The notes under the pieces: model-generated
Seen by the model: the letters and a program-made list of their open reading frames with translations, nothing else
Told to the model about the DNA's origin: nothing
Database searches by the model: none
Position numbers and translations under genes: made by a program
Origin: Geminicoccaceae bacterium
GTDB lineage: Bacteria > Pseudomonadota > Alphaproteobacteria > Geminicoccales > Geminicoccaceae
DNA: 42,223 nucleotides
Assembly: GCA_020445645.1 (NCBI GenBank)
Contig: JAGRGG010000087.1
Coordinates: forward strand, 1 to 42,223
Direction of reading: 5' to 3'
Part shown: positions 1 through 42,223 of the stretch, one piece after another
How positions within the stretch are numbered: the first letter of the stretch is position 1
Layout of the letters: every line of letters begins with the position of its first letter

Positions 1-3
1 CCA

Positions 4-19
4 GCGGACGCGAAGCGTA
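4..19 (-). repeat. Mini-hairpin repeat, copy A
   Basis: The 16-base sequence GCGGACGCGAAGCGTA recurs exactly at 25849-25864 and 35787-35802. Related copies lie at 17320-17334 and 32975-32989. Its core, ACGC-GAA-GCGT, is a 4-bp stem with a three-base loop. Here it lies a few bases beyond the stop codon of the minus-strand S1C-like gene, so the transcript would carry the complement with a UUC loop. It may help stabilise or end transcripts; that is inference. Confidence 0.55.
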
Positions 20-27
20 ATCTTCTA

Positions 28-975
28 CTAGTTCGCCCTCGGCCGATGCAGCATCTCGGCACGGTCGATCGACTGGATGACGACGCGCCCGCCCGCACCC
101 TCGCCCTTGAGGAGGGTGAGGGGGACTTTCGTGCCGGCCGGACCCAGTACCCAGACCTGCCGCCAGAGGTCGACGAGGTCGCCGACCGGCACGTCGCCGA
201 CGGTCGCGATCACGTCGCCCGGCTCGACCCCCGCCTTGTCGGACGGCCCGTCGCGGACGACGCCGGCGACGATCACCCCGGCGTCGGCGTCCTGCGCGTA
301 GATGCCGAGCCAGGGGCGGGGCGGCTCAGGGTTGGTGCCCCGGCGCTTGAGGTCGTCGAGGACCGGGGGGAGGAGGTCGATCGGCACGACCATGTTGCTG
401 GTGTCGCCGGCGGGGGCCTGCTGGAGCATGAGCGAGCCGATCCCGACGAGCCGGCCGTCGGCGTCGATGCAGCCGGCCCCGCCCCAGCGGGGGTGGGCGG
501 GCGAGGTGAACAGGGCGTCGTCGAGGAGGTACTCCCAGTAGCCGGCGAAGGGCTGGCGCTGGACGAGCCGGGCCATGAGGGCACCCTTGACCCCGCCGCC
601 CGCGGCGAGCACGAGCGGGTCCCCGACCCTCAAACCCGCGGCGCTGCCAAGCGGCAGGGCCGGCGCGTCGAGGGCGCCCATCGCCTGGACGAGGCCGAAG
701 CCGGTGATCGGGTCGAAGGCGAGCGGATGGCCGGCGACGGCGCGGCCGTCCACCGTCCGCAGCCACACCTCCTCCGCCTCCATGACGAGGTAGCCGATCG
801 TCAGGACGAGCCCCTTGTCGATGACGACGCCGCTCCCGTCGCGCTCGGTGCCGAGGATGGACGCGCTGAACGCCTCCTCCGGTACTCGGCTGCGCAGCGT
901 GAGAACCGAGCGCAGCACGTCGCCGAGCGGAAAGCGCACCTTATCGTCGGTGGGACGGCTCTCGGCGGGGATCAT
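28..975 (-). CDS. HtrA/S1C-like serine protease homologue with PDZ domain, catalytic triad lost
   Basis: This 315-residue protein has the layout of an S1C (HtrA/Deg) protease: a trypsin-like fold at about residues 35-205 and a PDZ domain at about 222-305. All three catalytic positions are replaced. The usual TNxHVV histidine is Tyr62 (in [10 protein letters not shown]), the aspartate before LAVL is Gly92, and the serine of GNSGGP is Trp164 (in HPRWGGAGC). No signal peptide is visible, so it is probably cytoplasmic. Its ATG overlaps the stop of the glutaryl-CoA dehydrogenase gene by four bases (ATGA), so the two are probably co-translated. It may act as a peptide-binding or scaffold protein rather than a protease; the role is not known. 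Confidence 0.85.
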
Positions 976-2195
976 GCCGTGAACGCCTGCAGGCCCGTCT
1001 GCGCCCGTCCCAGGATGAGCGCGTGGATGTCGTGGGTGCCCTCATAGGTGTTGACGGCTTCGAGGTTCATGACGTGGCGGATGACGTGGTACTCGTCCGA
1101 GATCCCGTTGCCGCCGTGGATGTCACGCGACGCCCTGGCGATGTCGAGCGCCTTGCCGCAGTTGTTGCGCTTGATGAGCGAGACCATCTCCGGCGCCACC
1201 CGCCCCTCGTCCATCAGCCGCCCGACCCGGAGCGCCGCCTGGAGGCCGAGCGCCACCTCGGTCTGCATGTCGGCCAGCTTCTTCTGGATCAGCTGGTTCG
1301 CCGCCAGCGGCCGGCCGAACTGCTTGCGGTCGAGCGCGTAGGTGCGGGCGGCGTGCCAGCAGAACTCGGCCGATCCCATCGTCCCCCAGGCGATGCCGTA
1401 GCGGGCGCGGTTGAGGCAGCCGAACGGCCCGCCAAGGCCGCGCACGTCCGGAAAGGCGTTCGCTTCGGGCACCTCGACCTCGTCCAGCATGATCATGCCG
1501 GTCGCCGACGCGCGAAGCGCGCACTTGCCCTCGATCTTCGGCGTCTCGAACCCCTTCATCCCGCGCTCGACGAGAAAGCCCCGGATCCTGCCCTCGTCGT
1601 CCTTCGCCCAGACGACGGCGAGGTCGGCGATCGGGCTGTTGGTGATCCAGTTCTTGGAGCCTGAGATCCTGTAGCCCCCCTCGACCTTCCTCGCCCTCGT
1701 CCGCATCGAGGCCGGGTCCGAGCCCGCGTCCGGCTCGGTGAGCCCGAAGCAGCCGACGATCTCCCCCTTGGCGAGGCCGGGCAGGAAGCGCGCTTTCTGC
1801 TCCTCGGTGCCGTAGGCGTGGATCGGGTGCATGACGAGCGAGCTTTGCACGCTCATCGCCGAGCGGTAGCCCGAATCGACCCGCTCCACCTCGCGGGCGA
1901 CGAGGCCGTAGACGACGTAGGACGCGCCGGCGCCGCCGTACTCTTCTGGGACCGTCGAGCCCAAAAAGCCGAGCGCGCCCATCTCCCGCATGATCTCGCG
2001 GTCGAACCGCTCGTGCCGGCTCGCCTCCAGGACGCGCGGCATGAGGGCGTCCTGGCAGTAATCGCGGGCGGCCTCGACGACGAGCCGCTCGTCCTCGCTC
2101 AACTGCCCATCGAGCAGGAAGGGATCGTCCCAGCGGAACGCGCCCTGCTTCGCCGACGCGGCGCCCGCCTCGCGGCTGATGGCGATGGCGCACAT
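972..2195 (-). CDS. gcdH: Glutaryl-CoA dehydrogenase
   Basis: This is a flavin-dependent acyl-CoA dehydrogenase of 407 residues. The C-terminal block [17 protein letters not shown] is typical of glutaryl-CoA dehydrogenases and contains the catalytic Glu. The flavin and substrate segments [12 protein letters not shown] and NWITNSP are present. The enzyme oxidises and decarboxylates glutaryl-CoA to crotonyl-CoA in lysine, tryptophan and aromatic breakdown, passing electrons to ETF; an ETF-QO gene lies further along. The start at 2195 is preferred to an in-frame start 168 bases upstream because GGGGAGGAAGAGC precedes it as a good ribosome binding site. The upstream extension looks like intergenic sequence containing a hairpin. 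The gene overlaps the S1C-like gene and diverges from the nuclease gene. Confidence 0.93.
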
Positions 2196-2245
2196 GCTCT
2201 TCCTCCCCGGCTGCCAAGGTCGCCGCCCACGATATGGCCTCCGCC

Positions 2246-2266
2246 CCCCGCCCTGCAAGGGCGGGG
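2246..2266. promoter_or_regulatory. Hairpin in the gcdH/nuclease divergent intergenic region
   Basis: A perfect 9-bp inverted repeat, CCCCGCCCT-GCA-AGGGCGGGG, sits between the divergent gcdH and thermonuclease starts. It could be an operator or a small repeat element. No second copy was noticed in the window. Confidence 0.4.
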
Positions 2267-2350
2267 TCTCGGCGTATGCCCCTCGTGCCCTACCGGCTTT
2301 CCACGCCGGACCGATGGTTCTACGGTCCGTGAAAAGAGGGAACGCCGGCC

Positions 2351-3010
2351 ATGCGCTTGACAAGTGCGGCCTTCGCCGTCGCGTGGCTGATCGCCACGTG
2401 CCTACCCGCCCTGGCGGAAGAGATCAGGGGCCGCGTCGTCGCCATCACCGACGGCGACACGCTCACCGTGCTCGACCACGCCCATACGCAGATCAAGATA
2501 AGGCTCGCCGAGATCGACACGCCCGAGAAGGGCCAGCCCTACGGCAGCCAAGCCAAGCTGCTCCTGTCCGACCTCGCCTTCGGCCATGAGGTGACGGTCG
2601 ACGTCCAGGACACCGACCGCTACGGCCGCAGCGTCGGCCGGGTCCACGCCGCGAGCGTCGACGTCAACGCCGAGATGGTCCGCGCGGGCGCCGCCTGGGC
2701 CTACCGTCAGTACCTGCACGACGTGTCCCTCCTGGCGCTCGAAGCCGAGGCCCGCGACGCTAGGCGGGGCTTGTGGGCGTTACCCAAAGCCCAGCGCACG
2801 CCGCCTTGGGACTGGCGCCGCGCCAAGCGCACGCCCGCCATCACCGTGGCGCGGAGTACGGGTTCGGCTTGCGGCGCCAAGCGCTACTGCAAGCAAATGG
2901 CGAGCTGCGACGAGGCGACCTTCTACCTGAAGCAATGCGGCCTGACGCGCCTGGACGGCGACGGCGACGGCGTCCCCTGCGAGAGCTTGTGCAGGGTACT
3001 TACCCAATGA
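2351..3010 (+). CDS. Secreted thermonuclease with C-terminal excalibur domain
   Basis: The 219-residue protein starts with a signal peptide (about residues 1-22, ending CLPALAEE). A staphylococcal-nuclease domain follows at about 24-145. The catalytic set is intact: Asp34 and Asp36 in DGDT, Asp56 and Glu59 in RLAEIDTPE with Arg51, and Arg93 in DRYGR. The C-terminus (about 172-215) matches the excalibur calcium-binding domain, with paired cysteines and [10 protein letters not shown]. The protein should be exported and cut DNA or RNA in a calcium-dependent way. GAGGG upstream of the ATG is a plausible ribosome binding site. Its stop TGA directly abuts the stop of the convergent amn gene, leaving no room for a separate terminator. 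Confidence 0.9.
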
Positions 3011-4492
3011 TCAACGAAACGCCGGCTCGTCAAAGCTCCTGAGCTTGCGCGAGTGCAGCCGTTCCGGCCCCTGCTCGCGGAGCAGGCGGATGGTGTCGAG
3101 GCCAATCAGCAGGTGCTGGTTGACCCGCTCCTGGTAGAAGCGGTTCGCCATGCCGCGCAGCTTGATCTCGCCGTGGAGCGGCTTGTCGGAGACGCAGAGC
3201 AGCGTGCCGTAGGGGACGCGAAAGCGCAGCCCGTTCGCGGCGATCGTGGCGCTCTCCATGTCGACGGCGATGGTCTTCGCTTGGTTCAGCCTCTTGAACA
3301 GCTCGTCGTAGCGCAGTTCCCAGTTACGGTTCGCCGTCGTCGCCACCGTACCCGTCCGCATCCTGAGCTTCGCGTCGTGGCCCTTGAGCCCGGTGACGTT
3401 GGCGACGGCCTCCTGGAGCGCCACCTGCACCTCGGCGATCGGCGGTATGGGCACGAAGGGCGGCACCTCCTGGTCGAGGACATGGTCCTCCCGGACGTAG
3501 CCGTGCGCCAGCACGTAGTCGCCGAGCTGCTGCGAGCGCCGGAGCCCGGCGCAGTGGCCGAGCATCAGCCAGCAGTGCGGGCGCATGACGGCGACGTGGT
3601 CGGTGATCGTCCGGGCGTTCGAGGGACCGACGCCGATGTTGACCATCGTCACGCCCGATCCGTCCGGGCGGGTCAGATGGTAGGCCGGCATCTGCGGCAG
3701 GTGGGCGGGCATCGCCCCCGTCGCCTCGACGGCTTGGAAGCGGGGGTTGAAGGTGGTGACGTTGCCGGGCGCCACGAAGCGGTCGTAGGCTTTCCCCTCG
3801 GTGACTTCCCGGAGGGCGAGGTCGACGAAGTCGTCGATGTAGCGCTGATAGTTGGTCAACAGCACGTAGCGTTGGAAGGCACGGGGGGAAGTGCCCGTAT
3901 AGTGGTAGAGCCGCTGGAGGCTGTAGTCGACGCGCTCGGCCGTGAAGAGCGAGAGCGGCTTCGGCTCGCCGAGGACGCTTTCCCGCGTGCCGTTGGCGAT
4001 GGCGTCGTCGGTCGCCGACAGGTCCGGCACGGGAAAGCGCAGGACGATCTCCTGCGCCTGCGCCGCCGTGATCGCCGTGCGCCCCACGTCGACGACGTAG
4101 GGCAGGGGGATCGGCCGTCCGCTGACGCCGACGACGACCGGCACGCCGTGATTCTCCATGATGAGGCGGAGCTGGTTCTCGTAGTAGGCGGCGAACAGGT
4201 CCGGACGGGTCAGGGTCGTGCCGTAGAAGCCGGGGTCGTGCAAGGCCCCGAAGGCGAGCCTGCCGTCGAGGCGCAGATTGTTGCTGGCGACGCCGAGCCC
4301 CACATAGGGGTAGAACGCAACCGGTCGCGCCGGTACCCGCCCTGTTGCCAGGAAGTCCTCGAAGGCGCCGCGCAGACGGGCGACCGCCCCGTCGTAGAGG
4401 GCGCGGATCCGCGCCACCGCCTGCGCCGGATCCTTCTCGACGCTGAGGTCGGTGATGCCGTAAAGGGCGAAGGGGCCGGCCGGATCGGTCAT
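3011..4492 (-). CDS. amn: AMP nucleosidase
   Basis: This 493-residue protein matches AMP nucleosidase, which hydrolyses AMP to adenine and ribose 5-phosphate. It has the N-terminal Amn-specific domain and a C-terminal nucleoside-phosphorylase fold with VGVGPSNART, MLGHCAGLR and AVDMESATIAANG. The length is close to the E. coli enzyme (484 residues). The start at 4492 is chosen over an in-frame codon 54 bases upstream because the protein then begins MTDPAGPFALYGI. Extra upstream residues would crowd the divergent ABC-F gene. Its stop abuts that of the nuclease gene. Confidence 0.92.
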   Translation of the reverse strand: MTDPAGPFALYGITDLSVEKDPAQAVARIRALYDGAVARLRGAFEDFLATGRVPARPVAFYPYVGLGVASNNLRLDGRLAFGALHDPGFYGTTLTRPDLFAAYYENQLRLIMENHGVPVVVGVSGRPIPLPYVVDVGRTAITAAQAQEIVLRFPVPDLSATDDAIANGTRESVLGEPKPLSLFTAERVDYSLQRLYHYTGTSPRAFQRYVLLTNYQRYIDDFVDLALREVTEGKAYDRFVAPGNVTTFNPRFQAVEATGAMPAHLPQMPAYHLTRPDGSGVTMVNIGVGPSNARTITDHVAVMRPHCWLMLGHCAGLRRSQQLGDYVLAHGYVREDHVLDQEVPPFVPIPPIAEVQVALQEAVANVTGLKGHDAKLRMRTGTVATTANRNWELRYDELFKRLNQAKTIAVDMESATIAANGLRFRVPYGTLLCVSDKPLHGEIKLRGMANRFYQERVNQHLLIGLDTIRLLREQGPERLHSRKLRSFDEPAFR

Positions 4493-4565
4493 GCCGTGCG
4501 AAATCCCTGGCTGTTGCACGCCCGTCTGTAGCACACCCGCCCCCACCCTTCACGCCGGAGAACGC

Positions 4566-6401
4566 ATGGCGCCCCTCCTCCTCAGCCTGCGCGACGCGAA
4601 GGTCGTCCAGGCCGATCGCACGCTCTTCGACGGCCTTGAGATCGAGGTCGCGGAGGGCGAGCGGATCTGCCTCGTCGGCCGCAACGGCACCGGCAAGTCG
4701 ACCTTGTTGAAGCTGCTGGCCGGCAAGCTCGACCTCGACGGCGGCGGGCGCTTCCAGCAGCCGCGCACCCTTGCAGCCTACCTGCCGCAGGAGCCGGAGG
4801 TGGAGCCCGGCGCCACCTTGCGCACGCGCGTCATGGAAAGCCTGCCTGAGGCCGAGCGGGGCTTCGACAACGCCTACCGCGCCGACCAGCTTCTCGCCGA
4901 GCTTGGCCTCGATCCGGAGCGCGACGCCGACGGCCTCTCCGGCGGCGAGCGGCGGCGGGTGAGCATTGCCCGACTCCTCGTCGCCGAGCCCGACATCCTC
5001 CTCCTCGACGAGCCGACGAACCACCTCGATCTGCCGACGATCGAGTGGCTCGAAGCCCGTCTCGCCGCGTTCAGGGGCGGCCTCGTCCTCGTCAGCCACG
5101 ACCGCCGCTTCCTGGAGCGGGTGAGCAACCGCACGTGGTGGCTCGACCGGGGCCGCGTCCACCGGAACGAGGCTGGCTACGCCGCCTTCGCCGCCTGGAG
5201 CGCCGCCCTCGTGGAAGCCGAGGAGAAGGAGCAGGCGCGGCTGACCCAGCACCTGAAGCTGGAGGAGCACTGGCTGCATCGGGGCGTCACCGCGCGGCGC
5301 AAGCGCAACCAGGGACGGCTCGCCAAGCTGGAGACCCTCCGCCGGCAGCGCCGCGACTACCTGCGCCAGCCGGGGCAGGCCCGCCTCCAAGCGAAGACGG
5401 CCGAAGGTGGCGGGGCGATGGTGATCGAGGCCGAGGGGATCGAGAAGGCCTACGCGGGCCGCACCGTGATCCGTCCCTTCTCGACCCGCGTGCAGCGCGG
5501 CGACCGGATCGGGATCGTCGGCCCGAACGGCGCCGGCAAGACCACGCTCCTGAAGCTCCTCCTGGGCGAAACCCTGCCCGACGCGGGCAGGGTACGGCAC
5601 GGTACCGGCCTCGTCATCGCCCGCTACGAGCAGGACCGAGCCTCGCTCGACCCGAAGGCGACGCCCTGGACGACCCTTTGTCCCGATGGCGGCGATCAGG
5701 TGCGGGTCCAGGGCCAGTGGCGTCACGTCGTCGGCTACCTCCGCGACTTCCTCTTTCACGAGGAGCAGGTGCTCACGCCCGTGGAGGCGCTGTCGGGCGG
5801 TGAGCGCAACCGTCTCCTCCTCGCCCGCATTTTGGCCGAGCCCGCGAACCTCTTCGTCCTCGACGAGCCCACCAACGACCTCGACCTCGACACGCTCGAC
5901 CTCCTGGAGGACGTGCTCGCCGATTACGATGGAACGCTCCTCCTCGTCAGCCACGACCGCGACTTCCTCGACCGCATCGTCACCTCGACGATCCTCCTGG
6001 AGGGAGACGGAACGGCCGCCGAATACGCTGGCGGCTACGCCGATATGGCCCGCCAGCGGGCGGAACCCCAAGGGGTCGCACCCGTCCGCGCCCCGTCGCC
6101 GGCAGCACCCTCGGCCGCGAAGCAGGGCTACATCCTACGCAAGGAACAGGCCCGGCTCCTGCGCGAGCTTGATCGCCTGCCGGGGCGGATCGACGCCGCG
6201 ACGGGGGCCATCGCTCGGATCGAGGCCGACCTCGCCGATCCCGTCCTCTACGCCGGAAAGCCCGAGCGGGTGGCCGAGTTGGCGGGACGCCTGGAAGCGG
6301 CGCGCGCCGAGAAGGCAGGCTTAGAGGAGCGCTGGCTCGAGCTTGAGATGCTCAAGGAGACCCTCGAGGATGAAGCCGAGGGGCTCCGTCCGCCCGGATG
6401 A
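4566..6401 (+). CDS. uup: ABC-F family ATPase (Uup-like)
   Basis: This is a soluble protein of 611 residues with two ABC ATPase domains and no membrane segment. The first domain has Walker A GRNGTGKS (residues 38-45), signature LSGGERRRVS and Walker B ILLLDEPTNHLD. The second has GPNGAGKT, LSGGERNRLL and LFVLDEPTNDLD. A charged linker lies between them, and a C-terminal coiled coil begins after an Ala/Pro-rich stretch, as in Uup. ABC-F proteins act on ribosomes, and Uup is also linked to DNA transposition stability. The start at 4566 follows GGAGAACGC; the earlier in-frame start would overlap the amn promoter. The Uup assignment rests on the C-terminal coiled coil. Confidence 0.9.
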   Translation: MAPLLLSLRDAKVVQADRTLFDGLEIEVAEGERICLVGRNGTGKSTLLKLLAGKLDLDGGGRFQQPRTLAAYLPQEPEVEPGATLRTRVMESLPEAERGFDNAYRADQLLAELGLDPERDADGLSGGERRRVSIARLLVAEPDILLLDEPTNHLDLPTIEWLEARLAAFRGGLVLVSHDRRFLERVSNRTWWLDRGRVHRNEAGYAAFAAWSAALVEAEEKEQARLTQHLKLEEHWLHRGVTARRKRNQGRLAKLETLRRQRRDYLRQPGQARLQAKTAEGGGAMVIEAEGIEKAYAGRTVIRPFSTRVQRGDRIGIVGPNGAGKTTLLKLLLGETLPDAGRVRHGTGLVIARYEQDRASLDPKATPWTTLCPDGGDQVRVQGQWRHVVGYLRDFLFHEEQVLTPVEALSGGERNRLLLARILAEPANLFVLDEPTNDLDLDTLDLLEDVLADYDGTLLLVSHDRDFLDRIVTSTILLEGDGTAAEYAGGYADMARQRAEPQGVAPVRAPSPAAPSAAKQGYILRKEQARLLRELDRLPGRIDAATGAIARIEADLADPVLYAGKPERVAELAGRLEAARAEKAGLEERWLELEMLKETLEDEAEGLRPPG

Positions 6402-6448
6402 GGTCGGCTTGCAACCGACACCACCGGCCCGTCCAAAAGGAGAATGGG

Positions 6449-6658
6449 ATGCAGACGTTGCGCGTGAAAGGAATGCGGGGTGAGCCGTGCGTCCGCAGGA
6501 TCACCGAGGCCATCCGAGGGGTCGAGCCGATGGCGAACGTCGAGGTCGATCTTGGCGAGGGGGGCGAGGGGACCGTCGCCGTCTACGGCGTCGGCGACCT
6601 GGAGCCCGTCGTCCAGGCGATCCGGAGCACCGGCTACGAGGTCGAGGGAATGGCCTGA
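6449..6658 (+). CDS. Heavy-metal-associated (HMA) domain protein with altered metal motif
   Basis: This 69-residue protein has the size and pattern of a copper-chaperone-like HMA domain (a beta start, motif, helix, and C-terminal GYEVEGMA). The expected GMxCxxC metal loop reads GMRGEPCV, so the first cysteine is glycine and only one thiol remains. The start is set by AAAGGAGA eight bases before the ATG. It follows the ABC-F gene by about 50 bases on the same strand and converges on the pilin gene. It may not bind copper in the usual way. Confidence 0.75.
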   Translation: MQTLRVKGMRGEPCVRRITEAIRGVEPMANVEVDLGEGGEGTVAVYGVGDLEPVVQAIRSTGYEVEGMA

Positions 6659-6667
6659 ACCTCAACG

Positions 6668-6859
6668 TCAGCTTGAGGAGGTGACGCCGCTGAAGCCTTC
6701 GTCGATCCTGTCCTTCAAATAGCCCCACAAGCTACCGTTCGTCCCGGAGAGGGCGGTAAGCCCGCTCAACATGGCGATCACGACGAGGGCGACGATGAGC
6801 CCGTACTCGATTGCGACGGCGCCCCGCTGGCAACGCCGCAAATGCCTCAACCCCCGCAA
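6668..6859 (-). CDS. Flp/Fap-type type IVb pilin, orphan
   Basis: The 63-residue product has the Flp prepilin pattern: a short basic leader ending in Gly13, then AVAIEYGLIVALVVIAML. This gives Glu at +5 and Tyr at +6 of the mature protein, inside a hydrophobic helix. The TTG at 6859 is chosen because GGAGGA lies eight bases upstream. A longer reading from 6892 (also TTG) has no ribosome binding site. No tad/cpa assembly genes are nearby, so the machinery must lie elsewhere. A perfect TTAA-N7-TTAA box lies about 57 bases upstream. In Caulobacter the Flp pilin gene pilA is activated by CtrA. Confidence 0.82.
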   Translation of the reverse strand: MRGLRHLRRCQRGAVAIEYGLIVALVVIAMLSGLTALSGTNGSLWGYLKDRIDEGFSGVTSSS

Positions 6860-6916
6860 TACCCGTCTCCTCCGGCGCGCCACCGACGCCAAGGCCGAGA
6901 GTGTGAACCGAAGGCG

Positions 6917-6927
6917 TTAAGGTGGCG

Positions 6928-6931
<4 letters not shown>
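6917..6931 (-). promoter_or_regulatory. CtrA-type box upstream of the Flp pilin gene
   Basis: On the minus strand the sequence TTAACGCCACCTTAAC contains TTAA, exactly seven bases, then TTAA, which is the full CtrA consensus spacing. It forms part of an 11-base direct repeat of GGCGTTAAGG (6913-6922 and 6924-6933 on the plus strand). It overlaps the stop codon of dusA and lies about 57 bases before the pilin start. Activation by CtrA is inferred from the site and from the known regulation of pilA. Confidence 0.65.
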
Positions 6932-7946
<1,015 letters not shown>

Positions 7947-7950
<4 letters not shown>

Positions 7951-8348
7951 GCCTTGCCCTTCGGCTCCAGCTTCAAGGCCGCCGAGTTCAGGCAGTAGCG
8001 CAGGCCGGTGGGCTCGGGGCCGTCCGGGAAGACGTGGCCGAGGTGGGCGTCGCAGCGGGCGCAGAGGACCTCGGTGCGGCGCATGAAGAGGCCGCGGTCC
8101 TCCTTCTCGGCGACGGGGGCGCCCTCGATCGGCTTGTAGAAGGACGGCCAGCCCGTGCCGCTGTCGAACTTCGTCTCGCTCGGGAAGAGGGGCGTGCCGC
8201 AGCAGACGCAGGCGTAGGTGCCGGGCGTCTTCGTGTCGTGGTAGCGGCCGGTGAAGGCGCGCTCGGTGCCGTGCTTGCGCGCGACCTTGTATTCCTCCGG
8301 GCTCAGCTGCGCCCGCCACTCGGCGTCGGTTTTCTCGACCTTGTCCAT
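7947..8348 (-). CDS. msrB: Peptide-methionine (R)-S-oxide reductase
   Basis: This 133-residue protein repairs R-methionine sulfoxide in proteins. It has the two zinc CxxC pairs (CVCC and CARC), the GTGWPSF substrate loop and the catalytic cysteine in RYCLNSAAL. The start [12 protein letters not shown] at 8348 follows GGAACGGACGG and matches the usual N-terminus. An ATG at 8369, seven residues earlier, is the alternative. Its stop overlaps the TTG of dusA. No signal peptide is present, so it is cytoplasmic. Confidence 0.92.
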
Positions 8349-8412
8349 CGTGCCGTCCGTTCCGTTCATGTGGCACCGGATATGGGGATTCCGGACCCGC
8401 CCCGCCAGACCG

Positions 8413-8826
8413 TCAGGCCTCGCGCGCCGCCTCGGCGGCGGCGACGAAGGGCAGGAGCACGCATTCGTGACGGCTGCGGACGGCGCGTACGGGCGTGAAG
8501 GCGTCGAGGCCGGAAAGGGGAAGGTCCTCGATTTCGCCCCTGAGCCACGCCTTCACGGCGTCGTGCAGCCCGTCGAGCCCGTCCAAGGGGTAGGCGCGCA
8601 GCCCATCGGCGACGAGGGCGGCGGCGGCCTCGGTGAGCAGGCAGCCGCGCGTCTCGTGGGCGATCTCGGCGACCCGGCCGGCGTCGGCGGCGAGCTGGAG
8701 ACGGATCCGGTCGCCGCAGAGCGGGTTGTCGGCCTCGGCGACGCCGTCCGGCGAATCGAGGCTGCCCCCGCCCGACTTCGAGCGGGCAAGCGCCATGATG
8801 GCGTCGTTGTAGAGGCTGGCGCTCAC
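8413..8826 (-). CDS. sufU: SufU/NifU-N-like iron-sulfur scaffold or sulfur acceptor
   Basis: This 137-residue protein has the three conserved cysteines of the IscU/SufU fold: Cys37 in NPLCGDR, Cys62 in RGCLLTEA and Cys122 in RHECVLLPF, with Asp39 after the first. SufU-type proteins accept persulfide from SufS or build Fe-S clusters. The GTG start shares GTGA with the stop of the DUF3616 gene. A SufS-type desulfurase gene lies just upstream of that. Whether it serves general Fe-S assembly or the cox enzyme is not decided by the sequence. Confidence 0.85.
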
Positions 8827-9992
8827 GGTCTGTCGTCCTTCTTCTTTTTCCGGTGCTTCTTCGACCCGCTTTCCGAAGGTATCTCCGGCAGGTGGAACAC
8901 GTCGGCGTCAAGGCCGACGCCGTCGTCGTGCTGTCGGTCCTTGGACGGGGTGTCGTAGAGGATCAGGACCTCGACCCTCCCCGTCTCGTCCTCCATGAGC
9001 GCGAGCCCCTCCGGATGGTCGACGCCCTCGCCGTAGGGCAAGGCCGCGACCAGGACGAGGTCGTCCCGGGTCACGACGGCGGCGGTCTCGTCGCCCTTCA
9101 GGGCCGATGGCCAGAGGTAGAGGTAGACCGGCCCGTCGAGGTCCATCGTCGGCCCGGCCAGGATCAGGACGTGGTCGCCGTGGCGGCGCAGCTCGCGGAC
9201 GCCGAGCCCGCCCAGGTCGAGGAAGTGCTTGCGGTAGCATCCCCCGTCGCCGAGCTTGGCGAGCTTCAGGCTGCCGTCGCCGCGTCCCCGCACCCCCACC
9301 TCGACGACGATCGCCCAGCCGCGCAGGACGGGGCCGCGCAGGCCGATGAACACCCGCTCGCCCTTGACGGCGAGCCCCTCGACGTCGAAGCCGTTCTCCT
9401 TCGCCGGCACCTCCATGAAGGGGGCCAAGTGCTCGTCCTTCATGAGAAGGGCACGCAGGTCGTTGCCCTTCCTCTTGCGGTAGCGCAAGGCACCGGCCAT
9501 GCGCGCGGGTGCCGCGTCGTCGAGCTCCACCTGTCGTGCCGGGCGCTGCGAGCCCGGCTGGTCGCCGTCGCCCAGGAGCGCCAAGCGTCCGAGGAAATAG
9601 CGGTTCGGGCTGTCCTTCAGCTCGCTCAGGCGGTCGAGCACCGTCGCCGCGTCGTTCTCGTCGCTCTTCGGCTTCTTGCGGGTGCGGCTGTGCGAGCCGA
9701 CGATCCAGAGGTAGCCCTCGTCGACGGCGAGGCCCTCGATGTCCATTTCCTCGCCTCGGCCCTCGGGCAGGTCGACGTAGTCGGCGATGGCGAAGGAAGC
9801 GTGCGCCCCGAAGCCGCCGTCCGCCTCCAGGGTGAGCCGCTCGACCCGGGCGAACTCGTCGTTCGCCGTCCAGAGGTCCGGGCCGTGGGTGGTGGCGGCC
9901 GAGAGGTCGCCCCGGACGGCCTCGTCCTTGTCGGCCGCGCGCGTCAGCCTGATGGGCGCCCGCCGCGCCGCCGTCGCCGGCTCCTTCGTCAT
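8823..9992 (-). CDS. DUF3616 domain protein of unknown function
   Basis: This 389-residue protein is recognisable as DUF3616, with blocks such as MDIEGLAVDEGYLWIVGSHS and GFDVEGLAVKGERVFIGLRGP. They suggest a beta-propeller-like repeat fold. It has no signal peptide and ends in a strongly basic Lys-rich tail. The start at 9992 follows AGGGGGACGGACG; an ATG at 10010 lacks such a site. It sits between sufS and sufU with tight spacing, so it is probably in the same operon. No enzymatic motif was recognised. Confidence 0.8.
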   Translation of the reverse strand: MTKEPATAARRAPIRLTRAADKDEAVRGDLSAATTHGPDLWTANDEFARVERLTLEADGGFGAHASFAIADYVDLPEGRGEEMDIEGLAVDEGYLWIVGSHSRTRKKPKSDENDAATVLDRLSELKDSPNRYFLGRLALLGDGDQPGSQRPARQVELDDAAPARMAGALRYRKRKGNDLRALLMKDEHLAPFMEVPAKENGFDVEGLAVKGERVFIGLRGPVLRGWAIVVEVGVRGRGDGSLKLAKLGDGGCYRKHFLDLGGLGVRELRRHGDHVLILAGPTMDLDGPVYLYLWPSALKGDETAAVVTRDDLVLVAALPYGEGVDHPEGLALMEDETGRVEVLILYDTPSKDRQHDDGVGLDADVFHLPEIPSESGSKKHRKKKKDDRP

Positions 9993-10011
9993 CGTCCGTC
10001 CCCCTGCCATG

Positions 10012-11235
10012 CTAGCGAAAGCGCCGGATCGCGTCGTCAAGGCCCTCGATCAGCGCGTCCACGTCGTCGTCGTCGCTGTAGGGGGCGAGGCTCGCCCGCG
10101 CCGAGGCGACGAGGCCGAAGCGACCCATCAGCGGCTGCGCGCAGTGGTGCCCGCCGCGAAGGGCGACGCCGCGTTCGGCGTCGAGGATCTGGCAGACGTC
10201 GTGCGCGTGCAGCCCGTCCACGGTGAAGGTCACGACCCCGACCCGGTCGGGTGCCGCGGGCGGGCCGAAGACGCGGATGCCCTCGATCCCCGCCAGCCCC
10301 TCCAGGACGCGCCCCGTGAGCCGGGCCTCGTGGCGGCGAAGCGCGTTCCAGTCCAGCGTCATCAGGAAGCGGGCGGCGGCACCCATGCCAATCAGAGGAC
10401 CGATCGCAGGCGTGCCGGCCTCGAAGCGGTGCGGCGGGGGGGCGAAGGTGGAACCCTCGATCGTGACCCTGCGGATCATCTCGCCCCCGCCCATGAAGGG
10501 CGGCATCTCGGCCAGGAGGTCCATCTGCCCCCAAAGGGCACCCGAGCCCGTGGGGCCGAACATCTTGTGCCCGGAGAGGGCGTAGAGGTCGCAGCCGAGG
10601 GTGGGTAGATCGAGCGGGCCGTGCGGCGCGCCCTGCGCGCCGTCGACGACGAGGACGGCGCCGACGGCGTGGGTGGCCGCCGCGAGGCGGGGCAGGTCGG
10701 TGACGGTGCCGGTCACGTTCGAGACGTGCGCGACGGTGACGATCCGGGTGCGGTCGTTCAGCACCCTGCCTAACCGATCCAGGTCGAGGCGCCCGTCCTC
10801 GCCCACGGGGATCGCCCGGACGGTGGCGCCCGTCGCCTCGGCCGCGAGGTGCCAGGGCACGAGGTCCGAATGGTGCTCCAGTTCGGTGACGAGCACCTCG
10901 TCGCCGGGGCCGAGCCGGTGGCGCAGGCCGTTCGCCGCGATGTTGAGCCCTGCGGTCGTTCCGGTCGTGAGGACGACCTCGTCCGGGTCGGCGACGCCGA
11001 GGTAGCGGGCGAGGTCGGCGCGCACGCCCTCGAAGGCGGTCGTCGCCGCGTCGGCGAGCCGGTGGACGCCCCGCTTCACGTTGGCGCGGGTGCGGGTCTC
11101 GAAGCGGAGCAGCGCCTCGGCCGCGGGGGCACAGATCTGCGCCGTCGCCGCGTTGTCGAGGTAGTGGAAGGGCGGCGGCTGGTGGGCGAAGGCGGGGAAG
11201 TGCGGGCGGAGTGCTTGCCCCACGCCCGGCGTCAC
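10012..11235 (-). CDS. sufS: SufS-type cysteine desulfurase
   Basis: This is a PLP enzyme of 407 residues that takes sulfur from cysteine and holds it as persulfide. The PLP lysine is Lys224 in SGHKMFGPTGSG, and the catalytic cysteine is Cys365 in RGGHHCAQPL, the group II (SufS) form. The GTG start shares GTGA with the preceding molybdopterin-related gene. No other suf genes (sufBCD) are in the window. Its place after XdhC and nucleotidyltransferase genes recalls NifS4 of Rhodobacter, which sulfurates the molybdenum cofactor for XdhC. SufU next door also fits Fe-S assembly. Confidence 0.9.
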   Translation of the reverse strand: MTPGVGQALRPHFPAFAHQPPPFHYLDNAATAQICAPAAEALLRFETRTRANVKRGVHRLADAATTAFEGVRADLARYLGVADPDEVVLTTGTTAGLNIAANGLRHRLGPGDEVLVTELEHHSDLVPWHLAAEATGATVRAIPVGEDGRLDLDRLGRVLNDRTRIVTVAHVSNVTGTVTDLPRLAAATHAVGAVLVVDGAQGAPHGPLDLPTLGCDLYALSGHKMFGPTGSGALWGQMDLLAEMPPFMGGGEMIRRVTIEGSTFAPPPHRFEAGTPAIGPLIGMGAAARFLMTLDWNALRRHEARLTGRVLEGLAGIEGIRVFGPPAAPDRVGVVTFTVDGLHAHDVCQILDAERGVALRGGHHCAQPLMGRFGLVASARASLAPYSDDDDVDALIEGLDDAIRRFR

Positions 11236-12875
11236 GTTCCCCGCTCCAGGTACGCCGTCCAGGCTTCAGGCGTGTCGAGGTCGAGGAGGGGCGCGTCGTT
11301 CGGGCGCTCGACCTCGGCGACGGCGTCGGGGTGCTGGGCGATGAGGGCGCGGGCGCCGACATCGCCCTGGAGCGCGGCCATCGCCGGGAAGAACGCCCGG
11401 TCCCAGAGCACGGGGTTGCCGCGCTTGCCCAGGTGGGTCGGCACGACGATCCGGCGGCCGTTCGGGGGATCGTAGGCGTCCGCCAGCGCGCGCAGGAGGT
11501 CGGCGTCGACGCCTGGCATGTCGCCCAGCATGACGATGGCGGCGTCGGTGCCGGTGGGAAGCGCCCGAAGCCCGGCCTTGAGCGAGGAGGCCAGCCCGTC
11601 TTGGTAGTCGGGGTTGTGGGCGAGGCGGACCGGCAGGCCCTTCAGCGCCGCTGCAACGGCCTCGGCCGCGTTGCCGGTGACGGCGATGACCTCGCCCAAG
11701 CCTGCTGCCAGCGCCGCTTGCGCCGTGCGGCGGACGAGGGGTTCGCCGTCCACGTCGAGGAGGAGCTTGTTCGGCCCGCCCATGCGCCGCGAGCGGCCGG
11801 CGGCGAGCAGGACGACGACGATCTGGGGCGGGGCGGGGTCGGGCGCTTCCATCGCCTCGCGCGGCTGCGGGCGGCTCGGGATCTCGGCGAGCAGCCCGCC
11901 GACCCCCATCCCGGCGATGGCGGCGCCGTCGACGGGAAGGCCGGCGGCGAGGCGTTCTAGCACCCAGTCGAAGCCGTTCGGCTTCGGCGAGCGGGCGCAG
12001 CCGGGCAGGCCGACGATGGGGGTGCCGTCGATCTCGGCGAGGAGGAGGAGGTTGCCGGGATCGACCGGCATTCCAAAGCGCAGGATGCGCCCGCCCGCGG
12101 CAGCGATCGCGGCCGGGATCGCGTCGGCCCGGTCCTGCACGGCGGCGGCGCCCGCGATCAGGAGGAGGTCGAAGCCCTCAGTCCGCGCCGCCTGGACGGC
12201 CGCGACGATGGCTTTTTCTTCGTGGTCGACCCTGCCCTCGCCCATGAGGTTGCCGCCGACGGCGGCGAGGCGGTCGGCGGTGATCCGAATGGTCTTGTCC
12301 AGCATCTTCGCGGAAGTGCCGGGCAGGACGGTCTGGATCAGCCGGGCGCGGAGCGGACGGAAGGGGAGGAGTCCGAGGATCGGGGCGCCCGCCGCCCCAC
12401 CCACCGCCCCACCCGCCGCAAGGTCGAGGCAGCGGGCGAGCGCATCGCCCGGCACGGCGTAGGGGATGACCTTGCAGGTTGCCGCCATGTCGCCCGGAGC
12501 AAGGCTTGCCCCGTCGGCGAGCGTGGCGATGGTCAGCGCCTCGTCGATCCCGTTCAGCGCGTTGATGCGGGCGGCGTCGAGGCGAAGGAGGCCGGCGGTG
12601 GCGGCGTGCAGGTTAACCCTTCCCGTCCTCGTGTCGCGGACCTCCAGGCCCGGTCCGGCAAGGGCCAGCGCCAGTTTCAGCGCGGCCTCGTTCTCGTCGA
12701 CCTCGCCCTCCTCCAGCCGCGCCGCCTGGACGGCCTCCACTCCGGCCGCGCGGAGTCGCATGATCGCGTCGGCGTCGAGGCGGGTGCCCTTCTTGAGGGC
12801 GAAGCCTTCGAGCCGCAGGGTGTGGGCGAGGAGTGCCCCTTCCGCCTCGTCGAGCGGGAGCGTGCCAAAGCGCAT
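11232..12875 (-). CDS. Molybdopterin-binding / MobA-like nucleotidyltransferase fusion
   Basis: This 547-residue protein joins two modules. The N-terminal part (about 1-340) has a MoeA/MogA-type molybdopterin-binding region with LLLIAGAAAVQDRADAIP and GTPIVGLPGCARSPKPNGFD. The C-terminal part (about 350-547) is an NTP-transferase domain beginning VVLLAAGRSRRMGGPNKLLL, with MLGDMPGV as the metal site. Such fusions are thought to make the cytidylylated molybdenum cofactor used by xanthine-dehydrogenase-family enzymes. It starts two bases after the XdhC stop and overlaps the desulfurase start, so it belongs to the cox maturation operon. Confidence 0.85.
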   Translation of the reverse strand: MRFGTLPLDEAEGALLAHTLRLEGFALKKGTRLDADAIMRLRAAGVEAVQAARLEEGEVDENEAALKLALALAGPGLEVRDTRTGRVNLHAATAGLLRLDAARINALNGIDEALTIATLADGASLAPGDMAATCKVIPYAVPGDALARCLDLAAGGAVGGAAGAPILGLLPFRPLRARLIQTVLPGTSAKMLDKTIRITADRLAAVGGNLMGEGRVDHEEKAIVAAVQAARTEGFDLLLIAGAAAVQDRADAIPAAIAAAGGRILRFGMPVDPGNLLLLAEIDGTPIVGLPGCARSPKPNGFDWVLERLAAGLPVDGAAIAGMGVGGLLAEIPSRPQPREAMEAPDPAPPQIVVVLLAAGRSRRMGGPNKLLLDVDGEPLVRRTAQAALAAGLGEVIAVTGNAAEAVAAALKGLPVRLAHNPDYQDGLASSLKAGLRALPTGTDAAIVMLGDMPGVDADLLRALADAYDPPNGRRIVVPTHLGKRGNPVLWDRAFFPAMAALQGDVGARALIAQHPDAVAEVERPNDAPLLDLDTPEAWTAYLERGT

Positions 12876-12877
12876 CG

Positions 12878-13573
12878 TCAGCCCCGCCGCCGGAGCGCCG
12901 CCGTCATCTCGGCCAGGACCGAGACGGCGATCTCGGCCGGGCTCACGGCGCCGATGTCGAGCCCGGCGGGGCCGTGGATGCGGGCGAGCGCCGCCGCGTC
13001 GTGGCCGAGCGCCGTCAGCCGCTCCAGGCGGCCCGCGTGGGTGCGTTTGCTGCCGAGCGCGCCGATGTAGAACGCCTCCGAGCCCAGCGCCTCGTGGAGG
13101 GCCGGGTCGTCGAGCTTCGGGTCGTGGGTGAGGGTGACGACGGCGGTGCGGCGGTCGGGGAGGAGGTCGTGCAGCGCCTCGTCGGGCCAGTCGTGGCGGA
13201 TCGGCACGCCCGGCAGGCGGTCCTCGGTGGCGAACGCGCGCCTGGGGTCGACGACGGTGACGGCGTAGCCGAGCCGTAGCGCCATCGGCACCAGCGCCTG
13301 GGCGATGTGGACGGCGCCGACGACGAGGAGGCGAAGGGGCGGGTTCATCACCTCCAGGAAGACGCGGCCCTCGTCGGCGTCGACGGTGCCGCTGCGGTCG
13401 TGGCGCAGAGCGGCGTCCACGGCCTCCTCGAGTGTCGGCGAGAGCGCACGGCCCGTGACCTCGGCACCGTCCACGACGAGGGCTTCCTCGTGGCTGTCCA
13501 GAAAGCGCAGGTGGCAGACGCGGCGCTTTTGGGATCGCGCTTCGAGCGTCCGTTCCAGAAGGTCGAGCCTCAC
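12878..13573 (-). CDS. XdhC family protein, C-terminal Rossmann domain
   Basis: This 231-residue protein carries the XdhC C-terminal Rossmann domain: LLVVGAVHIAQALVPMALRLGY, VVDPRRAF, TAVVTLTHDPKLD and YIGALGSKRTHAGR. XdhC binds molybdenum cofactor and hands it to the apoenzyme. The start is a GTG sharing GTGA with the stop of the small XdhC N-domain gene. Together the two genes equal one ordinary XdhC split in two. It belongs to the cox maturation series, comparable to coxF/coxI. Confidence 0.88.
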   Translation of the reverse strand: MRLDLLERTLEARSQKRRVCHLRFLDSHEEALVVDGAEVTGRALSPTLEEAVDAALRHDRSGTVDADEGRVFLEVMNPPLRLLVVGAVHIAQALVPMALRLGYAVTVVDPRRAFATEDRLPGVPIRHDWPDEALHDLLPDRRTAVVTLTHDPKLDDPALHEALGSEAFYIGALGSKRTHAGRLERLTALGHDAAALARIHGPAGLDIGAVSPAEIAVSVLAEMTAALRRRG

Positions 13574-13887
13574 GCGAGGGCCTCCACGTAGACCTCGACC
13601 CGCCCCCCGCAGGCGAGCCCGACCTCCCAGGCTTCTTCGTTGCTGACGCCGAATTCGAGCAGGCGCGGGGGTTCGCCCGCCATCACCTCCAGGGCTTCCC
13701 GGACGACGGCGCCCTCGATGCAGCCGCCCGAGACCGAGCCCTCGATGCGGCCCTCGCCGTCGACGATCAGATGCGAGCCGGCCGGGCGCGGGGACGAGCC
13801 CCAGGTCGAGACCACGGTGGCGACGGCGACCTCGCGCCCCTCGCCCCGCCAGTTCTGGGCCACCGTCAAGAGGTCGAGGTCGTCCAT
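13570..13887 (-). CDS. XdhC/CoxI family protein, N-terminal domain only
   Basis: This 105-residue protein is the XdhC_CoxI N-terminal domain alone: VVSTWGSSPRPAGSHLIV, SVSGGCIEGAVVREA and the closing CGGRVEVYVE. The ATG at 13887 has AGGAG nine bases upstream. It lies 11 bases after the coxE stop and overlaps the XdhC C-domain gene by GTGA. It is expected to help insert or sulfurate molybdenum cofactor in the CoxL-type enzyme. Confidence 0.88.
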   Translation of the reverse strand: MDDLDLLTVAQNWRGEGREVAVATVVSTWGSSPRPAGSHLIVDGEGRIEGSVSGGCIEGAVVREALEVMAGEPPRLLEFGVSNEEAWEVGLACGGRVEVYVEALA

Positions 13888-13898
13888 CCTGCTTGCTC

Positions 13899-15112
13899 CT
13901 AGGCTGTCCAGGCACTCCGCGCTTCGAGGCGCCGCCCCGGCGGGGCGCTCAGGACGCGGGCCAAGTCCTTCAGGCTGTCGAGGCTGTGCGCGCTCCTGAA
14001 CTCGTCGACGTGGCGGATCATGACGCTGGCGCCCGTGGAGATGGGTTCGAAGCCGTCGAAGCGCAACAGGGGGTTCAGCCAGACGAGGCGGCGGCAACTC
14101 TTGTGCAGCCGCTCCATCTGCGACGACAGCCCCTCGCCGGCGTCGCGGTCGAGCCCGTCGCTGATGAGGAGGACGACGGCGCCCTGGCCGAGCACGCGAC
14201 GCGACCAATCGCGGTTGAAGGTTTCGAGGCAGTGGCCGATCCTCGTGCCGCCGGACCAGTCCTGGACGGTGGCGCCCACCTTGGCCAGCGCCTCGTCGAC
14301 GTCCCTGTGGCGCAGGAGGCGGCTGACGTTGGTGAGGCGGGTGCCGAAGACGAAGGCGTGGACCCGGTCGCGGTCGGAGGTGATGGCGTGCATGAAGAAG
14401 AGGAACAGGCGGGAGTAGCGGCTCATCGAGCCCGAGATGTCGCACAAGATGACGAGCGGCGGGTGGCGGGTGCGGCGGCGGCGCTTGGCGAGGTCGATCC
14501 CGTGGCCGCCGACCTGGAGCGAGCGGCGCATCGTGCGGCGGGGGTCGAACCGCCGGCCGCGGTCGTCGGGGGCGAAGCGGCGGGTTTTCACCTCCATGAT
14601 CGGCAGGCGCATTCGGGCGATTTCGGCTCTCGCTTCCCGCAGCTCGTCCGCCGTCATCTGCTCGAAGTCCTTTGCCTGGAGGTGCTCGCGGCCCGAGAAG
14701 GTGAGGGCCATGTCGACCTCGACCTCCTCGCCCTCCTCCTCGCTGGCCCCGTCCTGGCCCGGCACCGGCTCCGGCGCCATCGCCTCGGCGACGCGGCGGC
14801 TGACTTCCCGCTCCGGCTCCTTCGGGTTCTCGGGTCGGAGCGTCGGCATGAGCATCCCCATGAGCCGCTCCAGGAGCTTCGGGTCGCGCCAGAAGACGTG
14901 GAAGCACTGGTCGAAGACGACCCGCTCGTCGCGGCGGCGGACGAAGACGGCGTGGAGCGTCCAGTAGAACGTCTCGCGCGATTCGACGCCCGCGGCCTCG
15001 ACGGCGCGAAGCGCGTCCAGCACCTGCCCCGGCCCGACCGGCAGGCCCGCCGCCCGCAAGGCCCTGGCGAAGTGCATGACGTTGCGGGCGAAGCGGCCCT
15101 TCGCTTCCTCGC

Positions 15113-15116
<4 letters not shown>
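13899..15116 (-). CDS. coxE: CoxE-like VWA domain protein
   Basis: This 405-residue protein has the von Willebrand A fold of CoxE. The metal-ion-dependent adhesion site DxSxS is intact in LCDISGSMSRYSR, and the later threonine and aspartate positions lie in SGGTRIG and LISDGLDRD. In the CO dehydrogenase system CoxD and CoxE act together to build the active-site metal cluster. The start is the TTG at 15116, which shares TTGA with the coxD stop and gives the usual N-terminus before FARNVMHFARALRAAGLPVG. The first internal ATG would cut that conserved part. Confidence 0.88.
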
Positions 15117-16033
<917 letters not shown>

Positions 16034-16177
16034 CCGGCCCTCGTTCCCTTGTTCGGCGCTGCCCCCTATGAAGGGTCACACCCGCCCCGTTTTCGGCTCG
16101 CGGTTGCTGCGCCGCCCGCCGATGCGGGCTACTCTGCGCCCGCGAGAAGCCCAACGTCCATCCAGCCAAGGCAGAAG

Positions 16178-17317
16178 ATGGCAGCGACCGCCGAAACCCT
16201 CGACCAACCACGCCGCGTCCGCCCGGTTCCCAAGCGCCGCTGGCGCCGCCGCTTGGAGCGGACGCTCGTCGCCCTCATCGGGCTCGCCCTCCTGCTGGCG
16301 ACGGGGCTCACCTACGGCGTCATGGCCCGCTACGCCCCGGCCGAGGGCGAGCCCCTCCTGGACCCCGGCTTCTCGACCCTCGAAGGCGGAGCGCCGTCCC
16401 GCTGGCAAATCGTGGGCGGGGAGGGCTCGGTCCGGGTCGAGGACGGGGCGCTCGTCGTCGAGAATGACGACCCGTCCCGCGTCGTCGGCGTCGAGCAGGC
16501 GATCCCGCTGGGCGCCAACGATCCGCACGTCTTTCTCCTCAAGGCCCGCGTCGGCCTCGACGGGGTGAGCATGGGCGCCAACCCCTGGAACCGCGCCCGC
16601 ATCTACCTCGTCGGCCGTGATGCCGCGGGGACGCTCGACTGGGAGCGGCCGCACAAGCTCCTCCAGGACGGCGGCACCTCGCCCCCGATCCCCTTGGCGA
16701 AGGTCGTCGAGGTGGCGCCGGCGGCGAAGGAGGCGCTCCTCTCGATCCGCCTCGCCAGGGCGAGCGGGCGGCTCGACCTGCGCGACCTCTCGCTTCAGCC
16801 GCTCAAGGAGCGGGAAGCTTTCCAGCGCATGGCGCGCTGGGTCGGCGTCGGCTGGGGGGTGGTGGGACTCCTGCTCGCCATCGGCTTCGTGCGGGGGGCC
16901 TCCGACAGGATCGCGGGCCTCATCCTCGCCCTCCTGCTCGCGGCGGCGGCGGCGGTGATGCTGTTGCCCTACGACCTCCGCAACCCGATCCTGGCCGTGT
17001 TCAGGGGACTGATGGCGGGGCGCGAGGGCAACGAGGCCGTGATCGGCCTCCTCCACGCGGCGGCGCTCGCCGCCATCGGCTTCCTCTGGCGCCGCGCCCG
17101 GCCGAAGGAGCCGGTCTGGCTGTTCGTCGCCTTCATGGCGGTCCTCGCCGTCGGGCTGGAGGCCTTGCAGGGACTTAGCGTCGGGTTCGGCGCCGACGAC
17201 CTCGCCGATGTCGGCTTCAACCTGGGCGGGGCGGTTGCCGGGCTCGCCCTGGCGCAGGCGCTGAAGGGGCCGGAGCGGGAGGTCAAGAAGCGCCGGCGCA
17301 GGCGCACCGCCGTCTGA
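16178..17317 (+). CDS. VanZ-like membrane protein with an extracytoplasmic domain
   Basis: This 379-residue protein has one N-terminal membrane segment (about residues 32-52). A soluble, beta-rich domain (about 55-210) follows. Four C-terminal membrane segments follow, with VGLEALQGLSVGFGADDLADVGFNLGGAVAGL, cut here to its key residues E-LQ, D-AD and N-GG, typical of VanZ-like proteins. The ATG at 16178 is preceded by AAGG. The long upstream in-frame extension is the antisense of coxD and is rejected. The gene lies on the opposite strand inside the cox series. Its substrate and role are unknown. Confidence 0.75.
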   Translation: MAATAETLDQPRRVRPVPKRRWRRRLERTLVALIGLALLLATGLTYGVMARYAPAEGEPLLDPGFSTLEGGAPSRWQIVGGEGSVRVEDGALVVENDDPSRVVGVEQAIPLGANDPHVFLLKARVGLDGVSMGANPWNRARIYLVGRDAAGTLDWERPHKLLQDGGTSPPIPLAKVVEVAPAAKEALLSIRLARASGRLDLRDLSLQPLKEREAFQRMARWVGVGWGVVGLLLAIGFVRGASDRIAGLILALLLAAAAAVMLLPYDLRNPILAVFRGLMAGREGNEAVIGLLHAAALAAIGFLWRRARPKEPVWLFVAFMAVLAVGLEALQGLSVGFGADDLADVGFNLGGAVAGLALAQALKGPEREVKKRRRRRTAV

Positions 17318-17319
17318 GA

Positions 17320-17334
17320 ACGCTTCGCGCCCGC
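17320..17334 (+). repeat. Mini-hairpin repeat, variant copy E
   Basis: The sequence ACGCTTCGCGCCCGC three bases after the VanZ-like stop matches the complement of the window's recurring mini-hairpin at 14 of 15 positions. It forms the base of the larger bidirectional hairpin here. Confidence 0.35.
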
Positions 17335-17363
17335 CGGCATGGGGCCGGCGGGCGCGAGAAGCG
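17321..17363. terminator. Bidirectional hairpin between convergent VanZ-like and coxM genes
   Basis: Bases 17327-17338 (GCGCCCGCCGGC) pair perfectly with 17344-17355 around a five-base loop. Six more pairs (17321-17326 with 17358-17363) follow after a two-base bulge. The position between two convergent stops fits a two-way terminator. There is no clear T tract on either side. Confidence 0.6.
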
Positions 17364-17368
17364 CGATC

Positions 17369-18172
17369 CTACCGTCTCAGCATCCGCCTGACGCAACGCT
17401 TCGCCAGGACCGGGATCAGGTGCGCCCGGTAGGCGGCGGTGGCGTGGATGTCCTCGTTGAGGTCGCCGGCGTCGATGGTGACGCCGTCCAGGGCCTCGGG
17501 CGCGAAGCTGGACCTGAGCGCGTCCTCGATCGCCGTCGCCCGGAAGCAGGTGGGGCCGGCGCCGCCGACGCCGCAACGGATCTCGCCGTCCTTCGTGCGG
17601 ACGAGGAGGACGCTGACGAGCGCGTAGCGGGACGCCGGGTTCCTGAACTTCTCCCAGGCGGCGGCCTCGGGGACGGGAATGTGGAATTCCCGGATGAGTT
17701 CGTCCGGCTCGAGCGCGGTCTCGAACATGCCGGGGAAGAAGTCGCTTCCCCGGTGCTCGCCCTTGGTCGTCCTCACGGTGGCGTCCAGGGTGAGGACGAC
17801 GACGGGGTAGTCGGCGGCGGGGTCGTTGTTGGCGACCGAGCCGCCGATCGTGCCCATCGCCCGGACGGCGGGGTCGCCGATGAGCGAGGCGAGGTAGGCG
17901 AGTTCGGGGAAGGCCCGCTGCACGACGGGGGACGCCGCGACGGCCTTATGGGTCGTCATCGCCCCGACGGCGAGTCCGTCCCCTTCCTCCTTGATGGTGG
18001 CGAGGTCGGGAATGCCGGCGAGGTCGACGAGCCTCGTCGGCTGGGCGAGGCGCTGCTTTAAGGTCGGGATATAGGTCTGGCCGCCGGCCAGGGCCTTGGC
18101 CTCGGGGTCGTCGGCGAGGAGGCGGGCCGCCTCGTCGAGCGAAGCGGGCTTCGCGTAGTCGAAGGCGTACAT
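17369..18172 (-). CDS. coxM: CoxM-like FAD subunit of a molybdenum hydroxylase
   Basis: This 267-residue flavoprotein subunit has the two FAD loops AGGQTYIPT (29-37) and TIGGSVANNDPAADYP (from 108). The C-terminal CO_deh_flav_C region is also present. It passes electrons from the 2Fe-2S subunit to the quinone or other acceptor. AGGGAG lies 11 bases before the ATG. It follows coxL by 14 bases, so coxS-coxL-coxM form one unit. The order S-L-M differs from the M-S-L order of Oligotropha. Confidence 0.93.
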   Translation of the reverse strand: MYAFDYAKPASLDEAARLLADDPEAKALAGGQTYIPTLKQRLAQPTRLVDLAGIPDLATIKEEGDGLAVGAMTTHKAVAASPVVQRAFPELAYLASLIGDPAVRAMGTIGGSVANNDPAADYPVVVLTLDATVRTTKGEHRGSDFFPGMFETALEPDELIREFHIPVPEAAAWEKFRNPASRYALVSVLLVRTKDGEIRCGVGGAGPTCFRATAIEDALRSSFAPEALDGVTIDAGDLNEDIHATAAYRAHLIPVLAKRCVRRMLRR

Positions 18173-18186
18173 CGGTTCGTTGCTCC

Positions 18187-20553
18187 CTATTCCGCCGCCT
18201 GGGCGTGGCGCGTCGCCTGGATCGCGTGCCAGACCTTCTCGGGGGTCGCCGGCATCTCGACGCGGACGCCGATCGCGTCGGTGAGCGCGTTGATGACGGC
18301 GGCGGGGGCGCCGATGGCGCCGGCCTCGCCGCAGCCCTTGACGCCGAGCGAGTTCGCCTGGGCGGGGGTGCCCTGGCCGGTCTCGACCTCGAAGAACGGC
18401 ACGTCCCAGGCGCGCGGCATCGCGTAGTCCATGTAGGTGGCGGAGACCAGCTGGCCGGACTGGTCGTAGACGGCGCCTTCGAGCAGGGCCTGCCCGATGC
18501 CCTGCATGAGCCCCCCGTGGACCTGCCCCTCGACGATCATCGGGTTGACGACGTTGCCGAAGTCGTCGACGGCGACGAAGCGCAGGATCTCGGTCGTGCC
18601 GGTGTCGGGGTCGACCTCCAGTTCGCAGACGTAGGTGCCGGCGGGGTAGGTGAAGTTCGGCGGGTCGAAGAACGCGCCCTCCTCCAGCCCCGGCTCGACG
18701 CCTTCCGGGTAGTTGTGCGGCACGTAGGCGGCGAACGCCACCTCGCCGATCGACTTCGCCCGGTCGGTGCCCTTGACGGTGAACTGGCCGTCCTTGAACT
18801 CGATGTCGGCCTCGGCGGCCTCCAGGAGGTGCGCCGCGATCTTCCTGCCCTTGGCGACGATCTTGTCGCACGAGCGGGCGATGGCCTCGCCGCCAACGGC
18901 GAGCGAGCGCGAGCCGTAGGTGCCCATGCCGACCGGGGTCTTCTCGGTGTCGCCGTGGATCACCTCCACGTCCTCGAAGGGCACGCCGAGCTTGCTGGCG
19001 ATGAGCTGCGAGAAGCTGGTCTCGTGGCCCTGGCCGTGGCTGTGGGTGCCGGTCAGGACCTGCACCTTGCCGGTATGGGAGAAGCGCACCTTGCCGCTCT
19101 CCCAGAGGCCGACGCCCGCCCCTAGGCTGCCGACGACGGCGGAAGGGGCGATGCCGCAGGCCTCGATGTAGCAGGACAGGCCGATGCCGCGCAGCTTGCC
19201 GCGCGACGCGCTCTCCCGCTTCCTCGCCTCGAAGCCCTTGTAGTCCGAGAGGTCGAGCGCGCGGTCGAGCGTCGCCGCGTAGTCGCCCGTGTCGTAGGTG
19301 AGGGCGACGGGGGTCTGGTAGGGGAAGGCGTCCTTGGGGATGAAGTTCTGCCGGCGCAACTCGGCGGGATCGCGGCCAAGCTCGCGCGCCGCCTGTCCCA
19401 CGATCGTCTCGATCAGGAAGCTGGCCTCGGGCCGGCCCGCACCCCGGTAGGCGTCGACCGGGCTCGTGTTGGTGTAGTAGGCCTGCACGTCGGCGTAGAT
19501 CGCGGGGGTCTTGTACTGGCCCGCGAGCAGGGTCGCGTAGAGGTATGTCGGCACGCACGAGCTGAAGGTGCTCATGTAGGCGCCCAGGTTCGCCTTCGTG
19601 TTGACGCGAAGGGCGAGGAAATCGCCGTCGGCGTCGATGGCGAGTTCGGCCTTCGAGACGTGGTCGCGGCCGTGCGCGTCGGAGAGGAAGGCTTCCGTGC
19701 GGTCGGCGGTCCACTTGACGGGGACGCCGTCCAGCTTCCGGGACGCCCAGAGGACGAGGCACTCTTCTCCGTAGATGAAGATCTTGGAGCCGAAGCCGCC
19801 GCCCACGTCGGGGGCGACGACGCGCAGCTTGTGCTCGGGGGCGATGCCGATGAAGGCCGACATGACGAGCCTGTGGACGTGCGGGTTCTGGCTCGTGACG
19901 TAGAGGGTGTGCTGTTCCGTGCCTGGATCGAAGTGGCCGAGCGCCGCGCGGGGCTCCAAAGCGTTCGGGGCGAGGCGGTTGTTGACGAGTTCGATCCTGG
20001 TGACGTGGGCGGCCTTTTGAAAGGCGGCCTCGGTCGCCGCCTTGTCGCCGAGTTCCCAGTCGTAGATGAGGTTGCCCGCGATGCCGTCGTGGATGACGGG
20101 GCCGTCCTGCGCCTTTGCCACGTCGACGACGGCGGGAAGGGGCTCGTAGTCGACCTCAAGGGCGTCGGCCGCGTCCCGCGCCTGGTCCAGCGTCTCGGCG
20201 ACGACCATCGCCACCCGGTCGCCGACGTAGCGCGCCTTGTCGGTGCAGAGCAGCGGGTAGGGGGCCATGTTCATGCCGGAGCCGTCCTTCGAGACGACGT
20301 TCCAGCCGCAGACGTTGGACCCGAGCCCGTCGGCCTGCACGTCGGCGCCCGTGAACACGCCGAGCACGCCCGGCATCCCCAGCACGGCGTCCTTGCCGAT
20401 GGCGCCGATCCTGGCGTGGGCGTGCGGCGAGCGCACGAACACGGCGTAGGCCTGCCCCTGCATCCGGATGTCGTCGACGTAGCGGCCCTTGCCGGTGATG
20501 AAGCGCCTGTCCTCCTTGCGGAGGGTGCGCGCGCCGATGCCCTTGTCCGTCAT
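18187..20553 (-). CDS. coxL: Form-II CoxL-like molybdenum hydroxylase large subunit
   Basis: This 788-residue protein is the catalytic subunit of a xanthine-dehydrogenase-family enzyme. The active-site loop is AYRGAGR (residues 368-374), the form-II signature. True form-I CO dehydrogenases have AYxCSFR with a cysteine for copper. The conserved catalytic glutamate is Glu743 in [11 protein letters not shown], and molybdopterin contacts such as [18 protein letters not shown] and the [13 protein letters not shown] block are present. The start [15 protein letters not shown] at 20553 follows AGGGA. The true substrate of most form-II enzymes is uncertain and may not be CO. Confidence 0.93.
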
Positions 20554-20585
20554 CGCTGTTCCCTGCCTTCCCTGCGTCCCGTCGC

Positions 20586-21101
20586 CTATTCCGCCGCCCG
20601 CGGCGTCGCGGCGCCGCGCATGGTGGCGCCCGCCGCCATGATCGCCTTCACGATGTTGTGGTAGCCCGTGCAGCGGCAGAGGTTGCCCTCCAGCCACTCC
20701 CGCACCTCGTGCTCGGTGGGGTCGGCGTTGCGCGACAGGAGGTCGGCGGCGCTCATGATCATGCCGGGGGTGCAAAAGCCGCATTGCAGGCCGTGGTGCT
20801 GGCGGAACGCCGCCTGGACGGGGTGGAGCCCGTCCTCGGCCCGCCCGTCCGCCTCGGCGACGGCGGCCAGCCCTTCGATCGTCGTGATCGCCTTGCCGTC
20901 GGCCTGGACCGCCAGCATCGTGCAGGATTTCGTGCCGACGCCGTCGACGTGGACGACGCAGCAGCCGCACTGCGAGGTGTCGCAGCCGACGTGCGTGCCG
21001 GTGAGGTTGAGGTCACGGCGGAGCAGTTCGACGAGGAGGGTGCGGGGTTCGACGTCCCGCGAAACCTCCCGCCCGTTCACCTTCAGACTCACGTGGGTCA
21101 T
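20586..21101 (-). CDS. coxS: CoxS-like 2Fe-2S subunit
   Basis: This 171-residue protein carries two 2Fe-2S clusters. Cys40, Cys45, Cys48 and Cys60 form the plant-type site, and Cys107, Cys110, Cys142 and Cys144 form the second (CGFCTPG and LCRCTGY). It relays electrons from the molybdenum site to CoxM. It is about 10 residues longer than usual, ending in an Ala-rich tail. It lies between coxG and coxL on the same strand. Confidence 0.94.
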
Positions 21102-21146
21102 GTGCCTTCAACGCCTCCCTTGGCGGTGGACGGTCAGAACGCTGAT

Positions 21147-22205
21147 CTAGAACAGAAGGGCCAGGATGACGATGACGACGAGGGCGATGATGGCCCAGCG
21201 CACCCAGCCGGGGCCGAGAAAGCTGAGCGGGGTGGCGGCGGGCGTCGACGCCGGCGGCTCGGCCGCGCGGGGCGTGTGGCCGGCGCCGGACGAGGGCGCG
21301 GACGCGGGGGTGACGGGGTAGCTCTTGGCGCCGCCTTCGTGGCGGGGCGGCGCCCCGTGATCCGCCTCATGGCCCGCTCCGTGGCCCGCCCCACGGTTCC
21401 CCATGTCCCGCACGGCGTCGGCGATGCTCTCCTTCGAGTCGACCTCGGCGTTGGCCTCGTCAATGGCGGCGGCGCCGCCCGCTTCGGTGGCGCTGGCGCC
21501 GAGCAGCCCGCCCGGCGTCGCGTTGACGTTGTGCCCCTCGTGCGGCGCGCCGAACTGCCCCGGCGCCGTCTCGTCCTCCTCGGGCAGGCGCGGCGCCCCG
21601 GTCGCGGCCCCGCCCGGCATCGGCGCGTCATCGGGCAACGACGTTCGGGTCTCCTCGGGCTTCCGGTCGGCCGTCGGCGTCTTCCGAGGCGCGGGTTCGG
21701 ACGCCGCCGGGGCGGGCGCGACGATGACCGCCGGTGCCGCCGCGGCGGCGGGTGCCATTCCTTCCTCGACGAGGCCCTTGAAGCGGGCGAAGAAGTCGTC
21801 GGCCATCTTGCGGGCGGTACCCTGGATCAGCCGCCCGCCAAGCTGGGCGAGCCTGCCGCCGACGTCGGCCCTCGCCGTGTAGCGGAGGAGGGTCGCGGCA
21901 CCGTCCTCGACCTCGTCGAGCGCCACGTCGGCGCCGCCCTTGGCGAAGCCGGCGGCGCCCCCCTTGCCTTCGCCCGAGATGGTGTAGCTCTTGGGCGGAT
22001 CGGCGTCGGTGATCTTCACGTCGCCGTTGAACGTGGCCGAGACGGGGCCGACCTTCGCCCGCACCTTGGCCGTGAAGGCGTCGTCGCCGACCCGCTCCAG
22101 GGTCTCGCAGCCGTTGATGGCGCGCTTGAGCACGTCCGGGTCATTGAGGGCGCGCCACACGGCCTCCCGCGGCGCGTCGACCTTGTATTCCCCCGACATG
22201 TCCAT
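21147..22205 (-). CDS. coxG: CoxG-like SRPBCC protein with long linker and C-terminal membrane anchor
   Basis: This 352-residue protein begins with a CoxG/SRPBCC domain (about 1-150; [20 protein letters not shown]). A long Ala/Pro/Gly-rich region (about 150-330) with a His/Gly patch near [13 protein letters not shown] follows. The last 19 residues form a hydrophobic helix. CoxG recruits CO dehydrogenase to the inner membrane in Oligotropha. The ATG at 22205 has GGGGAG upstream. It is the first gene of the cox series and diverges from the amidase operon. Confidence 0.88.
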
Positions 22206-22280
22206 AGGCTCGGCTCCCCCTCAAGGCCCCGCGGCGCGTTCGCCCGCGCGCTCATCCCCCTTGCCCTTACAGCCTTGCCC

Positions 22281-22309
22281 CGCCGCCGGCAAGCGGGCCT
22301 CCGGCGGCG
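22281..22309. promoter_or_regulatory. Inverted repeat in the coxG/amidase divergent promoter region
   Basis: CGCCGCCGG (22281-22289) and CCGGCGGCG (22301-22309) form a 9-bp dyad with an 11-base loop. It is the main symmetric element in the 170-base gap between the two divergent operons and could be an operator. The base composition alone makes such a repeat fairly likely. Confidence 0.3.
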
Positions 22310-22375
22310 CGCCCTTGCGGAACGGGAGAGGATTTGCGACACGGGGCGTCAGGGTCAAGAAGGAGGACCGCGCGC

Positions 22376-22480
22376 ATGGCGGGAACGGGCGAGGCAGGCA
22401 CGCCGCCGCTGCCCCTGGAAGCGGAGCCGCTGGACTTCCTCGTCATGCTGGAGCGCCTGGCCGACGAGGCGGCGGGTTGA
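22376..22480 (+). CDS. 34-residue leader ORF coupled to the amidase
   Basis: This short ORF (MAGTGEAGTPPLPLEAEPLD, ending ERLADEAAG) has one of the strongest ribosome binding sites in the window, AAGGAGGA, ten bases before its ATG. Its stop codon shares TTGA with the TTG start of the amidase, the same coupling as in other gene pairs here. No family was recognised. It is probably translated and may exist mainly to deliver ribosomes to the amidase start. Confidence 0.55.
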   Translation: MAGTGEAGTPPLPLEAEPLDFLVMLERLADEAAG

Positions 22481-23880
22481 CTTCCCTCTTCGGCCTCGCC
22501 GAGGCGGCGGCGCTGGTGGCGAAGGGCGAGGCCTCGGCCGTCGATCTGGCGACGCGGGCGCTCGACGCCCTGGAGGATGAGGGCGGGCGGCTCGGCGCCG
22601 TGGCGGCGCTCGACCGCAGGGCGGCACTGGCGACGGCGGAACGGCTGGACCGGGAGCGCCGCCAAGGCGGGCCGTGCGGCCCCCTCCACGGCTTGCCGCT
22701 CGCCCACAAGGCGATGTTCTACCGGAAGGGGCGCCCGACCGACCTCGGCAGCCGCCCGCGCCGGGGCTTCGTGCCCGAGGTGACGGCGGCGGCGCTGGAG
22801 CGGCTCGACGGGGCTGGCGCCGTCGACCTCGGCCAGCTCAACATGGTCGAGTTCGCGCTCGGCGTCACCGGGCGGAACGAGATCACGGGGACGCCCTTGA
22901 ACCCCTGGGGAGCAGACCTCGTGCCGGGCGGCTCGTCGAGCGGGTCGGCCGTCGCCGTGGCGGCGGGACTCGTGCCGGCGGCGCTGGGATCCGACACGGG
23001 GGGCTCGATCCGCATTCCCGCCGCCTGCTGCAACCTCGTCGGCCTCAAGCCTACCTACGGTCGGGTCAGCCGCTTCGGCGCCATGCCGCTCAGCCCCTCG
23101 CTCGACCACGTCGGCGCGTTTGCCCGCGACGCCTACGACGCTGCCCTCATGCTGGAAGTCCTGGCCGGCCCGGACCCGCGCGACCGGACGACGAGCTTCC
23201 GGCCGGTCCCCTTGGCGCGGGCGGTTCTGGAGGGCGACTTGAAGGGCCTGCGCGTCGGCCTCGCCGAGGGGCCGTTCGAGGTGGCGCTCGACCCCGCCAT
23301 CGCCGCCGGGCTCGACGCCACGGCCAAGACGCTCGAGGGGCTCGGCGCCGTCGTCGTCCCCGTCCGGCTGCCGCCCTTGAAGCCCTTCATCGACGCCCGC
23401 AACCTGATCATGCGCGCCGAGGCCGCGTCGCACCACCGGCCTTGGCTCGAAGGAGCGCCCGACGCCTACCAGGAGCAGACCCGGGTGCGGATGGAACCGG
23501 GGCTGGATGTCCTGGCGGTCGACTACCTGGACGCGCTGCGCGGGCGGGCGGGGCGGCTGGCGGGCTTCGTCCGGGGCGCCTTCGGGGGCAACGCCGCCCT
23601 CCTCCTGCCGGCGCTCGCCGGACCCGTGCCGTCCGTCGCGGCGGCGGGGGCGGAAGGGGCCGCGTTCCTCGACCTCGTCGCACGGATGGGGCACTTCATC
23701 TTCCCCTTCAACGACCTCGGCCTGCCGGCCGCGAGCGTGCCGACGGCGCCGCTCCCGGACGGGACCCCCGGCGCCGTCCAGTTCGTCGGGCGGCCGTTCG
23801 CCGAGACCACGCTCTTGCGGATCGCCCACCATCTCGATAGGGAAGGCGGCTTCAGCCGGCGGCGCCCGCCGCGGGCGTGA
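22477..23880 (+). CDS. Amidase signature family enzyme
   Basis: This 467-residue protein has the amidase Ser-cisSer-Lys arrangement. The lysine lies in AHKAMFYRKG, and the two serines lie in GGSSSGSAVAVAAG and SDTGGSIRIPA. It hydrolyses C-N amide bonds; the substrate is not evident. It is not flanked by gatB or gatC, so it is unlikely to be the GatCAB subunit. The TTG at 22477 is chosen because it overlaps the leader ORF stop and begins at the expected distance before the catalytic lysine. Its stop overlaps the start of map by GTGA. Confidence 0.88.
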   Translation: MTSLFGLAEAAALVAKGEASAVDLATRALDALEDEGGRLGAVAALDRRAALATAERLDRERRQGGPCGPLHGLPLAHKAMFYRKGRPTDLGSRPRRGFVPEVTAAALERLDGAGAVDLGQLNMVEFALGVTGRNEITGTPLNPWGADLVPGGSSSGSAVAVAAGLVPAALGSDTGGSIRIPAACCNLVGLKPTYGRVSRFGAMPLSPSLDHVGAFARDAYDAALMLEVLAGPDPRDRTTSFRPVPLARAVLEGDLKGLRVGLAEGPFEVALDPAIAAGLDATAKTLEGLGAVVVPVRLPPLKPFIDARNLIMRAEAASHHRPWLEGAPDAYQEQTRVRMEPGLDVLAVDYLDALRGRAGRLAGFVRGAFGGNAALLLPALAGPVPSVAAAGAEGAAFLDLVARMGHFIFPFNDLGLPAASVPTAPLPDGTPGAVQFVGRPFAETTLLRIAHHLDREGGFSRRRPPRA

Positions 23881-24725
23881 CGGGAACCGCGCGACGGGTC
23901 GGGGCGATGGACGAGCGAGCGAGCGACAGGGAAGGGTCGGTGCCGATCCACGGCGAGGCGGCGTTCGCCGCGATGCGCGAGGCCGGGCGGCTCGCCGCTA
24001 TGACGCTGGACGACGTCACGCCCCACGTCGTCCCCGGCGCGACGACGGCGGCGCTCGACCGGCGCATCGACGCCTTCATGCGCGACCACGGCGGCGTGCC
24101 GGCGACGCTCGGCTACAAGGGCTACCCCGCAAGCTCGTGCATCTCGATCAACCACGTCGTCAACCACGGCATCCCCTCCGAGGGCAAGCGGCTGGAGGCG
24201 GGCGACATCGTCAACGTCGACGTGACGGTGATCCTGGACGGCTGGTACGGCGACACGAGCCGGATGTACGTCGTGGGCGGCCAGACCTCGGTGAAGGGGC
24301 AGCGCCTCGTCGACGCCACGTACGACGCGATGTGGGCCGGGATCCGGGCCGTGCGGCCGGGCGCCACGCTCGGCGACGTGGGCCACGCGATCCAGAGCGT
24401 CGCGGAAGGGGCGCGCTTCTCGGTCGTCCGCGAGTTCGTCGGCCACGGCCTCGGCCGGGTCTTCCACGCGGCGCCCGAGGTGCGCCATTTCGGCAGGCCG
24501 GGCGAGGGGCTGGCCCTCCGGCCGGGCATGCTGTTCACGATCGAGCCGATGATCAACGCCGGGCGGCCGGAGGTGAAGATCCTGAAGGACGGCTGGACCA
24601 CCGTGACCCGCGACCGCTCGCTCTCCGCCCAGTTCGAGCACACGGTCGGCGTCACCGGGGACGGGGTCGAGGTGTTCACCCGCTCGCCGCTGGGTCACGA
24701 GCGTCCGCCCTACGGGCAAGGCTGA
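23877..24725 (+). CDS. map: Type I methionine aminopeptidase
   Basis: This 282-residue enzyme removes N-terminal methionine from new proteins. The five metal ligands are visible: two Asp in VDVTVILDGWYGDTS, His in VGHGLGRVFH, Glu in FTIEPMINAG and Glu in QFEHTVGVT. The substrate histidine is in NHVVNHGIPS. The GTG at 23877 overlaps the amidase stop; the ATG at 23907, ten residues later, is a good alternative. It converges on the diguanylate cyclase gene with seven bases between the stops. Confidence 0.92.
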   Translation: MTGTARRVGAMDERASDREGSVPIHGEAAFAAMREAGRLAAMTLDDVTPHVVPGATTAALDRRIDAFMRDHGGVPATLGYKGYPASSCISINHVVNHGIPSEGKRLEAGDIVNVDVTVILDGWYGDTSRMYVVGGQTSVKGQRLVDATYDAMWAGIRAVRPGATLGDVGHAIQSVAEGARFSVVREFVGHGLGRVFHAAPEVRHFGRPGEGLALRPGMLFTIEPMINAGRPEVKILKDGWTTVTRDRSLSAQFEHTVGVTGDGVEVFTRSPLGHERPPYGQG

Positions 24726-24732
24726 ACGCGCT

Positions 24733-25755
24733 TCAGCCCTCGACGGCCGCGACCCGGTCCCGCCCCGCGCGCTTGGCCGCGTAGAGGGCTTCGTCGGCGC
24801 GCTTGAGAAGCCGTTCGGCGGTGGCTTCGGGCGGCGTCAGGACGGCGGCGCCGATGCTTACCGAGAGGGCCATGCGCCCGCCTTCGGCGTCGGCGTGCGG
24901 GGGCTGTTCCTTGACGAGGCGGCGCAGCCGGTCGGCGACGCGCGTGGCGGATTCCAGGTCGCAGTCGGGCAGGAGGACGGCGAACTCCTCGCCGCCGAGG
25001 CGGCCGAACAAAGCGGGTGCGCGGAGCGTGCCGCGCACGACGGCGGCGAAGTGGTGGAGCGCCCGGTCGCCGGCGTCGTGGCCGAAGCGGTCGTTGATGC
25101 CCTTGAAGTGGTCGAGGTCGAGCATGAGGAGGGCCAAGGGCCAGCCGTGCCCGGCCGCGCGCTGCGCCTGCTTTTCCGCGAGCGTCAGGAAGCGCCGCCG
25201 GTTCAGGGCCTCGGTGAGGGGGTCGGTGTCGGCGAGGCGGCGCAGCTCGGTCTCGAGGAGGCGGCGCTCGCCGACCTCGCGCTCCAGGGCCGCGTTCGCG
25301 TGCTCGCTGCGGCGCAGCGCCTCGGCCGCCGCCGAGCGGGCGACGGCGAGGTCCTGCGCGAAGCGCTTCAGGTCGCGGCCCTCGCCGGCGAGGCGCTCGT
25401 GCAGCTCGGTCAGCAGCACCTCCCGCCGCTTGAAGGCGGTGACGTCGGCGACTGTGAGGACGAGACGGCCCTCGGCGCGGGCGACGGTGAGGTGGAACCA
25501 GCGCCGCTCCGACGCCGCGACGGTGAGGCCGTCCCCGTTCCCGGCCGTGCGCAGCCACGCGAGCAGGGCCTTGGCCTCCCCCTCGCCGACGAGCGCCTGG
25601 GCGTAGCCGTCGAGCGCGTGGGGGGTGAGGGGGAGGCCCGCCATGTCGCGGGCGGGCCGGTTGCAGCAGACGAGCGTGCCGTTGCCGCCGGCGACGACGA
25701 CGCCGCAGCCGAGGCGCTCCAGAAGGTCGTCGGGAAGGTCCGTCGCTGCCGTCAT
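24733..25755 (-). CDS. GGDEF diguanylate cyclase with PAS-like sensor and coiled coil
   Basis: This 340-residue protein has a PAS-like N-terminal domain (about 10-110). A coiled coil (about 115-172) follows. A GGDEF domain (about 172-335) ends it, with the active motif GGEEF at 254-258. It should make cyclic di-GMP from GTP. The inhibitory I-site RxxD reads R245-A-P-A248, so product feedback through that site is probably missing. No membrane segment is present. The start at 25755 is chosen because an earlier in-frame start gives a basic stretch unlike a PAS domain. Confidence 0.88.
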   Translation of the reverse strand: MTAATDLPDDLLERLGCGVVVAGGNGTLVCCNRPARDMAGLPLTPHALDGYAQALVGEGEAKALLAWLRTAGNGDGLTVAASERRWFHLTVARAEGRLVLTVADVTAFKRREVLLTELHERLAGEGRDLKRFAQDLAVARSAAAEALRRSEHANAALEREVGERRLLETELRRLADTDPLTEALNRRRFLTLAEKQAQRAAGHGWPLALLMLDLDHFKGINDRFGHDAGDRALHHFAAVVRGTLRAPALFGRLGGEEFAVLLPDCDLESATRVADRLRRLVKEQPPHADAEGGRMALSVSIGAAVLTPPEATAERLLKRADEALYAAKRAGRDRVAAVEG

Positions 25756-25848
25756 CCCTTGGCCGCCCCACGACCCGTCGCGGCACGGGCCAACCGCGAG
25801 GCGTCTTAGCACAGTTGTTCATTGCGTGAAAGATTGCGCCCCGCGCCG
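25756..25848. other. Intergenic gap between diguanylate cyclase and ETF-QO genes
   Basis: This gap of about 115 bases holds the mini-hairpin copy B near the ETF-QO stop and a less GC-rich segment around 25805-25835. That segment may contain the diguanylate cyclase promoter. No clear -35/-10 pair was identified. Confidence 0.3.
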
Positions 25849-25864
25849 GCGGACGCGAAGCGTA
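25849..25864 (-). repeat. Mini-hairpin repeat, copy B
   Basis: This is an exact copy of the 16-base repeat at 4-19. It lies seven bases beyond the stop of the minus-strand ETF-QO gene, in the same orientation and similar distance as copy A has to its gene. The flanking bases toward the gene are also similar (AGAGGATT against AGAAGAT). Confidence 0.55.
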
Positions 25865-25871
25865 AATCCTC

Positions 25872-27509
25872 TCACATGTTCGGGTAGTTCGGCCCCCCGC
25901 CGCCTTCCGGCACCTTCCAGACGATGTTCTGGGTCGGATCCTTGATATCGCAGGTCTTGCAGTGGACGCAGTTCTGGGCGTTGATCTGGAGCCTCGGGTT
26001 GCCGCCGCCCTCGTCGCGGACGATCTCGTAGACGGCGGCGGGACAGTAGCGGGATTCGGGCGAATCGTAGAGGGCGAGGTTCACGTCGATCGCCACCTTC
26101 GGATCCTTGAGGGTGAGGTGCGCCGGCTGGTCCTCCTCGTGGTTGGCGTTCGAGAGGAAGACCGAGGACAGGCGGTCGAAGGTGAGCACCCCGTCGGGCT
26201 TGGGGTAGGCGATGGGGGCCGCCTCGCCCGCCTTCTTCAGGGTGGCGTTGTCGGGGCCGTGGTGCTTCAGCGTCCAGGGCGCCTTGCCGCGGAAAAGGAA
26301 GGTGTCGGCGGCGTTGAGGGCCAGCGCGGGGAAGAGGCCGTACTTGAAGGCCGGGCGGACGTTGCGGACGCCGTGCAGCTCCTCGTACAGCCAGGACTCC
26401 TTGAACAGCTTCGGGTAGAGGACGGGCTCCGGGCGCTCCTCGTCGCCGGCCAGCGCCTCGAACGCCGCCTCGGCGGCCAGCATCCCGGACTTCATCGCGG
26501 CGTGGGTGCCCTTGATCTTCGGGACGTTGAGGAAGCCCGCCGCGTCGCCGACGATGGCGCCGCCCTTGAAGGCGAGCTTCGGCATCGATTGCAGCCCCCC
26601 CTCGGAGAGCGCCCTGGCCCCGTAGGCGACCCTGCGCCCGCCCTCGAAGAGGGGGCGCATCGTGGGATGGGTCTTCAGGCGCTGCATCTCCTCGAAGGGG
26701 GAGAGGTAGGGGTTCTCGTAGTCGAGCCCGACGACGAAGCCCACCGAAACGAGGTTGTCCTCGAAGTGGTAGAGCCAGGACCCCCCGTAGGTGCGGCGGT
26801 CGAGCGGCCAGCCGATCGTGTGGACGATCCTGCCCGCCTCGTGCTTCTTGGGGTCGATCTCCCAGAGTTCCTTGACGCCGAGGCCGTAGGTCTGCGGCTG
26901 GCAGTCCTTCCTGAGGTCGAAGCGGTCGAACAGGGTCCGGGTGAGCGAGCCCCGGCAGCCCTCGCCGAAGAGGGTGAGGCGGGCGTGCAGCTCCATGCCG
27001 GGCTGGTGGTTCGGCCCCTCCTCCCCCGCCTTCGTGATCCCCATGTCGCCGGTGGCGACGCCCTTGACCCGGCCGTCCTCGTCGTAGAGCACCTCGGCCG
27101 CCGCGAAGCCGGGGAAGACCTCGACGCCGAGCGCTTCCGCCTGCTCCCCGAGCCAGCGGCAGACGTTGGCGAGCGAGACGACGTAGTTGCCCTCGTTGTG
27201 CATCTGCGGCGGGGTGGGGAGGCGGTACGCGCCTTTCTCGGTGAGGAAGAGGAAGCGGTCGTCCTTCGCCGGAACGTTGAGCGGCGCCCCCTTCGCCTTC
27301 CAGTCGGGCAGAAGCTCGTCGAGCGCCCTCGTCTCGATCACGGCACCCGAGAGGATGTGCGCCCCCACCTCGGAGCCCTTCTCCAGAACGCAGACCGACA
27401 CCTCCCGCCCGGCGGCGAGCGCGAGCTGCCGGAGGCGGATCGCCGCCGCGAGCCCCGCGGGGCCGGCGCCCACGATCACCACGTCGAACTCCATCGACTC
27501 GCGTTCCAT
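25872..27509 (-). CDS. Electron transfer flavoprotein-ubiquinone oxidoreductase
   Basis: This 545-residue protein transfers electrons from ETF to quinone at the inner membrane. The FAD motif VVIVGAGPAGLAAAIR is near the N-terminus, and the membrane/quinone region lies in the middle. The C-terminal 4Fe-4S ferredoxin-like site reads NAQNCVHCKTCDIKDP. The start at 27509 (MERESMEFDVV) is chosen because AGGGA lies seven bases upstream. ATGs at 27515 and 27494 are alternatives. It should accept electrons from glutaryl-CoA dehydrogenase and other acyl-CoA dehydrogenases through ETF. Confidence 0.94.
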   Translation of the reverse strand: MERESMEFDVVIVGAGPAGLAAAIRLRQLALAAGREVSVCVLEKGSEVGAHILSGAVIETRALDELLPDWKAKGAPLNVPAKDDRFLFLTEKGAYRLPTPPQMHNEGNYVVSLANVCRWLGEQAEALGVEVFPGFAAAEVLYDEDGRVKGVATGDMGITKAGEEGPNHQPGMELHARLTLFGEGCRGSLTRTLFDRFDLRKDCQPQTYGLGVKELWEIDPKKHEAGRIVHTIGWPLDRRTYGGSWLYHFEDNLVSVGFVVGLDYENPYLSPFEEMQRLKTHPTMRPLFEGGRRVAYGARALSEGGLQSMPKLAFKGGAIVGDAAGFLNVPKIKGTHAAMKSGMLAAEAAFEALAGDEERPEPVLYPKLFKESWLYEELHGVRNVRPAFKYGLFPALALNAADTFLFRGKAPWTLKHHGPDNATLKKAGEAAPIAYPKPDGVLTFDRLSSVFLSNANHEEDQPAHLTLKDPKVAIDVNLALYDSPESRYCPAAVYEIVRDEGGGNPRLQINAQNCVHCKTCDIKDPTQNIVWKVPEGGGGPNYPNM

Positions 27510-27681
27510 GCCCATTCCCTGCGACGGCGGGCGCCGCTTTGCGGGCGGCTTCCCTGGTGAGACGACGCGCGGCGCCCCCCTCCGGCGGGGGCCGCGACGC
27601 GGTATAGACGTAGGCATTCCGGCCCGCCAAGCCACCCCGCAGGCGGCGTCCGGGTTCGTCCGTGCGACACGCGCCGCGCCC

Positions 27682-27701
27682 GGGCGGGGGCGGGGGCGGG
27701 G
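27682..27701 (+). other. G-quadruplex-type G tract
   Basis: The plus strand reads GGGCGGGGGCGGGGGCGGGG, four G runs with one-base loops, the most stable kind of quadruplex motif. It lies in the gap of about 290 bases between the ETF-QO start and the stop of the next upstream gene. It is on the template side for both flanking minus-strand genes. Confidence 0.5.
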
Positions 27702-27798
27702 CCTTTTGCCTTTTTCCGTTTGTTGAGGAGAAGGGTTCGGTGTCAGGGCGTAGGGCAGGAAACGGCCCTCGCTCGCCTTGGGTTCGTTCGTTCCGCCT

Positions 27799-28521
27799 TC
27801 ACTTTAGCCCCGCTCCCCCGCCTCCAGCCGCGCCGGCGCGTCCCCGTGCCTCGCCCGGCACCAGCCAGCCTACGGGCTCGGTGCGCGGGTCGGGGAAGAC
27901 GAGGCCGGGCAGCACGGCACGCACCGCCTCGGGCTCGGGTTCGTCCGTGTCGAGGTCGTCGGCAGCGGCGTTACCGTTCCAGCCGTCGTCTGCGCCTTCC
28001 CCGTCCTCCCATCCGTCCGTGCCGCCCGCGTCGCGCAGCCGGGCGTCGATGAGCCCGCGCAGGTTCCGCCCCGCCTCCTCCATCTCGCGGGCGATCTGCC
28101 TGCGGTAGCGCAGCAAGGTGGCGAGCGACGGGAGGCGCGGGCCGGCGTCGGGTTCGTTCGTGTCGAAGAGGAACCGGTCCATCGCCAGGAACTCGATCGC
28201 CTCCAGCTTCGCCTGCCGCAGGTGGCAGGCCGCCAGCCGCTCCAGCCAGTGCCGCTCGACGGGGGTCTCGACCGGCCAGCGGCGGAGGAGGTCGACGCGG
28301 AGCGCGGCGAGATCCTTCCCGTCCTCGGCGTCGAGCACCGGCGCCCTGCTCCTGAGTCCGTGGCGCCTGCCGTTCTGCGAACTGCGCCGCCTGCCCGCCT
28401 CGGTGACGGGGCCGCGCGACGTTGCGCCGTTCGTGCGGCTGGCCTGGGCCTGAGCGGGAGTACGGGGCTTGGGTTCGCCCGTGTCGGGCGCGGCGTCGGC
28501 GACGGTGGCGAGGCCGGGCAT
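27799..28521 (-). CDS. Uncharacterised protein with a SxGPxTxxGxxxSxxNxxxHGL motif
   Basis: This 240-residue protein carries near its N-terminus the pattern SRGPVTEAGRRRSSQNGRRH followed by GLRSR. This pattern occurs in a widespread family of unknown function in Alphaproteobacteria, Acidobacteria and Planctomycetes. A helical, Arg-rich middle and an acidic Gly-rich tail follow. The peptide DTxEP occurs three times (DTGEP, DTNEP, DTDEP), each from nearly the same 16 bases. The start at 28521 has AGGAG nine bases upstream, inside a hairpin. No membrane segment, signal or catalytic motif is seen. Nucleic-acid binding is possible but unproven. Confidence 0.7.
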   Translation of the reverse strand: MPGLATVADAAPDTGEPKPRTPAQAQASRTNGATSRGPVTEAGRRRSSQNGRRHGLRSRAPVLDAEDGKDLAALRVDLLRRWPVETPVERHWLERLAACHLRQAKLEAIEFLAMDRFLFDTNEPDAGPRLPSLATLLRYRRQIAREMEEAGRNLRGLIDARLRDAGGTDGWEDGEGADDGWNGNAAADDLDTDEPEPEAVRAVLPGLVFPDPRTEPVGWLVPGEARGRAGAAGGGGAGLK

Positions 28522-28529
28522 GGGGTCGG

Positions 28530-28554
28530 CTCCTGGCAGGGGTGGTGCCAGGAG
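28530..28554 (-). promoter_or_regulatory. Hairpin that masks the ribosome binding site of the uncharacterised gene
   Basis: In the minus-strand RNA, CUCCUGGCA (28554-28546) pairs perfectly with UGCCAGGAG (28538-28530) around a seven-base loop. The 3' arm contains the AGGAG that serves the start codon at 28521. Folding would hide the ribosome binding site, as in a thermometer or a protein-controlled switch. As DNA the same dyad could be an operator. Confidence 0.55.
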
Positions 28555-28689
28555 GGTAGCACGTTGCTAGGAATAAAGACATAAAAAGTGGGGCGCGGCG
28601 CCGTGTGCCCGTCCGGCACAAGGACCCTCGGGACGGCGGCGAACGTCGCTGCGCCCTCGCTCGGAGACGCCGTGACGCGACGAGGCGAA

Positions 28690-28812
28690 CTCACGGAAAC
28701 GTGTATCTTAAAACCTTTTATATCAGATGAGAAACAAGCAGATAAAAAAGCGAACGGTTATTGATAATAGCGAGCTTCATTTGCTTGTTGCTAAACAAGC
28801 TCTGCAATCAAT
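28690..28812. promoter_or_regulatory. AT-rich regulatory stretch between divergent genes
   Basis: This is the most AT-rich stretch of the window and lies in a gene-free gap (28555-28969). It has three copies of a 7-base word, AACAAGC at 28733-28739 and 28794-28800 and its complement at 28783-28789; the last two form a hairpin with a four-base loop. On the minus strand an extended -10, TGATATAAA (28725-28717), could serve the uncharacterised gene, but no good -35 was found. It probably holds promoters for both directions. Confidence 0.45.
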
Positions 28813-28820
28813 CTGCCCGC

Positions 28821-28965
28821 CCCCGTCGTACCCCGCGCCGGCCACGCCTTTGCTCCCGAGCCTGTGAACCCGGCGGGCGGGGCGACGGGGTACAAGGCGA
28901 GGGAAAGCCGGTCGACGCCCGTGACCCGGCGTCGTCCGCCCCCGTCGCCAACCCTTTGGGGGGTT
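28821..28965 (+). promoter_or_regulatory. Structured 5' leader of the cytochrome b / sulfite-oxidase-fold operon
   Basis: GGCGACGGGG (28881-28890) pairs perfectly with CCCCGTCGCC (28940-28949). Inside, CGACGCC (28913-28919) pairs with GGCGTCG (28928-28934). The same 28883-28893 segment can instead pair upstream with CCCCGTCG (28821-28828) or GTACCCCG (28828-28835). AACCC (28950-28954) can pair with GGGTT (28961-28965), next to the G-rich ribosome binding site. Mutually exclusive pairings suggest a regulatory leader. It matches no riboswitch class known to me. Confidence 0.4.
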
Positions 28966-28969
28966 CGAC

Positions 28970-29806
28970 ATGTCCGCCCTTGCCGTACCAACGACCGAAA
29001 AGGAATCCGCGCCGGGCGGAACGGTCGTCTACCGCCACCGTCTCTCGACCCGGCTTTGGCACTGGACGAACGCCGTTGTGCTCGTCGTCATGCTGATGAG
29101 CGGCCTCATGATCTTCAACGCCCACCCCCGCCTCTACTGGGGCGGCTACGGCGCGAACCCGGACCATCCCTGGCTCCAGATCGGGGCGAACGACGACGGC
29201 GGCTACCTTAGGGTCGGCGGCCTCGTCCTCGGCACCACGGGCGTGCTCGGGGAATGGAGCGACGAGGGCGGCGTCCACCACCGCGCCTTCCCGGGCTGGG
29301 CGACGCTGCCCTCGACCTACGACCTCGCCACGTCGCGCCGCTGGCACCTCACCTTCGCCTGGGTCTTCGCCCTTGGCATCCTGGGGTACTTAGTCTGGTC
29401 CCTCGTCGACGGCCACCTGCGCCGCGACATCGCGCCGACGAAGCACGAGCTGACGCCCGACCACGTCTGGGGCGACGTGAAGGCGCACGCGACGCTGCGC
29501 TTTCCGAAGGGGAAGGCGGCCCGGCGCTACAACGTCCTGCAAAAGCTCGCCTACGCGGGCACGCTGCTCGGCCTCATCCCGCTCATGGTCCTGACCGGCC
29601 TCACCATGTCGCCCGGCATGGACGCGGCGTGGCCCTGGCTGCTCGACCTGTTCGGCGGGCGCCAGTCCGCCCGCTCGATCCACTTCATCGTCGCCTTTCT
29701 TCTCGTCCTGTTCATCGTCGTCCACCTCCTGATGGTGGTGCTGGCGGGGCCGATCAACGAGGTGCGCTCGATGATCACCGGGCGCTACCGGCTGCCGAAG
29801 GAGTAG
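28970..29806 (+). CDS. Cytochrome b561-family membrane protein
   Basis: This 278-residue protein has four membrane helices (about 30-50, 122-145, 192-215 and 235-260) and histidines placed for two b hemes: HRLSTRLWHWTN, SRRWHLTFAW, and SIHFIVAF with VVHLLMV. It resembles the membrane cytochrome b of hydrogenases, thiosulfate reductases and related periplasmic oxidoreductases. The downstream gene is the likely catalytic partner, six bases away. GGGGGG lies seven bases before the ATG. It should shuttle electrons between the partner and quinone. Confidence 0.85.
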   Translation: MSALAVPTTEKESAPGGTVVYRHRLSTRLWHWTNAVVLVVMLMSGLMIFNAHPRLYWGGYGANPDHPWLQIGANDDGGYLRVGGLVLGTTGVLGEWSDEGGVHHRAFPGWATLPSTYDLATSRRWHLTFAWVFALGILGYLVWSLVDGHLRRDIAPTKHELTPDHVWGDVKAHATLRFPKGKAARRYNVLQKLAYAGTLLGLIPLMVLTGLTMSPGMDAAWPWLLDLFGGRQSARSIHFIVAFLLVLFIVVHLLMVVLAGPINEVRSMITGRYRLPKE

Positions 29807-29811
29807 GAACC

Positions 29812-30573
29812 ATGTCGCGCATCATCACCCGAAGGGGCCTTTTGCGGCGGGGCGCGCTCGGCGCGGGCGGCCTGCTGCTCGCCGGCTGCGACCCCCTCGA
29901 CCTGTCGTCGCCGGTTCCCGCCTTCCTGCGCCTCGGCGAGGCGGTCGCCTACCATACCCACCGCCTGATCGGCGCCGACAGCCTCGCACGCGAGTACGAG
30001 GCGGCGGAGATGTCGCCGGACTTTCGCACCAACGGCAACACCATGCCGACGAGCGCCGCCTACCGGGCCGAGATGGCGCGGGGCTTCGCCGGCTGGCGGC
30101 TCGCCGTCGACGGCGAGGTCGAGAAGCCGGGGGCCTACTCGCTCGCCGAGCTGGGCAACATGCCGTCCCGCACCCAGATCACCCGGCACGACTGCGTCGA
30201 GGGCTGGAGCGCCATCGGCCAGTGGACGGGGGTGCCGCTGGCGGTGCTCCTCGACCAGGTCCGGCCGAAGCCGGGCGCGCGCTACGCCGTGTTCCACTGC
30301 GCCGACGACTTCGACGGGACGGCCTACTACGAGAGCATCGACATGGTCGACGCGCGCCACAAGCAGACGATCCTCGCCTACGCCATGAACGGGCGGACCC
30401 TGCCGGTCGGCCACGGGGCGCCCCTGCGGCTGCGGGTCGAGCGGCAGCTCGGTTACAAGCAGGCGAAGTACGTCATGCGCGTCGAGATGGTCGCCGACCT
30501 CGCGGCCGTGCGCGGCGGGGGCGGCGGCTTCTGGGAGGACACCACCGGCTACGACTGGTACGCGGGCGTCTGA
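29812..30573 (+). CDS. Sulfite-oxidase-fold molybdopterin oxidoreductase, Tat lipoprotein
   Basis: This 253-residue protein belongs to the oxidoreductase molybdopterin-binding (SUOX/YedY-like) family. It begins with a twin-arginine signal (ITRRGLLRRGALGAGG). A lipobox, LLAGC, follows, so Cys26 would be lipidated and the protein exported folded. The molybdenum ligand is probably Cys128 in RHDCVEGWSAIGQWTG. It has no dimerisation domain. With the cytochrome b gene just before it, it forms a membrane-linked redox pair comparable to YedYZ but with a different cytochrome. The substrate is unknown. Confidence 0.85.
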   Translation: MSRIITRRGLLRRGALGAGGLLLAGCDPLDLSSPVPAFLRLGEAVAYHTHRLIGADSLAREYEAAEMSPDFRTNGNTMPTSAAYRAEMARGFAGWRLAVDGEVEKPGAYSLAELGNMPSRTQITRHDCVEGWSAIGQWTGVPLAVLLDQVRPKPGARYAVFHCADDFDGTAYYESIDMVDARHKQTILAYAMNGRTLPVGHGAPLRLRVERQLGYKQAKYVMRVEMVADLAAVRGGGGGFWEDTTGYDWYAGV

Positions 30574-30669
30574 GCGCCCGCGCCGGTCCCCCCGGCGTCC
30601 GGCTTGCCGCCTCCTGGAAAAGGCGGCAGAGTGCGGCGGCGGAAATGCCCAAGAACGGGGGAGAAGGCG

Positions 30670-31092
30670 ATGGCGAGGCTGTTGTGGGCCGTGGCGTTGG
30701 TCCTGGTGCTGGCCGGGTGCGCGAGGGACGGCGGCGGCGGGGGGACGGCGGCGTCGTCCGACGAGCCCGAGGGGCGCAAGGTCGCCTCGACGGACGGGTC
30801 GTTCGAGGGCGAGATCGTCGGCACGCCGCGGTCGGGCAGCAAGTTCAGCAAGGTGAAGATCGGGATGCGCAAGGCGCAGGTCGACAAGCTGATCGGCGCG
30901 CCCGACGACACCGACAGCCACATCACCGGCAAGGCGTTCATCCCCTTCTTCTTCGGCGGCGACACCCAGCGCCTCGAGGCGTTCTACAAGGGCGAGGGGA
31001 TCCTCACCTACTCGCCGGGGCACTTCATGGGCCAGCCCGACATCCTGATCCGCATCATCGCCGACCGCTCGGAGCAGGGGGTCGCGCACTAG
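30670..31092 (+). CDS. BamE/SmpA-like outer-membrane lipoprotein
   Basis: This 140-residue protein has a lipoprotein signal ending VLVLAGC, a Gly-rich spacer, and a SmpA/OmlA-like segment (KIGMRKAQVDKLIGAPDD). The start at 30670 follows GGGGGAG; the longer in-frame reading adds a basic, unlikely N-terminus. Its stop TAG overlaps the stop of the convergent VOC gene in the palindrome CTAG. The similarity to BamE is weak, so a general lipoprotein of unknown role is possible. Confidence 0.7.
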   Translation: MARLLWAVALVLVLAGCARDGGGGGTAASSDEPEGRKVASTDGSFEGEIVGTPRSGSKFSKVKIGMRKAQVDKLIGAPDDTDSHITGKAFIPFFFGGDTQRLEAFYKGEGILTYSPGHFMGQPDILIRIIADRSEQGVAH

Positions 31093-31502
31093 GGGACGGG
31101 GGTGGCCGAAGTGGGCGCTTCGACCGGCGAGCAGACCTCGACGAGGTAGCCGTTCGGGTCGCGCACGTAGGCGACCGTCTGACCCCAGGGCTTCGTCACG
31201 GGCGGGCTGGCCGGAACAGCACCGGCTTCGGTCGCGCGCGCGTAGGCGCCGTCCACGTCGTCGGTGACGAGAGCCACCTCGACGCCCGGCGGGTCAGCGT
31301 CGGGACGGGTGCGGCGGTAGGGAAAGCCTTGGCTTTCCATGATGGCCTCAGACGCGAAGGCAAGCGCGGTGGCACCCGTCTCCATCTCGGCGAAGTCGCC
31401 GCTCTCGTGGACGAAGCGGCGGGCGAGGCCGAAGGCGGACTCGTAGAACGCGACCGCTTCCGCCACGTCCGGCACGTAGAGGACGACGTAGCCGAGCTTC
31501 AT
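31089..31502 (-). CDS. VOC (glyoxalase/dioxygenase fold) family protein
   Basis: This 137-residue protein has the vicinal-oxygen-chelate fold: GYVVLYVPDVAEAVAFYESAF at the start and VAYVRDPNGYLVEVCSP near the end, with Glu in the metal-ligand position. The pattern fits a lactoylglutathione-lyase-like protein; the reaction cannot be assigned. GGGAGG lies six bases before the ATG, and a near-consensus promoter lies about 35 bases upstream. Confidence 0.85.
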   Translation of the reverse strand: MKLGYVVLYVPDVAEAVAFYESAFGLARRFVHESGDFAEMETGATALAFASEAIMESQGFPYRRTRPDADPPGVEVALVTDDVDGAYARATEAGAVPASPPVTKPWGQTVAYVRDPNGYLVEVCSPVEAPTSATPVP

Positions 31503-31537
31503 GGTTGCCTCCCCAATCCGGTTTTCCTTGAGGGAAC

Positions 31538-31567
31538 ATTATAGCAACACGATGCCCGCGGCATCAA
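31538..31567 (-). promoter_or_regulatory. Sigma-70-type promoter of the VOC gene
   Basis: The minus strand reads TTGATG (31567-31562), 18 bases, then TGC-TATAAT with TATAAT at 31543-31538, an extended consensus -10. The inverted repeat GATGCC-CGC-GGCATC (31551-31565) lies in the spacer and could be an operator. The -35 lies in the 3' end of the TMEM43-like gene. Confidence 0.65.
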
Positions 31568-32208
31568 GCGTCGTCCACGTCGACGAGCTTCTTGCCCAGC
31601 ACCTCCTGCGGCACGAGGCGGTCGCCCTGGACGACGGCGGTGACGGTGACGGGGCCTTTGGGGCCGGCGAGGTGGCGGACGCGCAGGGCGCCGTGGTGCC
31701 CGCCCTCGACGAGCCAGCCGTCCTGGCGGTGGAAGACGCGGTCGGGCAGGCGGTATTCAAGGACGCCTTCCTCCTCGACGGGCAGGGTCGCCGGCAGGTG
31801 GCGGGCGACGGCGGGGTCGAGGCGCCAGCGTCCGAGGCGGGCATCGGGGGATGGGAAGCGTTCGGTCCGATAGGCGAAGGGCGGGTTCCTGTAGCGGGTG
31901 CGGCCCATCGCGGTCATGCGGCGGTTCAGGTCGCGCGCCGACCATTCGAGGTCGTAGACGAAGTCCTGGTCCCGGCGCGCGCCCCGCAGGATCTCGCGGT
32001 ACTGGCGCATCTCGACCTCGCGGACGAGGAGGGGGACGGCGGCCTCGACGCCGAACAGGGGGTCGCGCACGGCGCCCCCGGCGCGGACCTCGCCCGCGAC
32101 GCGGACGACGGTGCCGTCGGGGATGTCCCCGGCCGCGTCGGGGGAGACGTCGCGCACGTCCTGGAAGGCGTTGATCGCCTTGGCGGCGAGCGAGCGGAAC
32201 AGGGACAT
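31564..32208 (-). CDS. Soluble TMEM43-like protein
   Basis: This 214-residue protein resembles the soluble domain of the TMEM43/DUF1625 family. The shared order is VVRVAGEVR, DPLFGVEAAVPLLVREVEMRQYRE, YDLEWSARDLN, NPPF and LGRWRLDPAVARHLPA. The usual four membrane helices are absent. The start at 32208 (MSLFRSLAAKAINAFQD) fits better than one 48 bases upstream. The ribosome binding site is weak. It is divergent from the glycosylase gene. Function unknown. Confidence 0.65.
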   Translation of the reverse strand: MSLFRSLAAKAINAFQDVRDVSPDAAGDIPDGTVVRVAGEVRAGGAVRDPLFGVEAAVPLLVREVEMRQYREILRGARRDQDFVYDLEWSARDLNRRMTAMGRTRYRNPPFAYRTERFPSPDARLGRWRLDPAVARHLPATLPVEEEGVLEYRLPDRVFHRQDGWLVEGGHHGALRVRHLAGPKGPVTVTAVVQGDRLVPQEVLGKKLVDVDDA

Positions 32209-32285
32209 GGGGGTAATGCCTGCGGGTTTGGGGAATGGCGAAGGGGATGCTAGCACGGGCGGGCGGAAGGCGGGAGGAGGCGGAC

Positions 32286-32975
32286 GTGGGCGGTTACGAG
32301 GGTGCGATCGAGGCGGCTTGGCCTAAGGTGACGGGGGAGGGGTTCGGCCCCGTCCGCACCGACGCGGGGCTTCGGGCGATGCTGGGCGAGATCGCGGCGC
32401 GCGACCCGGACGTGGCGCGGGTCCTGCCGCTGGTCGGCCACCCCGCCGCCCGCGCCCGCGACCCCGGCTTCGCCACGCTGCTTCGGATCATCACGGCGCA
32501 GCAGATCTCGACGCTGGCGGCGAACGCGATCTGGGGGCGGCTGGCGACGCTGCTCGGCGACCCGGTGGAGCCGGCCGCCTACCTCCGCGCCACGGGCGAG
32601 CAGCTGCGCGCCGTGGGCCTCAGCGCCCGGAAGGCGGGCTACGGCCACGCGCTCGCCACCGCGTTCGCCGAGGGCGGGCTCGACGCGGCGCTCCTGGACG
32701 GGATGGACGACGAGGCGGTGATCCAGGCCATCACCCGCCTGCCGGGCCTCGGCCGCTGGAGCGCCGAGATCTACCTCCTGTTCGCCATGGGCCGGGCCGA
32801 CGCCTTCCCCGCCGACGACCTCGCCATCCAGGTGGGCTTCCAGCGCCTGAAGCGGCTCGACGCGCGGCCGAAGGCGAAGGAACTGCGGGGGCAGATCGAG
32901 CACTGGGCGCCGTACCGGGGGGCGGGGGCGATCCTCCTCTGGGAGGTCTACGGGGCGGCGACGCTCGATCCATGA
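32286..32975 (+). CDS. AlkA-type DNA-3-methyladenine glycosylase
   Basis: This 229-residue protein belongs to the HhH-GPD family. The helix-hairpin-helix reads ITRLPGLGRWSAEIYLLFA, and the catalytic aspartate follows in FPADDLAIQ. It removes alkylated bases from DNA. GGAGG nine bases before the GTG at 32286 supports this start. ATGs at 32235 and 32247 are alternatives that crowd the divergent gene. The N-terminal AlkA domain is missing, as in many short bacterial forms. Confidence 0.88.
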   Translation: MGGYEGAIEAAWPKVTGEGFGPVRTDAGLRAMLGEIAARDPDVARVLPLVGHPAARARDPGFATLLRIITAQQISTLAANAIWGRLATLLGDPVEPAAYLRATGEQLRAVGLSARKAGYGHALATAFAEGGLDAALLDGMDDEAVIQAITRLPGLGRWSAEIYLLFAMGRADAFPADDLAIQVGFQRLKRLDARPKAKELRGQIEHWAPYRGAGAILLWEVYGAATLDP

Positions 32976-32989
32976 CGCTTCGCGTGCGC
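32975..32989 (+). repeat. Mini-hairpin repeat, variant copy D
   Basis: ACGCTTCGCGTGCGC begins at the last base of the glycosylase stop codon and matches the complement of the 16-base repeat at 14 of 15 positions. It has the same orientation relative to its upstream gene as copies A and B. Confidence 0.4.
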
Positions 32990-33020
32990 TGCGCCGCCGC
33001 CCCTCCGCCGCTTGTCGTTG

Positions 33021-33042
33021 CACACATTATATACTACATCAC
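33021..33042 (+). promoter_or_regulatory. Probable gyrA promoter -10 region
   Basis: This is the only AT-rich segment in the short gap before gyrA and contains TATACT at 33030-33035. No good -35 lies at 16-18 bases. If it is the -10, transcription begins near 33042 and gyrA must start downstream of that. Confidence 0.4.
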
Positions 33043-33077
33043 GTCCCGTATCAGCCCCCCTGACGGACGCCCGAAAC

Positions 33078-35777
33078 TTGGTCGACAACACCGCCCCGAA
33101 CGTCTTCGAGATCGTGCCGATCGTCGAGGAGATGAAGCGCTCCTACCTCGACTACGCGATGAGCGTGATCGTGAGCCGGGCCTTGCCCGACGTGCGCGAC
33201 GGGCTGAAGCCGGTGCAGCGGCGGATCCTGCACGCGATGCGGGAGGGCGGGTACGACATCGGGCGGCCGCACCGGAAGTCGGCGCGGATCGTCGGCGACG
33301 TGATGGGCAAGTACCACCCGCACGGCGACAGCGCGATCTACGACGCGATGGTGCGGATGGCGCAGGACTTCTCGATGCGGCTGCCGCTCGTCGACGGGCA
33401 GGGCAATTTCGGCTCGATGGACGGCGATCCGGCCGCCGCGATGCGCTACACGGAGGCGCGGCTGGCGAAGCCGGCGGGGGCGCTGCTCGACGACATCGAC
33501 AAGGACACGGTCGACTTCCGGCCGAACTACGACGAGAGCACGGACGAACCCGAGGTGCTGCCGGCGCAGTACCCGAACATCCTCGTCAACGGCGCGGGCG
33601 GCATCGCCGTCGGCATGGCGACCAACGTCCCGCCGCACAACCTGGGCGAGGTGATCGACGCCTGCCTCGCGCTGATCGACGACCGCGATTTGGAACTCGT
33701 CGACCTTGCCCAAATCGTCCAGGGGCCGGACTTCCCGACGGGCGGCATCGTGCTGGGGCGGGGGGGCTTCCTCCAGGCCTGCGCCACGGGGCGGGGCAGC
33801 ATCCTGATGCGCGGCAAGGCTGCGGTCGAGGAGGTGCGGCCGGGGCGGAGCGCCATCGTCGTCACCGAGGTTCCGTATCAGGTCAACAAGGCCCGGATGA
33901 TCGAGCGCATCGCGGAGGTGGTGCGGGAGAAGCGGGTCGAGGGGGTCTCGGATCTGCGCGACGAGAGCGACCGCCACGGCGTCCGGGTCGTGATCGAGAT
34001 CAGGCGCGAGGCCGACCCCGACGTCGTCCTGAACCAGCTCTACCGCTACACGCCCTTGCAGACCACGTTCGGCATCAACGCCGTGGTCCTCAACGGCGGG
34101 CGCCCGATCCTGATGGCGCTGAAGGAGATCCTGGAGGCGTTCCTCGACTTCCGCGAGACGGTGATCCTCCGCCGCACCGCCTACGACCTCGCCCGCGCCC
34201 GCGACCGTGCCCACCTCCTGGTCGGGCTCGCCGTCGCGGTCGCCAACATCGACGAGGTGATCGCGCTCATTCGAAGCGCCGACGACGGCGCCGCCGCGAA
34301 GGCGGGGCTCGTGGGCCGCGACTGGGCGGCGGGATCCATCGGCCCGATGCTGCGCCTCGTCGAGGAGGAGGGGGTCGACCCCGAAGCCGCCACCTACCGG
34401 CTCTCCGAGCGGCAGGCGCAGGCGATCCTCGACCTTCGCCTCCACCGCCTGACGGCCCTGGAGCGCGACCGGATCGCGGGCGAACTCGGCGAGATCGCGT
34501 CCCGGATCCAGGACCTCGTCGCCGTATTGCGCGACCGCGACCGGCTGCTCGAGGTCATGAAGGCCGAACTGCTCGACGTGCGCGCCCGCTTCGCCACGCC
34601 GCGCCGCACCTTCATCGACACCGAATCCGAGCCGGACCAGGACATCGAGGACCTGATCCAGCGGGAGGACATGGTCGTCACCGTCACCCACAAGGGCTAC
34701 ATCAAGCGGGTTCCCCTCAGCACGTTCCGCTCGCAGCGCCGGGGCGGCAAGGGACGTTCGGGGATGCGGACCCACGAGGACGATTTCGTCAACCGCCTCT
34801 TCGTCGCCAACACCCACACGCCGGTCCTGTTCTTCTCGTCCTTGGGGCGCGTCTACAAGCTGAAGGTCTACAAGCTGCCCTTGGGCAACCCCGCCGCGCG
34901 CGGCAAGGCGATGATCAACCTGTTCCCCCATCTGGCCGAGGACGAGCGCATCTCGGCCGTGCTGCCGCTGCCGGAGGACGAGAGCACCTGGGGCAACCTC
35001 TCCGCCTTCTTCGCCACGGCAAGGGGCAAGGTACGGCGCAACGACTTGGCCGACTTCGCCCGCGTGATGGCCAACGGCAAGATCGCCATGGGGCTCGACG
35101 GCGACGACCAGCTGATCGGCGTCGAGGTCTGCGACGACGGCCACGACATCCTCCTCGCCACGGCGAGCGGCAAGGCGCTGCGCTTTCCGGTCGCCGCCGT
35201 CCGCGTGTTCCGCTCCCGCTCCAGCGAGGGGATAAGGGGCATCACGCTCGGGGCGGGCGACCGGCTCATCTCGATGTCGGTCATCGACCACGTCGAGGCC
35301 TTGACCGACGAGCGCGACGCCTACCTGCGCTTCGCCGGCGCCAAGCGCCGGAACGGCGGCGAGGACGAGGCGGCGGACGACGCCCCCCCCCCGCCCGAGA
35401 CCGCCTTCGACGAGGCGCGGCTGGACGAGCTTGCGGGCAGGGAGCAGATGCTCCTCACCGTCACCCGCAACGGCTACGGCAAGCGCTCGTCCTCCTACGA
35501 GTACCGGATCACCAATCGGGGCGGGCAGGGGATCGTCAACATCGACGCCTCCGAGCGCAACGGCGAGGTCGCGGCCTCCTTCCCGGTGAGCGACGACGAC
35601 CAGATCATGCTCGTCACCGACCGGGGTAAGACGATCCGCATCCCCGTGGCCGGCATCCGCATCACCGGCCGCAACTCGCAGGGCGTGAAGCTCTTCCACA
35701 CCGAGAGCGGCGAGCGGGTGGTCTCAGTGGCGCGGCTTTCGGACGTGGAGCCGGACGGGGACGAGGAAGAGGAATAA
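33078..35777 (+). CDS. gyrA: DNA gyrase subunit A
   Basis: This protein of about 899 residues cuts and rejoins DNA in the gyrase A2B2 complex. The active tyrosine is in [11 protein letters not shown], and the GyrA box is QRRGGKG. The quinolone-resistance region [12 protein letters not shown] keeps Ser and Asp at E. coli positions 83 and 87. An acidic, Pro-rich insertion before the last propeller blades is common in alphaproteobacterial GyrA. No ATG or GTG lies upstream of the conserved [14 protein letters not shown] 33078 is preferred because TTG 33012 and 33018 lie in or before the likely -10. Neither has a strong ribosome binding site, so the start is uncertain. Confidence 0.95.
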
Positions 35778-35786
35778 GACGCGCTA

Positions 35787-35802
35787 GCGGACGCGAAGCG
35801 TA
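35787..35802 (+). repeat. Mini-hairpin repeat, copy C
   Basis: This is an exact copy of the repeat at 4-19. It lies nine bases after the gyrA stop but is inverted relative to the other copies, so the loop in the gyrA transcript would be GAA. Confidence 0.55.
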
Positions 35803-35887
35803 TCGGACGATTTGCCGCGCTCGCCTTTGCAACGCAGCATGGCTTGGCCTAAGGTCGCCGTCACCAACCAAGCGGACGGGAACGGGC

Positions 35888-36403
35888 ATGGGCCGGCTTC
35901 GCGTCGGGATCTATCCCGGCACCTTCGACCCGATCCACAACGGCCACCTCGACGTGATCCGGCGGGCGACGGTGCTGGTCGACCGGCTGATCGTCGCCGT
36001 CGCCATCAACGCCGGCAAGGAGCCCCTGTTCGGGCTCGACGAGCGGGCGGGGATGGTGAGGGACGAGGTCGAGGGCCTTGCCGGGCGGGACGCGATCAAC
36101 GGCACCGAGATCCAGGTATTGCCGTTCGAGGGGCTGCTCATGGGGTTCGCCGCCGAGCACGAGGCCCGGATGATCGTGCGCGGGCTGCGCGCCGTCTCCG
36201 ACTTCGAGTACGAGTTCCAGATGGCGGCGACCAACAAGCGGCTCTATCCCGAGATCGAGACCGTGTTCCTGCCGGCCTCCGAGACGAACCAGTTCATTTC
36301 CTCGCGCTTCGTCAAGGAGATCCACCTCCTCGGCGGCGACGTGTCCAGCTTCGTCTCGAAGGGGGTCATGGCCGTCCTGGAACGGAAGCGCGGCCGGGGC
36401 TGA
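35888..36403 (+). CDS. coaD: Phosphopantetheine adenylyltransferase
   Basis: This 171-residue enzyme makes dephospho-CoA from phosphopantetheine and ATP. The nucleotidyltransferase motif is [12 protein letters not shown], and the second motif is ISSRFVKEI. The length is normal. The stop TGA shares its last base with the ATG of queA (TGATG), so coaD, queA and tgt are one operon. It starts 110 bases after gyrA. Confidence 0.95.
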
Positions 36404-37452
36404 TGCGGGTCGACCTGTTCGACTTCGACCTGCCGCCGGGGCTGATCGCGCAGGCGCCGGCCGAGCCCCGCGACGCGGCGCGGCTGCTCCAGATAGGCCG
36501 GGGGGTGGAGGGGGAGCGCCTCGCCATCGCCGCCGTGCGCGACCTGCCGGACCTGCTGCGCCCCGGCGACCTCCTGCTCGTCAACGACACGAAGGTGCTG
36601 CCGGTGCGCTTTGCCGCATCGCGGCTGCCGGACGGGGCGCCGATCGAGGTGACGCTCACCGAACGGACGGACGGACGGCGCTGGCTCGCCTTCTTGAAGC
36701 CCGGCCGCAAGGTGCGGACAGGCGACCGCCTCCGCCTCGCCGAGGGGCTGGAGGCGGTCTGCGAGGGCAAGGAAGACGACGGGCGCGGGCGGCTCCGCTT
36801 CGACGCGGAAGGCGAGGCCCTGACCGGTCTCATCCGCGCGCGCGGACGGATGCCGCTGCCGCCCTACATCCGCACCGACGACGAAGCGGGGGAGCGGGCC
36901 AGCTACCAGACCCTGTTCGCGGCCCACGAGGGGGCGGTGGCGGCGCCGACGGCGGGGCTGCACTTCACGGAGGGATTGCTGGCCCGGCTCGACGCGCGCG
37001 GGATCGAGCGGGCGGCGCTGACGCTGCACGTCGGGCTCGGCACGTTCCAGCCGGTCAAGGTCGACGACACGGCGGACCACGTCATGCACGCGGAATCCTA
37101 TGCCGTGCCGGAAGCGACGGCCTCGGCATTCCTGCGGGCGAAGGGGGAGGGGCGGCGCGTCGTCGCCTGCGGCACCACCGTCCTGCGCACGCTGGAGAGC
37201 GCGTTCGATCCCAAGACGGGCGGGCTGCGGACGGGGCCGGGGACGACCGGCCTGTTCATGACGCCGGGCCACCGCTTCCGCACGGCCGATCTGCTGCTCA
37301 CGAACTTCCATCTGCCGCGCTCGACGCTGTTCATGCTGGTCGCCGCCTTCGCCGGGCTGGAGACGATGCGCCGCGCCTACGCCCACGCGATCGAGGAACG
37401 CCTGCGCTTCTTCTCCTACGGCGACGCCTGCCTGATCGAGCGGGCGGCATGA
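36403..37452 (+). CDS. queA: S-adenosylmethionine:tRNA ribosyltransferase-isomerase
   Basis: This 349-residue protein makes epoxyqueuosine in tRNA from the preQ1 base inserted by Tgt. Family blocks include [56 protein letters not shown] and [21 protein letters not shown]. The ATG overlaps the coaD stop by one base, and the stop overlaps the tgt start (ATGA). Confidence 0.95.
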
Positions 37453-38573
37453 ACGGGCTCCGCTTCACCCTCCTTGCCCGGGACGGCACCGCCCGGCGGG
37501 GGCGGCTGGAGACGGCGCACGGGGCGATCGAGACCCCGGCCTTCATGCCGGTCGGCACGGCCGGCACGGTGAAGGCGCTGACGATGGACATGGTGCGGCA
37601 GGCAGGCGCCCAGATCATCCTTGGCAACACCTACCACCTGATGCTCCGCCCCGGCGCCGAGCGGGTCGGGCGCCTGGGCGGGCTGCACCGCTTCACCGGC
37701 TGGACGGGTCCGATCCTCACCGATTCGGGCGGCTTTCAGGTGATGTCCTTGAGCGCGCGGCGCAAGCTCACCGAGGCGGGCGTCACCTTCCGCTCGCACC
37801 TGGACGGGAGCGCCCACGAGCTGACCCCGGAGCGCAGCGTCGGGATCCAGGACTCCCTCGACGCGAACGTCACGATGCAGCTCGACGAGTGCCTGAAGCT
37901 GCCGGCGCCGCGGGGGGAGGTCGAGCGGGCGATGGAGCTGTCGCTCCGCTGGGCCGCGCGCTCGAAGGCGGCGTTCCGGACGCGCCCCGGCTACGGCCTG
38001 TTCGGCATCACGCAGGGCGGCACCGACGACGCGCTCCGCCGCCGCTCCGCCGAGGGGCTGAAGGCGATCGGCTTCGACGGCTACGCCATCGGCGGCCTCG
38101 CCGTCGGCGAGCCGCAGGACGCGATGCTGCGCACGATCGAGGCGCACGCCCCGGACCTGCCCGAGGACCGCCCCCGCTACCTGATGGGGGTCGGGCGCCC
38201 GGACGACATCGTGGAGGCGGTGCGGCGCGGGGTCGACCTGTTCGACTGCGTGATGCCGACCCGCTCCGGCCGGACGGGGCAGGCGTTCACCCGCTTCGGG
38301 ACGGTGAACCTGAGGAACGCCCGCCACAAGGACGACCCAGCGCCGCTCGACCCCGAGAGCGGCTGCCCGGCGTCGCGCGACTACAGCCGGGCCTACCTGC
38401 ACCACCTCGTCAAGTCGGACGAGATCCTGGGGGCGATGCTGCTCACCTGGAACAACGTCTGGCACTACCAGGACCTGATGCGCGGCCTGCGCGCCGCGAT
38501 CGAGGCGGGGCGGCTGGGCGACCATGTCGCCGCCTTCAAGGCGGACGAGGCACGCAGCGGCCCGCTGCCGTAG
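37449..38573 (+). CDS. tgt: tRNA-guanine transglycosylase with degraded zinc site
   Basis: This 374-residue enzyme exchanges guanine for preQ1 at position 34 of certain tRNAs. The catalytic aspartates are in DSGGFQVM and [14 protein letters not shown]. The zinc site, CxCxxC plus a distant His in E. coli, here reads S304-G-C306-P-A-S309, with Asn335 where the histidine should be. Only one of four ligands remains. The rest of the domain (YSRAYLHHL) is intact, so the protein is probably functional without bound zinc. This may be a trait of its lineage. It ends the coaD-queA-tgt operon. Confidence 0.94.
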
Positions 38574-38610
38574 CCGGACGCCTGATCCTTCTCCCGAGCC
38601 CGTGATCCCG

Positions 38611-38628
38611 TCGGACGACGGCGTCCGA
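38611..38628 (+). terminator. Candidate hairpin after tgt
   Basis: TCGGACG-ACGG-CGTCCGA is a perfect 7-bp stem with a four-base loop 37 bases after the tgt stop. There is no T tract. In the 267-base gap before the M23 gene this is the best terminator candidate. Confidence 0.35.
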
Positions 38629-38736
38629 AGCGAAGCCGCCCGACCCCCGGCCGCTGCTCCGATCGGGGGCGGCGGACGCGCTTCGGCGTGAATGGACGGG
38701 TGGCCCGCGGCCGGCATCGGGTCGGGCGCGCAGGCT

Positions 38737-38751
38737 TTAAGTCTTATTTAA
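38737..38751 (+). promoter_or_regulatory. CtrA-type box upstream of the M23 peptidase gene
   Basis: The sequence TTAAGTCTTATTTAAC contains TTAA, exactly seven bases, then TTAA, the full CtrA consensus. It lies about 90 bases before the GTG start in an AT-rich segment. A -10-like TATCCT lies at 38764-38769. Confidence 0.65.
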
Positions 38752-38781
38752 CTCCCGGTGGAATATCCTTGGCGCTCTCAC

Positions 38782-38792
38782 GTTTATTAAAC
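38782..38792. promoter_or_regulatory. Palindrome GTTTATTAAAC before the M23 gene
   Basis: This perfect 11-base palindrome (five-base arms around a central T) lies between the CtrA-type box and the start codon. It may be a binding site for another regulator. Confidence 0.35.
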
Positions 38793-38840
38793 CTGTGGGC
38801 GAAAAAGTAACGCTGCCCACTACCTAAGGGAAAATGCATC

Positions 38841-40061
38841 GTGCCGAACCAGCGTGTCCTAGGTCTGTTCGTGGCCGCCCTGCTCCTGCCGACGCCTCTC
38901 CTAGCGAAGACCAGGGACGCGCAGACGTACCTCAGGTGGTGCCAGGACAACGTCCGGGACGGCGCCACAGCCAAGGCCGACGAACATTGCGGCTTGTACG
39001 CGAAAGCGGCCTTGAGCGAAGGCCTGGGCGTTTGGACGCGGGCGGACGTCGTGGCCGCCGTGGCGCAGAAACACCGCCTCGACGCCGCCAAGGCATCCAC
39101 CATTTCCAAACCCGCGCAGCAACCCGCTGCGGGCAATGTCGACGCCACGGCGGGCGACAAGGCCAACACCTACCTGGAGTGGTTTCAGAACAACGTGCGC
39201 GGCAGCAACCCTTCGCGCGCCGACCAGCATTGGAAGTTTTACACCCAGTACGCGGGCAAGGCCGGCTTGCCCTTATGGCGACTCAGCGACGTGGAAGCGC
39301 ACGCGAAGCGCACGTTTAAGAAGTTGAGCGCGTTCGACGCACCGAATGCGTCGCCCGCGCCCTCCAAGCCCGCCCCCGCGCCGTCCACGCCCAAAACCGA
39401 GGCGCCGGCGCCGGCCAAACCGGGCGTGCCGGAGGACTGGGACGAGGCGTGGCACGACCCGTCCGACCTCGACGGCAAAGCCGACAACGGCGAGAGCACG
39501 CCCTACGTGAAAGACCTCATCGCCAAGATGGGGAGCGACCTCGTGGGTTCGGGTTTCCAGCAGGGTCAGGGATACCTTTCACAGCACTACATGGGCCACG
39601 ACACCCCGGTTCAGTATCCGGGAAGGGGCTTGGTCTACATCCGCCATACGGGCACCGACTTTCCAAAGCCAATCGGCACGACGGTCCGGGCGCTGACGCC
39701 GGGCGTGGTCGTCGGCACCTACAACGATGCCAAGACGAGCAACCAAGCCCTCGCCGTCGTCAAGGAGGACGGGGCCGACCGCTGGTGGGTCTACCTCCAC
39801 ACGTCCTACCGGGTGAAGCAGGGGCAGCACGTCGCCAAGGGCACGGTGATCGGTACCATCGCCGACCCGAGGGGGGAGTGGAACCATCCCCACGTCCACG
39901 TGAACGTCATGACGACGTGGCCCCTCAGCCGCGCGGTGTCGCAGTATCTCAGCCTCGGCCGCTCGTACCACCCCAACCGGGACGAAGCGGTCCGACTTGC
40001 CAAGGCGTATACCATGCACCCGCTCGAGGCCTACGCGCGCGCGAACGGCCTGCTGCCCTGA
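38841..40061 (+). CDS. Secreted M23 (LytM-type) peptidase with a duplicated N-terminal module
   Basis: This 406-residue protein has a signal peptide (about 1-22). Two copies of a 48-residue module follow at 27-74 and 108-155, sharing 20 identical positions without gaps by eye (TYLxWxQxNVR, ADxH, GLxxW, DV). A Pro/Ala-rich linker (about 168-196) leads to the C-terminal M23 domain. The zinc ligands are present: His269 and Asp273 in HTGTD, and His353 in HPHVHV, with His320 and His351 nearby. It probably cuts peptidoglycan cross-links. The GTG start follows AAGGGA by about 11 bases; an ATG at 38834 is in another frame. It sits alone, between tgt and tRNA-Lys. Confidence 0.82.
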   Translation: MPNQRVLGLFVAALLLPTPLLAKTRDAQTYLRWCQDNVRDGATAKADEHCGLYAKAALSEGLGVWTRADVVAAVAQKHRLDAAKASTISKPAQQPAAGNVDATAGDKANTYLEWFQNNVRGSNPSRADQHWKFYTQYAGKAGLPLWRLSDVEAHAKRTFKKLSAFDAPNASPAPSKPAPAPSTPKTEAPAPAKPGVPEDWDEAWHDPSDLDGKADNGESTPYVKDLIAKMGSDLVGSGFQQGQGYLSQHYMGHDTPVQYPGRGLVYIRHTGTDFPKPIGTTVRALTPGVVVGTYNDAKTSNQALAVVKEDGADRWWVYLHTSYRVKQGQHVAKGTVIGTIADPRGEWNHPHVHVNVMTTWPLSRAVSQYLSLGRSYHPNRDEAVRLAKAYTMHPLEAYARANGLLP

Positions 40062-40097
40062 GGCCTGACGGGGGGAGGCCCGACCGGCACGCCGATC

Positions 40098-40126
40098 TTG
40101 ACGCCCCCGGCCGCCCGTGCGAATCC
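40098..40126 (+). promoter_or_regulatory. Possible promoter of tRNA-Lys
   Basis: TTGACG (40098-40103) is a good -35. The hexamer 17 bases later, GAATCC, is a weak -10. The spacing would place the start about 10 bases before the tRNA. Confidence 0.35.
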
Positions 40127-40141
40127 CCCCTGCGTGTGCGT

Positions 40142-40217
40142 GCGCCCCTAGCTCAATTGGCAGAGCAGCTGACTTTTAATCAGCGGGTTCGGGGTTCGAG
40201 TCCCCGGGGGCGCACCA
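40142..40217 (+). tRNA. tRNA-Lys (anticodon UUU), with encoded CCA
   Basis: All four arms pair. The acceptor is GCGCCCC with GGGGCGC, the anticodon stem is GCTGA with TCAGC around loop CTTTTAA, and the T stem is CGGGG with CCCCG around TTCGAGT. The anticodon TTT reads lysine codons. CCA is encoded at 40215-40217. The 3' end is followed after 48 bases by an integrase gene, so this tRNA is the likely integration site. Confidence 0.97.
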
Positions 40218-40265
40218 TTTATTCAGTGTTTTCAATGATTTGCCAACTCGCCGAACGGTTGAACG

Positions 40266-41393
40266 TTAGCCTGTTAGACTGCTGTTAGACTCCTGTACCG
40301 AGCCCCAGCCGTCCATCGCCGGGAAGCTGCGCCGGGCGAGGTCGCGCAGGCGCACGTCGTAGACGTCGAGGATCCGGTCCCCGCCCTGGCGGCGGTGCCC
40401 CGTCCACAGGCGGACCTCGTCGTCGCCGAGCCCCGACCCCATCAGCCAGCTCGCCGCCGTGCGGCGCAGGTCGTGGAAGGTGCAGGCCCCGGCTCCGGGG
40501 ATCAGGGCCTTGTGCTTGCGCCACACCGCCCGAAAGCCGTCGCCCCGGTAGCCTTCGCCCGCACGGTTCGAGAGGATGCAGTCCCCCCGGCGCGGCGCCG
40601 CGTCGAGCGCCGCCTGGAGGCGGGGGTGGATCGGCAGGAAGAGGAGGGCGTCGGCCTTGCCTTGCACCACCCGGATCGTGCCCCCCTTGATGTCGTCCCA
40701 GCGCATGGCGAGGATGTCGCCCTGGCGCTGGAGGGTGAAGAGGGCGAGGTGGACGGCGAGCCCCGACGGGTAGGGCAGCGCCAGGGCCGCCGCCACCTGC
40801 GGCCGGTCCCACACCTGCCGTCTCGGCCGGTAGACCCGGTCGATCACCCCCGTCACCGGGTTCGCCCCGGACCAGCGCCTTGCCTTGATCGCCCAGCCGA
40901 AGAGCAGGCGCAGCACCTTGAGCCGGTAGTCGATGCTGGAGGATCCCATCCCCTGGCGCTCCAGCATGTCGCGGAAGGCGTCGATCGCCTCGGGCGTGAC
41001 CTCGCGCAGGAGCGCGCCGCCGAAGTGCGCCGGCTGCTGGAGGTCGCGCAGCATCGTCTCGTAGTCGTGCCGGGTGCGCGGCTTGAGGGCGACGAAGCGC
41101 CGGCTCGACAGGTAGGCGGCGCACAGCTCCTCGAACTCCGAGCCGCCCCGCCCACGCCAGCGGTCGAAGAGCGCGTTGAGGCGCTCCGAGGCACGGATCG
41201 CCGCCACGAGGTCGCGGCCGAGCGGCGTCGCCCTCAGCCACGCCGGCCGCGCCGGGTGCCGTCGCCAGCGGGTCGGCGGCATCCAATAGTAGGAAAAGCC
41301 GGCCCCCGTCTCGCGGCTGACGAGGTGGCGGAAGACGCCCCGGGGCGGCCTACCCCGCCGCCTTGAACTTCCGGACGAGGGTTTGCGGGCCAA
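40266..41393 (-). CDS. Tyrosine-family site-specific integrase
   Basis: This 375-residue protein has a core-binding domain (about 95-185) and a tyrosine-recombinase catalytic domain (about 195-355). The catalytic set is Arg in TLQRQGDILAMRW, Lys in VQGKADALLF, His and Arg in HDLRRTAASW, His in WTGHRRQGGD and Tyr in LDVYDVRL. The TTG start at 41393 follows GGAGG and overlaps the AlpA-like gene by 44 bases. It probably integrates the element at tRNA-Lys next to its own 3' end. Confidence 0.9.
   Translation of the reverse strand: MARKPSSGSSRRRGRPPRGVFRHLVSRETGAGFSYYWMPPTRWRRHPARPAWLRATPLGRDLVAAIRASERLNALFDRWRGRGGSEFEELCAAYLSSRRFVALKPRTRHDYETMLRDLQQPAHFGGALLREVTPEAIDAFRDMLERQGMGSSSIDYRLKVLRLLFGWAIKARRWSGANPVTGVIDRVYRPRRQVWDRPQVAAALALPYPSGLAVHLALFTLQRQGDILAMRWDDIKGGTIRVVQGKADALLFLPIHPRLQAALDAAPRRGDCILSNRAGEGYRGDGFRAVWRKHKALIPGAGACTFHDLRRTAASWLMGSGLGDDEVRLWTGHRRQGGDRILDVYDVRLRDLARRSFPAMDGWGSVQESNSSLTG
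40271..40291. repeat. Direct repeats near the attachment site
   Basis: CTGTTAGACT occurs at 40271-40280 and 40282-40291, 11 bases apart, one helical turn. A further GTTAG lies at 40265-40269. They are in the integrase 3' end beside the tRNA and could be arm sites for integrase or excisionase. Confidence 0.4.
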
Positions 41394-41604
41394 GCTCGGC
41401 CTCCGGGTCGATCCAGAGCAGCACCTCGCTCTCCAGCCACTGGTCGCCCAGGCCCCGCAGGCGCTTCCTGGGCTTGGGGAAACCGTCGCTGCGGATGCGG
41501 GCGTTCAGGTACTCGCGCGACGGCCAGTCGGTGCGCTCCAGCACCTCGCGCTCGCAGAGGAGCCGCGCGACCGCGCGGCTCGCCGCCGGCGGGCGCTCAA
41601 GCAT
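41350..41604 (-). CDS. AlpA-like DNA-binding protein, candidate excisionase
   Basis: This 84-residue protein has an AlpA/MerR-like pattern: a helix-turn-helix at TDWPSREYLNARIRSDG and FPKP, then LRGLGDQWLESEVLLWI. AlpA proteins often regulate or assist integrase excision. AAGGA lies six bases before the ATG. Its start overlaps the preceding small gene by eight bases, and its end lies inside the integrase start. Confidence 0.7.
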   Translation of the reverse strand: MLERPPAASRAVARLLCEREVLERTDWPSREYLNARIRSDGFPKPRKRLRGLGDQWLESEVLLWIDPEAELGPQTLVRKFKAAG

Positions 41605-41863
41605 CGTCCTTCCTTCCCCGATGCGCGCGCACGAGGTCGGCGGCCAGTTCGGCCGTGCCCTGGGTGACGCGGTGGACCGCCGCCTCGGCCGCTTCGGGAC
41701 TGTCGCCCCTATCCACCGTGAACCTGGCCCAAAAGCCCGCGACGGCGCGGTTCAGGGCGGCGCCGACGACGGCGCGCGGGGCGCCGCTCGCCTCGGTGAG
41801 GTCCATGATCGCCCTCGCCAGGGCCTCGACCTCCGCCATCCTCGCCCTCGGTACATCATCCAC
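41597..41863 (-). CDS. Small uncharacterised protein of the integrated element
   Basis: This protein of 88 residues (80 if it begins at the ATG at 41839) is mostly alpha-helical and Ala-rich. No family was recognised. The GTG at 41863 has GGAG nine bases upstream and overlaps the preceding stop in GTGGATGA. The eight-base overlap with the AlpA-like gene at its end (ATGCTTGA) has the same form. Confidence 0.55.
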   Translation of the reverse strand: MDDVPRARMAEVEALARAIMDLTEASGAPRAVVGAALNRAVAGFWARFTVDRGDSPEAAEAAVHRVTQGTAELAADLVRAHRGRKDDA

Positions 41864-42206
41864 CTTCCGGCTCCTCCTCGTCGTTGGCCTCGCCCCGGCC
41901 GATGCGCTCGTCGACCCCGCCGACGATCTCGATGGCGCCCTGCGCCGCGTCCTCGGCGTCGGCGAGGAGGGCTTCCCCCGCCGCGTCCGGGCCGTCGCCG
42001 GCGACCAGGGCGAGCACGGCGTATTCGGCGGCGAGCGCCCGCCAGAGCGCGTCGATGCGATCGAGGCGGGGGACGCCCTTCGCCTCCATGAAGTCCGCGA
42101 GCGCAAGGGAAAGGCGCAGGGCGCCGCTCCCGGCCGGGTCGCCGCCCCCCGCTCCCCCGCCGTGCCCCCCGCCGTGCCCCCCGCCGTGCCCGTTGCCGTT
42201 CGTCAC
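41856..42206 (-). CDS. Small uncharacterised protein with Gly/His repeat
   Basis: This 116-residue protein begins with a Gly/His tract (GHGGGHGGGHGGGAGGG) encoded by a 12-base tandem repeat. An Ala-rich helical region and an acidic tail follow. The GTG start has GGGAGG upstream. No family was recognised. The tract could bind metal, but it may simply be low complexity. Confidence 0.55.
   Translation of the reverse strand: MTNGNGHGGGHGGGHGGGAGGGDPAGSGALRLSLALADFMEAKGVPRLDRIDALWRALAAEYAVLALVAGDGPDAAGEALLADAEDAAQGAIEIVGGVDERIGRGEANDEEEPEGG
42153..42188. repeat. 12-base tandem repeat, three units
   Basis: CCCCCCGCCGTG is repeated three times (first unit with one change) inside the small Gly/His gene and encodes the GGGH repeat on the minus strand. 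The number of units may vary between strains. Confidence 0.7.
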
Positions 42207-42223
42207 CCCGCCTCCCGTCGCTT

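Follow-up and report, generated by a model that had tools for sequence, protein, structure and literature searches.

A predicted CtrA-activated promoter before a lineage-specific M23 peptidase gene in a Geminicoccaceae bacterium

In Caulobacter, promoters activated by CtrA from a full site carry TTAA-N7-TTAA near -35 (PMC4287350, PMC11264516), and a worked example places the 5' nucleotide of such a box at -39 (PMC4287350). Caulobacter CtrA also regulates its own gene (PMC8116508). In the Rhodospirillales, Magnetospirillum and Rhodospirillum centenum have motility-type regulons with boxes before flagellar and chemotaxis genes, and loss of ctrA is harmless to growth in both; motility is the proposed original role of CtrA, which is dispensable in related early-branching orders (PMC8116508). 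As for the cell wall, the LD-transpeptidase genes of A. tumefaciens have been proposed from motifs as wall-remodelling CtrA targets (PMC11527210). The locus described here resembles each of these systems in part. It lies in a window of 42,223 nucleotides (the whole stretch of DNA that was analysed) from a Geminicoccaceae genome. By comparison of Tgt, which comes closest among named sequences to those of an unclassified alphaproteobacterial MAG (76%) and a Geminicoccaceae MAG (74%), the family would probably be Geminicoccaceae as well. The core and spacing of its box are identical to those of the Caulobacter full sites, and the distance from the box to a putative -10 element equals the Caulobacter -39 placement, with binding and the start predicted here from sequence. 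As in A. tumefaciens, a wall enzyme is proposed as a target from a motif, whereas the enzyme class is another one, and the A. tumefaciens case has an atypical motif spacing and a Rhizobiales host. The features of the locus are as follows.

37449-38573, forward strand: tgt, the upstream neighbour, 267 bp from the M23 gene (Pfam PF01702, E = 4.4e-149)
38737-38751, forward strand: full CtrA-type box TTAA-N7-TTAA, TTAAGTCTTATTTAA, next base C (exact match)
38764-38769, forward strand: -10-like element TATCCT, first base 12 after the box end, in a phase that matches 8 other boxes of the genome
38776 (about), forward strand: predicted transcription start, with the box 5' base at -39, from Caulobacter geometry (PMC4287350)
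38841-40061, forward strand: M23 peptidase gene, GTG start, 406 amino acids, with a plausible signal peptide, two repeats of about 50 residues and an M23 domain (Pfam PF01551)
40142-40217, forward strand: tRNA-Lys(ttt), the downstream neighbour (ARAGORN)

The earlier note on this DNA had reported a TTAA-N7-TTAA match at 38737-38751, about 90 bases before the M23 gene and in an AT-rich promoter segment, and our counts agree on all three points. The match is exact, it is one of two in the window, and 100 dinucleotide shuffles of the window gave no such box; 89 bases separate its 3' end from the GTG at 38841, and the GC content at 38730-38800 is 46%, against 71% for the window. The probability of a box arising by chance in the 267-bp gap upstream of the M23 gene is 0.0003 by mononucleotide shuffle. 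The second box of the window, at 6917-6931, is not promoter-like: it overlaps the stop codon of a dus gene between convergent genes, all gene starts are more than 250 bp away, and offset 11-12 lacks a TANNNT.

The 7-base spacing is strongly enriched in the genome as a whole (3.78 Mb in 291 contigs, 95.8% complete), where 22 N7 boxes were found against 5 for the reversed control pattern. Across spacings of 2 to 20 there are 91 sites, and N7 accounts for 22 of them, while the other 18 spacings have about 3.8 each on average. About half of the other-spacing sites fall in AT-rich islands (all N7 sites were retrieved, the other spacings as a sample), and in GC-rich DNA the excess is roughly tenfold, with 20 N7 sites against about 2 for each other spacing. 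Chance is thus an unlikely source for about nine in ten of the N7 boxes that lie in GC-rich DNA. Moreover, none of the 22 N7 sites is intragenic, and 17 lie within 200 bp upstream of a gene start as called by a simple purpose-written gene finder based on codon scores. Across 31 genomes of the family the enrichment is uneven, for example 23 versus 0 in one genome and 60 versus 81 in another; since it differs so widely, the CtrA regulon seems to have been expanded or lost genus by genus within the family.

When the boxes were read in the direction of the genes, TA-containing hexamers were first seen at a fixed distance, and they were then counted over all flanks. In GC-rich DNA of this genome, TANNNT stands at offset 11-12 after the box in 9 of the 40 N7 flanks and in 0 of the 32 flanks of other spacings. 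In the relatives it is found at these offsets in 18 of 111 box flanks, with other offsets well under one on average. Judged from these sequences, functional-looking boxes carry a putative TANNNT -10 element 11-12 bases on, a feature that is new here. With the 5' base of the Caulobacter box at -39, the -10 element should begin exactly 12 bases after the box; TATCCT at 38764-38769 has this offset, so that the start of the M23 transcript is predicted at about 38776. The M23 box is thus predicted to occupy the -35 position with a correctly spaced -10, as at a CtrA-activated promoter.

CtrA itself is encoded in the genome. Its gene is cut by the start of a contig (C9), and the remaining product matches NCBIfam NF045991 with 306.7 bits over 191 of 224 positions, the cut-off for the full length being 350 bits; the full-length CtrA of three relatives passes it. 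The ctrA promoter has a TTAA-N7-TTAA box 65 bp before the ATG, which serves as a positive control because CtrA is autoregulatory in Caulobacter.

Given that CtrA is encoded, that N7 boxes are enriched and that a -10 element follows the M23 box with the spacing expected, we consider that this box is probably (at a rough probability of 0.78) the operator of a real CtrA-activated promoter tied to a motility-type regulon. Bound over the -35 position at 38737-38751, phosphorylated CtrA would help RNA polymerase to use the -10 element TATCCT, with transcription beginning near 38776, and expression of the secreted M23 peptidoglycan endopeptidase would accompany that of the box-bearing flagellar and chemotaxis genes. 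In motile cells the enzyme might then serve to open the wall for envelope-spanning machines, or in cell separation.

Alternatively, the box could be a chance match in the AT-rich promoter of a gene that has an ordinary housekeeping promoter and no CtrA action, which we regard as unlikely. Because the segment is AT-rich, the chance of a box and that of a -10 element are both raised, and the roughly 2 sites per spacing in GC-rich DNA represent what chance would produce genome-wide. The M23 box also ranks last of the 20 GC-rich boxes by a spacer and flank score with preferences learned from the other boxes, a profile that is a weak discriminator with 20 sites, and its spacer and flanks are in this respect unlike the other boxes of its own genome. 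In addition, the promoter of the paralogue of the gene in this genome has no full CtrA box. Against this reading, only about one in ten of the GC-rich N7 sites can be attributed to chance, and the M23 site has in addition the phased -10 element, for which a local shuffle gives a chance of about 3%.

The genes behind the boxes indicate what kind of regulon the M23 gene may have joined. In this genome they are ctrA, flhA, a flhB-like gene, fliW, flgB/flgC, csrA, cheY and a lytic transglycosylase gene (slt) beside dapA, and further gpmI, the gene of an S24 (UmuD/LexA-like) peptidase and a TPR gene. The set in phase by TANNNT includes ctrA, the flhB-like gene, fliW, cheY, csrA, slt and the TPR gene, while flhA and flgB count as in phase by TA alone. 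Among the relatives, an in-phase box is found before ctrA in three genera and also before cheY, cheZ, fliF and two MCP genes. By its gene content the box set is a predicted motility and chemotaxis regulon with autoregulation, and it shares with the regulons of the Rhodospirillales the boxes before flagellar and chemotaxis genes; in contrast to those regulons, it would have as a further member a secreted M23 peptidase found in this genome only. The lytic transglycosylase gene, divergent from dapA, has its in-phase box at L039 2004-2018 (C204), and the gpmI box is at L032 1998-2012 (C119); both genes are candidates for other wall-linked or metabolic members of the CtrA regulon. A further box, at L029 1982-1996 (C36), lies between a small gene and the S24 peptidase gene, which is beside a UmuC-like gene, and recalls by analogy the proposed ancient link of CtrA to DNA repair.

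This regulon bears on a special case of the CtrA-activated promoter, in which the site would confer true Caulobacter-like cell-cycle control and the wall hydrolase would be timed for division, as the earlier note had proposed. We find this somewhat less probable still than a chance match. CtrA is accompanied by SciP (PF06627, 132 bits), the lytic transglycosylase is another wall enzyme with an in-phase box, and in one relative a gene for a MipZ/ParA-like ATPase is behind an in-phase box. However, none of the 31 family genomes, this one included, has GcrA, while the control was detected in Caulobacter; in this the lineage differs from Caulobacter and from most of the Rhodospirillales reviewed (PMC8116508). 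ChpT (Pfam HPTransfase) was not found in this genome, which is a weak absence given the completeness of 95.8% and the divergence of ChpT. The gap upstream of the M23 gene has no GANTC, motility genes dominate the box set, and no cell-division gene was found behind any box of this genome; moreover, CtrA is dispensable in the Rhodospirillales studied (PMC8116508). Since GcrA is absent, ChpT was not found and the in-phase boxes are mostly those of ctrA, flagellar and chemotaxis genes, the CtrA-type promoter is retained from the earlier proposal, whereas its cell-cycle control is not supported, and cell-cycle timing of the M23 gene is a possibility that little favours. That CtrA binds the box and represses the gene is highly improbable: CtrA can repress from a site overlapping the -10 (PMC4287350), and the M23 start is a prediction, but with its in-phase -10 element the box falls at -35, the position for activation.

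The gene that the CtrA-activated promoter would serve looks like a single-gene unit between tgt and tRNA-Lys. Its product has a plausible N-terminal Sec signal, MPNQRVLGLFVAALLLPTPLLA, judged by eye, and an M23 domain at residues 269-358 (PF01551, E = 2.3e-14, 53.8 bits against a curated cut-off of 28.7). The zinc and catalytic residues of HxxxD and HxH are present as H269/D273 and H351/H353, and they are the same in the paralogue, which is 45% identical (L015 1498-2874, reverse strand). We therefore predict a secreted peptidoglycan endopeptidase, whose activity is read from the sequence. The M23 domain with HxxxD and HxH is shared with the LytM/lysostaphin-type endopeptidases ShyA, MepM and Pgp3, and the best PDB sequence matches are lysostaphin and ShyA. 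Unlike in those enzymes, the N-terminal half consists of the two repeats, and the protein scores far under the NCBIfam cut-offs of their subfamilies. In both paralogues the repeats (YLxWFQxNVR...WGLYTxYAxxAGL, window 38904-39310) lie ahead of the M23 domain; they match nothing in Pfam and nothing convincingly in the PDB. The structure prediction for the whole protein is poor (pLDDT 47).

The paralogue is the only relative of the M23 gene that was found. No orthologue is present in the 31 family genomes or in 385 genomes of the class, nor in viral contigs or phages; among plasmids there is no orthologue, the sole match being limited to the region around the M23 domain, 35% of the protein. By these searches the gene is lineage-specific and known from one genome. 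By codon use it is one of the three most atypical among 68 long genes, and because of this the gene and its promoter may be recent arrivals. Its GC3 is 0.865, where other genes have about 0.94, and it adjoins the tRNA-Lys gene. The gene may have been acquired horizontally. An origin from a phage endolysin or an island was considered and rejected: the PHROGs matches cover essentially the M23 domain only, and nothing further was found beyond the atypical codon use.

The -10 phase can sort full CtrA boxes from chance matches, and it offers a simple rule for other high-GC alphaproteobacteria. The content of the regulon, without GcrA, agrees with the view in the literature that CtrA started out as a regulator of motility, and the predicted wall hydrolase is added to the CtrA regulon of a little-studied, early-branching alphaproteobacterial family. 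We further propose, at what we judge to be even odds, that an endopeptidase of new architecture, with two helical repeats of about 50 residues before the M23 domain and known from this genome only, was captured by an ancestral motility-type CtrA regulon via a phased promoter. If this is true, a lineage-specific wall enzyme would be wired to the motile state.
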